From IMG/VR virus record IMGVR_UViG_3300023210_000067, positions 1 to 43,829 of that record: 43,829 bases of DNA, one strand, 5' to 3'. This document shows, in pieces, positions 1 to 43,829 of the stretch. This DNA comes from a virus. Position 1 is the first letter of the stretch. Every line of letters begins with the position of its first letter. The notes under the pieces are model-generated. The model was not told the origin of the DNA and did not search any database. It saw nothing but the letters and a program-made list of their open reading frames with translations. The translations under genes and the position numbers were made by a program.

Positions 1-197
1 GGAATTTGCTCAACATCAGATAATCCATCAACCCAATACCCTTTAATCTCACCTAAGTCCTCCCAACACTTAGGTTTCGTAGGAGCTACACCTAACTCCT
101 CTTTAGAAAAGTTAGCCTCTAATTTTTTCCTCACCCTTTCATCTTTTGTTAAAGCGTATATTTCTCTTGCTTCTTCTTTACTTAATTCTAATTTCAT
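1..197 (-). CDS. Hypothetical protein, 5' part only (cut by left edge)
   Basis: An open frame starts with ATG at 197 and stays open for 65 codons to the window edge, so the C-terminus is missing. The visible part is rich in Lys and Glu and ends in a Trp/Gly/Tyr-rich stretch (CWEDLGEIKGYWVDGLSDVE). I do not recognise the family. The start is supported by an early-type promoter at 219-249 and by the leader AAACAGTAAGAATT directly before the ATG, which is shared with the gene starting at 782. Confidence 0.6.
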   Translation of the reverse strand, partial: MKLELSKEEAREIYALTKDERVRKKLEANFSKEELGVAPTKPKCWEDLGEIKGYWVDGLSDVEQI

Positions 198-218
198 AAT
201 TCTTACTGTTTTAATTTA

Positions 219-249
219 CAAGGTAGGTATAAATACTTAATAAGTCAAG
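219..249 (-). promoter_or_regulatory. Early-type promoter CTTG-N20-TACCTTG (copy 1)
   Basis: On the minus strand CTTG (249-246) is followed by exactly 20 bases and then TACCTTG (225-219). This lies 22 bases upstream of the ATG at 197. It is part of a 34-bp stretch (216-249) repeated exactly at 1383-1416. The layout resembles the Bacteroidota promoter (TTTG, about 19-20 bases, TAnnTTTG) but has CTTG in both elements. Confidence 0.6.
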
Positions 250-251
250 TA

Positions 252-782
252 TTAATGCCACTTTTCAAAAATAGGATTAATTTTGTTAACCCATTTGAAT
301 ATTTTTAGATTATTATCTTCTGAATAATGTTGAAGGAATAAGAAAACAAATGATAAAGCTTGCTCTCTTAATTTAGTAAATTCACAAAAAACGCAACTTA
401 CACTATTAAGAGTATCAGTTATAATTATATACTCCATCTTATTTATTGTCTTTGTGTTTATTTTATAACCTTTTACAAATAAACTTGTTCCATATCTACT
501 ATTTGTGAAAAAATTAAGCACATTTGTTCGACCGAAAGGGCTTTTTAAATACACATCGCACAATTCTAAATCATCTACATCTACATACTCTTTAAGTTTG
601 TTGAATAATGACAGGATTGTTGAGTTTAGATTTGAGGCTTCTGTTTTTTGCCTTACCTCTCTTTTGAAACGGCAAAGTGTGTCAATTGTAATATCATCCA
701 TTTGCTTTATAGACTCTATACTGTAATCATTTAATATACCCGACACCAAATTGTAATAATCTTCCGTTCTTTCTTCTTTCAT
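252..782 (-). CDS. Hypothetical protein, 176 aa
   Basis: A complete frame starts with ATG at 782, with the leader AAACAGTAAGAATT immediately upstream as for the gene at 197. The protein is soluble-looking, with an acidic N-terminal half and several cysteines near residues 130-133 (SCVFCEF). No membrane segment, signal peptide or known motif is visible. Its place in a run of short left-edge genes suggests an early host-modifying protein, which is inference only. Confidence 0.6.
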   Translation of the reverse strand: MKEERTEDYYNLVSGILNDYSIESIKQMDDITIDTLCRFKREVRQKTEASNLNSTILSLFNKLKEYVDVDDLELCDVYLKSPFGRTNVLNFFTNSRYGTSLFVKGYKINTKTINKMEYIIITDTLNSVSCVFCEFTKLREQALSFVFLFLQHYSEDNNLKIFKWVNKINPIFEKWH

Positions 783-819
783 AATTCTTACTGTTTATTC
801 TTACATTTAATTTTAGCAA

Positions 820-1089
820 CTATTTAGGTATCGTATCGTTTATTTGATAATTATCACCTATGTAATTAGCTAGCACACTTATATTTCCAAATTTGTGACA
901 TTTACCTTTGCCGTCTTTTAATACCACACTGTAAAAAAAAGTATCTTTTTCTTTATACTGCAATACTATCGGTTCTTCCATATCTTTAAACTCTATCAGC
1001 GTTCTTTCTGTATAGTTACAGCTTGTAAGTAAAACAGTTGCTGACACTAAATATAGTGTATAGCTTAATTTTTTGGTTAATCGTTTCAT
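820..1089 (-). CDS. Small putative lipoprotein, 89 aa
   Basis: The N-terminus has a type II signal peptide: two basic patches (MKRLTKKL), a hydrophobic stretch, then the lipobox LLTSC with the acylated Cys at residue 24. The mature part is about 65 residues, charged, with no recognised domain. Phage lipoproteins of this size sometimes block superinfection from the periplasm; that is known for other phages and not shown here. It could also be an outer-membrane decoy. Confidence 0.6.
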   Translation of the reverse strand: MKRLTKKLSYTLYLVSATVLLTSCNYTERTLIEFKDMEEPIVLQYKEKDTFFYSVVLKDGKGKCHKFGNISVLANYIGDNYQINDTIPK

Positions 1090-1159
1090 AACTTTAAGTT
1101 TTTAAAATGTTATAAGCACAAGCTCAAAATTGCTCATTATCTTTCTATGTTTTTTTAGT

Positions 1160-1354
1160 TTAATCCCATAACTCATTGCAAGCTTGCGTCTCAGCCATTA
1201 CAGCTATTACAGTTCTTTCACGTAACGTAAATCTATCCCAGTCTTTTCTCCATTCTTCTGGTACATAATTACGCCAATCATGCACTTTTGAGGTATTTTC
1301 AAACTTTGGATCACTTAAATCTATATTCTTTATAGAATCTTCAAATAACTTCAT
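1160..1354 (-). CDS. Hypothetical protein, 64 aa
   Basis: A short acidic protein rich in Trp and Arg (for example DWRNYVPEEWRKDWDRFT). ATG at 1354 follows the early-type promoter at 1386-1416 and an A-rich leader. No family recognised. The promoter and leader support it as a real early gene despite its size. Confidence 0.55.
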   Translation of the reverse strand: MKLFEDSIKNIDLSDPKFENTSKVHDWRNYVPEEWRKDWDRFTLRERTVIAVMAETQACNELWD

Positions 1355-1385
1355 TGTATTATTGTTTTAATATTTAACATGCTTA

Positions 1386-1416
1386 CAAGGTAGGTATAAA
1401 TACTTAATAAGTCAAG
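1386..1416 (-). promoter_or_regulatory. Early-type promoter CTTG-N20-TACCTTG (copy 2)
   Basis: CTTG at 1416-1413, 20 bases, then TACCTTG at 1392-1386. It is identical to copy 1 over 34 bases (1383-1416 versus 216-249). It lies 31 bases upstream of the ATG at 1354 and just downstream of the duplicated 76-bp element. Confidence 0.6.
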
Positions 1417-1439
1417 GAAAAAGAGGAGAATTGTAGCTC

Positions 1440-1515
1440 CCCCCTTCCATCCCCCTTTATAGTAGTGGGTTTTTTACGTCAAACCTTGTTGTAGTGGTTT
1501 AAAGGCACTTTTTAT
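1440..1515. repeat. 76-bp duplicated intergenic element, copy R1
   Basis: This stretch matches 16275-16350 in the same orientation with three mismatches over 76 bases. Read on the minus strand it contains two tandem AAACC(C)ACTAC units, the sequence TTTGACG, and a G-rich end (TATAAAGGGGG). It overlaps the stop codon of the gene at 1512 and lies upstream of an early-type promoter. It encodes no protein that I can see; an operator or shared regulatory leader is the likeliest role. Confidence 0.75.
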
Positions 1516-1835
1516 TTTGACTCTGCGAACTTAACCTCCCTAACTTTTTTCTCTTTACCTGTTTGAGGATTTGTTACATAAAGTATTAACTGCTTACCAT
1601 CCTCACTTCTTTTGAAGATGTAACTTTTTCCATCCTTAGCTTTTACTTGAAAACTCTCACCAGCATTAAGACCAAGTATGTCTTTTTTATTCTTAGACAT
1701 TTCAGTCTTAATGTTTTCTCTTTCTTGCTTGTTCTCAGCTCCTACAAGCTTCTTAGGGAGTCCAACTCTACCTAAGCGTCTATTTACCTTATTGTCTAAG
1801 TAAACATCGCCTTCACCCTTCTTTAATTCGTCCAT
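1512..1835 (-). CDS. Hypothetical basic protein, 107 aa
   Basis: A lysine-rich protein whose second half reads like a small beta-barrel (GESFQVKAKDGKSYIFKRS, then QLILYVTNP). I chose ATG at 1835; a GTG at 1844 overlapping the previous stop (GTGA) is an alternative that adds three residues. It is the last gene of the polymerase transcription unit and its stop lies inside repeat R1. Function unknown. Confidence 0.6.
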   Translation of the reverse strand: MDELKKGEGDVYLDNKVNRRLGRVGLPKKLVGAENKQERENIKTEMSKNKKDILGLNAGESFQVKAKDGKSYIFKRSEDGKQLILYVTNPQTGKEKKVREVKFAESK

Positions 1836-1840
1836 TTTTA

Positions 1841-2287
1841 TCACTTTTTTAGTAAAACTTCTATTTTTTTAATTTTATCTGAGTAAGCGTAATAATACGA
1901 TTTAACCATATTAAGCTCATGTCTTTGTTTTTCAACTTCTTCAACCTTCTCATTGTAACCTTTATCAGTATATACCAACTCTAAAACTTGTTGGTTGTTT
2001 TGAGGATAAATAGCTGATAAGGAGTTGTTATTGTTAGGAAAAGATGCCTTTGTTAGTCTTTTTCCTCTACAATACTCATAGAAAGACTTCTCTAAGGACT
2101 TTTCTGCCTTAATTAGTTCATATTCTAACTCAGTTTTTAACGAACTTAGCTTATACAAAACAAGAGGAGCTATCAACCCCTCTTGTTTAATATTGTCAAA
2201 GTCTATCGTTAAATTACGCTCACTTAACTCAAACGATGTGTCCGAATTATCGAGTTCTAAAATAAGATTATTCCTTGATATTTTCAT
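1841..2287 (-). CDS. Hypothetical protein, 148 aa
   Basis: It starts with ATG at 2287, inside the 3' end of the polymerase gene (20-bp overlap in another frame), so the two are probably translationally coupled. The centre and C-terminus are helical and rich in Lys and Glu (ELEYELIKAEKSLEKSFYEY). The overlap suggests a replication-associated role, but no domain is recognised. Confidence 0.6.
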   Translation of the reverse strand: MKISRNNLILELDNSDTSFELSERNLTIDFDNIKQEGLIAPLVLYKLSSLKTELEYELIKAEKSLEKSFYEYCRGKRLTKASFPNNNNSLSAIYPQNNQQVLELVYTDKGYNEKVEEVEKQRHELNMVKSYYYAYSDKIKKIEVLLKK

Positions 2288-5200
2288 AAATAAATGTAAT
2301 TTTCGAGTTGTGATTCAAAGAAAGAGTTTTACACTGCTTGTATTTATCATCTTTAACAATTCCAGACAAGAACAAATAGCAACCTTTCTTAATTCTTTTA
2401 GTATCGTCTTTATTCTTTTTTAGGAATGAAGAAAAGCCAGTTACGTAGACAAGATCAGAATTAGATTCTAAAGTTATTGATAACATGTCTCCATAGGCGT
2501 TTTTCTTTAGCGTAGCGACCTTAATAGAACCAGCTAAGGTAATTTCATCACCCTCATCTAAACCTTGCAACTCAGACGATTTAAAATAGTCATCAATTGG
2601 CAGGCTGGCTTTGTCGATAAGTTTATCATAGTCAATATAAGTCCAACCAAGTATATCACTTTCGTAAGATTTGTACTCAATGAAAGAACAATTGATGTAT
2701 TTTCTATCTTTTTCCTTAGTAGCTCTATTTTCGTAGAATTTCATAAGAACTTTGGCTCTATCGAATACATCTTTAACAAACTCTACCTCATCAAATGCTC
2801 CAGATAAGATTAAATTCTCAACTTCGTTCTTTTTAGCCTTTGTTCTATTGTCAAAGTCAACGATAGATAAAAAGTTACCATTCTCATCTCTTTCTTTGAT
2901 AATTGACGAAGCTAAGGTTTTAACTTGCTTAATTTGAGACAATCCCCAATAAATATCATTACCAACAATGTCAAAAACTTCGGGAGCTAAGTTAATATCT
3001 GGTGTTTTTACTGAGATAATACCCTCTTCTTGAATTTCTTTGATAATACTTGCCATATCTCTAACAGCTTTTGCCTTCTTATACTCAGTAGCAAGTGCAA
3101 TAGAGTAAAATTCTGCTGGGAAGTGAGTTTTTAACCACATTGTATCATTACTAAGCCAAGCATAACTAAATGCGTGAGCTTTATTAAATGAATATGTCGA
3201 AAACTCTACAATTTTATCCCAAAGCTCATCAGCCATAGAGGTAGTGTAACCTTTCTTAGTAGACTCTTCTGTGAACATCACCTTAAATGTCTTCATTTTT
3301 TCCATGTCTTTTTTACCAATGGCTTTACGAACATCATCAGCTTGTGCGTCTGTAAAGTCAGCTAACACAACAAAAGCTTTCATAACTTGCTCTTGGTAGA
3401 CTAAAAACCCTAAAGTTTCTTCTTCTACGTCTTCTAATAATAAATCATATTCAGCTTCTCTAATTTCGTTTTTAACGTCTAAGTAGTGTTCGTGAATTTT
3501 TAAGTTCATTGTAGCTGGTCTTAGTAGCGAGGTAGCAATACTTAGGTCTGAAATAGAGGAAGGTTTTGCTCTTTTTACATATTGAGTAGCAACAGTAGAT
3601 GAAAATTGGAACACTTTACAAGTTTTACCCTCAGCAAAGTTATTAAATGACTCTTTACAATCAACTGGTATGTTTTTGTAATCAATGGTAGTGCTTTTTT
3701 TCTCTTGAATTAAGTCAATAATGTCATGAATGTCATCTAAAGTACCTAAGCTTAGTATATCATTCTTTAAAAGACCCATTTTTTCACAATTCTTACCATT
3801 GAACTCAGTAATTAATACTGGCTCTGGGAAATCTTGATACTTTATCTTCCTACAAGGGATATAATCGTGAATTTCGGTAGGATTTCCGTCAAAATCTTCC
3901 TCTGGAGTAATTAATACACCACAAGCATGAACTCCTTTTTGTATTAAAGCACCTTCAACCAACTCTACTTTACTACAAGCATCATAGTTTTTATTAAGAA
4001 AGGTAGTTAATCTTGGAGATGTATTTAACATCACATTCAGCATAGTATCACCATCATTATTACCTATCATCTTAGTATGGTACTTTATGATTTTATCTTG
4101 CTCTCCGTGAAGTTTCATAAGCCTTGTTAATGCTGTTTTGGCAGTTAATTCTCCAAAGTTACCTATCAAAGCTACATTTTTCTCGCCGTATCTACTCATA
4201 AGGAAGCCTTTAATCATGTTAACGTACCTTCTTTCAAAGTCACAATCTAAATCTGGCATGGATTTTGTTGCCCTACCCTTATTTAAGAACCTACTAAACG
4301 ATAACCCATGCTTAATAGGATCTACGTCTGTAATTCCCATCAAATATGTAACTAATGAACCAGCACCAGAACCACGACCTCTACCATAATAAGCTCCAAT
4401 ACTGTCAGCGTATTCATACTGGGATTTAGTAATAAGGAAATAAGACACGTAATTACTACTTGTAATAACTTCCATCTCAGTTTTTACCCTATCAGCGTAA
4501 ACCTTTTGGTCTAATCTTGGATTGTTTGCTATTTTACTCTTCCAACCTTCACCAATACAGTTTCTAAAAGCTTCATATTCTTCTTCTTTTGTTGGTAAAA
4601 ACTTAGGAATTTTAAATCCATCCGTTATAATAGGCTTGTCTGGTAAAGAATCTACTAAAACTTGAACATTTCTTACAGCTCTATCAAAAACTTTCTCAGT
4701 TTCATCATTTAAAGCGAACATTATCTCCTCTTTTGAAGTTTTGCAAGTCTTCATTTCCAAGTTTTCACTCCTTTTTGGATTCAAACCTGTTACAAGTTTA
4801 CCAAGCAATGTTCTGCTATTCTTGTAAAATCTATGAGTGTTGTAAGTGTCGTTAATCCAAATAGGTTCATAAGAAGAGTTTACATACTCTTTTAGTCTGT
4901 TAAGAAATTTGGAATAAATTGACGAAGATTGATACTCATTAGTTGAAAATTGATAGTAAACCTTGTTAAAGTGTGACTCTAAGTAGTTTAAAAGTTCTAC
5001 ATTAAATGGAACTTTGTCTGGATTTACAACAATTGTTACAGAGGTACTAAGTTTTTTTAATTGCTCTTTAGTAATACAGTTAGTTTTGTAGTTATCAACA
5101 AAGGCGATCTTGTTAAGTTTCAATAGTTCTTGATAAGTTCCGTAAAACTTTAAAGGAAATTTATCATTGTTACCAAAATCAACATCGCATTGCAACCCTA

Positions 5201-5672
5201 ATACAGGTTTAATACCAGCACCTAAGCAATGTTCTTGAAACTCTAAAACTCCACCCATGCAATTAGTATCACACACTCCTAAAGCAGTTATTCCTGTCTT
5301 TTTAGCAATATTAACTACACTTTTTAAGTTAATACTACTTTCCATCATTGAATACTTGCTTTTTATACCTAACAAAGGTGTTTTTGAAGGGTTTTTAAGC
5401 TTATTATCGAACAGCATTATCTTTAAGTCCTCAAACTTACCAGCTTCTTTGTTAAACATAGCATAGTAAGGAGTTTCTGCTGGTATGATAGCTACGGCTT
5501 CTGCACTACCATTAACAAAAAACATTTGAAGTTGTGCCTCAGAAAGGTTTATCTCTCCATTGACTAATACTTTGGAAGTTTCTGTTAAAAATAGCATCTT
5601 AATACCATTAACAATCCAAAGTGAGCCTTGTTTTTTGATTTCTAAATTGTTTTCTTGAAAGAAATTGCTCAT
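2268..5672 (-). CDS. dnaE: DNA polymerase III alpha subunit (DnaE-like, C-family), 1134 aa
   Basis: This is the phage replicative polymerase. Visible in order: an N-terminal extension of about 95 residues; a PHP-like domain (residues 99-165); the palm with GRGRGSGAGSL (430-440) and the catalytic pair in PDLDCD (D474, D476); the third carboxylate in KNDILSLGTL (D638); the fingers motif YQEQVMK and SFNKAHAFSYAW; a helix-hairpin-helix region (GLSQIKQVK); and a C-terminal OB-fold. Length is close to bacterial DnaE (about 1160). The PHP metal ligands are gone: the expected HxH before YS reads GIK (102-104) and the DHG/DHN position reads DTN (135-137), so the PHP domain is probably inactive. A host-like promoter lies just upstream. 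Confidence 0.95.
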   Translation of the reverse strand: MSNFFQENNLEIKKQGSLWIVNGIKMLFLTETSKVLVNGEINLSEAQLQMFFVNGSAEAVAIIPAETPYYAMFNKEAGKFEDLKIMLFDNKLKNPSKTPLLGIKSKYSMMESSINLKSVVNIAKKTGITALGVCDTNCMGGVLEFQEHCLGAGIKPVLGLQCDVDFGNNDKFPLKFYGTYQELLKLNKIAFVDNYKTNCITKEQLKKLSTSVTIVVNPDKVPFNVELLNYLESHFNKVYYQFSTNEYQSSSIYSKFLNRLKEYVNSSYEPIWINDTYNTHRFYKNSRTLLGKLVTGLNPKRSENLEMKTCKTSKEEIMFALNDETEKVFDRAVRNVQVLVDSLPDKPIITDGFKIPKFLPTKEEEYEAFRNCIGEGWKSKIANNPRLDQKVYADRVKTEMEVITSSNYVSYFLITKSQYEYADSIGAYYGRGRGSGAGSLVTYLMGITDVDPIKHGLSFSRFLNKGRATKSMPDLDCDFERRYVNMIKGFLMSRYGEKNVALIGNFGELTAKTALTRLMKLHGEQDKIIKYHTKMIGNNDGDTMLNVMLNTSPRLTTFLNKNYDACSKVELVEGALIQKGVHACGVLITPEEDFDGNPTEIHDYIPCRKIKYQDFPEPVLITEFNGKNCEKMGLLKNDILSLGTLDDIHDIIDLIQEKKSTTIDYKNIPVDCKESFNNFAEGKTCKVFQFSSTVATQYVKRAKPSSISDLSIATSLLRPATMNLKIHEHYLDVKNEIREAEYDLLLEDVEEETLGFLVYQEQVMKAFVVLADFTDAQADDVRKAIGKKDMEKMKTFKVMFTEESTKKGYTTSMADELWDKIVEFSTYSFNKAHAFSYAWLSNDTMWLKTHFPAEFYSIALATEYKKAKAVRDMASIIKEIQEEGIISVKTPDINLAPEVFDIVGNDIYWGLSQIKQVKTLASSIIKERDENGNFLSIVDFDNRTKAKKNEVENLILSGAFDEVEFVKDVFDRAKVLMKFYENRATKEKDRKYINCSFIEYKSYESDILGWTYIDYDKLIDKASLPIDDYFKSSELQGLDEGDEITLAGSIKVATLKKNAYGDMLSITLESNSDLVYVTGFSSFLKKNKDDTKRIKKGCYLFLSGIVKDDKYKQCKTLSLNHNSKITFIYENIKE

Positions 5673-5689
5673 ATATTAATTATTTTGTA

Positions 5690-5721
5690 CTAATATACGA
5701 GCAATTGTTTAAAAATCCAAA
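5690..5721 (-). promoter_or_regulatory. Host-like promoter TTTG-N20-TATATTAG for the polymerase gene
   Basis: TTTG (5721-5718) and TATATTAG (5697-5690) are separated by 20 bases on the minus strand, close to the Bacteroidota consensus TTTG and TAnnTTTG. The site spans the end of the primase gene and the gap before the polymerase ATG at 5672, so the polymerase can be transcribed apart from the primase and helicase. Confidence 0.55.
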
Positions 5722-6701
5722 GATATTGTATTAAAAAAAGTTTCAACCTCGTTAGAATCCCTAAGAGCAGTAGTTAACTCATCAGTGGTAACCTCTTCTG
5801 GATCTCCATTTTCTAAAGAAGCTACTTTAACTGAACTAAATAGGTTTTGTATCTTATTAGCAGTCTTAATAGAAGATTCCAAAGCATCACTGTCATATAA
5901 AATAATTACATTCTTAACATTTGTAAACTTCTTTAGTATATTTACTTGATAATCCTTGAAAGACTTGCCAAATGTAAACACACACTTTACATTTGTAAAC
6001 TTATATAGTTGTAACTTCCTATCAACAGCTACCTTATCAAATATTCCCTCAACAACTATAACAGTGTGAGTTTCTTCTAATATATCATCTAAACCACCTA
6101 ATATCTTACCAAAATCAACACCCCATGAGTTTTTAAACTTCTGAATAGGAGCTTTATATTTACTCTTATTATGCTCTTTTATAAACGTTGCATCTAATAC
6201 ACTTCTACCTATATAAGCGACAGGAACACTGTTCTGTTTTATAATCATATAGACGTAATCGTTGCTTTGAGTAACCTCATATTTCATCAACTCTTCATTA
6301 GTCCAACCTCTTTTAGTTAGAAATTCAATATTAGGGTTGAACTTGTAAGGAGAATTGCGATTTATAGGCGTTTTAATGAGTTCTAAGACATCTTCTTCTT
6401 CACTTAATGGTATTACATCAAAATCATGATTATAATCGTCTATGGTAGGTATTCTGTTAGGTAGTAAGTTTAATATTCCTAAGTGTTTAAAAACCTCATA
6501 AACACTACCAGAGTGATCTCCTCTTTTGCAGTCATAACTTCCAACGTATTTGCCGTTATCTGGATTAATATTTAATGCTTTTTTATAGTTTATATAAAAC
6601 TTATCATCCTTTCCACAGATAGGGCAACCACCTGTTACGTGATCACCTCTTGCAATCTTAGCATTTGGTAAGTGTTTTAATAATAAATCTAAGATTTTCA
6701 T
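5709..6701 (-). CDS. DNA primase (DnaG-type, zinc finger plus Toprim), 330 aa
   Basis: It makes RNA primers at the fork. A CHC2-type zinc-binding region is visible: CPIC (C26, C29), then C58 and H63 in YDCKRGDHSGS. A Toprim domain follows with the glutamate in VVEGIFD (E218) and the DxD in ILYDSDA (D270, D272). At 330 residues it is shorter than bacterial DnaG (about 600) and lacks a visible C-terminal helicase-binding domain, as is common for phage primases. Its ATG overlaps the helicase stop by four bases (6698-6701), indicating coupled translation. Confidence 0.9.
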   Translation of the reverse strand: MKILDLLLKHLPNAKIARGDHVTGGCPICGKDDKFYINYKKALNINPDNGKYVGSYDCKRGDHSGSVYEVFKHLGILNLLPNRIPTIDDYNHDFDVIPLSEEEDVLELIKTPINRNSPYKFNPNIEFLTKRGWTNEELMKYEVTQSNDYVYMIIKQNSVPVAYIGRSVLDATFIKEHNKSKYKAPIQKFKNSWGVDFGKILGGLDDILEETHTVIVVEGIFDKVAVDRKLQLYKFTNVKCVFTFGKSFKDYQVNILKKFTNVKNVIILYDSDALESSIKTANKIQNLFSSVKVASLENGDPEEVTTDELTTALRDSNEVETFFNTISLDF

Positions 6702-8071
6702 TGCTCTATGTATATTTTTGGTGATTTAGTAATCTCATCCCAATAATTATCACAAGTGTTTTTGTTGTCATAAAACTGAGAAGAGTTTCTGTTCTGAGCA
6801 ATGGTGAACAATATCTTATCCTTACCAGTTCGGTATTTATCTATAAATAACCTCGCTACTTCAAAAGGTCTCTCTTTGTTAGTTTCAACCTCTGAGAATG
6901 TTTGAGAAATGGTACAAAATAAGTTCATTTGTCTAATAAGAGCCTTATTGTCAGCAATATTATTACGAGTAAGAACAAATCCTACGTTATTCTTGTCTTC
7001 TGGCTTAATGTCATTACTTTGAGTAGCAGTTATCACAGGAACATCAAGCTCCATAGCAATATTTTTCATTTGTTTACCAACAGCACTTTTTTTGGCTCTA
7101 ACTCCTTCATTATTAGTAGAGTATGTTTTACCATCACCAACTTCAAACTCATCTAAGTAGTCAAAAATTAACAAATCAAACTTTCCATGCTTTTTCTCCA
7201 TTTTTTTAGCAATGTTATAGCAATCGTTCATACTACCACTACCAAACTCTTCAAAAGCGTGAACATATAGGTCTGAGATTAATGTCTTTTTAAACTCAGC
7301 GATTTTAGCGTCAATCTCTTTATTCTTTTTAGCATCAAAGGAATTAAACATGAAACTTGACGAGTTTACTCCAAGCAATGTTGACTTATATAGGTCTAAA
7401 CAAGCCTCTCTTGAATCCTCTGCTTGAAAATGTAGCACTTTTTTACCTTGTAATAACGCTTGTATGCCTATATATCTAAGCATTGTTGACTTACCGCCAC
7501 CAGAATCAGCCATAATGCACCAAAATTCCTTCCTTCTTATACCTCCGTAAGTATAGTAATCTAAAGGAGCTATACCCGTTGGCAAGGGTATTGATGTTCT
7601 TATTAACTTTCTCTCAGCTTCGGTCTCGTCCATAGATTCCATAAGCCCTTTAACCATTTCGCTACTAATAGATAAGCTTTCCTTATACTCAATGAAGTTA
7701 TTCATCTCTGTTTGAGCTTCCTCATGCTTGCCAGAACGGTACAATTCACCCATTTTGTTGTAGCTTTTTCTGAATTTCTTATCTAAAAGAAATGACTCAA
7801 AGGAGTTGGTAGCACTTTTAACGTGTACGTCCAACTTTTTAAGGTTGACTACTAACTCACAAGCATCTTTATCAGCTTTAACTGCCTCGTAGATACCTCC
7901 CCAAGTAGCTCCATCGCTTTTAAAATAAGAATGTCTTATTGCTTGAAATACGGACTGATGTTGTTTTGTTGGTAAGAATGATATATCTAAGTGGTCACTT
8001 GCTACGTTACAAAACTCTTTGTCAACAATCATACAAGCTAACACATCATCGCTTAATAATTTCTCTATCAT
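6698..8071 (-). CDS. Replicative DNA helicase (DnaB-type), 457 aa
   Basis: A RecA-fold hexameric helicase. The N-terminal domain (residues 1-130) resembles the DnaB N-domain that contacts primase. The ATPase core carries Walker A in ADSGGGKST (188-196), Walker B in LLIFDYLDE (300-308), the sensor-like VITATQSN, and the C-terminal DKYRTGKDKILFTIAQNR region typical of DnaB motif 4. Length matches the family. It sits between an unknown Cys-containing protein and primase, each overlapping by four bases, forming a compact primosome operon. Confidence 0.92.
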   Translation of the reverse strand: MIEKLLSDDVLACMIVDKEFCNVASDHLDISFLPTKQHQSVFQAIRHSYFKSDGATWGGIYEAVKADKDACELVVNLKKLDVHVKSATNSFESFLLDKKFRKSYNKMGELYRSGKHEEAQTEMNNFIEYKESLSISSEMVKGLMESMDETEAERKLIRTSIPLPTGIAPLDYYTYGGIRRKEFWCIMADSGGGKSTMLRYIGIQALLQGKKVLHFQAEDSREACLDLYKSTLLGVNSSSFMFNSFDAKKNKEIDAKIAEFKKTLISDLYVHAFEEFGSGSMNDCYNIAKKMEKKHGKFDLLIFDYLDEFEVGDGKTYSTNNEGVRAKKSAVGKQMKNIAMELDVPVITATQSNDIKPEDKNNVGFVLTRNNIADNKALIRQMNLFCTISQTFSEVETNKERPFEVARLFIDKYRTGKDKILFTIAQNRNSSQFYDNKNTCDNYWDEITKSPKIYIEQ

Positions 8072-8649
8072 ATTTTACTTCTATATAGGTGGATTAATTT
8101 TTTATATTCTTTTTGCTCGTCACGACACAACTGAGAAGCTTTGCACTCTTTACAAATGTCTGATAATGGATGAAACATTGTAGTCTTCTCAGCACAGTAT
8201 ATAACCCCTCTTAGAGTTCCTTTAAATGGGTTAATATCCTTGATAATTTCCTCAGAATCATGAATAACTAAGAAGTCGTCCTTTTTTATTACTTTCTTAG
8301 GGATAATTTTCTTTAGTATTTCATGCTTTTGAAGGTTTAGCTTTTTAAGCATAGTGTACACAATAGCATAATCGTAACCACTGTCACGTTTTTGAAACTT
8401 GTCAAATGTAGCCTCTGACAAGATCCAAGACAATTGGGTGTTTCTAACCTTCTCTTCTTGACCAAAATAGTTATTATAGCCAAAAAGCATGTAAGTTAAT
8501 ATGAAATTATCACCAAAACACACATTCTTATTCCTCAGCAACTTTAAAAACTTATCAATGTTGTCGTTTTTACTAACTTTGTATTTCTTCTCATATTGTT
8601 TTTCATACAAAGAGTTAAATACTAAAAGCACTTTCTCTTCGTTTTTCAT
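8068..8649 (-). CDS. Hypothetical protein, 193 aa, with C-terminal Cys motif (helicase-loader candidate)
   Basis: The protein is mainly helical and basic. Near the C-terminus it has HPLSDICKECKASQLC, a possible zinc- or iron-sulfur-binding site of one His and three Cys. It overlaps the helicase start by four bases and the preceding gene's stop by four bases. A gene in this position is often a helicase loader or replication accessory protein. I see no Walker motif, so a DnaC-type AAA+ loader is excluded. The function is inference from position. Confidence 0.55.
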   Translation of the reverse strand: MKNEEKVLLVFNSLYEKQYEKKYKVSKNDNIDKFLKLLRNKNVCFGDNFILTYMLFGYNNYFGQEEKVRNTQLSWILSEATFDKFQKRDSGYDYAIVYTMLKKLNLQKHEILKKIIPKKVIKKDDFLVIHDSEEIIKDINPFKGTLRGVIYCAEKTTMFHPLSDICKECKASQLCRDEQKEYKKLIHLYRSKI

Positions 8650-8894
8650 AATTCGTCTTCGATGTCTTCTAAGTTAACTTCTTCCCACTGATGACAGTTA
8701 ATGTCTCTCATCTTTTCTCCTAATCCGTAGACATTATTCTCATCAATAATAATCTCACCAAGAATAATAGAACTTTGAGTTTTATTTTCACTAAAAACGT
8801 CACCAGATTCATTAATTAAAATCCTTTTGCAGATTTCATTATACTTGTCTCCCTTTACTACAATCTTAGTAATTAAATTCTTATAATATTTCAT
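8646..8894 (-). CDS. Hypothetical protein, 82 aa, first gene of the replication operon
   Basis: A small beta-rich protein with an acidic C-terminus (WEEVNLEDIEDEL). ATG at 8894 follows a promoter whose -7 element is at 8913-8920. The stop overlaps the next start by four bases. No family recognised. Confidence 0.55.
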   Translation of the reverse strand: MKYYKNLITKIVVKGDKYNEICKRILINESGDVFSENKTQSSIILGEIIIDENNVYGLGEKMRDINCHQWEEVNLEDIEDEL

Positions 8895-8912
8895 ATCTTT
8901 TTATTGTTTTAA

Positions 8913-8944
8913 CAAACATAGTCTGAATAATTGTGAAATCCTAA
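8913..8944 (-). promoter_or_regulatory. Promoter for the replication operon (-7 TATGTTTG)
   Basis: TATGTTTG (8920-8913) is a full match to the Bacteroidota -7 element TAnnTTTG, 18 bases upstream of the ATG at 8894. The -33 region is weak (TTAG at 8944-8941 with a 20-base spacer). It is neither the CCC class nor the CTTG class, so this operon may be read by host polymerase with an activator. Confidence 0.5.
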
Positions 8945-9435
8945 TAATTTATAAATATTTTTACTTGACCATCACCTTCAATTGGTTCAATTTCGCAATC
9001 TGCGGAAGCAATCTTAGGACAAACCCTCTTAAACCATAAAGAAATGCTCTCTCCATCCAATAAATCTCCAACAACAACTTCATTAGCTACCCCTTCTGCA
9101 TCTAAGAAGTCAATATAAAAGGGAGTTTGAGTGTCATTTGATAGTAACTCAACCTTTTCGTTGGCATTAAAATACATAGCACCAACTTCTGCCTTTATAG
9201 AAGGTTCTGGCGTTACTGTTTCTGTGTATAATCTAAGGTCTGTAATGTCAGCACCAGATACATTGGTGACAGCGAGAACCCTATACTCAGTCTTACCTTG
9301 TTGAAGATCATACTTGCTTATTGTACTAAACAACTCACCATTTTTAAAAGGGAAGGTGGAAATACATCCACCTAAGCTCTTATTAATACTTGCGTTGTTT
9401 ACATTTGCACCTGTTAATTTTATTTCTAAATCCAT
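8941..9435 (-). CDS. Putative virion protein, 164 aa
   Basis: It has the Thr/Val/Gly-rich, beta-strand character of phage structural proteins (for example AVTNVSGADITDLRLYT) and resembles a single Ig-like sandwich. One base separates its start from the upstream structural gene's stop. The last gene of the second tail operon; probably a fibre- or baseplate-attached protein. No named family recognised. Confidence 0.5.
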   Translation of the reverse strand: MDLEIKLTGANVNNASINKSLGGCISTFPFKNGELFSTISKYDLQQGKTEYRVLAVTNVSGADITDLRLYTETVTPEPSIKAEVGAMYFNANEKVELLSNDTQTPFYIDFLDAEGVANEVVVGDLLDGESISLWFKRVCPKIASADCEIEPIEGDGQVKIFINY

Positions 9436-9436
9436 T

Positions 9437-11746
9437 TTATATAGCTTTTCCCGTTAAAGAATATGTCAATTTGTCAGATGTTGCTGTTATAGTTCCACCA
9501 GTGTAGCCACCCGTTGTTTTTCTTACTAATACCACTTCTCCATTAGTTATGCCACCAGAATAAGACATAGCTACTCTGCCAGCCGAAAATCCAACATACC
9601 CTTGCCTAACTACTCTAGCTTTGTCTACAATAACTCCGTTAACAACTAACTCAAAATCTATATCTCCAAAATCAGCGTTTCCATTAAATTCATATTCCAC
9701 TAAAGATGTTATAGTTCCGTAATGAGTGTATCCGTAAGGAAGTGTTATTGATTCAGTTCTTAAAGTCACAGCAACTCCTAAATCTTGGGTGTATTCATTA
9801 AGATTATCAAAAGTAACAACACTTACGTCATTCTTTTTTACAGAAGTGTCAATTGTGTAAATCCAATTAGTACCATCAAATATAAAGACCATATCTAACG
9901 CCCCTTTATTCATTCTACTATAATGAAAATCATCACTTAGGTCGTAAACTATGGTAGGTACGCCCGACAGATTGTAATCTTGTGTTACTTGAAACGTTTT
10001 ACTTGGATCTTGTAAACTTATAAAATACGGATACATGTTGAATGTAAAACTATTCCCAGCCTTTGCTCCAGCAGTCTCTAAGTTTATGTAATAATCCTCA
10101 GTTTGAATATTACCGCCAAGTGTCTGGTCGTCAAACTTTTGAAACTTAGCACGAGTTCCTACTTTAAAGGTTTTGTACGGATTAGCTGTGTCCAACCAAA
10201 ATCTTTCATAACCGAACTTATCTCCAGTAATAACCAACTCCTTAAAGCCACTATATGAGTCAGAAGATTGAATAATATCAAATTCTGCACTTGTTACGTT
10301 TTTAACATTGGCTGGAGTAGTTAAGATTCCATTTTCATCATAAGCAGTCTCAAAATAATACTCTGAGTCATTAATATTAAGCAAAGGAGTGTATTCTTTG
10401 TGATTAATATACTTATATTGACCTTTATATGTTGTAGTATCACCTAACACAGGTAAATAAACCTTGTCAGTAGTTGATTCAATTGGTGAATACTTTGTAA
10501 TTACCCCTTGTTGATTTCCATTTGTCGGAGTAAAAGTAAACTCAACTCCCTCTACATTTGGAACGATTGATAATACTTGAACAGTATCTTCAACATCCTC
10601 AGCGAATAAATCATCTAATTTAATATCAACTGAGCTACCATTCTTAACAGATGAGCTAATCTTAGCTTTTCTACCTGTTGCTGGAAAATAACATAACCAT
10701 CCATCAAAATCACCATTACTAATAGCAGTAGAATCTTTAACAGCTCCACCAACAATAGAAGTAAGGCTTACTGTGTTGGTAGTAAAGTTGTTAGTCCAAC
10801 TTAAAGCTCGAACTCCCCAAGAATATTGAACTAAATTTCTATCTTGTGTAGTCAATGTAGCGTCATAAGTTACTCCATCAATACCACAAACAGGATTTAA
10901 TCCATTAAATATCTCAGTTAGTAAAAAATTAGCTTTATCTTTATACTTGTCAACTCTTTTATCTAATATTTCTAATGTTCCAGCAGTGTTTTTAACCCTT
11001 GCTAAGAAAAAAGAGTTCTCTCCATAAACCTCAGCCTCTCCATTAATCAAACTGCCAGCAATAGGTTCGTCTTCTCCGTTAACTCCGCTACCTTCTTCAA
11101 TTACTAAGTCGCAATTGTCATATTGAAAAATATTCTTTTCATCAACAGAAGGATCGTAAGTAGCTGAGAATGTACCTCTTACACAGTATTTTAAATCTGA
11201 CTCCGCATTAATAGTACCTAATAAGTCAGCCTCAGTATCAGAAACTACATTAGCTACTTGTATTGCTAATGGATTTAAAGAAGAGTCGACTAATTCAATC
11301 CAAGACCCATCTCTTCCCCCTCTTAAAACCTCAGTAAAAGCAGTGTCAACTCCTAATAATTTACCATCGGTAGTAACCTCAACAGTTCCAACCTCATTGC
11401 AATTGTATTTATGCCTTGCTCTAATCCAATAATAGTTACCGTCATCTGGAATAGTTGATTCAGTATCGTCACATGAACAAGGAACTCCGTCAATGGTTTC
11501 ATCTCGCATGATTAACCTCATAGAGTTATCAACAGCAAAGACATCATTTATCTTAATAACACCAACAGAAGCCTCTTCTACAAGCCCATTTTGAAATGTT
11601 GGGTCTGTTAGCTCATTATAGTACAAACCATACGAGTGAGCCTCTTGTAATTCTCTGTTAGTCACATTGTCTTGTAAGAACTTTTGCAACCTATTCAACT
11701 CAGCAGAACCTAAAAATAGGTTGGAGTTTATTTTTAAATATGACAT
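9437..11746 (-). CDS. Large tail or baseplate protein, 769 aa
   Basis: The N-terminus (residues 1-60: LFLGSAELNRLQKFL, then SYGLYYNELTDPTF) is helical. The rest is long beta-rich sequence with many aromatic residues and little repetition, as in baseplate wedge or fibre proteins. It lies between a gpI-like candidate and a small virion protein in an operon with its own late-type promoter. I infer a baseplate-periphery or fibre-adaptor role; receptor binding is possible but not shown. Confidence 0.55.
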   Translation of the reverse strand: MSYLKINSNLFLGSAELNRLQKFLQDNVTNRELQEAHSYGLYYNELTDPTFQNGLVEEASVGVIKINDVFAVDNSMRLIMRDETIDGVPCSCDDTESTIPDDGNYYWIRARHKYNCNEVGTVEVTTDGKLLGVDTAFTEVLRGGRDGSWIELVDSSLNPLAIQVANVVSDTEADLLGTINAESDLKYCVRGTFSATYDPSVDEKNIFQYDNCDLVIEEGSGVNGEDEPIAGSLINGEAEVYGENSFFLARVKNTAGTLEILDKRVDKYKDKANFLLTEIFNGLNPVCGIDGVTYDATLTTQDRNLVQYSWGVRALSWTNNFTTNTVSLTSIVGGAVKDSTAISNGDFDGWLCYFPATGRKAKISSSVKNGSSVDIKLDDLFAEDVEDTVQVLSIVPNVEGVEFTFTPTNGNQQGVITKYSPIESTTDKVYLPVLGDTTTYKGQYKYINHKEYTPLLNINDSEYYFETAYDENGILTTPANVKNVTSAEFDIIQSSDSYSGFKELVITGDKFGYERFWLDTANPYKTFKVGTRAKFQKFDDQTLGGNIQTEDYYINLETAGAKAGNSFTFNMYPYFISLQDPSKTFQVTQDYNLSGVPTIVYDLSDDFHYSRMNKGALDMVFIFDGTNWIYTIDTSVKKNDVSVVTFDNLNEYTQDLGVAVTLRTESITLPYGYTHYGTITSLVEYEFNGNADFGDIDFELVVNGVIVDKARVVRQGYVGFSAGRVAMSYSGGITNGEVVLVRKTTGGYTGGTITATSDKLTYSLTGKAI

Positions 11747-11747
11747 A

Positions 11748-13268
11748 TTATTCTATTATATTTAGTCTTAATTGTTGATTGTAGTTTAATAATTTATCAG
11801 ATATTACCTCATTTAAAGCTTCCTCTGTAAGATTGCTTCTATTTATGCACCAAATCTCAACGTTATCCTTCGCATCTATATATCCGTTAGGTTCGTAATC
11901 AGTACCAAGTGGCTTTATAGTAACATCACTAATAGTAGCAGTTCCATTTCCGTAAAGAATAATAAAAGGAGTGATATTTGATAAAGTTGAATCCATTATT
12001 AGTCCATTACCTTCGTTAGTATTTAATACATACTTAGAGTCTGGAATAGTGCCAGTTTTTAACATCTTAGCCTTTATAGTATAATCAATGTCGTCTTGAT
12101 TTAACGAGCTGGTAGTTGAGAATACGCTTGAAATGTTACCCAAAATAGCATTTACACTAGGAATAACAACTGATGATGAGTTTTTAGCATAAAACCCCCA
12201 AGTATATGTAATGCTTCCTTGCTTTCTTATAGTAAAATTAAACTCGTAGTCTAAATTTGGGCTTATTTTTATATCTTTGCTATCATCACCAGAATTAGGA
12301 TCGAGCCAAATGCCAGAACCACCACTAGGATTAGTGATAACCATATTTTCATCTACAAATGTGATTTGAGAGGGATTTAAAAGAGGTGAATCTTCCAAAT
12401 TGTCGTAATACTTATCAATTCCACACCTAACATCCTTAAATAATGGACTTGTTTTGTCAACCCACCACCCATTGCATGATTTGTGAGTCAATCCTAAGAT
12501 AAATTCATCACCTTCTTTGTAGCAAATTAGTTGTAATAACTCCCCATTTGCAGTGTTTTCCTCTTTTGGTTTTGCAATAGCTAATGTACCCCTCGAATGT
12601 AAAATCTTAGATGAGTTAATTAGGTAGTATTTTAAAGATAATATGTCTGATGTGTTGCAAACTTTCATATCTAATGACTCCAAATACTTAATTAGTAGGT
12701 TTGGATTGTTGTAAAATGTTTGAAATTGCCTTCCGTAGGTTACTATCATAGCGAAAAAACAAGCTACTGTACTCCAAAAGGCAATATAATCGTCATCATC
12801 AGTGCCTCTGTCTATGTAAGAAGGTACTATTCCACGCTCATATAGCTTCTGTGTGACATTTACACACCATTGTAACACATTTACATCATCACACTCAAAA
12901 AACTGCTTAAAAATGGAGTTATTATACTCAACTGGGCATGATACACTAACCTTATCAGCGTAAAGACTTATATTCTCGAAGCCTATATCCTCTAAACCAT
13001 CACCATACTTAGTGTATCTGTACTGAATTAGGAAGAAGTCTTCTGGAGATATGGTTTCATTTTCAAGATTCGCCTTAGTAAGTTCAATCCAAGTAGAGTA
13101 ATTTAAACCACCGTCAACAGAAATCCTATATTGTTTGAAAAAATAATTTGAATTATCCTCTCCAATCGTAGTATCTACAAAATCAAGTAAACTAATAAGC
13201 CCAACTATCGGAGCTTTTGCTTCAATAATTAGGCTGTCTCCTTCAATGTATATTTTATTGCTTATCAT
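11748..13268 (-). CDS. Tail protein, 506 aa (possibly gpI-like baseplate component)
   Basis: The longest frame starts at 13304, but that ATG lies inside the -7 element of the late-type promoter at 13294-13324, so translation more likely starts at 13268 (MISNKIYIEG). The N-terminal 120 residues look like a beta domain. The middle (YIAFWSTVACFFAMIVTYG, then NPNLLIKYLESLDMKV) is helical and recalls tail protein I of contractile phages. The C-terminal part is beta-rich. It heads the second tail operon. Function is by context. Confidence 0.5.
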   Translation of the reverse strand: MISNKIYIEGDSLIIEAKAPIVGLISLLDFVDTTIGEDNSNYFFKQYRISVDGGLNYSTWIELTKANLENETISPEDFFLIQYRYTKYGDGLEDIGFENISLYADKVSVSCPVEYNNSIFKQFFECDDVNVLQWCVNVTQKLYERGIVPSYIDRGTDDDDYIAFWSTVACFFAMIVTYGRQFQTFYNNPNLLIKYLESLDMKVCNTSDILSLKYYLINSSKILHSRGTLAIAKPKEENTANGELLQLICYKEGDEFILGLTHKSCNGWWVDKTSPLFKDVRCGIDKYYDNLEDSPLLNPSQITFVDENMVITNPSGGSGIWLDPNSGDDSKDIKISPNLDYEFNFTIRKQGSITYTWGFYAKNSSSVVIPSVNAILGNISSVFSTTSSLNQDDIDYTIKAKMLKTGTIPDSKYVLNTNEGNGLIMDSTLSNITPFIILYGNGTATISDVTIKPLGTDYEPNGYIDAKDNVEIWCINRSNLTEEALNEVISDKLLNYNQQLRLNIIE

Positions 13269-13293
13269 TTTTGCGTCTATTAATGCTAAAGGA

Positions 13294-13324
13294 CAAATAT
13301 ACAAAAAAATAACTTAAAAGGGGG
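13294..13324 (-). promoter_or_regulatory. Late-type promoter CCC-N18-TATATTTG (second tail operon)
   Basis: Minus strand: five C (13324-13320), an 18-base T-rich spacer, then TATATTTG (13301-13294). It lies 26 bases upstream of the ATG at 13268. One of seven copies of this arrangement. Confidence 0.7.
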
Positions 13325-13446
13325 AGATTGTTGCTTTTCAAAAAAGCTAAGCGATTCTAATTAAAAAACTTCCTCTATGTTGTTGTTTTTCTAATCTATA
13401 CTGTTCCATAATCTTATTTCGTTTTTAGTGTTTTTGTTAATTTCTG

Positions 13447-13665
13447 TCATAAACAAATCGTATTACATTGTTCGTTTTTATTTTCTAAGGCTTGAAAAGG
13501 GATAAAGTTGTCATTCTCGGCATCAAAAACTCCTAAAACAGGTATTTGCTCTATTGCTGGAAATTCAAGCCCTTCATCAGCAGATTTGATTACTTCAAAA
13601 TCCAAAGCATCTGGATTGAAGGTTGCTATATTATCTAAATAAGTTATTAATTCACTAAGTATCAT
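13447..13665 (-). CDS. Hypothetical protein, 72 aa
   Basis: A short acidic protein, last gene of the antirepressor operon, overlapping the upstream gene by 11 bases. Sequence such as FEVIKSADEGLEFPAIEQIP resembles small phage proteins of unknown role. The 142 bases that follow (13305-13446) hold only the promoter of the next operon and remnants of very short frames. Confidence 0.5.
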   Translation of the reverse strand: MILSELITYLDNIATFNPDALDFEVIKSADEGLEFPAIEQIPVLGVFDAENDNFIPFQALENKNEQCNTICL

Positions 13666-13891
13666 CTCTAATATATTTGTTTAAAATCTTAATAAGTTCC
13701 CTCTTTTCTGAGAATGACATAAAAATAGGCATCTTTGATATAATGTCAGATTCAAAATCACTACATTTTCGACACATATTAGCATATTCAAGCTCAGTTA
13801 TTCTAAAATCAGTCATTATTCCAGCATCAAAGACATTCATAATTTTACTTATGGATGTCTTGTAAGTGCCTTTTCTGCTTAGTCTTCCCAT
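13655..13891 (-). CDS. Hypothetical protein, 78 aa
   Basis: A small helical protein with a CRKC pair at residues 40-43 and a basic N-terminus (MGRLSRKGTYKTS). It overlaps both neighbours (13 and 11 bases), as expected for a translationally coupled operon member. Unknown function. Confidence 0.5.
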   Translation of the reverse strand: MGRLSRKGTYKTSISKIMNVFDAGIMTDFRITELEYANMCRKCSDFESDIISKMPIFMSFSEKRELIKILNKYIRDDT

Positions 13892-14208
13892 CCTTCTGAG
13901 ATTACTGACGGTTTGTATTTATTTCTAATCCAACCAACACCTTTGTCAGTTTCTACCTTTTCTTCTTTACCATTAACTCCAATAGTGTACTTTTTAAGTC
14001 TTGGAGACCTATTTAATTCTTTAAACTCTCTTATAGAGATTTCCCCAAGCATAGTGGCAGTGTGCATTCTGGTATAATAGTCTAAAAGTGACCATTCTAC
14101 GTTATTTAAGTCATTAATATCATCAAAAGCAACGCAATTATCAATAAACTCTAATATAGCTAACTCATTTAAGTTATCAGACTTCAATAGTTTTAATAAT
14201 TCTTTCAT
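13879..14208 (-). CDS. Hypothetical protein, 109 aa
   Basis: The N-terminal half is acidic and helical (LKSDNLNELAILEFIDNCV); the C-terminal half is basic with a Trp-containing end. It overlaps the MazG-like gene by four bases and the next gene by 13. No family recognised. Confidence 0.5.
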   Translation of the reverse strand: MKELLKLLKSDNLNELAILEFIDNCVAFDDINDLNNVEWSLLDYYTRMHTATMLGEISIREFKELNRSPRLKKYTIGVNGKEEKVETDKGVGWIRNKYKPSVISEGWED

Positions 14209-14543
14209 TTTTCTTCGGTGTAAATTTTATTAGATTCGTTTAATGGGTTTATGTCAGTAAGGACTTTGTTAGAGAATAACCCTTTTTCTCTTTGTTTAAT
14301 CTTCATTGAGCTTAAAATATTCGCCACTGGGAATCCGTTAGCCATACCAAATGAAATTGCTACGTGGATAAGATCTGCGAACTCAGTAATGTCATTAAAA
14401 TCAGAATTAACAATCTCTGCCAACTCTTCCTTTACCTTCATAACATACAACTGATTAAGTTCATCTTGATTGTCAATAGTATCAGTCTTGTAATTTGGCA
14501 ACTTATCAGCTACCTTATCTCTAATTAGTTTTTTTACCTTCAT
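14205..14543 (-). CDS. MazG/PRA-PH-like nucleoside triphosphate pyrophosphohydrolase, 112 aa
   Basis: The start KKLIRDKVADKLP and the helical layout match the small all-alpha NTP pyrophosphohydrolases related to HisE and MazG. The metal-binding pattern is visible: EELAE (E39/E40 and E43) and EFADLIH (E54, D57), followed by the basic KQREKGLF region near the end. Such enzymes hydrolyse NTPs, dNTPs or alarmone-like nucleotides to monophosphate and pyrophosphate. In phages they may adjust nucleotide pools or the stringent response. Four-base overlaps on both sides place it in the antirepressor operon. Confidence 0.8.
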   Translation of the reverse strand: MKVKKLIRDKVADKLPNYKTDTIDNQDELNQLYVMKVKEELAEIVNSDFNDITEFADLIHVAISFGMANGFPVANILSSMKIKQREKGLFSNKVLTDINPLNESNKIYTEEK

Positions 14544-14881
14544 TTTAATATGTTTTTATAGGTTTCTATATCATGTAACAACATCTCAATGTCGTTTGCT
14601 ACTAAGCTTGTTTGTTCTAACTTTTCAAGTTCTTCAACTCTTAATTCAGCTTCCTCTATCATTTTTACGACCTTACCTCTCAGAGTTGGCTTGCTACTTT
14701 CAATAAGTTTGTTGTTGATAATAGACTCATACTCATCTTCTTCTAAAAACCAACATTCTAAAAGGTCTTCTTTCCAAAATAACGCACCTGTACCATAAAT
14801 AACAATCTCTCCAATAGAAAAACCATGATCAGTGATATTTTTAACAACTCTTACTTTGTCTCCGTTTTTTAATTCACTCAT
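14540..14881 (-). CDS. Hypothetical protein, 113 aa (SH3-like N-terminus plus coiled coil)
   Basis: Residues 1-50 (LKNGDKVRVVKNITDHGFSI) look like a small SH3/KOW-type beta barrel. Residues 70-113 are a heptad-rich helix likely to form a coiled coil. The leader TATTAAAAACAAAGATAATT before its ATG shares a 19-20-base segment with the antirepressor leader. Unknown role; KOW-like folds often bind RNA or transcription complexes, but this is only an analogy. Confidence 0.5.
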   Translation of the reverse strand: MSELKNGDKVRVVKNITDHGFSIGEIVIYGTGALFWKEDLLECWFLEEDEYESIINNKLIESSKPTLRGKVVKMIEEAELRVEELEKLEQTSLVANDIEMLLHDIETYKNILK

Positions 14882-14891
14882 AATTATCTTT

Positions 14892-14910
14892 GTTTTTAAT
14901 ACATAAGCAA
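14892..14910 (-). repeat. Leader repeat TTGCTTATGTATTAAAAAC (copy 1)
   Basis: The minus-strand sequence here is nearly identical to 16080-16061 (one extra A there). Both sit just upstream of an ATG (14881 and 16050). Probably a shared 5' leader or translation-enhancing element within the early operon. Confidence 0.55.
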
Positions 14911-14926
14911 TTTAATAAGAATAATT

Positions 14927-15319
14927 CTAATATCCTAACTCTTTTAGGTAATTTAACAAAACAAACCTAGAAGAATATCTTAACTTGTTGAAAATCATAG
15001 GACAATCAACTGAATCAGTGTAAATTTCCTCAATAAAACCAAAATAATCATCTGACTCTATGTGTTCTTTTCCTATTCTATAAAGTCCTCCCCAAGATTT
15101 TAAGTTATAAGGCAATCTATTGCAGTATTCATATCCTTTTAAGTCACTAAATGCGAAAGATATAGGCTCAACAAAGCATTTATTAGCCATTTTATACCTT
15201 TTGATATCTATTTCCTCAACAAAGACATCATGATGCTTGTTAATCATAATTCCGTCACTACTGTAACTGCCTATAAAACTTTCATCTCCTACTGATACAA
15301 ATAATAAATCTAATTTCAT
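14927..15319 (-). CDS. Hypothetical protein, 130 aa
   Basis: A mixed alpha/beta protein with several aromatic residues (for example NLKSWGGLYRIG). No motif recognised. It overlaps the antirepressor stop by four bases, so it is co-translated with it. About 45 bases separate it from the next gene, where the shared leader element lies. Confidence 0.5.
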   Translation of the reverse strand: MKLDLLFVSVGDESFIGSYSSDGIMINKHHDVFVEEIDIKRYKMANKCFVEPISFAFSDLKGYEYCNRLPYNLKSWGGLYRIGKEHIESDDYFGFIEEIYTDSVDCPMIFNKLRYSSRFVLLNYLKELGY

Positions 15320-16050
15320 TTCGTTAGTTTTCTTAGTTTTTCTAATAATTTAATCTGACCTTGACCAGTAATTAATGTCTTGATAGAGATTTTCTCCCCA
15401 TAAGCAGTTTTAAAAGTCTGCTCTATTGTCTTAAACGTACCATTGTCTACGTATTTCTGATAAGGTTGGTTGCTTTTCATAAGAATGTTATTCTTTCTAA
15501 GTAAAGCAAACATCTTGTTTCTACCTAAGCTAAGTTCATCATTGACTAATTTGGCAAATGTAGCAATATCTATCAAATCAGATGAAGAAGCTACCTTGTC
15601 AGCAAAATCAACTTTAGGAGCGTTCAATTTAATAAGCTCATCTTTCTTCTTATTATCTCTAATAGTATTTGCTGTCAAGGATAACAAATTAGCATCTGTG
15701 TTAGGAAATAATGCTAATAATTGTTGCTCCTCAGTTTGGATTGACTTCAACCTCTTTAACTCAGCAAGAACAGCTTTTCTTACAGTTTTACTCTCAGAAA
15801 CTAATAATTCAAGTGATTGATCGTAAGTTAATTCATAACACTTTGATTCTCTGTTACTTTTGTCTAAATAAGAGGTGAGCTGAATTTTTAGCTCACCTAT
15901 TTCTACCTCAAATTCCAGCTCAATCTTAGCTAACAAGTTTTTATGAGCTAAAATACTTCTACCTTCTTCTTTTCTGAAAACATTGATTTGTTCTGTTAAA
16001 TAAACGCTTGAAAATTTTTCTTCGTTTCTTTCTACTTTTGTCAGTTCCAT
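15316..16050 (-). CDS. Phage antirepressor, Rha-like N-terminus with KilAC-type C-terminus, 244 aa
   Basis: The N-terminal region (residues 15-100: VYLTEQINVFRKEEGR, then YELTYDQSLELLVSESKTVRKA) follows the pattern of Rha/phage regulatory domains. The C-terminal part (residues about 155-244: ATFAKLVNDELSLGRNKMF, then QPYQKYVDNGTF) matches the KilAC antirepressor domain, including the usual 'N..p.q.y...g.F' core. Such proteins switch lytic or early gene programmes. It heads the early operon from a CTTG-type promoter at 16078-16108. Confidence 0.8.
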   Translation of the reverse strand: MELTKVERNEEKFSSVYLTEQINVFRKEEGRSILAHKNLLAKIELEFEVEIGELKIQLTSYLDKSNRESKCYELTYDQSLELLVSESKTVRKAVLAELKRLKSIQTEEQQLLALFPNTDANLLSLTANTIRDNKKKDELIKLNAPKVDFADKVASSSDLIDIATFAKLVNDELSLGRNKMFALLRKNNILMKSNQPYQKYVDNGTFKTIEQTFKTAYGEKISIKTLITGQGQIKLLEKLRKLTK

Positions 16051-16060
16051 AATCTTATTT

Positions 16061-16080
16061 GTTTTTTAATACATAAGCAA
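16061..16080 (-). repeat. Leader repeat TTGCTTATGTATTAAAAAAC (copy 2)
   Basis: Near-identical to the leader before the gene at 14881. It begins within the TATCTTG element of the early-type promoter and ends 11 bases before the antirepressor ATG. Confidence 0.55.
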
Positions 16081-16108
16081 GATATGAAACTTATTCCTTT
16101 TTCCCAAG
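16078..16108 (-). promoter_or_regulatory. Early-type promoter CTTG-N20-TATCTTG for the antirepressor operon
   Basis: CTTG (16108-16105), 20 bases, then TATCTTG (16084-16078), the same spacing as the two left-edge copies, with an unrelated spacer. The ATG at 16050 is 28 bases further on. The site lies inside the 3' part of the small membrane-protein frame at 16091-16237. Confidence 0.5.
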
Positions 16109-16237
16109 TATTCTGTACAAAATCTCAAAGAGACCTCCCCAAGAAACCATAACAACTAAGAATCCTACAAAGCCAAAACCTAAACACTTTGTCCGAATAC
16201 TGCTACTAATATTAACAAGGTAGTAACCAAACTTCAT
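16091..16237 (-). CDS. Small single-span membrane protein, 48 aa (tentative)
   Basis: The frame is open from 16285, but that ATG lies in repeat R2. I chose ATG at 16237 because a CCC-class promoter ends four bases upstream. The product has one hydrophobic segment (FGFVGFLVVMVSWGG) and a basic tail (ILGKKE). A small late membrane protein could be a holin, which is otherwise missing from the lysis cassette. Neither the coding status nor the role is proven. Confidence 0.35.
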   Translation of the reverse strand: MKFGYYLVNISSSIRTKCLGFGFVGFLVVMVSWGGLFEILYRILGKKE

Positions 16238-16240
16238 ATA

Positions 16241-16271
16241 TAAATATACACAATGCAGATATAAAATAGGG
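16241..16271 (-). promoter_or_regulatory. Late-type promoter CCC-N20-TATATTTA
   Basis: CCC (16271-16269), a 20-base spacer, then TATATTTA (16248-16241). It differs from the other copies only in the last base of the -7 element and in a less T-rich spacer. It faces the small membrane-protein frame and the antirepressor operon. Confidence 0.45.
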
Positions 16272-16274
16272 ACA

Positions 16275-16350
16275 CCCCCTTCCATCCCCCTTTATAGTAG
16301 TGGGTTTTTTACGTCAATCCTTGTTTTAGTAGTTTAAAGGCACTTTTTAT
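16275..16350. repeat. 76-bp duplicated intergenic element, copy R2
   Basis: It matches 1440-1515 with three mismatches in the same orientation. It lies in the divergent region between the antirepressor (minus) and phoH (plus). The differences all fall in the half nearest phoH (CCTTGTTTTAGTAGTT); the G-rich half is unchanged. Confidence 0.75.
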
Positions 16351-16358
16351 AACGCACT

Positions 16359-16389
16359 CTTTTTATATAAAATAATTTTCGTATCTTTA
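16359..16389 (+). promoter_or_regulatory. Promoter for phoH (CTTT-N19-TATCTTTA)
   Basis: TATCTTTA (16382-16389) is one base from the Bacteroidota -7 element TAnnTTTG, with CTTT 19 bases upstream (16359-16362) in an AT-rich spacer. The phoH ATG is 34 bases downstream. This is the only plus-strand promoter I can support in the window. Confidence 0.5.
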
Positions 16390-16422
16390 TAAAAAATATG
16401 TTCAACTTAAATATAAAAAGTC

Positions 16423-17058
16423 ATGGCGACTAAAACAGGAGTAAAGTTTTTGATTCAATTAACAGAAGAGCAGAAACAAGCAAAAGCTCAAATTCTTAAC
16501 CATTCTTTTAACTTTGTAATGGGTGAAGCTGGTACTGGTAAGAGTGCTTTAGCTTTTCAAATAGCACTAAATTTAATATTCGAGAAAGAGGTGTCTAAAA
16601 TAGTGTTTATTCGTCCAGCAGAGGCGGTTGAAGAGTACGGGTTCTTAAAAGGTAGCTTAGATGAGAAGGTTGCTCCCTACTTTGAGTATTTACTTGGTCT
16701 TAGTAAAAAGATTTACGGGGGGACTAAGGATGTTGAAGATATGTTTAAGAAAGGAACTATCGAATTTAGACCTTTAGGCTTTGTTAGAGGTGACACTTTT
16801 GATGATTGTATTGTTTTGGTAGAAGAATTTCAAAACCTTAACGACCACCAATTCCAGATGTTGATAGAGAGGTTAGGAAAAAGAGCAAAATACATATTTA
16901 CAGGTAGTGAAACTCAGATAGATTTAAAATACAAGCAAGACTCATGTGTTCATTCATTGCATAAAATTATTGACGATGATGCTGTGTTTAAATGTGAGTT
17001 AACAGTTAATCACAGAAACAAGGATATACAAAGACTTTTACATTCGCTTAGAGGTTGA
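16423..17058 (+). CDS. phoH: PhoH-like ATPase, 211 aa
   Basis: Walker A is GEAGTGKS (34-41). The PhoH signature follows: IVFIRPAEAVEEYGFLKGSL, then EKVAPYFEYLL. Walker B is DCIVLVEEFQN (EE in place of the usual DE), and the late motif is FTGSETQIDL. PhoH proteins are common in phages and have been linked to RNA metabolism, but their phage role is unsettled. It is the only plus-strand gene, divergent from the antirepressor operon and next to the origin candidate, and has no close downstream gene. Confidence 0.92.
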   Translation: MATKTGVKFLIQLTEEQKQAKAQILNHSFNFVMGEAGTGKSALAFQIALNLIFEKEVSKIVFIRPAEAVEEYGFLKGSLDEKVAPYFEYLLGLSKKIYGGTKDVEDMFKKGTIEFRPLGFVRGDTFDDCIVLVEEFQNLNDHQFQMLIERLGKRAKYIFTGSETQIDLKYKQDSCVHSLHKIIDDDAVFKCELTVNHRNKDIQRLLHSLRG

Positions 17059-17064
17059 TTTTAG

Positions 17065-17134
17065 CCTCGTGGTGGAACTTTAATAGTTTTTGAATACTAA
17101 GAGTCATTTAACGAAATACAAGACCGTCACGAGG
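17065..17134 (+). other. Long-range RNA hairpin after phoH
   Basis: CCTCGTGGTGG (17065-17075) pairs with CCGTCACGAGG (17124-17134) as 11 base pairs, two of them G-U, enclosing 48 bases that contain a smaller TAGT/ACTA hairpin. It starts six bases after the phoH stop. It is not followed by a clean T-tract, so a simple terminator is unlikely. The outer seven pairs recall a tRNA acceptor stem, but no T-loop or anticodon arm is visible. A 3'-end stabiliser or small RNA is possible. Confidence 0.4.
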
Positions 17135-17217
17135 GTATTTTAAAAGTAGTCAATTTAGATAATAATATATTATATATTCTTTTAATTAAATAAAATACTT
17201 ATTACTATTATTAGCAC

Positions 17218-17451
17218 TGTGGATAAGTGGATAACTTAGCTAAGTTGTTGATACTTAGTGAGTTAAATACTAAATTAAGTGTTGATAAAATGTGGATAGG
17301 TTGTTGATAAGTTGTGAGTTGTCAACATAGTTTGTGTTGCTAACTTTATTAGTGTTAATAACTCGTAACTTATACACAGTAAATGTGGATAGATTTGATT
17401 ATTATTAACAATTTTATGTGGATAACTTTTTATTGGATAATATTTGGATAA
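17218..17451. other. Candidate replication origin: cluster of DnaA-box-like sites
   Basis: Compared with TTATNCACA and its reverse complement, there are three perfect sites (17218-17226, 17370-17378, 17417-17425) and seven with one mismatch (17226-17234, 17280-17288, 17291-17299, 17302-17310, 17353-17361, 17384-17392, 17443-17451). Nine are in one orientation and one is inverted. A 14-bp palindrome AACTTAGCTAAGTT lies at 17233-17246. A very AT-rich stretch at 17155-17212 could serve as the unwinding element. The whole 17059-17524 gap has no convincing gene; a minus frame at 17275-17547 has repetitive, low-complexity coding and I reject it. Confidence 0.6.
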
Positions 17452-17490
17452 GTTATAGACGCTTGCTAAGTTAGTTGGTATAAAAAAAGA

Positions 17491-17522
17491 AAAAAGGCTT
17501 AGGTTAATTCCTAAGCCTTTTG
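17491..17522. terminator. Bidirectional terminator between the origin region and the patatin gene
   Basis: GGCTTAGG (17496-17503) pairs perfectly with CCTAAGCC (17510-17517) around the loop TTAATT, flanked by A-tract and T-tract on opposite sides, so it can work for both strands. It begins two bases past the patatin stop and would end the late tail transcript; from the other side it would stop phoH read-through. Confidence 0.85.
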
Positions 17523-17524
17523 TT

Positions 17525-18391
17525 TTACACCTTCTTTTTAGCCTCAATTAGTGCTAACTCGTCAAGTTTCTTCAACCTTTCTGAGTCAACATCATATAAG
17601 CTTGTTAATACTGATGGAATAAATATCTGAGTTAGTTCAACTCCTCTTAATTCGGCTATTAATTTTTGCTTTTCTTCATCTTTTTTAGAGATTTCAACAC
17701 TCATTATGTCAATCGTTCTCATTAGAGACTTTATCAAATTACCTCTGTCGTATTCCTCTATAATGTAGTCTTCTGGTCTGGAAAATATACAATAAGCATC
17801 CGTTATTTTTTCACTTTCCATGATCTTAGCTCCTATGCTGTGATTTCTTACTCCTCCATCGTATAAAATCTTACCACTTATTTCAATTGGCTCAACAAAT
17901 ACTGGTATAGAAGCACTAGAAATTATTAAATTAACAAAAACAGAGTACCTTTTTACTGTTTTTAAATTAGTTATAATCTTCTTTCCAGTCTTAAAATCAA
18001 CAGAGCATACAAAAACAGGCGGGTATTTTTTAGACAGAATGTAGCTTTCGTAGTCATCGTAGGTTATTATTTTAACAAACAACTCTTTCAAGTTGTCCAT
18101 TTTTCCCAGATAATCATTTCCACAAGCTATGTTTTTTAATGCTCCGAAGGTTAATTTACCCTTTTCATTAACTGGCTTAGTAGAAAAGAACGTATCTAAG
18201 TTAAAATCACTCAAAGCTTCATCTAATTCTTTGAATTTACCCATAGCAATAGGGACTCCAAGCAAAGCTGTCCCACTTACTCCACTTATTACATCTGGCT
18301 TTATACCTCTTTCTTGTATTAAATACTTAAAAATAGTATAAACTGCTCTTATTTTAGTAGAAGACCCACTACCATCTAATAGTATTTTCAT
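17525..18391 (-). CDS. Patatin-like phospholipase, 288 aa
   Basis: A predicted acyl hydrolase with a Ser-Asp dyad. The oxyanion-hole glycines are in LLDGSGSST (residues 4-12), the nucleophile elbow is SGVSGTAL (S39), and the catalytic Asp is in LYDGGVRNHS (D178). The elbow reads G-V-S-G-T rather than the usual GxSxG, a small deviation. Length fits compact bacterial patatins. There is no signal peptide, so it would act in the cytoplasm or be carried in the virion. It is the last gene of the tail-fibre operon, four bases after the fibre gene, and its stop is next to the terminator. Lysis aid, inner-membrane attack or entry are possible roles. Confidence 0.85.
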   Translation of the reverse strand: MKILLDGSGSSTKIRAVYTIFKYLIQERGIKPDVISGVSGTALLGVPIAMGKFKELDEALSDFNLDTFFSTKPVNEKGKLTFGALKNIACGNDYLGKMDNLKELFVKIITYDDYESYILSKKYPPVFVCSVDFKTGKKIITNLKTVKRYSVFVNLIISSASIPVFVEPIEISGKILYDGGVRNHSIGAKIMESEKITDAYCIFSRPEDYIIEEYDRGNLIKSLMRTIDIMSVEISKKDEEKQKLIAELRGVELTQIFIPSVLTSLYDVDSERLKKLDELALIEAKKKV

Positions 18392-18395
18392 AATT

Positions 18396-21098
18396 TTATC
18401 TTAAACTATTAATATCTACTCTCGCATTTTGTAAAGTAGTTAAATCTGTATAACCATTTGCAATTATTGTATGATTGCTTGGACTTAAATCGGGAAACTT
18501 TAATGTCCCACCATCATCAAATGGATTATTAAAATCTACACAAAGAACTAAATCTGATTGTGTTATTGGTGATATATCAAGTGGATTAGCAAATAATCCA
18601 TTGTTGTATAATTCTTTTACCTCAGCATCGTTTAAAATCCCTTTATAGACTACCATGTAAAGGATATTACCATTAAGTTTGTTTAATCCTCCGTTTCTTG
18701 ACCCTATTTCAGTTACACCCGTTGTTATTTCATTAAATCCTCTTAATCCTCTGTCTAAATTATCAGAAACAATGGGGTTATCACCATTAAGACTTTCGTT
18801 TGACCTAACAGTAGAAAAACCCGATGTGAGATATGGAACTCTCACATTACGACCATCTGTAACTTTACAATACATAAAATTAATATTAGAAATATCACTA
18901 GTAGCACGACCACCACCACTTCTTGATGTAGAATTAATTGGATATGATGTATAAAGAAAATCACTATTATTCAATTTACCTATTCCATAAAAATTATTAA
19001 CATTAGTAATATCTACTTTATTAAATATAGTTTGTTGTCCATCTGTCTTAACCAACCCTTCTGTTGCCGTAATAATTGTATAACCTTTTTCTTTCGTAGG
19101 ATTAAAATTCTCTACCTCTAAATATTGTGTAGTTCCATTAAAACTTAAACCATACTTGATAAGTGGTTTACTTGTTTTATCAACATATTTAATATTTTCA
19201 TAATATGAGCCTATTGGAAAAGCATCTATTAATGCATCTCCCGTATTACCACTTTGGTCTATATAATGTGTTCCATTACTTTCGGAACTATAAAAATAAA
19301 TAGGATTTAAAGATAACCAATCTTCATTTTTTGACTTCTCACTTATTTCTTGTTCTGTTAAATTACCATTAAATAAACTCGTATAATATAAACCACCACA
19401 TTTACGTGAATCTGTTACTTTATTTATTCTACCATTAGCACCACTTGTTAAAGGTTGTGTAGTTATCCCCGTAATAGTCTTATGTAATCTACCATCCAAA
19501 TAACTTGTAATTGATGAGGGTGTAACAGAAACAACCAAAGTAACAACTTTTTTTCTATTAGCAGGACTATATACATTCTGTCCAATATAAACCATGTTTG
19601 TTGGTAACAAATACATATAATTAGTAAATGTTGTGTTGTTTCCTATCCAAGCATCCCATCTACCCGATGCACTACCTTTTATATCATCGTAAAATTTAAT
19701 AACAAAAGTAAAATTAGTATAAGTAGTAGTTAAATTTGGAACAAAACCCCTATGAAAAATGCTTGTTTTATTGTTTTGTAAAGAAACACCAACCCCATAA
19801 TATTGATTTTTTGTATAGAAATCCTTAAAAGCACCTATTTGACTTGGGTTAGATATACCTATTTCATCATCAGTCCAACCTAACTTTAAACCACTTTGTC
19901 CCTTTAGATTTATACTTTTAGGTAAAATTGAAGGCATTGCTCTAAATGTAGGTTCTTTACTTTCATCATCACGTTCTTCTATTAAAACACCGTTTAACTT
20001 TATGTTTTTAGCGTTTTCTACATTAGAAAAATAAGACAAAATAAGAGGACTCAATTCTGTTGTAACACCCGTTGTTGTAAAAATTTGTGTTGTATTAACA
20101 TAACCCGTAATTGTAGAACCTACTCTTTCGATTTTTAAAACATCTGTTGGAATAGGAATAATAGCAGTTGCTACTATTCCACCATTTACTACGTATCTAT
20201 ATTGGTTTATACCAAAGGCATTTCTAATTATGTAAACCCCATATTTCATATTTGTAAATGACCAATCTGACATTGGACTTGTGGAATCAGTAAATCCGAC
20301 CATAAATGCTTGGTTACTTTGTGTATCTACATACTGAAATTCTAAATATCCATCTGTTGAATTAGATAGTTTATCTAAAAACAATACACCACCATTCCAA
20401 CTCTGTGAGTCAGCAACACTTGTTTTTACATAGTATTCATTTTTAGAAGTTGTTAAATCATTCAAAGGTGTGTGAAATTCTAAAAAATCATCCAAATTTG
20501 TATTGATTAACCCCGTTTTATAAAAATAATTTACTTGACTTTGATTCATTTCTACACTTAACGTAAAAAAATCACGTAATCCCTCCTTAACTTTAGCAAC
20601 ATTATTAATAACACCACCCAATGTCATACCTAAACGATTATTAGTATAATCACCTTCATCAAATGAAGTAAAAACATGTGCCTTTTCGCTATTAAAATAA
20701 AGTGTAAGTGTATTATTTAGTGTGTTATGTGCTAATACAATATTCACCAATTGAGGTGTTGTTGTTGGTATAATTTTAGTGTATGTGTAACTTTTGAAAC
20801 CAAAATCAACACCTTGACATACTTGTGATAATATAATAGAAACACCACCACCACCATTGTTCAATCTTACTGAAAAGTTAGAATCGCCAGTTGATACTTG
20901 TTTTCCGTTAGGATACATTAATATTTGTTCTGCACCACCTAAAGTTAAAAATACATTAAATCCTATTGTCCAATCTTGACTATTTGTTATTTCAAGTAAA
21001 CTATGTTCATAATATATTATATTTTCATCATTAAACTTTAGGTAAAAATCATCATTATAGCGACTTTTATTAAACGTATAACTTCCATTATTTGCCAT
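18396..21098 (-). CDS. Tail fibre/adhesin with LamG/ConA-like lectin domains, 900 aa
   Basis: Several jelly-roll lectin segments are visible: around residues 30-190 (NIVLAHNTLNNTLTLYFN), 230-380 (a SPRY-like stretch followed by YFSNVENAKNIKLNGVLI), 390-610 (TFVIKFYDDIKGSASGRWDA) and 650-850 (GLSFNGTTQYLEVENF). Each ends in LamG-like patterns such as GNLTEQEIS or GILNDAEVKELYNNG. These domains bind glycans, so host receptor recognition is likely. Its use of codons such as ACG and GGT looks different from its neighbours by eye, which may mean recent exchange. It follows a small tail protein by two bases. Confidence 0.75.
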   Translation of the reverse strand: MANNGSYTFNKSRYNDDFYLKFNDENIIYYEHSLLEITNSQDWTIGFNVFLTLGGAEQILMYPNGKQVSTGDSNFSVRLNNGGGGVSIILSQVCQGVDFGFKSYTYTKIIPTTTPQLVNIVLAHNTLNNTLTLYFNSEKAHVFTSFDEGDYTNNRLGMTLGGVINNVAKVKEGLRDFFTLSVEMNQSQVNYFYKTGLINTNLDDFLEFHTPLNDLTTSKNEYYVKTSVADSQSWNGGVLFLDKLSNSTDGYLEFQYVDTQSNQAFMVGFTDSTSPMSDWSFTNMKYGVYIIRNAFGINQYRYVVNGGIVATAIIPIPTDVLKIERVGSTITGYVNTTQIFTTTGVTTELSPLILSYFSNVENAKNIKLNGVLIEERDDESKEPTFRAMPSILPKSINLKGQSGLKLGWTDDEIGISNPSQIGAFKDFYTKNQYYGVGVSLQNNKTSIFHRGFVPNLTTTYTNFTFVIKFYDDIKGSASGRWDAWIGNNTTFTNYMYLLPTNMVYIGQNVYSPANRKKVVTLVVSVTPSSITSYLDGRLHKTITGITTQPLTSGANGRINKVTDSRKCGGLYYTSLFNGNLTEQEISEKSKNEDWLSLNPIYFYSSESNGTHYIDQSGNTGDALIDAFPIGSYYENIKYVDKTSKPLIKYGLSFNGTTQYLEVENFNPTKEKGYTIITATEGLVKTDGQQTIFNKVDITNVNNFYGIGKLNNSDFLYTSYPINSTSRSGGGRATSDISNINFMYCKVTDGRNVRVPYLTSGFSTVRSNESLNGDNPIVSDNLDRGLRGFNEITTGVTEIGSRNGGLNKLNGNILYMVVYKGILNDAEVKELYNNGLFANPLDISPITQSDLVLCVDFNNPFDDGGTLKFPDLSPSNHTIIANGYTDLTTLQNARVDINSLR

Positions 21099-21100
21099 AA

Positions 21101-21733
21101 TTATTCTTCTTCAATTATAGGTTCAGTTTTAATTACTTGCTTAGAACTCCATCCATCCTCAGAGGTTTTGACCCATACATTATATTCTGTATTGGTAGTT
21201 AATTCCTCAAAAATGTTACTACTCTCCCAAGTATTTCCACTGTTAATGCTGTAAAGTAATGTCATTCCTTCTGTTACATCTGTTACACTTACAGAAATAC
21301 TGTGAGATGTTACATCACATTCAAATATTACAGGTTGAAAAGGTTCATAGTTATTGATAGGATTAAAACAAATAGCGTTATCATCTTCTAAAACTAACTG
21401 CATTACGGTATTAGTAGCTGGAGCAAAGGTTATATATCCTAAAGTGCCAGTCCAACTTGTTAAGTTTAGATTATACCAATAATTATACTCATCGGAAGGT
21501 TCAATATATTTGTCAATCTTAGTTGAATTACCAATAATAGAATTATCTACTAAGTTTAGTTTCTCTTCTAAGTAAGATACATTCATATCCTTCAATTGAC
21601 CATTACCAGACGGATTTAAAACAACATAATTGCTCTTATAACCCTCTTCATTGAATCTAATATAGTGTCCATTTTTACTATTATTAAGTTGAACTTCAAT
21701 AGGTAACCCTTTATATGTAATATTATGTATCAT
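21101..21733 (-). CDS. Tail protein with C-terminal fibronectin/Ig-like domain, 210 aa
   Basis: The N-terminal 120 residues are a beta-rich unit with no name I can give. Residues about 138-205 (VIFECDVTSHSISVSVTDVTE to TTNTEYNVWVKTSEDGWSS) have the strand pattern of an Fn3/Ig-like sandwich. It lies between two fibre genes, so it is probably a fibre connector or accessory adhesin. The acidic tail EPIIEEE is unusual. Confidence 0.55.
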   Translation of the reverse strand: MIHNITYKGLPIEVQLNNSKNGHYIRFNEEGYKSNYVVLNPSGNGQLKDMNVSYLEEKLNLVDNSIIGNSTKIDKYIEPSDEYNYWYNLNLTSWTGTLGYITFAPATNTVMQLVLEDDNAICFNPINNYEPFQPVIFECDVTSHSISVSVTDVTEGMTLLYSINSGNTWESSNIFEELTTNTEYNVWVKTSEDGWSSKQVIKTEPIIEEE

Positions 21734-21741
21734 TTTTTATA

Positions 21742-23334
21742 TTATTTTATTATTTCAAATACGTTTGATTGTTCTCCTATTACCCCAGCTATAAAAACAA
21801 ATATACTTCTTACGAAAGTTATTGAGGTGGTTGTTGGAGTTGTGTTAAACCAAGATGCTAACGCTGTAAAATTTCCTATTGAGGTGTAAGTATCTCCCCC
21901 GTCAGATGACACCTCGTAAGTAATACTTGCCACTTTAGATGTGAAGAACTTCTCACTACCAGATAATAACTCTGGATTGCCATAAATAACTACTGAATTT
22001 GATACGGTTGAGTCAGTGTTAGCAAAGAATCTTAAAGAGTCTGTTACTACTGATACAGTTCCAAACTTATGATTAAGCTCATCTCTTGTTATGTTGTTAG
22101 TAGTTGTTGTTTGTAATGCAACTTGTTCGTATTTGTTACTCCAAAGTCTTGCATTCATAGCAAAAGTCCCAGCTCCACTTTCTAATATAAACTGAGCAGA
22201 AGTTCCTAATCCAACATTGTCATAAATATCTATATTAGCTCCAACTTGTGCATTTGTAACACCCTTTTCCCATGAAATAGGAGTAATAGCACTTGTTTTG
22301 AATAAATTACCATAAATGTGACCACCACAATTACTTTTAACCGTTAACCCAGCAAGATAAGTGTTGTTTTTCACATCTAAAGCTACCCCTTGTTGAGTAG
22401 AACCACCTACATTGAAGGTTGACAATTCAGCTTTTCTTAAACCAGCATAAACTCCAGTTACATTTGCCTTTGATATTGTTAATGTTGACAAGTCATCCGA
22501 TGTAGAAACTGTATTAATATCACCATTTATAACACTAATATGAGAATTAGTATCTAAGTCAATATTTCCAAAGACATCTATGCCAGTTAGCAACACATTA
22601 CTAGCAGAATCTATATTAATAGCTGATATTGCTGTTAATGATCCAGTTCCAGCTCCAACAAAGTTAATAGCTTTTCCACTTATGTTAACATCAACACTAA
22701 CAAAACCACTAACATAGACATATCCTTGATTAGGTATGTCTGTTATGATAGCAGATGGAGTTTTGTACTGCTTAAAAGGGTTTCCCAGCTCTGCTGAGGC
22801 ATCATCTCCGTTTACAGGATCTAAGTAACCATATACTGAATTTACTCCTGTTGTAGAGCCTCCTTCTAATACTAAAGTCCAATTAGCTGGAGTAAATGCA
22901 ACATCACTATTAGCAGTAGCACATAGATAAATATTATTATTCTCAACAACATACTCTCCTACTAAGTAGGGTGTTGCTGTTACCCAAACTCCCTTCCAAG
23001 TAGAAGATCCCCCTCCTCCAGCATCACCATCTAAAGCTAAAGTCCAATTAGCTGGGGTAAATGTAACATCACTGTTATCAACGTCACATATATATATTTT
23101 ATTATCTTCTATTACGTATTGTCCTACCGTGTAAGACGTTGCTGTTACCCAAATTCCCTTCCAAGTAGATTCAGCTCCACTTCCTAATAATTCCCAGTTT
23201 AAAGTTCCAATATCGTAGTAATAGAATCTAAATTCTCCCACATTGGTATTAAACCAAAGTAGTTTAGTGTTGCTTGGAGATGATAATCCCTCAGAAACAA
23301 CACTAGCCCAACCTAAATTTTTTATTATAGCCAT
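21742..23334 (-). CDS. Tail fibre with tandem carbohydrate-binding-like repeats, 530 aa
   Basis: Residues 1-52 look like a short tail-attachment domain ending in YYYDIGTLNWELLGSG. Two near-identical modules of about 48 residues follow (57-105 and 112-160), each running STWKG(I/V)WVTAT-Y-VG-YV(I/V)E to FTPANWTL, similar to chitin-binding CBM5/12 modules. The remainder is a long repetitive beta region, probably a beta-helix (NIDSASNVLLTGIDVFGNI), and ends in a compact domain. A receptor- or surface-glycan-binding fibre is likely. Confidence 0.7.
   Translation of the reverse strand: MAIIKNLGWASVVSEGLSSPSNTKLLWFNTNVGEFRFYYYDIGTLNWELLGSGAESTWKGIWVTATSYTVGQYVIEDNKIYICDVDNSDVTFTPANWTLALDGDAGGGGSSTWKGVWVTATPYLVGEYVVENNNIYLCATANSDVAFTPANWTLVLEGGSTTGVNSVYGYLDPVNGDDASAELGNPFKQYKTPSAIITDIPNQGYVYVSGFVSVDVNISGKAINFVGAGTGSLTAISAINIDSASNVLLTGIDVFGNIDLDTNSHISVINGDINTVSTSDDLSTLTISKANVTGVYAGLRKAELSTFNVGGSTQQGVALDVKNNTYLAGLTVKSNCGGHIYGNLFKTSAITPISWEKGVTNAQVGANIDIYDNVGLGTSAQFILESGAGTFAMNARLWSNKYEQVALQTTTTNNITRDELNHKFGTVSVVTDSLRFFANTDSTVSNSVVIYGNPELLSGSEKFFTSKVASITYEVSSDGGDTYTSIGNFTALASWFNTTPTTTSITFVRSIFVFIAGVIGEQSNVFEIIK
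22861..23166 (-). repeat. Intragenic tandem duplication in the fibre gene
   Basis: Two DNA units, 23023-23166 and 22861-23001, encode the paired modules and remain similar at the nucleotide level (for example GCTGTTACCCAAA and CCCTTCCAAGTAGA on the plus strand in both). They are separated by a Gly-rich linker. Copy number could change by recombination. Confidence 0.75.
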
Positions 23335-23343
23335 TTTATATAT

Positions 23344-23640
23344 TTATTCTGTACATTCAAAAATAACATCACCGTCTAAATTAAAATAATAATCTGGAGC
23401 TAATGGGTCGTATATATATAAGTCGCCATCTTGCAACCAAACATCGGTAGAAGGATTTGAGTTGTCAATTGACACTAATAAGTCTCCTTCTAATCCTTCT
23501 GGCGTGTTTTCACTTAGTATTATAAAGCTTAGAATGTAGTTAACACACGCTCCACCTGCATCATAGTAAGTAAATATTTTAAAACTGTTAGCACTTTCAA
23601 AAAATGTAACAGTTTTAGTTGGTAGTTTAATCTCAGCCAT
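23344..23640 (-). CDS. Hypothetical baseplate/fibre-adjacent protein, 98 aa
   Basis: A small acidic beta-rich protein with Asp/Tyr-rich C-terminus (DLYIYDPLAPDYYFNLDGD). It overlaps baseplate J by eight bases, so it is co-translated with it. Function unknown; likely structural. Confidence 0.5.
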   Translation of the reverse strand: MAEIKLPTKTVTFFESANSFKIFTYYDAGGACVNYILSFIILSENTPEGLEGDLLVSIDNSNPSTDVWLQDGDLYIYDPLAPDYYFNLDGDVIFECTE

Positions 23641-24832
23641 TATTAAAAGTTTGGTTAAAAATTATATTAGGGTCGTTTGGATAATATATAGGAGAAATTG
23701 CATTATTATTAGAAGATATAACATTTCCTTCCTCATCTCTCAGCTCGAAACCTCTAACTATTGGTAATTTAAACTTACTTGTCTTAATATCGAAGTTTGG
23801 GTAAAAATACTGCGAGGGTATTCCTAAAACTCCTTTAATATTTCTACTCGCTATATACAAATCTTCCCATTCTATTGTTTTTCCCATCTTCCAATACCTA
23901 AAATCTAAGTTTTTTTGGATTGATACTTGTATGTTTTTTCTAATTTCATCTGGGTCGATAGACTCGTCACGTTGTATTCTCATAGACATATCAATATATT
24001 GATACTCCATATTTTCTATTGTTATCCCTTTTATGTCGTCATCAATCCCAAAAGAGTCTTCTATGCTTAGTTTGTCCTTTATTCCATCATACAAGGCATC
24101 AATTTCTGGAGTTGATAGTATAGCTCCATTCTGAGTCGCAACTTTTACTACTTGTTGACCGAAGTTGTTTCTTCCAAAAAACCACACTCTTAGAATATTT
24201 GGGTTTACAGAGATCATGTTTTGAAGCATTCTTTCCTTAGTGTTTAAGCTAAGTAAGTTTGAGCTATTAATTATTCTATTTTTAAAAACATTATCATCTT
24301 CTTCATCTCTACCTCCAACAGCTTGATACTCGTTAAAAACAGCTAAATGTCCTGTTGGTATAGGGTTAACCGTATTAATTGTTCCAGCAGAAACGTTAGT
24401 GTATTCACCTTGTTGAGTGCAAACTACATTAGCATAAGCATAACCATTCTCTCCTATTGTTATAGTTTCTTGTAAGTCGAACAATATTTGATTTGAATAA
24501 AACTTAGAAGTTCCTTTCTGGTATATAGTTCCCTCATCTCCAACAACTCTAACGTAACATGACGAAGGTAAAGCTCCTAATCTAGTAGGAATACCTTTAT
24601 TTTGAGCTATATTATTTAAAGAATTTCCATTAGCCTCTTGAACGAATAGTTCTGATTCAATAATTGCAATATCTTTGATAGCTTTTTGACCAACCTTAGA
24701 AACTCCGTAAAATATACCATTTAAAACTCCATTATCTGCCACTTTGTCAGCCTTGTCCGTTTTTGATATAAATATTGAAGAAACTAAAGCTTTTAAAGTA
24801 GCTACCGTTTGTAATTTTGTAAATAATGCCAT
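23633..24832 (-). CDS. Baseplate wedge protein, J-like (P2 gpJ / T4 gp6 family), 399 aa
   Basis: The family hallmark AVGGRDEEDDNVFKNRI is at about residues 172-188, after an N-terminal domain with VQEANGNSLNNIAQNKGI, also typical. The C-terminal half (SIEDSFGIDDDIKGITIENMEYQYI) corresponds to the domain that dimerises in the wedge ring. The protein forms the baseplate ring that triggers sheath contraction. Its own late-type promoter lies in the 3' end of the upstream gene, 13 bases before the ATG. Confidence 0.9.
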   Translation of the reverse strand: MALFTKLQTVATLKALVSSIFISKTDKADKVADNGVLNGIFYGVSKVGQKAIKDIAIIESELFVQEANGNSLNNIAQNKGIPTRLGALPSSCYVRVVGDEGTIYQKGTSKFYSNQILFDLQETITIGENGYAYANVVCTQQGEYTNVSAGTINTVNPIPTGHLAVFNEYQAVGGRDEEDDNVFKNRIINSSNLLSLNTKERMLQNMISVNPNILRVWFFGRNNFGQQVVKVATQNGAILSTPEIDALYDGIKDKLSIEDSFGIDDDIKGITIENMEYQYIDMSMRIQRDESIDPDEIRKNIQVSIQKNLDFRYWKMGKTIEWEDLYIASRNIKGVLGIPSQYFYPNFDIKTSKFKLPIVRGFELRDEEGNVISSNNNAISPIYYPNDPNIIFNQTFNNG

Positions 24833-24844
24833 ATTTTTTTAATA

Positions 24845-24875
24845 CAAATATACGAAAAATTTTATAAACTTAGGG
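24845..24875 (-). promoter_or_regulatory. Late-type promoter CCC-N20-TATATTTG (baseplate J operon)
   Basis: CCC (24875-24873), 20 bases, then TATATTTG (24852-24845). The CCC end overlaps the last codons of the upstream baseplate gene. It starts the unit that runs from baseplate J to the patatin gene. Confidence 0.65.
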
Positions 24876-25776
24876 AAGCTTTGTTATTGCTTAAAATATC
24901 AATTATATTAAACTCAATAAATGAATTATCTTCCTCTATGAATGTGTTTGTTACCTCTAATCCTAAGAAAGTGTCATCTTTAGCAAATACTTCACTTAAT
25001 TGCCTCGCAATGGTTGGAAATCTGAAAGAATTAATATTAGAGCCAGAAGTTATGCTTCCATCAATACCATCATTGGGAAATTCTGGATTTCCGCCCTTTT
25101 TTAACTCTGTATAGATATAAATACTCTGTTCTATTGTGTCATCACCAGTAAAAACATCCAAATCATCATCAATTATTGTTAATTTCTTGTTTAAATCTTT
25201 ACCGTATAACTCTTTTCCTTGTAAATTACTATTAACAACAACTTTTACACTTATACTTTCACTATTTTGAGGTTCAACCTGCAAAGATAATCCCCCTTCA
25301 TTTGTGTAATCTTCTTCAATTACTTTGTTAGAGGTAGCTATTGTCTGCCAATCATCATCAGAATTGTTGTAACCTAATGAATTTGCTATATTTTCAAGGC
25401 TTTGATTCTGTTTTTGTATTACTTGTTTAGTTGATGAGGTAAAAAAGCCAACTCTACCTTTTGAGGATCGAGCAAACTTATCAGTAACCTTGATTCTTGC
25501 CAAGTTTAAGCTAATATCTTCAACTATTTCAAAAAGATTCCAATAATTAAGTGATGAAAATTGAGAATTATTTAACTCAAATAGGTTTGAAACCTTTTCA
25601 AACTCAACAATTAAGTAATCTAAGTTCTTAAAAGCTATATTTGGAATATAAGACTGCTTGTTAGTGTAATACCCCAATATTTTTGAGTAATCCAACTGAA
25701 TAAATGACTCGTATTTGCTTAGTAGATTAGATAAATCATACCCAGTAACAGTTTTGTAGTAAGAAATTGCACTCAT
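24862..25776 (-). CDS. Putative baseplate protein, 304 aa
   Basis: The N-terminal half is helical (SNLLSKYESFIQLDYSKIL); the C-terminal half has beta strands and a DGIDGSITSGSN loop. It lies between the hub/spike genes and baseplate J, where contractile phages carry gp25- or gp53-like wedge genes, but its length does not fit gp25 (about 130 aa). One-base overlap with the upstream gene. Confidence 0.5.
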   Translation of the reverse strand: MSAISYYKTVTGYDLSNLLSKYESFIQLDYSKILGYYTNKQSYIPNIAFKNLDYLIVEFEKVSNLFELNNSQFSSLNYWNLFEIVEDISLNLARIKVTDKFARSSKGRVGFFTSSTKQVIQKQNQSLENIANSLGYNNSDDDWQTIATSNKVIEEDYTNEGGLSLQVEPQNSESISVKVVVNSNLQGKELYGKDLNKKLTIIDDDLDVFTGDDTIEQSIYIYTELKKGGNPEFPNDGIDGSITSGSNINSFRFPTIARQLSEVFAKDDTFLGLEVTNTFIEEDNSFIEFNIIDILSNNKASLSL

Positions 25777-26537
25777 TATATTTTATTTTGTTGAATTATA
25801 TTTTCATCTAAAACTTTTATGTCTTGTCTAACAAAATCTTGTGTAGCTCTTAGGGTAGCTGTTGCGTATTGTGACACTAAGTCAGAACCTAACGTTTGAG
25901 CTAACTTTTGCTTTGATTTTTTATCGCTTAGTATTGCTGTAACAGGAGCTACTGCCATTAATGACATATTGTAACCATGAAGCATATTACTACCCTCAGA
26001 ATCCATAGACACTTCAAAAGACATAGGTTCTACCACGAAAGCATCTCCGAAAGCTGGATTATACATTATTAATGTGTGAGATTTGTTATTTGAGTCAAGT
26101 TTTTTAGACTGCTTAAAGATATTTTCTAATATTTTTATACAGCCATAACCAGTCTTAATAGTTGTTGAGAACGCTTTTTTGAAATTTAAAGCCCTAAAAG
26201 AAACAGATTCTTGACTTCTGCCTATTAAAACCTTCAAATCTCTACCAAAATTACCACTTAGCTCGTATTCAATAGGAGCAAATGTTGGGTTTTTAAAAGT
26301 TGTCACCCCGTATGCTGTTTTAACTATACTTTTTATGCTATTCTCTTTCTTTTTTAAACCTTGTGGAGTTATTGGAAAGACGAAATAATCAACCGTGTCT
26401 CCGTTTGAGTCTAAAAGTTCAAAAGACAAGGTGTAATACTCAAATTCTTCTGGAAAAAGAGCATGTAATCCAGCTTGACCTATTGCATTTTTCATATTGA
26501 ATAACTTGTCCGTTACTCTTTTATCTACTCTTCCCAT
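25776..26537 (-). CDS. Putative baseplate hub/tube-initiator protein, 253 aa
   Basis: The middle part (YFVFPITPQGLKKKENSIKS to YELSGNFGRDLKVLIG) resembles the tube-like domain of proteins that join the tail tube to the hub in contractile systems, where 'P.s....e......t..G' patterns recur. The gene follows the spike by six bases. I infer a hub-proximal tube or LysM-type baseplate protein; the exact family needs a profile search. Confidence 0.5.
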   Translation of the reverse strand: MGRVDKRVTDKLFNMKNAIGQAGLHALFPEEFEYYTLSFELLDSNGDTVDYFVFPITPQGLKKKENSIKSIVKTAYGVTTFKNPTFAPIEYELSGNFGRDLKVLIGRSQESVSFRALNFKKAFSTTIKTGYGCIKILENIFKQSKKLDSNNKSHTLIMYNPAFGDAFVVEPMSFEVSMDSEGSNMLHGYNMSLMAVAPVTAILSDKKSKQKLAQTLGSDLVSQYATATLRATQDFVRQDIKVLDENIIQQNKI

Positions 26538-26543
26538 TTTTAT

Positions 26544-27335
26544 TTATTTATCTACGTATAATACTGTTGAACTACTTTGTGTAGCCCTTGTTTTTAACAA
26601 TGGTGACTGAGGTATTAATGGTGGAGAGGTAGCTCCACTTGGCGTTATGTGAGTGTGCGAGTCGTAAGCTGTTAAGAAATCACTAAAAACATCAATCAAT
26701 TTCTCAGTTACGACACTTAAATCGCCATCATTAACCTTCAAAGATTTAACATTTGCAATAAAGTCTTTTACTGAGGTTAAATTTATTCCTTCGCTAGTCT
26801 CAACACTTATCTCTTTCTCACAAGACACATTTAATTCACCTTTTAAGTTTACCGTAGTGTCTCCATCTACATCAACTCTAAGAAAACCACTACTTTTTAA
26901 GTTTAAAGAAGCATTTTCATTGCCAATAATTGACACGTTTAAATTTCCCCCTTCATCAACATTGGCTGATATAGAAATATCTCCACTTTTAGCATTACCA
27001 GATATAGAAACATTGTTATCTTCGTAATTTTTCTCTGTTATAAACTCACCTTCGCTAAACCCCCAAGTTTCGTCACCCTTAACAAATGTATCGGTTACTA
27101 AGTAAGTGCCGTATTGAGGCATATAAGTAGCTAAAACCATGCTTCCTAACTCAGAAGACCTTTGAGGAAATTCAATCGCTTGTAGGGCGTTAAAACCTAT
27201 TCTAACGTTATTTCTAACCTCAAATAATTCACTAATAATTGAAACAGTGCCACTACTATAACATTGCGACACAAAATAGTCTCTATCAACGTCTTTAGGA
27301 ACGTATATGTAAAATATAGAATTATTGCTACGCAT
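26544..27335 (-). CDS. Baseplate spike (gpV/gp5-C-like puncturing protein), 263 aa
   Basis: The longest frame starts at a TTG (27359). I chose ATG at 27335, which overlaps the hub stop by eight bases; ATG at 27347 is another option. An N-terminal OB-like domain (MVLATYMPQYGTYLVTDTFV) is followed by a repetitive beta-helix (SISGNAKSGDISISANVDEG) and ends with DSHTHITPSGATSPP, the His-x-His tip motif that binds iron in phage spikes. It pierces the outer membrane during contraction. Confidence 0.8.
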   Translation of the reverse strand: MRSNNSIFYIYVPKDVDRDYFVSQCYSSGTVSIISELFEVRNNVRIGFNALQAIEFPQRSSELGSMVLATYMPQYGTYLVTDTFVKGDETWGFSEGEFITEKNYEDNNVSISGNAKSGDISISANVDEGGNLNVSIIGNENASLNLKSSGFLRVDVDGDTTVNLKGELNVSCEKEISVETSEGINLTSVKDFIANVKSLKVNDGDLSVVTEKLIDVFSDFLTAYDSHTHITPSGATSPPLIPQSPLLKTRATQSSSTVLYVDK

Positions 27336-30264
27336 TTTGTATATCATTAACAGGTTCAAAAACAGGACTTAGGAAAGTTAATGATGAAGGGTTTTTACTA
27401 AACTGTCTTCTTTTCATATAGAAGTTAAAAACTCCCTTGTTTACTTTCCAATCTTTTAATATCTCAACAGTTCTTGTTGGTACTGGTCTAATTGTAGTAT
27501 TAGGTTCTTCTGGTGTTGTAGGTTCATTAGGTATAGTGGTGGCAGTAGCTACTACGTTTCCAGTCTCAGTTACAGTAGTAGTGCTTACCTCTTGTGTTGG
27601 AGTGTTAGCATCCAATGTCGCTTCTCCAATTAAACCCTTTTGTTCAAAGAACTTCTCATCAAACTCAGTAGAGCAAATGTCAAAATAACTATAACTTGGT
27701 GCTTTCATCATTTCTTCAACCATACCTCGTTCAACCATAACAGAAGTAACCCCTGTTGTAGATGATGTATAAGTGTGAGTGACTGCTTTTACATAAAATA
27801 TCTCCTTAGTTGCTTTGTTTCTAATAGCTATACCTTTCTTAATTTGCCTATTCATCTTCATTGTTATTGTACCTACTCTAGTGAATGGCAAGTAACAATT
27901 TGAATCTATTAAGTATTTTAAGTCTCTGTAAGCTTGTCTAAGGAAAAAATTATACTCTCCTTGCTCTTGATTTCCCTTTATAGGTAAATAAGGAACATAG
28001 TTAGATGTAATATTCATAGGTTTACTACCCCAAACGTCAGAAAACTCTGAAAAATATATAGCTGGTAAAAATGCTAATGAAACCCCATCAGATTCTCCAA
28101 AGAATAAGCCTTTTGGTCTAAATGAGTACCAAGAATAAACCCTTGTGTCAAATTGAAAAGATGAACTAATAACATCGTCAATCTCAACATCAACTGCATA
28201 AGAAGCTAACTCTAAGTAAGATTTTTTATCAAAAGGTGGTTGTCTAAAGTTTAGATAATACTCATCTCTATAAGTGTCACCAAACATTTCAATAAACACT
28301 CCATCAGCTAACTTATTGAAGTAACTTAACATGCTTCCTTGTTGAATGCTTATACTTGAATCAACTATCCTTCTATCAGCAACAGATTTGTCAATATTTA
28401 CATTAAATATTTGATAAACACCGTCCATAAGTTCAGTATCTACGTTTTTTAAGTTATCGCTTTCTAAAATGTCTAAATTTTTCTTGTATTCGTAAGCTAA
28501 GTCCAATATAGGTTGGTAGTATCTGTCTGTTATTTCTTTAAATTTAGCTCTTATCTCTCCAATAGTGGATATCATCTTAGCATAGTTAGAGCAATCAATG
28601 TAAATATTTGAAATTTCTACACTATATAACATCTTACCTTTCAGATTAGACAACTCAAAACTTGATATAGTGTCTTGTGTGTATGATCCACTTGATGATG
28701 CTTTAGATTCTATTCTTTTTATATACTTATCAATATCTGACTTAAATCTATCAGATTCTACTTTAAAAGTCTTAGCTGGTGTGGTTACTATGTAATCTTC
28801 TTGATTAATTTGACCTAAAGGCACAACATCCACGTCCAAATACTCACTAACTTTTACTTTTATACCGTCATCAATAGAGTTTTTTATAGCTCTGGTAGAT
28901 GTGGTTCTTTTTATTAATCCTGTATTGTAAGCTCTTTTATTATAGTAATCACTACCTCCTTTTTTAGTTTTTACCCTCATATTTGAGTCATTGTAAAACT
29001 TATTTAGGACTTTAGGCATGCTAATTTCTAAAATATTCTTATTTGTGTTTATTATTTCGTCTTGGTCGTCTTTATTAGTCGTTTCACCAAGCACATATTT
29101 TCTATTTCTTCTATCTCCCCAACCTTCAAGTGTAGATTCTGGCACTAACCCAGTATATGATAACTGATTTAGTATAAACTGAATAGAGAATTGCAAACTT
29201 CGCTGAGTAAACGCTCCTAACACCTCTAAACTTCCGAATATTCTCTTTATAAGCTTATCATTGTCTTGATTGTTAACAAAAGCACCACCTGCATACTCTT
29301 CTGGGTAAAAATAACATCCATCTTCACTTAATAGTTTTATCAAATCTCTACCAGCAACATTGACAGAGGTGGAAGCATTAGCTGAGTTATGAGAAACCGT
29401 CGAACTGTCAACCAACCCTATAAAGTCATAAGAGTCAACAGTTGATTCCTCTTTGAGTAAAGTTATATCATTACTTGTTAAAATATCCCCTAACTCATTA
29501 TCTTTTTCATTTTTGCTAAACTTTAAGAATATTAAATCATTAGTGTTTATAATATTATGAAAATATGAAGCAGATCTATTGTATTTTTCTTCTCCTAAGT
29601 CAGTTATTTCGCTTTGAGATGAGAAATACTGGTAAAAACTATCACCTTTACCCTTATATTCGTTTATATTTTTCTCCCAACCTTCGACATATTCACCAAC
29701 TAATCCGTCTAATTGTATTGAAAAAGACGAACTGTTAGGCATACCATTTTGAGTTGTGGCAGTTATTACATATTTAGACACATCAATCCACCTACCTAAC
29801 AACTCATCACCCTCTTGTTCTACTGGTGACAAGGCTCTACACCACATATATGCTGTACAAAAGGGTATATTTTGACTCAAAACACCCTCACTTTTTTCAC
29901 CTTTTTCGTTTTTGCTCGAATCTCCAGATATTGAAGCTAACTGACTTGGTATAAAAACATCTAAATCAGTAGACTCAATAACTCCAACAGACTCACCACT
30001 TAGAGTCTGTAAGCTAAGCATGGTTTTTGGAATCTTTATAGAGGTATTAACATTGAAAGGTATATCTTTTACAGAGTAATCATCAATATTTTCACCATCT
30101 TTAAGAGTTGATTCTATTGAGCTTTTATTAGTCTTGTAATTAAGTAATTTACTCTCATTGTTTATATACTTATAAGCAATAGAAATCCCGTCTTGGTCGC
30201 AAAAGTCTCCAAATGTCGTAATTGATGAGTTTTTATGCTTATATACTATATATTCTACTGCCAT
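27328..30264 (-). CDS. Baseplate hub protein (gp27/gpD-like), 978 aa
   Basis: A large beta-rich protein right after the tape measure and before the spike, the usual position of the hub. Residues about 165-310 (GRWIDVSKYVITATTQNG to NASTSVNVAGRDLIKLL) show the 'V...v.v.G.D' pattern of hub tube-like domains. The part near residues 790-850 (IKKGIAIRNKATKEIFYVKAV) is a second such domain. A Thr/Pro-rich linker (EEPNTTIRPVPTRT) near residue 930 precedes the end. It is longer than T4 gp27 (about 390), so extra domains are present. Confidence 0.65.
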   Translation of the reverse strand: MAVEYIVYKHKNSSITTFGDFCDQDGISIAYKYINNESKLLNYKTNKSSIESTLKDGENIDDYSVKDIPFNVNTSIKIPKTMLSLQTLSGESVGVIESTDLDVFIPSQLASISGDSSKNEKGEKSEGVLSQNIPFCTAYMWCRALSPVEQEGDELLGRWIDVSKYVITATTQNGMPNSSSFSIQLDGLVGEYVEGWEKNINEYKGKGDSFYQYFSSQSEITDLGEEKYNRSASYFHNIINTNDLIFLKFSKNEKDNELGDILTSNDITLLKEESTVDSYDFIGLVDSSTVSHNSANASTSVNVAGRDLIKLLSEDGCYFYPEEYAGGAFVNNQDNDKLIKRIFGSLEVLGAFTQRSLQFSIQFILNQLSYTGLVPESTLEGWGDRRNRKYVLGETTNKDDQDEIINTNKNILEISMPKVLNKFYNDSNMRVKTKKGGSDYYNKRAYNTGLIKRTTSTRAIKNSIDDGIKVKVSEYLDVDVVPLGQINQEDYIVTTPAKTFKVESDRFKSDIDKYIKRIESKASSSGSYTQDTISSFELSNLKGKMLYSVEISNIYIDCSNYAKMISTIGEIRAKFKEITDRYYQPILDLAYEYKKNLDILESDNLKNVDTELMDGVYQIFNVNIDKSVADRRIVDSSISIQQGSMLSYFNKLADGVFIEMFGDTYRDEYYLNFRQPPFDKKSYLELASYAVDVEIDDVISSSFQFDTRVYSWYSFRPKGLFFGESDGVSLAFLPAIYFSEFSDVWGSKPMNITSNYVPYLPIKGNQEQGEYNFFLRQAYRDLKYLIDSNCYLPFTRVGTITMKMNRQIKKGIAIRNKATKEIFYVKAVTHTYTSSTTGVTSVMVERGMVEEMMKAPSYSYFDICSTEFDEKFFEQKGLIGEATLDANTPTQEVSTTTVTETGNVVATATTIPNEPTTPEEPNTTIRPVPTRTVEILKDWKVNKGVFNFYMKRRQFSKNPSSLTFLSPVFEPVNDIQNA

Positions 30265-30274
30265 TTTATTTTAT

Positions 30275-32179
30275 TTACAAACCTAAAACTTCTTTAAGCC
30301 AATTTTTACTCTGCTCGCTCACTGATACGCTTACCCCTCTCTCATCCGTTAATATATCAGTTAAGGTGTCGACAAAGGGTTTTAAAGCCTCTGCAACCTT
30401 AACTCCCACTCCAGAAGCAATCTCCTCAGCCTCTTTACTAATTGTAGTAGCAGTTCCGACTGACTTAGAAGCTTTTTCTATTAATTTATCTTTATTATTA
30501 AGTCCAAAACCAAGAGTTTCCATCTTTTTTCTCTCCTCCTCAGTTAAGTTTTCCCAAGAGCCACTATCAAATCCCTTTCTTAGTGTTTCTGCTTGTTGGT
30601 ATCCTACTCCTAATCTACTACTTATAAGTTGTTCAAATAAGTCGTTATTAGATCCAGACATATTTCTCATGCTTTTAAGAGATGTTTCTAAGAACCCCTC
30701 TTGCCCCATGCCTTTTTCTCTCATCTTTTGCAATTCAACGAAAGAGGCATTAGGGTTTAATTTTCTTAGTATTGAGAAATTGAAAGCTTGTTTAAAATCA
30801 TTGTTGGGGTTTATTAAAGCATTATTCATAGTTTGCATTCTGTCCCCCATTCTACTATCAGAAAATGAACCACCAGTAAGGTACATTTTACCCATATTGG
30901 ATATAATTTGGTCAGTGTCAATAGTCTCTGATAGATTTGATGCAGAAAAAGCTCTTTTGCTCATTGTTTCAGCAAATTCTCCCATTCTTGACTTATCACC
31001 CTTCGCAATAGCTCCAGTAAGCCTCATTGTTTTATATAATTGGTCTATATCAAAGGAAGTTTCGGCTCTCCCTTGTCTACTTTTGTTATAATCAAACTGT
31101 TGATATGAAGATATACCTAAAAAAGTACCTCTATCAACTCCACTTAATAACTCTACGGAAGCTAATCTTTGAGCTTCTTCTGTTACTTTTGAGTTAAATC
31201 TTTTAGTCCCACCTTGCTTGTTTCCACGAGAAAAGAAACCATTTCGAGCATAACCTCTTGTTTTGGCTAAATCTGTTTGATATCTATCAAATTCGGCAGT
31301 AGTAAAGCCAGCCCCAATCATATCATTAGCAACACCACCCACTCCAAACTCTTGGCTTGTGTCCATACCTGTGACAGCTTTCAATCTTAAAGCAGATTCT
31401 TCCCTATCTTGACCAGCTTTCAAAGATGCCCCAGCAATACCACCGATTATTGCTACTCCAGCCATAGATCTCATTAAGAATCTACCACCTTTAGACCTAC
31501 CCATTCTTGCTTTTGCTCTGTCTTTTAGAGACATATATCTACCTCTATTAGCAGAACCTCCTCCACCGCCAGAGCCACTACCTCCATAAGAATCATTAAC
31601 TCCAAGACCCGCTACATTCATTCCCCCAGTAAGACCTTCCTCTTGAGCCATTTTAAAAGCTAAATTACGAGATGGGCTTCTGCTTCCGTATTGCAAATCT
31701 CTAAAAGGTTGTTTTGATCCCTTATTCTTAGCTTCTTCTTTAGCATACCTTAGTAGTAATTCTGAGGCTTCTTTTAGATTCTTAGCTGAGTCTTTCTCCA
31801 TTTGAGCATCTTTCCTAGCTAAATTGGACTGAGTGGCAATGTTTGAAAGCTCTTTATTTCTTTGAGTTTTAAGGTTTGTTATACTTCTATTTAGATTTTG
31901 GGGAGTGATGTTTCTGTTTTCCTTTAGTTCAGTTACTCTTTTGTTAAAGTCAGCATGTACGGCTTTTTGAGCCATAGCTGTCTTATCCTTAATACTTTGA
32001 AGAGTTTTTTTAGACTCTTGCTCAATATCAGAAAAGTATTTCTTAGTAGACCCCTTATAGTCCTTAGCATCATTAGTCATTTTAGCATAAGAAGCCTTAG
32101 ATTGTGTTTCTAAGGACTTAAACGCTTTAACTAAATCATTGGTGTTGGTTACAAAATTAAACTTTATTTCTTCACTCAT
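30275..32179 (-). CDS. Tail tape measure protein, 634 aa
   Basis: A long helical N-terminal half rich in Lys/Gln/Ala (residues 1-160), a Gly/Ser-rich hinge (SYGGSGSGGGGGS, about 192-204), a hydrophobic segment MAGVAIIGGIAGASLKAG (238-255) and a helical C-terminus make up the typical tape-measure design. At roughly 0.15 nm per residue it predicts a tail of about 95 nm. It follows two small chaperone-type genes, as is normal. Confidence 0.8.
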   Translation of the reverse strand: MSEEIKFNFVTNTNDLVKAFKSLETQSKASYAKMTNDAKDYKGSTKKYFSDIEQESKKTLQSIKDKTAMAQKAVHADFNKRVTELKENRNITPQNLNRSITNLKTQRNKELSNIATQSNLARKDAQMEKDSAKNLKEASELLLRYAKEEAKNKGSKQPFRDLQYGSRSPSRNLAFKMAQEEGLTGGMNVAGLGVNDSYGGSGSGGGGGSANRGRYMSLKDRAKARMGRSKGGRFLMRSMAGVAIIGGIAGASLKAGQDREESALRLKAVTGMDTSQEFGVGGVANDMIGAGFTTAEFDRYQTDLAKTRGYARNGFFSRGNKQGGTKRFNSKVTEEAQRLASVELLSGVDRGTFLGISSYQQFDYNKSRQGRAETSFDIDQLYKTMRLTGAIAKGDKSRMGEFAETMSKRAFSASNLSETIDTDQIISNMGKMYLTGGSFSDSRMGDRMQTMNNALINPNNDFKQAFNFSILRKLNPNASFVELQKMREKGMGQEGFLETSLKSMRNMSGSNNDLFEQLISSRLGVGYQQAETLRKGFDSGSWENLTEEERKKMETLGFGLNNKDKLIEKASKSVGTATTISKEAEEIASGVGVKVAEALKPFVDTLTDILTDERGVSVSVSEQSKNWLKEVLGL

Positions 32180-32181
32180 AA

Positions 32182-32493
32182 TTATTCTTTATTATCAATA
32201 GCTTCTTGCAAAGCATTCCAATCAAAATCCTTAGCCATTTCAACCTCCTCAGTCTTCACTTTGTTAGGTTTAACGTCCTTCTCTGCCATTCTTCTTTCAA
32301 GTTCTTTTTGATAATGGTAGTCCTCAATATACTCAGCTTTTATAAGTAAAGGATTAGCTTCTAAATGTTCTTCTGAAAATAAAGCAATGTTGTATTTTTC
32401 CCTCCACCACTTATCATAAGGAAAGGCACTATTCCAATAAAAAACTAACCCTTTTAAGTCTTTAACAAAAAAGGGTATTAAGTTACTTAGCAT
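32182..32493 (-). CDS. Putative tail assembly chaperone, second component, 103 aa
   Basis: A small charged protein (KELERRMAEKDVKPNKVKTEE) between tube and tape measure, the place of the second chaperone in contractile phages. It overlaps the first chaperone by 11 bases in a +1 frame. I looked for a slippery heptamer in the overlap and saw none, so coupled re-initiation is more likely than frameshifting. Confidence 0.55.
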   Translation of the reverse strand: MLSNLIPFFVKDLKGLVFYWNSAFPYDKWWREKYNIALFSEEHLEANPLLIKAEYIEDYHYQKELERRMAEKDVKPNKVKTEEVEMAKDFDWNALQEAIDNKE

Positions 32494-32854
32494 CTAAATC
32501 TTCCTTCCCAAAAGCTTCTGTTTTGTAAGCTTCAAACCATACTTCAATCTCGTCAACATACACTTTTAGCAAAGTATTAGAACTATTAGTGTCTAAGTCC
32601 ATCACAGAAACATCTTCATCTGATTTAGCTAATCCTTTAGCAATTGCTGGGGCTACTACGTCAAAAAAGGCACTAGCATTGATTAAATGCCACTGATGCA
32701 CAGACATTTTTGTTTGCAACTCTAATAATTGCCAATATTTGCCCTCAGAAAGTTCCATTTTCTTAGACTCCATCAAAATATAATCAATATTCTTTTGGGG
32801 CATTTCAATTACATACTCTTCCTCTAATACTTGAATCTTTTTCTTTAATTCCAT
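32483..32854 (-). CDS. Putative tail assembly chaperone, first component, 123 aa
   Basis: The longest frame begins at 33076 but would run back through the terminator, the promoter and the tube gene. The true start is ATG at 32854 (MELKKKIQVL), after the late promoter at 32908-32938. The product is acidic and helical, as tail assembly chaperones are. It binds the tape measure by analogy with lambda gpG and related proteins. Confidence 0.6.
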   Translation of the reverse strand: MELKKKIQVLEEEYVIEMPQKNIDYILMESKKMELSEGKYWQLLELQTKMSVHQWHLINASAFFDVVAPAIAKGLAKSDEDVSVMDLDTNSSNTLLKVYVDEIEVWFEAYKTEAFGKEDLDAK

Positions 32855-32873
32855 CTTTATTTCTTTCTGTTTA

Positions 32874-32905
32874 TAAAAAAAGCACCACTTAACAAAAAGT
32901 GATGC
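32874..32905 (-). terminator. Terminator after the sheath-tube operon, overlapping a promoter start
   Basis: On the minus strand GCATCACTT (32905-32897), loop TTTGTT, AAGTGGTGC (32890-32882) form nine base pairs with one G-U, followed by seven T. It would stop the transcript of the sheath and tube genes. The -7 element of the next late promoter ends three bases upstream of the hairpin, so its own transcript should start inside the left arm. Confidence 0.75.
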
Positions 32906-32907
32906 CT

Positions 32908-32938
32908 CAAAGATACAAAAAAATATATTAAAAAGGGG
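32908..32938 (-). promoter_or_regulatory. Late-type promoter CCC-N19-TATCTTTG (tape-measure operon)
   Basis: Four C (32938-32935), a 19-base spacer, then TATCTTTG (32915-32908). It lies between the tube stop and the chaperone ATG at 32854 and directs the tape-measure and hub genes. Confidence 0.65.
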
Positions 32939-32945
32939 AGATACT

Positions 32946-33440
32946 TTACAAAGTATAAATAATCGGTGTAGAATATCTAAAAGACTGGGTTTTTGACGCA
33001 ATACTTTCATTAGAAATAGACCAAGTGTCATTTTCCAAGTAAAAGTCTTTAATTGTGGCAAAATTCTCCAATCCACCAGTTACTAAACCTGTTTTAGCAT
33101 CCTTAGATTCCTCTTTTCTTCTAAAGATATTAATCGTAATAGGTTCTTCTCCTAAAATAAGTGTATCTACAAATTGTTGTAGTGAACCTACCTTTCTTTT
33201 TAGAGCATCTGGAATCCCATCAGTTCTAAAATTAACACTATTGTAAGAGAATGAGCCAGAGCAGATAATCGAAAGTGAAGGAAATTCTTGATAAATTAAA
33301 TCTCCACAGCCTTTTACGTTAGCTCTAACTATATTTTCTGAAAAAGTCATATTCTGAACATGTGCAATAACCGTTCCATTAACTGAGAACGTACACATAG
33401 GCGAAGTAAATACTTTTTGCTCGCTTGGTATATTTGGCAT
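32946..33440 (-). CDS. Tail tube protein, 164 aa
   Basis: A beta-rich protein of tube size immediately after the sheath (19 bases). Features such as GTVIAHVQNMTFSENIVRAN and IICSGSFSYNSVNF fit the tube fold with its long hairpins. The Lys/Asp-rich loop RRKEESKDAKTGLVTG may face outside. The stop is followed by the terminator and the next promoter. Confidence 0.75.
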   Translation of the reverse strand: MPNIPSEQKVFTSPMCTFSVNGTVIAHVQNMTFSENIVRANVKGCGDLIYQEFPSLSIICSGSFSYNSVNFRTDGIPDALKRKVGSLQQFVDTLILGEEPITINIFRRKEESKDAKTGLVTGGLENFATIKDFYLENDTWSISNESIASKTQSFRYSTPIIYTL

Positions 33441-33459
33441 ATTATTATCTTTTTATAAT

Positions 33460-35379
33460 TTAAAAAACAACTCTTGTTCCTGTGAAAAATCCTTTAGTAA
33501 TCTCACTATTAGGTTCAAATTCGTAAGTAACGAAGAAATTATCTTGATCAAACGACACCTCAACACTTCTATATCCTAAAATAAGGTTATCTTGTGTTTC
33601 TGTTGCTGTAAGGAAGTCTAATTGTGCCTTAGTAAACTCTGAAACAGTAGCACTGTTAAGGTTTTTCTTATTAGCACCTTCTTCTTTTCCTAATAATTTA
33701 ATATTTGACTCAATTACAAGTGTTTTGTTCACTTGTGCATCAATTCTTTTAACTTGAATACTGAATGTAGTACCATCCTCATTGAAGAAGAACTCATTAT
33801 TTTGTAAAGTATTAACACCTTGTAAGACAATAAACAAACTTCTATCAGTATTAAAGTAACTTACAAGTAACCCAGAATCTAAAGCTTGAATTTTTTCATC
33901 TTCTGTTAATGGATGAACTTCCTTAGCTATATTGATAGACTTAAATGTTAATGAGTTTTGAGGCTCTAAACCACCCAATCTACCTAACATTAAGAATAAT
34001 TTACCATCTGCGTCCCAATATCTAAATCCATCTGGGGAAAGTTGAGATGTGCTTTTGTAAGCTCCATGAACAACATTAACAACATCAGAATCTAATTCTT
34101 GACAAAGAGCTAAAGATCCATCAAAATCATTTAAGTTATTACCACCTGTTATGAATAATTGACGAATAAATCTACTATCTCTGTTAACCCAGTCAATAAC
34201 TGGCTGATTAAATACAGATAATGAGTTAGCAAATGACTCAGTTGTTACAATAAACTCAATATTAGTATCATTAATGTACTGTAAAATAGTATCCATTAAA
34301 TTAACATCGTAATTTTCAGTTCCTCCTGTTGCTCCAATCCAATTATCATCAGTTGAAGGAATAGCTACATCATTACCGCCAGTATTGTCTACTAATTGAA
34401 AGTAAGAATTAAAACCTTTGTCTTTTTTAGCCCAAGCAATTAATTCTTGTAATGTTGATACTGTTGTAGTAGCAATTAACTTAGGAGTAGCTTGTTCTGC
34501 TGTAATTTCATTGTAAGAAATGCCATCTGGGGCTAATCCTGTGAATGTTGACTTGTAAAAAGAAACCTCAGAAAAATTCACTCCCTTTTTAGAAGGTAAA
34601 ACCTTCATTGCGAATCCTTTTTCTAAGATTGGTGCTGTTACTCCGTCTTTAACTCTATTAACTCCACCTACTGCTGTTCCAGTTGTATTGTAGTTAAAAG
34701 ACATAACGTTTGAAGCAGAACCGTCTCCAGCAATAGCTTTAACTCTAATCTTGTTGCCAATAACACTTAAAACTGTATATCCAGAAGCAGTAGCTACAAT
34801 ATCTTGTGCAATTGCGATAGCTGTTGAGGCTGGCGATAAAGGGATAGCAGGAACAATGTAAGAGCCAATAGTCACACCATCAATAAGTAATGTGTGAGTA
34901 TCAGTAGCATCTCCTACTAAATCAACATCAAATTCCCATACTGCTGGTGTATCTCCAGTAGTTACAGCGTTTCCGCAAACTCCTTCAAACTTACATTTTG
35001 CTTGAAAATCATAAGCTCCCCAAGTTTTAGTAATTTCTGCTGGTACAGTTGTTGCACTTTTAACAAAAGTTACTGAGGGTGTGCCTTGAACTCCGTCCTC
35101 TGGGAAGAATAGGTTCTCCATGTATTTAGAATACTTACCTCCCATAAGGAAGCTTTGAGCAGATTGAACCGAAGTAAATCTATAAAAGGAATCTAATCCT
35201 TGACTAAATTCTCCATCAACTCCAGAACCACCACCCCAAGTGGCATTACCTCCAGTGTCAATTACAAGAACTTCACCAGTTGTAAGAGCCGAAGGTGGAT
35301 TTTCAACTCCACTTAATATCTCTGCATAAGTATTTGTGATAACTCGTTGTTTACCTCCAAAATTAACTCTTGTCGCCAT
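33460..35379 (-). CDS. Contractile tail sheath protein, 639 aa
   Basis: Typical sheath signs: an early segment leading to GTPSVTFVKSATTVPAEIT (about residues 98-116), a core with GYRSVEVSFDQDNFFVTYEF and the C-terminal beta-strand end TKGFFTGTRVVF that exchanges strands between subunits. An inserted Gly/Ala-rich domain (about 150-235: THTLLIDGVTIGSYIVP to AIAGDGSASNVM) may decorate the surface. Its presence identifies the phage as a myovirus. It lies directly before the tube gene. Confidence 0.85.
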   Translation of the reverse strand: MATRVNFGGKQRVITNTYAEILSGVENPPSALTTGEVLVIDTGGNATWGGGSGVDGEFSQGLDSFYRFTSVQSAQSFLMGGKYSKYMENLFFPEDGVQGTPSVTFVKSATTVPAEITKTWGAYDFQAKCKFEGVCGNAVTTGDTPAVWEFDVDLVGDATDTHTLLIDGVTIGSYIVPAIPLSPASTAIAIAQDIVATASGYTVLSVIGNKIRVKAIAGDGSASNVMSFNYNTTGTAVGGVNRVKDGVTAPILEKGFAMKVLPSKKGVNFSEVSFYKSTFTGLAPDGISYNEITAEQATPKLIATTTVSTLQELIAWAKKDKGFNSYFQLVDNTGGNDVAIPSTDDNWIGATGGTENYDVNLMDTILQYINDTNIEFIVTTESFANSLSVFNQPVIDWVNRDSRFIRQLFITGGNNLNDFDGSLALCQELDSDVVNVVHGAYKSTSQLSPDGFRYWDADGKLFLMLGRLGGLEPQNSLTFKSINIAKEVHPLTEDEKIQALDSGLLVSYFNTDRSLFIVLQGVNTLQNNEFFFNEDGTTFSIQVKRIDAQVNKTLVIESNIKLLGKEEGANKKNLNSATVSEFTKAQLDFLTATETQDNLILGYRSVEVSFDQDNFFVTYEFEPNSEITKGFFTGTRVVF

Positions 35380-35396
35380 ATAATTTTATTTTATAT

Positions 35397-36047
35397 TTAA
35401 TATATTTTTGATGTAAATGTTATAGCTTCTCTTATTTTGTCAGAATAAATAGAAGGAGTAACTAAATCGTAGAAAAAACTAACTGAGATAGACCTATAAG
35501 AGGCGTTAATAGCATCAGAGTCTAAATTTATAGCAGATGTTTCTATTCTTGGGTTTTGAAGGCATGAATCACTAAATGTTTCAAATATTGATACCAAACC
35601 AGCTTTTAAAACTGCCTCAATTATTAAAACCTCAGTAACATTGTCGCTTGAAACTAAAATTTGAAAGGAAGAACTGTACCTTTTTGAATATGTAGCCTTT
35701 AAATCACCAGTTGACAGTTCAACACTTGAATAATCACCTTGACCTTGACCTACTGAGTTCTTTTTATGCAAACTTTCTTCGTCTACTAACAAAGTAACAG
35801 TTGGTAATTGCAACCTACTTCTATCTAAGGTTTGCTTTACAACTAAAAACCTTTCATCTTTTTCAGACTTACTGAATATGTTCTTCGCTTCATTGTAATA
35901 ATCTAATGTAGAATCGTAATTACCTTGCAACAAAAGATACAAAAAAGAGTCTTGTTCTGCTGTGTTAGGATCTTTTATCTCACATCTTATAAACTCAATC
36001 AAGCTCTCTAATATTTGAAACATCTTTGCTTCTGGTATTACTAACAT
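35397..36047 (-). CDS. Putative tail terminator/neck protein, 216 aa
   Basis: A mixed alpha/beta protein with an acidic N-terminal helix (QILESLIEFIRCEIK) lying directly before the sheath, where tail-terminator or sheath-end proteins usually are. A basic patch (KATYSKRYSSSF) is near residue 115. One-base overlap with the upstream gene. No specific family recognised. Confidence 0.5.
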   Translation of the reverse strand: MLVIPEAKMFQILESLIEFIRCEIKDPNTAEQDSFLYLLLQGNYDSTLDYYNEAKNIFSKSEKDERFLVVKQTLDRSRLQLPTVTLLVDEESLHKKNSVGQGQGDYSSVELSTGDLKATYSKRYSSSFQILVSSDNVTEVLIIEAVLKAGLVSIFETFSDSCLQNPRIETSAINLDSDAINASYRSISVSFFYDLVTPSIYSDKIREAITFTSKIY

Positions 36048-36721
36048 TATATTCTATTTTTTAACTCCCTATAAGCCTTCATAAAGAAGTCTCTTTTCTT
36101 AATTCCTTTATTAATCCATGACATAGGGTCTGAATTACTACTAACTCTCCTAATTGTCAAAGCAGAACCTATCTTTTTAGAACTTTTGCTTATTACAGTT
36201 GCGTCTTGTAGCACGTTTGCTTTGTGCTTGTAGCTCTCAAACAACGTAGCCTTGCTAACTGGGTCAATTATCTGTTTTCGTGTCCCTAAAGACTTGAAAG
36301 TCCTAATAGGCATAGTTTTTTTAGTAATCTTTTGACCTACTTCATGTTTTTTGTTTATAAAAGTGTTTTTATAAGTGTTTTTTATAGGAACATCAAGGTA
36401 AGTAGACCCATTTTTACCAATCTTAGCTTTAGATGACTTCAAAAAACCCATTTTCATGTCGTAAGCCTTAGCTCCTTTTTCAATCATGTTAGCTAATTTG
36501 TTATCTTTATTCAAGCCAACGGTATAATGCCCGTCTTTTACTTTTTCAGAGTAAACAGCTCCTATATAACTCTCTTTGGATGAATCTAAATTAGAATTAG
36601 CTAACCTTTTTACCTTTCCTTCAAATAAATTAGCATACTGTTTGATTCTAAGGTCAACTTTTTCCTCAACGCCTTCTAAATTTCCAAGAAAATTGGTCTC
36701 CATTCTAATATTTATATCCAT
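36047..36721 (-). CDS. Putative HK97 gp10-like tail-completion protein, 224 aa
   Basis: A basic protein. An N-terminal helix is followed by NMIEKGAKAYDMKMGFLKSS and ends in SWINKGIKKRDFFMKAYREL, which matches the 'y..fiE.Ga....w..pG.....f...a' pattern of gp10-like neck proteins and Mu-type virion morphogenesis proteins. It probably joins tail to head. The order connector, closure, gp10-like, terminator, sheath agrees. Confidence 0.6.
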   Translation of the reverse strand: MDINIRMETNFLGNLEGVEEKVDLRIKQYANLFEGKVKRLANSNLDSSKESYIGAVYSEKVKDGHYTVGLNKDNKLANMIEKGAKAYDMKMGFLKSSKAKIGKNGSTYLDVPIKNTYKNTFINKKHEVGQKITKKTMPIRTFKSLGTRKQIIDPVSKATLFESYKHKANVLQDATVISKSSKKIGSALTIRRVSSNSDPMSWINKGIKKRDFFMKAYRELKNRI

Positions 36722-36723
36722 TT

Positions 36724-37143
36724 TTATTCCATTTCTTCTGAGCCTAAACCCATTTCAATTAAATCATTAACGTAAAACTCATATTCAGCCTTATCATCAA
36801 TCAAATTGTACAATTGTTGTGAAAGTTGAGAATTTTCTTTAGCTCTTAACATCTTCCATGATGAGTTGTTATAGTTTTCTACAACTTGGCACTGATCTGC
36901 TGTTAATTCATGTCCTTCATTCTCATATTCATAACTATACGAGTATCTTTTTGAAGTAGCTTTACAACCTTTTTCGTAACTTTTATTCTCTAAGTCTGGT
37001 TCAATAGGGATAAGCCTCTTGTATATGTTTAAATGCTCACCATACATATTAGCTTCGTCATCATACTCAGCTTTTTTATTTTTAAGTCCTTCCTTGATTA
37101 AAGAACCTTTCTTTTTAACTTTAATATATCTCATTTCATCCAT
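36724..37143 (-). CDS. Hypothetical structural-cluster protein, 139 aa
   Basis: A highly charged, Tyr-rich protein (TSKRYSYSYEYENEGHELT) overlapping the upstream gene by eight bases. It lies in the neck region but resembles no neck family I know. A virion or assembly role is inferred from position. Confidence 0.45.
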   Translation of the reverse strand: MDEMRYIKVKKKGSLIKEGLKNKKAEYDDEANMYGEHLNIYKRLIPIEPDLENKSYEKGCKATSKRYSYSYEYENEGHELTADQCQVVENYNNSSWKMLRAKENSQLSQQLYNLIDDKAEYEFYVNDLIEMGLGSEEME

Positions 37144-37903
37144 TATCTATATTATTTTCATCTTGATTAAAAGTGTAATGTGCTAATCTAGCAATACATA
37201 ATTGAGGGTACACTGTTTGGTTTAAAGTCCCCAACTCATCTCTTAGGTGAATATTTCTAACATGTTTAGCTACATCAACTATAATGTACTGTGGATTGTA
37301 GAAGTATCTTGAAGAAAAGGTAATGTCGGAAGTTTTAAACTTGTCAGCATTTAACTTTAAAGTGTTACCATCAATTTCGTAATCCTCTTCTTCTATTCGT
37401 TGTAAAGGTAGAGATGTGGAAATAAATTTAAAAAGAGTCTCAACACTCTTGATTATGTAGTTAAATTTAAGTATAACTTGACCTGTATCGCTAAGATAAG
37501 GTCTTGGTTGCTCACTTACTACTCCTACACTATCCAAAAGAGTTATTCTGTCGTTCTCACTCATTACAATACCACTAAGAGGAGTAACAGAAATTTGACC
37601 ACTATTTAACACCTCTCCTTGTAATCCAAACTTTAATTGCTTAGACTGAGAAAGTATTAGCGACTTTGTTGTTGTAGCATTAACGAATACCCAACCAGAA
37701 CCATTGCAATTCACACATGTTGTGTGAGTTTTGTTTCTATCTAATTGCTTACAAGGGCATTTTACAGATTTCTCAAACAAAATATCATACCCCTCATCAG
37801 AAACTAACTTATCATGATCACCTTTAACATGGTCTACGTTTTGAGGAGTAGGCTGTTCAAAAGGTGTGTAATTGCTCTTCGCTGTCGCTAATCTTTTCGC
37901 CAT
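37136..37903 (-). CDS. Putative neck protein with Cys4 zinc motif, 255 aa
   Basis: A zinc-binding site is clear: CPC at 49-51 and CVNCNGSGW at 63-71 (C49, C51, C63, C66), like a short DnaJ-type or rubredoxin knuckle. The rest is beta-rich. It follows the head-tail connector and overlaps the next gene by eight bases. A head-closure role is likely by position; the zinc site probably stabilises a loop. Confidence 0.55.
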   Translation of the reverse strand: MAKRLATAKSNYTPFEQPTPQNVDHVKGDHDKLVSDEGYDILFEKSVKCPCKQLDRNKTHTTCVNCNGSGWVFVNATTTKSLILSQSKQLKFGLQGEVLNSGQISVTPLSGIVMSENDRITLLDSVGVVSEQPRPYLSDTGQVILKFNYIIKSVETLFKFISTSLPLQRIEEEDYEIDGNTLKLNADKFKTSDITFSSRYFYNPQYIIVDVAKHVRNIHLRDELGTLNQTVYPQLCIARLAHYTFNQDENNIDNG

Positions 37904-37909
37904 ATTTTA

Positions 37910-38710
37910 TTAAACACTCTCGACAATAATAGCCTCGAAATGTCTTTTTAATTCTTTTACTTTTTTGTCAACCATTTTAGTGTATTCTAAGATTCTAGCC
38001 GAGTAAGCAGATGAAGTAGCTGATGATGTTGTAGAGTAAGATGACTTAACCCCGTCAATTGAAAGCTCTTTAGAACTTAATCCAGCATCTCTAACATCAC
38101 CAATTATAGCAAGTAATGGAATTGTAGCCAACATTCCAATAACATCTAATATGTCGTAAGGAATTATGCCACAAAAGCCAGTTTCATAGGTTACATCCCA
38201 AAAACAAGGAATAGCACCTGTGCTTCTATTGTATATACTCATGCCAGTTGGAAATCCAAAATAGCTTATAAACTGAGTGGTGTTGAATTGGATGTTAGAA
38301 GTTCCATTAACAATTGTGAATATATTTCTACTGTTGACGTAATCTCTCTTAGAAAAAGCAATCCATTCTTTAGGTAATTCTAATATTTCAGAGTTTCCTA
38401 AACTTCCTTTTATAGAAGTAATACTCAATACAGGATATGTTAGTTTTAAAGGGTTATACTTAGCGTAGTAATCCTCTATCTGAAAGTCTAACGTTTCTCT
38501 TTGTGTTGTTTTTTGCAAATAAATACCTAACTGTCTTTGAAGCTCTTGCGTAGCAGATTGAATATAAAACTCAATAACAGAATCAGCTATTACTTCACCA
38601 GTTTTAGGATCTAATAGAGGGACTCCATATAAGTAGTTATTCTTAATATTCTCAGCACTAAAAACAAGTGTGCCTACTGTAAAATCTGATACAAGAGTAA
38701 GTGTTGGCAT
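37910..38710 (-). CDS. Putative head-tail connector/adaptor protein, 266 aa
   Basis: The C-terminal helix-rich part, GVKSSYSTTSSATSSAYSAR then YTKMVDKKVKELKRHF, matches the end of head-tail adaptors in Bacteroidota contractile phages, where an 'idG.s.s.s.t.sa....y..ri..y.k' signature is usual. The N-terminal part is beta-rich. It is the second gene of the late unit that starts at 39046, located downstream of the capsid gene. Confidence 0.6.
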   Translation of the reverse strand: MPTLTLVSDFTVGTLVFSAENIKNNYLYGVPLLDPKTGEVIADSVIEFYIQSATQELQRQLGIYLQKTTQRETLDFQIEDYYAKYNPLKLTYPVLSITSIKGSLGNSEILELPKEWIAFSKRDYVNSRNIFTIVNGTSNIQFNTTQFISYFGFPTGMSIYNRSTGAIPCFWDVTYETGFCGIIPYDILDVIGMLATIPLLAIIGDVRDAGLSSKELSIDGVKSSYSTTSSATSSAYSARILEYTKMVDKKVKELKRHFEAIIVESV

Positions 38711-39046
38711 TTATATTAAACTTTTTACAATGTTAGCTATAATTTCAGATTTTAATAAATCTTTTCCATTTTTACCTTCAAACGGAACTTCTTGTAATGA
38801 CGCAAGTTCTTTTAATTCGGCAACTTTTAACTTTTCTAATTCCTTAGTCTTTTCATTGATAAGAATCTGGTTTGGGTCATAAGAATCCAAAATCTCTAAC
38901 TTAAAAGGGTGTCCTTTCATAGTCTTCACCAAATCTGAATTAATGTCACTGATCTCAGCAACACAATTAGTATCGAAGTCTAATAAAATGCCTTTCATGT
39001 TAAATTTACTACCAGCTCTTTCTTTAATGTTACTTTTTACATACAT
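38711..39046 (-). CDS. Small protein with C-terminal SAP/Rho-N-like motif, 111 aa
   Basis: The C-terminal 40 residues (LEKLKVAELKELASLQEVPF then GKDLLKSEIIANIV) have the helix-extension-helix pattern of SAP/HeH motifs, which bind nucleic acid. The N-terminus is a small beta unit. First gene after the capsid terminator, with the ATG 28 bases past the late promoter. It may bind DNA near the portal, which is inference. Confidence 0.55.
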   Translation of the reverse strand: MYVKSNIKERAGSKFNMKGILLDFDTNCVAEISDINSDLVKTMKGHPFKLEILDSYDPNQILINEKTKELEKLKVAELKELASLQEVPFEGKNGKDLLKSEIIANIVKSLI

Positions 39047-39073
39047 ATCTTAAACTTAAAATTGTTTATAATA

Positions 39074-39104
39074 CAAATATACAAAAATTTTATATTAAAA
39101 AGGG
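39074..39104 (-). promoter_or_regulatory. Late-type promoter CCC-N20-TATATTTG (connector-sheath operon)
   Basis: CCC (39104-39102), a 20-base T-rich spacer, then TATATTTG (39081-39074), 28 bases before the ATG at 39046. It follows the capsid-gene terminator by about ten bases. Confidence 0.75.
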
Positions 39105-39113
39105 AGTAAAAAT

Positions 39114-39144
39114 AAAAAAGCCCTCATTAAAAACAAGGGCTTTT
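39114..39144 (-). terminator. Terminator after the major capsid gene
   Basis: On the minus strand AAAAGCCCT (39144-39136) pairs with AGGGCTTTT (39124-39116), nine pairs around an 11-base loop, running into a T-tract. It ends the capsid transcript and separates it from the next late promoter. Confidence 0.85.
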
Positions 39145-39171
39145 CCAGAAAGAAAAAAGTAGAGAAAAAAA

Positions 39172-40614
39172 TTATGCGTTTGTTACTCCAACATTTACGA
39201 ATGTAATCATGCGGAATGGGTTGTATAATAAAGGAGTTTCACCTCTTGATACAGAAATCTCACGAGCTGGAGAGTTCTTAGAATACCATTCCATTTGCAT
39301 ATCATAATCTTTCAATGTCATGTCAGACCAAACGTTTTTGTTATTTTCAACTAAGAAAGCAAATTCATTACCTTCTAAGAATCTATTGTTGTCATAAGCT
39401 AATCCAGCTCCAGCTCCATCGTAACCTGTGTTGTTTAACACATCACGTCCAATTGAGAATAAAGGGAACATTTCAGCACCAGCAGTTACTTCACCCTTCT
39501 TAGAACGATAAACAACATAACCAGTAGATTGATTTGTTAAGTTAGTATCTGTAATAGTAATCTCAGCAGATTGACCAGAAGCGATAGTTACAGCTAAAGC
39601 ATTCATTACCATAGCTCCTTCACCAGAAGCATTGATAGCTCTAACTCCGTATAAATAATCTCCAAATCCATCAGCATCACCGTTAGCAGGTAAATCAAAC
39701 TTAGAATTAGCAGAAACAGCAGGAGCAACAACTAAAGCATTAACAGCTAAAGGTGCATCTTGATTGTCTGCTCCAGTAGTTTGTGCAATTCCTCCATTAG
39801 CCAATAAAGCTTGCTCTGCTTGCATATTTACTTTACCAGTAGTTGTTTGGAATTGAGAAATTTGCTTCCCTTCAACAACATAACCACCGTCAGCCATTGT
39901 ACGAGTAATCCCTTTATCGTAGAAATTGTTCTCTAAATCAGTTTGAACTTCTGTTGAGATAAATAAATCAGTAGCAGAACCAAAACCTTCAATACGAATA
40001 GTCTTAGCTCCAGAATTTACTTTCTTAACATCTAAAGATGCTCCACGTAAATCAATTACAAAGTTAGAGTCATACCAAGAAGCTAAATTCCCGAAAAACT
40101 CTTGTTGTTGCTTGATAATACCGTCAAAAGATAAAGGATTAACATTAGAATCACCAAAGATAATATTCTTATTACAAATAGTGATAATGTCTTTAATCAT
40201 ATCATCAATTTGCAATGTAGTTGGGTCTAAGTTTTGAGACAAATACACCTTTGTCGCTACATCAGAAATTTGACGAATTTGACGGATATATTTTAACTCT
40301 TTTGTTTTAGAAGTGTATGTACTATCTGCAACAGTTCCTCTTTGAGTTTCCCCAACAAAACCAGAAGTCGTACGGTTACTTCTTGATGTTTTTTGCTTGT
40401 AAGTTACAACATTTTGTACTGTTGAATCTTTTGGCAAAGTATTATAGAAACGAAACAACTCCCAATCTAAGGCGAAATCCGTTAAAACATCTAATAAATT
40501 ATGTGGTTTTAAGGCAGATAACTCTCCAGCTACTCCCTCTTGACCAGCTACTAAAGGTGAAGTTCCGTATGTAGATACAGCACCTTTACGTAAAAAATCT
40601 TGAATATTGCTCAT
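39172..40614 (-). CDS. Major capsid protein with Ig/Fn3-like insertion, 480 aa
   Basis: Main evidence is position (directly after the protease-scaffold gene and before a strong terminator) and composition typical of HK97-fold capsid proteins. Residues about 285-385 form an inserted or appended beta-sandwich of Fn3 type (GDYLYGVRAINASGEGAM then TGYVVYRSKKGEVTAGAEMF), which would stick out of the capsid. Arginine is coded mainly by CGT here, in contrast to AGA in the replication genes, as expected for a very highly expressed gene. Confidence 0.8.
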   Translation of the reverse strand: MSNIQDFLRKGAVSTYGTSPLVAGQEGVAGELSALKPHNLLDVLTDFALDWELFRFYNTLPKDSTVQNVVTYKQKTSRSNRTTSGFVGETQRGTVADSTYTSKTKELKYIRQIRQISDVATKVYLSQNLDPTTLQIDDMIKDIITICNKNIIFGDSNVNPLSFDGIIKQQQEFFGNLASWYDSNFVIDLRGASLDVKKVNSGAKTIRIEGFGSATDLFISTEVQTDLENNFYDKGITRTMADGGYVVEGKQISQFQTTTGKVNMQAEQALLANGGIAQTTGADNQDAPLAVNALVVAPAVSANSKFDLPANGDADGFGDYLYGVRAINASGEGAMVMNALAVTIASGQSAEITITDTNLTNQSTGYVVYRSKKGEVTAGAEMFPLFSIGRDVLNNTGYDGAGAGLAYDNNRFLEGNEFAFLVENNKNVWSDMTLKDYDMQMEWYSKNSPAREISVSRGETPLLYNPFRMITFVNVGVTNA

Positions 40615-40625
40615 TTTATTATATA

Positions 40626-41882
40626 TTAACCGTTAATAATTTCAACTCCGTCTTTTTCAAACAATTCTTTGATAGAATCTGGAACGATACCACTTTGAAC
40701 TTGCATTTTTAAACCTCTTACGTGTCCTTTTTGAATTTTTCCATCTGCTAAACCAGCATCAAGTAATCCTTTGTATAAAGTAATACCTTCCTCAGTAGCA
40801 ACGTCAACCTTGAATTTTTCCTCAACAACCTCATCTTTTTGAACTCCTTTAGCAACTGTTTCAACTGCGTCAGATTTTACGATTGGTGTTTCGTCAATTT
40901 TCTCATATTTAGCTTTAAGGTTCTTTAAGTCTGATGACAAAGACTCAATTTTAGAAGTTAAACCTTTAACTAATTTATCTCCTTCAATGCTTTTAGCACT
41001 TAGGTCGTTGATTCCATTACTAAGAACCTCCATTTCTGGCTTTAATACGTCAGAAATACCCTTAACAAGTGTGTCTAAATCACTTTTTTCACCCTCAGAA
41101 TGACCCTCGATACCTTTTTTTAATGATTCTACATCTTGTGGTGTCAATTCTTTCTTAGAGCTAACACTTGCAATAATCTCTTTTAAATTCATATTATTTT
41201 TATTGTTTATTAGTTCATAAATTTCACTGGTTGAAACTTTATTTTCCTCAGATTCGTTATTGTTGATTATTATTATTTCTTCTATTAGTTCTGCCTTTTC
41301 AACTACTTCATCTTTGATAGCTGTATCAACCATTTTATTAAACTCCTTTTCAGACTTTTCATCAAATTCAACATCTTGGCTTCCATGACCTTTGATTATT
41401 CGACAAAAAGTTTCTTTATTCTTAGGTGAAGGAACTATCGCTACTCCTGTCATAACCCATTTTTCAACCTTAGTAGGATCGTCTTCATTTCTTCCATCTT
41501 TAGGCACAATTGCTTCAATAGATAAACCTAAAGTTGTTGCGGTGTCTACTAATTCAAGCGACAAAGCATGTTCATAAATCTTCTCAGATAACTTCTTTTC
41601 TTTAAACAAGCCAAATGTTACTTCAATGTGACCGTTAGAGTTTAAAAAAGCTGTTTTAGGATAGCCTACGATATAATCAAGACCTTTGCTGAGGTGATTA
41701 AAATTAACTTCTCCGTGTCTAATGAAATATTCTAAGTCTGCTCCATTAGGTAATAAAGTCTCTCCATCAGTATCTTTATAATCAGTAGAGGCAATACCGC
41801 CCATCACCCATTCGTCATCAGTGTCTTCTCCTTTTATTAAATGAAGTTCACAATTAATGCTTATTTTTTGTTCTTTCTTCAT
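40626..41882 (-). CDS. Prohead protease fused to scaffold, 418 aa
   Basis: The first 165 residues are an HK97-type (S78/U35) prohead protease: His in VNFNHLSKG (H63), Ser in TTLGLSIEAI (S121), and the end VMTGVAIVPSPKN. Residues about 170-418 are charged and helical (coiled-coil-like, for example ISDVLKPEMEVLSNGINDLS), as in scaffold proteins. Protease and scaffold in one chain is known in several phages; the scaffold is probably cleaved by the protease after assembly. It overlaps the small gene at 41854-42027 by 29 bases. Confidence 0.85.
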   Translation of the reverse strand: MKKEQKISINCELHLIKGEDTDDEWVMGGIASTDYKDTDGETLLPNGADLEYFIRHGEVNFNHLSKGLDYIVGYPKTAFLNSNGHIEVTFGLFKEKKLSEKIYEHALSLELVDTATTLGLSIEAIVPKDGRNEDDPTKVEKWVMTGVAIVPSPKNKETFCRIIKGHGSQDVEFDEKSEKEFNKMVDTAIKDEVVEKAELIEEIIIINNNESEENKVSTSEIYELINNKNNMNLKEIIASVSSKKELTPQDVESLKKGIEGHSEGEKSDLDTLVKGISDVLKPEMEVLSNGINDLSAKSIEGDKLVKGLTSKIESLSSDLKNLKAKYEKIDETPIVKSDAVETVAKGVQKDEVVEEKFKVDVATEEGITLYKGLLDAGLADGKIQKGHVRGLKMQVQSGIVPDSIKELFEKDGVEIING

Positions 41883-42027
41883 GTAATTTTGATAATGTTT
41901 CTATATATTGTTTAGTAACGTCATCTCCATCAAATGTCGCTTCTACAAATTCACTCTTAACAAGAGTTATCTTTTTGTTTATCTTTTCATTCTCTTTCTT
42001 ATAAAGAAATCGTTTTAAAATATTCAT
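41854..42027 (-). CDS. Small basic protein, 57 aa, first gene of the capsid operon
   Basis: ATG at 42027 lies five bases past the -7 element of a late-type promoter, so the message may be leaderless. The protein begins MNILKRFLYKKENEKINKK and is basic, then acidic; no family recognised. It overlaps the protease gene in a different frame. The promoter in front of it supports that it is translated. Confidence 0.5.
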   Translation of the reverse strand: MNILKRFLYKKENEKINKKITLVKSEFVEATFDGDDVTKQYIETLSKLHEERTKNKH

Positions 42028-42031
42028 ATCA

Positions 42032-42062
42032 CAAATATACGAAAAAAAAATATTAAAAAGGG
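42032..42062 (-). promoter_or_regulatory. Late-type promoter CCC-N20-TATATTTG (capsid operon)
   Basis: CCC (42062-42060), a 20-base spacer of almost only A/T, then TATATTTG (42039-42032). It drives the 57-aa protein, protease-scaffold and capsid genes. Confidence 0.75.
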
Positions 42063-42063
42063 A

Positions 42064-42423
42064 CTACTTTATTATAGCAAAAGCGACTATTCCTAATAAA
42101 AATGACACCAAAAATCCATATTTTCCATTTTTCTTTACAGTTTCTAACTTATTTAGTGTTAATTCGTGCTTTACTTCTAACTTACTTTTATCAACTACTA
42201 AGCTGTCATTGACTAAAATTAGATTATTTATGATACTGTCATTCAAAACTTGTAAGGAATCACCATACTTAGAGTTAACAATGTGTTTTAATATACTTTT
42301 GCTTTGTCCTATGTCCCAGCATATTAAAGAATCTTCATAAATTATCCTTTTAGGTTTCAATGTTTGAGAATTTACTACATAAAAAGAAGTAAAAAGGCAC
42401 ACAAACACTATAATTTTTTTCAT
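42064..42423 (-). CDS. Secreted/membrane protein, 119 aa, lysis-module candidate
   Basis: An N-terminal signal peptide (KKIIVFVCLFTSFYVVNSQ, probable cleavage after Ser/Gln near residue 20), a helical middle of about 70 residues and a C-terminal membrane span (YGFLVSFLLGIVAFAIIK). The topology would link two membranes or anchor a periplasmic coil. It follows the amidase with a four-base overlap, so a lysis role, for example a unimolecular spanin-like protein, is possible; it has no lipobox Cys. Confidence 0.5.
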   Translation of the reverse strand: MKKIIVFVCLFTSFYVVNSQTLKPKRIIYEDSLICWDIGQSKSILKHIVNSKYGDSLQVLNDSIINNLILVNDSLVVDKSKLEVKHELTLNKLETVKKNGKYGFLVSFLLGIVAFAIIK

Positions 42424-42983
42424 TTTTTTATTGATTTGTCTCTTAATATGTTAACTTCTGGAATAGTTGGTGAGATTTGGGTGTAAGAATCAACAAACCA
42501 AGACTCAGCACCAAGAGAAATTAACTTTTCTTTAAGCTTTTCTTTGTCGTTTAACTCATCTAAGAAGTCTGGAACAAAAAAAGAGGGGCATGCTTTTTTA
42601 TTAGTTAATTGATTATGACCAATTACCTTTATATTAGGATGCCTCTTAATTTCTTCCGAAACTATTTCAATAAGTTTTAAATATTGAGATAGCGTTCTTG
42701 TGTCTTTAGGAACTCCTTTATTATCAATTCCACCAATGTAAGATACATGTTGACTGATTGAGTTGAAACCCCTAGCTCCGTTAGTAATTTCAAAACCTTG
42801 AACGATATCATCATGATTATGGTCAATATATTTAATAACACTTCCATCAAAATGAACAGTTTCTCTATATCCAACTTGTTTCCAACCCTTATTTTTAAAA
42901 ATCTGTCTTATCTTTTCCTCAGTGTACTCTCTTCCAAAAGGAGTAGCTGTGCAATGTATTACTAAATATTTATATTTTCCCAT
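42420..42983 (-). CDS. N-acetylmuramoyl-L-alanine amidase (endolysin), 187 aa
   Basis: An Amidase_2/PGRP-type enzyme like T7 lysozyme. Zinc ligands are visible as H10 (VIHCTAT), H123 (VIGHNQL) and C132 (KKACPSF); GYRE near Y39 and SQHVSYIGG are family features. It cuts the bond between muramic acid and the peptide. No signal peptide is present, so it needs a holin to reach the cell wall. It starts at the stop codon of the spanin-like gene and overlaps the next gene by four bases. Confidence 0.92.
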   Translation of the reverse strand: MGKYKYLVIHCTATPFGREYTEEKIRQIFKNKGWKQVGYRETVHFDGSVIKYIDHNHDDIVQGFEITNGARGFNSISQHVSYIGGIDNKGVPKDTRTLSQYLKLIEIVSEEIKRHPNIKVIGHNQLTNKKACPSFFVPDFLDELNDKEKLKEKLISLGAESWFVDSYTQISPTIPEVNILRDKSIKK

Positions 42984-43285
42984 TATTCAATTTTTATATC
43001 ACTAAAAGCTCTCTCTAACTCGTCAAGGTTAGCTCTTTCTATGTATTTTATCTTGTAATCTCTTATTTTTATAATTTCTTTCTTAATTACAGTATCTCTT
43101 ATTATTTCCCTCTCTATTTTTGTTATAACTTCTGGCTTTCTGTTGCTTAGTTGAGTTATTTCATCATTAAGAGTTTTTATTTTTCTATTAAAATATAGGT
43201 AGCCTATGATAAGGCTACCTATAAGTAAAATATTAAGGAAATACTTCTTTAAGAACTTCAATATAATTACTTGTTTCTCCTTCAT
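42983..43285 (-). CDS. Putative i-spanin (Rz-like), 100 aa
   Basis: One N-terminal membrane span (YFLNILLIGSLIIGYLYF, residues 15-32) is followed by a long charged helix (TKIEREIIRDTVIKKEII), the layout of Rz-type inner-membrane spanins. Directly before the amidase. The frame starts inside the upstream gene, overlapping by 53 bases; no later ATG would keep the membrane span, so the long overlap appears real. No separate lipoprotein partner is seen nearby. Confidence 0.6.
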   Translation of the reverse strand: MKEKQVIILKFLKKYFLNILLIGSLIIGYLYFNRKIKTLNDEITQLSNRKPEVITKIEREIIRDTVIKKEIIKIRDYKIKYIERANLDELERAFSDIKIE

Positions 43286-43610
43286 CTAAAATAGTTGTTC
43301 TTTGTACGTACTGAATTAATGACAACATTGATTTTGCATAGTCTTCACTAACTAAGGCAAAAAGTTGCTTCATTAATTCTACTAATTTGTTATAATCAGT
43401 AGAGTCATTACCTACCTGCTTACCTGCTGAGTTGATTGCATACATAAAATGCTCTTTCTCCTCATCAGTGTCAATATTTGGAAAGTATTTTTCAATCTTA
43501 TCTCCAAAATGTCCAAAATTAGCCGAACCAATTCTAACAATATCTGTGTTAGATACTTCTTTAAATAGAGCAATTACTTCGATTGCTTCTTCATTGCTTG
43601 TGATAGCCAT
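43233..43610 (-). CDS. Hypothetical protein, 125 aa
   Basis: An acidic helical protein (NIDTDEEKEHFMYAINSAGK), first gene of the lysis unit, with ATG at 43610 24 bases past the late-type promoter. No membrane span, so not a holin. Function unknown. Confidence 0.55.
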   Translation of the reverse strand: MAITSNEEAIEVIALFKEVSNTDIVRIGSANFGHFGDKIEKYFPNIDTDEEKEHFMYAINSAGKQVGNDSTDYNKLVELMKQLFALVSEDYAKSMLSLIQYVQRTTILDEGETSNYIEVLKEVFP

Positions 43611-43633
43611 GTCTTAATAAATTTTAATTGTTA

Positions 43634-43665
43634 CAAATATACGAAAAATTTTATATCAAAGGGGG
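43634..43665 (-). promoter_or_regulatory. Late-type promoter CCC-N19-TATATTTG (lysis operon)
   Basis: Five C (43665-43661), then the spacer TTTGATATAAAATTTTTCG (19 bases), then TATATTTG (43641-43634). Here TTTG directly follows the C run but is too close to the -7 element to be a normal -33. Confidence 0.7.
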
Positions 43666-43688
43666 TGTATTAAATAATCTTAGAGTCA

Positions 43689-43829
43689 TTAATTATTTTT
43701 TTTAGACAAACCTCTTATAGTTAAGCCTCCCAAAGAAGGTATCGGATTATCTATCCAAGTGTATGTATTAGCGTCAATAGAATCTATCGAAGTAATTAAA
43801 TCATCAATCGTATTATTCTGCTCAAACCC
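43689..43829 (-). CDS. C-terminal end of a gene cut by the right edge
   Basis: A minus-strand frame is open from the window edge to a TAA at 43689, giving 46 residues that end GLTIRGLSKKNN. This is too little to name the protein. Its place upstream of the lysis and capsid units suggests another structural or packaging gene. Confidence 0.5.
   Translation of the reverse strand, partial: GFEQNNTIDDLITSIDSIDANTYTWIDNPIPSLGGLTIRGLSKKNN

Follow-up and report, generated by a model that had tools for sequence, protein, structure and literature searches.

Does a tailed phage that carries its own helicase, primase and polymerase leave the opening of its DNA to the DnaA protein of its host? The question is raised by a cluster of DnaA-box-like sites in an intergenic region of an uncultivated virus record. 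The window, by which we mean the whole stretch of DNA analysed, is this 43.8-kb record with a G+C content of 32%.

Genome context of the candidate origin

The tailed-phage genes of the window lie nearly all on the minus strand and include those for major head protein, head protease, tail sheath, baseplate wedge and amidase, in addition to the replication genes listed in Table 1. Gene order is shared with Chryseobacterium phage MA9V-3 (103 kb), Bacteroides phage DAC16 (178 kb) and IMG/VR contigs, at protein identities of about 25-40%. Based on these relatives, the host presumably belongs to the Bacteroidota. Neither portal nor terminase was identified among the window proteins scanned and the record is, therefore, very probably a piece of a larger phage genome; the closest named relative has 103 kb. 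No Rfam families or tRNAs were found in the window. A 193-aa protein (8068-8649) which adjoins the helicase has no assigned function; it is kept in the relatives with four invariant cysteines and is possibly part of the replisome. Its AlphaFold model, in which a hidden initiator or loader was sought, was too poor to use (mean pLDDT 57).

The candidate origin lies entirely within a 466-bp gap (17059-17524) between the convergent genes phoH (plus strand, ending at 17058) and a patatin-like gene (minus strand, ending at 17525). The first-pass annotation had described the region as gene-free and located at a strand switch. It is gene-free in that the only ORF of at least 60 aa entering the gap (17275-17547, TTG start, overlapping the end of the patatin-like gene) looks spurious, and the strand switch is more precisely a convergent junction without divergent promoters. 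The terminator-like hairpin of the patatin-like gene would shield the candidate origin against leftward transcription. The RNA hairpin 3' of phoH was not significant (z -1.1) and a promoter scan, with 9 sites versus 6.7 in shuffles, was uninformative. Since a convergent junction has no need for promoters, a role as promoter or transcriptional operator is unlikely at this site, where convergent genes and a terminator meet.

Neither dnaA, dnaN nor another chromosomal indicator gene was found beside the candidate origin, the flanking genes being phoH and the patatin-like gene. That neighbourhood is a feature of location and lies outside the mechanism, so membership in the class of chromosomal oriC is not claimed. 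GC skew, which had been proposed as a check, showed no inversion at the site and is uninformative because all but one of the major genes point the same way.

Table 1. Positions of the candidate origin, its elements and surrounding genes in the window, and of comparable sites in other viral contigs
Feature	Position	Strand	Basis
DnaE-type polymerase III alpha subunit, phage	2268..5672	-	Domain searches; comparison with relatives
DnaG-type primase, phage	5709..6701	-	Domain searches; comparison with relatives
DnaB-like replicative helicase, phage; kept in relatives	6698..8071	-	Domain searches; comparison with relatives
KilAC antirepressor, part of lineage-specific block	15316..16050	-	PF03374
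phoH-like ATPase gene; sole major plus-strand gene; reads toward candidate origin	16423..17058	+	PF02562, 8e-44
Intergenic region with entire candidate origin	17059..17524		ORF list, domain searches
AT-rich DNA-unwinding-element (DUE) candidate, overlapping trios	17153..17212		Nearest-neighbour energy
DnaA-trio array, five in-phase trios TAA TAA TAG TAA TAA (5'-3'), 3'-GAT-5' type	17199..17213	-	Sequence scan
4-nt spacer GTGC, box to trios	17214..17217	-	Sequence scan
Perfect DnaA box TTATCCACA, beside trios	17218..17226	-	Box scan
Tandem partner box TTATCCACT, one base in common with preceding box	17226..17234	-	Box scan
14-bp perfect palindrome AACTTAGCTAAGTT	17233..17246		Read directly from sequence
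Three boxes TTATCAACA, CTATCCACA, TTATCAACA, exact 11-bp spacing	17280..17310	-	Box scan
Box TTATTAACA	17353..17361	-	Box scan
Perfect box TTATACACA, opposite orientation	17370..17378	+	Box scan
Box CTATCCACA	17384..17392	-	Box scan
Box TTATTAACA, opposite orientation	17402..17410	+	Box scan
Perfect box TTATCCACA	17417..17425	-	Box scan
Box TTATCCAAA	17443..17451	-	Box scan
Intrinsic-terminator-like hairpin of patatin-like gene	17492..17521	-	Hairpin scan
Patatin-like phospholipase gene; reads toward candidate origin	17525..18391	-	PF01734
Dense perfect TTATCCACA arrays with trios, other viral contigs	L041:7700-8165; L042:8191-8656; L044:9978-10443; L045:752-1210; L043 ~2515-2630		

The DnaA-box cluster

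Based on the DnaA box TTATNCACA and allowing one mismatch, 11 sites were identified in 17218-17451. Three are perfect (17218-, 17370+ and 17417-) and eight carry one mismatch; nine lie on the minus strand and two on the plus strand. The first-pass annotation had correctly reported the three perfect copies, the extent of 234 bp, nine sites in the same orientation and a 14-bp palindrome, while its seven one-mismatch copies and total of ten were each one short. Local first-order Markov simulation of 17155-17451 gave 0.96 ± 0.98 sites with a maximum of 5 (n=1000), and the largest cluster in 20 simulations of the whole window had 5 boxes versus the 11 seen here. The total for the window (67 versus 72 ± 8 in shuffles) was not raised; only the clustering of the boxes is elevated. 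The regular spacing of the three boxes at 17280-17310 would be compatible with DnaA molecules on one face of the helix.

The core module: tandem boxes, spacer, trios and predicted melting element

The basal unwinding system (BUS), found in Bacillus subtilis incC and in 85% of 2070 species surveyed (PMC8287927, PMC6669920), is defined by a DnaA box, often doubled in tandem, from which a spacer no longer than 16 bp leads to three or more trios of the 3'-GAT-5' type (PMC8287927). The GC-rich gap has a published mean of 4 bp (PMC8287927) and the orientation of the box is essential in B. subtilis (PMC6669920). For the box, at most two mismatches and a tandem partner no more than 3 bp away were required.

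All of these elements were found at one end of the cluster, where the earlier annotation had overlooked both the tandem box pair (17218-17234) and the trios (17199-17213). The minus strand reads 5'-3' AACTTAGCTAAGTTATCCACTTATCCACA GTGC TAATAATAGTAATAAG TATTTTATTTAATTAAAAGAATATATAATATATTATTATC. The cluster ends on this strand with TTATCCACT/TTATCCACA, two boxes with a one-base overlap, followed by the 4-bp spacer GTGC, by TAATAATAGTAATAA with five trios on the correct strand, and by AT-rich DNA. The window has a single perfect box with five TAR trios; 400 whole-window Markov simulations produced no such combination, and a box with four trios was absent from 3000 simulations of local composition. 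The 60-bp AT-rich stretch noted before (17153-17212) proved to be the least stable 60-bp duplex of the 43.8 kb, with a nearest-neighbour energy of -53.7 versus a mean of -72.3 (sd 3.9), and it adjoins the trios. The order box-box-spacer-trios-DUE, the orientation and the spacer length of 4 nt are in line with those described for the BUS (PMC8287927, PMC6669920).

An oriC-like design served by host DnaA, as suggested in the first-pass annotation, is the best-supported reading, the box pair, spacer, trios and DUE corresponding to those of a BUS (PMC8287927). We consider it probable, from these sequence elements, that 17153-17451 is a host-DnaA-dependent origin of chromosomal type in a tailed phage of MA9V-3/DAC16 relationship. 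The low proportion of perfect boxes (3 of 11) speaks against it. Host DnaA would bind the tandem boxes at 17218-17234, aided by the distal array extending to 17451; in B. subtilis such an array is thought to act via a loop, in either orientation (PMC8287927, PMC6669920). A DnaA filament would then grow along the five trios of the minus strand from 17213 to 17199 and, judging by the identity with tested BUS modules, would pull apart the weak duplex at 17153-17198. The phage DnaB-like helicase, primase and Pol III alpha, all present in the contig, would subsequently load and copy the genome. We infer each of these events, namely DnaA binding, melting, use as the phage origin and the choice of the helicase loaded, from the DNA.

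The window encodes no DnaA domain, and none of the window proteins scanned was recognisable as an initiator. The earlier statement that the phage has no visible initiator thus holds for the window and not for the whole phage, the record being incomplete; a phage initiator may be encoded elsewhere, beyond the contig.

A dense intergenic array of boxes without a promoter role could also act as a sponge which titrates host DnaA and blocks initiation of the host chromosome in the manner of datA, with no role as an origin. Such a sponge would be weak at a single copy and 11 sites, most with a mismatch. It also needs no in-phase trios, no 4-bp spacer and no DUE, and all three are present. Titration, previously offered as the alternative, is weakened by these elements and is rather improbable.

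The same module in bacteria and plasmids

When 11.3 million genome contigs were scanned for TTATCCACTTATCCACA followed by three trios within 12 nt, 30 bacterial loci from several phyla were identified, among them Bacilli, Acholeplasmatales, Bacteroidota, Ignavibacteriales and Parcubacteria. The DnaA signature RDH(S/T)(T/S) was found within approximately 120-280 bp in 12 of the 30, and most spacers measure 4 nt or close to that (e.g. GCCC, TGCT, GTGCC). A slightly wider tandem box and trio pattern had no match in 2.9 million viral contigs, a set which may omit the record of the window itself and those very near to it. The core in the window, therefore, looks like a bacterial oriC, and its strict form is unique among the viral contigs searched. 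One bacterial region, at approximately 5538 of a Chitinophagales MAG contig (L109), has 18 DnaA boxes, 13 of them perfect, within 300 bp of the tandem core; it is origin-like and unusually dense.

Matches to the tandem box core are also present in non-coding DNA of Pantoea, Erwinia and Vibrio plasmids. A Vibrio crassostreae plasmid (NZ_AP025478.1:237294-237328) matches the 37-nt box and trio core over 35 nt at 89%, which suggests BUS-like plasmid origins.

The TTATCCACTTATCCACA tandem itself occurs outside coding sequence in Pantoea and Vibrio plasmids, which would also fit a plasmid-type origin, at which DnaA boxes and the AT-rich stretch assist a phage initiator of the Rep or O type bound to iterons, as in P1 and RK2. 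DnaA boxes and a DUE occur together in iteron plasmids, P1 having two DnaA-box arrays (PMC4980987), and the incomplete contig leaves room for such an initiator. However, no iteron family was found in 17040-17540, where the repeats are the DnaA-box motif or two-copy chance matches, and no Rep-like gene among the main window proteins domain-searched, with the small genes covered in part and the contig incomplete. An iteron-based origin is, on balance, unlikely.

Similar sites in other phages

A looser search of viral contigs (a perfect box, up to 14 nt, then more than four trios) gave six contigs, five of them with dense boxes. L041, L042, L044 and L045 have 10-11 boxes each, 7-9 of which are perfect, and L043 has four boxes, three perfect. 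The sixth, L046, has a single box and was dismissed as a chance match. L173 came from a second search and has nine boxes, of which five are perfect. The L044 and L043 contigs encode portal, terminase and major head proteins and L173 a terminase, which identifies these contigs as phages. As L043 and L044 have portal and head families in common, three lineages are represented: that of the window, a podovirus-like group with L041 and L043, and L173.

Reversing the box as a control yielded nine stretches in viral contigs, compared with six for the real pattern. The adjacency of box and trios by itself was consequently rejected as evidence and box density was used. Within 350 bp, all nine controls had no boxes, versus 4 to 13 for the window and five true matches. 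Among L041, L042, L044 and L045, invariant columns make up 84% of the boxes, 100% of the trios and 25% elsewhere, which points to selection on exactly the boxes and trios. This pattern of conservation is the best comparative support that such putative origins work in phages.

L173 (IMGVR_UViG_3300020057_000121) carries a gene (1313-1705) for a 130-aa protein which is essentially a stand-alone DnaA domain IV (Bac_DnaA_C, 2e-14). It is located between recA and the oriC-like BUS (1751-1778, nine boxes), and the contig also has a GroEL-like gene alongside the terminase. In Lactococcus phage AM1 (L059:2150-2912) an intergenic region has four perfect TTATCCACA boxes at 20-21-bp spacing and adjoining long AT-rich repeats, without trios; similar matches were seen in Lactococcus phages AM2-AM12 and WRP3.

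We lean slightly toward the view that full chromosome-type origins were acquired by, or evolved in, several unrelated tailed phages, which leave strand opening alone to host DnaA and use their own helicase, primase and polymerase. With the DnaA-domain-IV gene beside the candidate origin of L173, such phages may compete for, or re-route, the initiation switch of the host.

Conservation in relatives

Single-protein scans with PhoH, capsid and DnaE gave distant relatives or none, while a baseplate alignment gave 12 related IMG/VR loci at approximately 40% identity. A perfect box with three trios was found in none of these 12 records. Stretches from nine related records, MA9V-3 and part of DAC16 had at most four boxes per 300 bp, and the fecal-phage record MT835500 had five per 300 bp without trios. 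BLAST searches of phages with the intergenic region and with the 37-nt core returned chance-level matches only.

The replication and tail genes on both sides are syntenic with the relatives. The genes from the small ones at 13.4 kb through KilAC, phoH and the patatin-like gene have no counterpart in any of the ten relatives tested, and the candidate origin is therefore part of a lineage-specific block. This block (13447-18391; small genes, KilAC antirepressor, phoH, candidate origin and patatin-like gene) is inserted in an otherwise syntenic backbone. The best phage match of the patatin-like gene, at 40% identity, is in a 462-kb uncultured phage.

Conservation, on which the first-pass annotation had staked its reading, was thus not borne out at the family level, which is as far as the comparison reached (approximately 40% identity; no near relative was found): these relatives have neither the cluster nor the surrounding block. 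Either the phage of the window gained the candidate origin, or it was lost from the relatives or replaced in them by a different one; relatives at approximately 40% identity must start replication otherwise or elsewhere.

A block without counterpart in ten relatives, together with only three perfect boxes among 11, might indicate a plasmid or host origin brought in as a passenger with the phoH/patatin/KilAC cassette and now decayed or unused. Decay would be expected to erode the core, yet the tandem boxes, spacer, five trios and DUE are intact, and a passenger origin is very unlikely.

Significance and comparison with known systems

Phages with a replisome of their own are commonly held to bring their own initiator or to start by transcription or recombination. 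If the host-DnaA origin is real, the presence of a complete BUS of host type in such phages would show that the minimal DnaA opening module is portable between replicons and would tie phage replication to host DnaA activity. Sites of this kind could also provide small BUS variants of natural origin with which to assay opening in vitro by DnaA from Bacteroidota, a phylum that the six species tested in PMC8287927 do not include.

DnaA boxes in origins of phages and plasmid-prophages are already known (P1, PMC4980987; by prediction, PMC11512268), and no account of DnaA-trios or a BUS in a phage was found in the literature searched, which was covered in part. According to the accessible part of its description, the lytic phage vB_PseuGesM_254 resembles the window in having an Ori-Finder-predicted origin with DnaA boxes and an AT-rich region, and that part makes no mention of DnaA-trios (PMC11512268).

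DnaA boxes in phage DNA are likewise described for the injection stop signal of T5 (PMC13250531), and the cluster could by analogy be a landmark for DNA entry or packaging. The T5 signal is repeat-rich and serves two-step DNA entry, and its description contains no BUS architecture of the bacterial kind. At the site in the window no long repeats or terminal-repeat boundary were seen, and it lies between tail and replication genes; an entry or packaging function is most improbable.

The host-DnaA origin favoured here shares with that of lambda (PMC5043065) a compact phage theta type with an AT-rich opening region. Lambda, in contrast, relies on O and P proteins of its own in place of DnaA, and no O-type iterons or gene were seen in the window. 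Like the origins of P1 and other iteron plasmids (PMC4980987), the candidate combines host DnaA boxes and a DUE on an extrachromosomal replicon, whereas those origins need Rep and iterons, neither of which was seen in the window, and the feature of the candidate is its trios. From a bacterial oriC this putative origin differs in its location in a phage beside phoH and a patatin-like gene rather than dnaA/dnaN, and in the phage provenance of the nearby helicase, primase and polymerase genes. It resembles a bacterial oriC with a BUS in its tandem boxes in the required orientation, a spacer of approximately 4 bp, at least three trios, an AT-rich DUE and a distal array.
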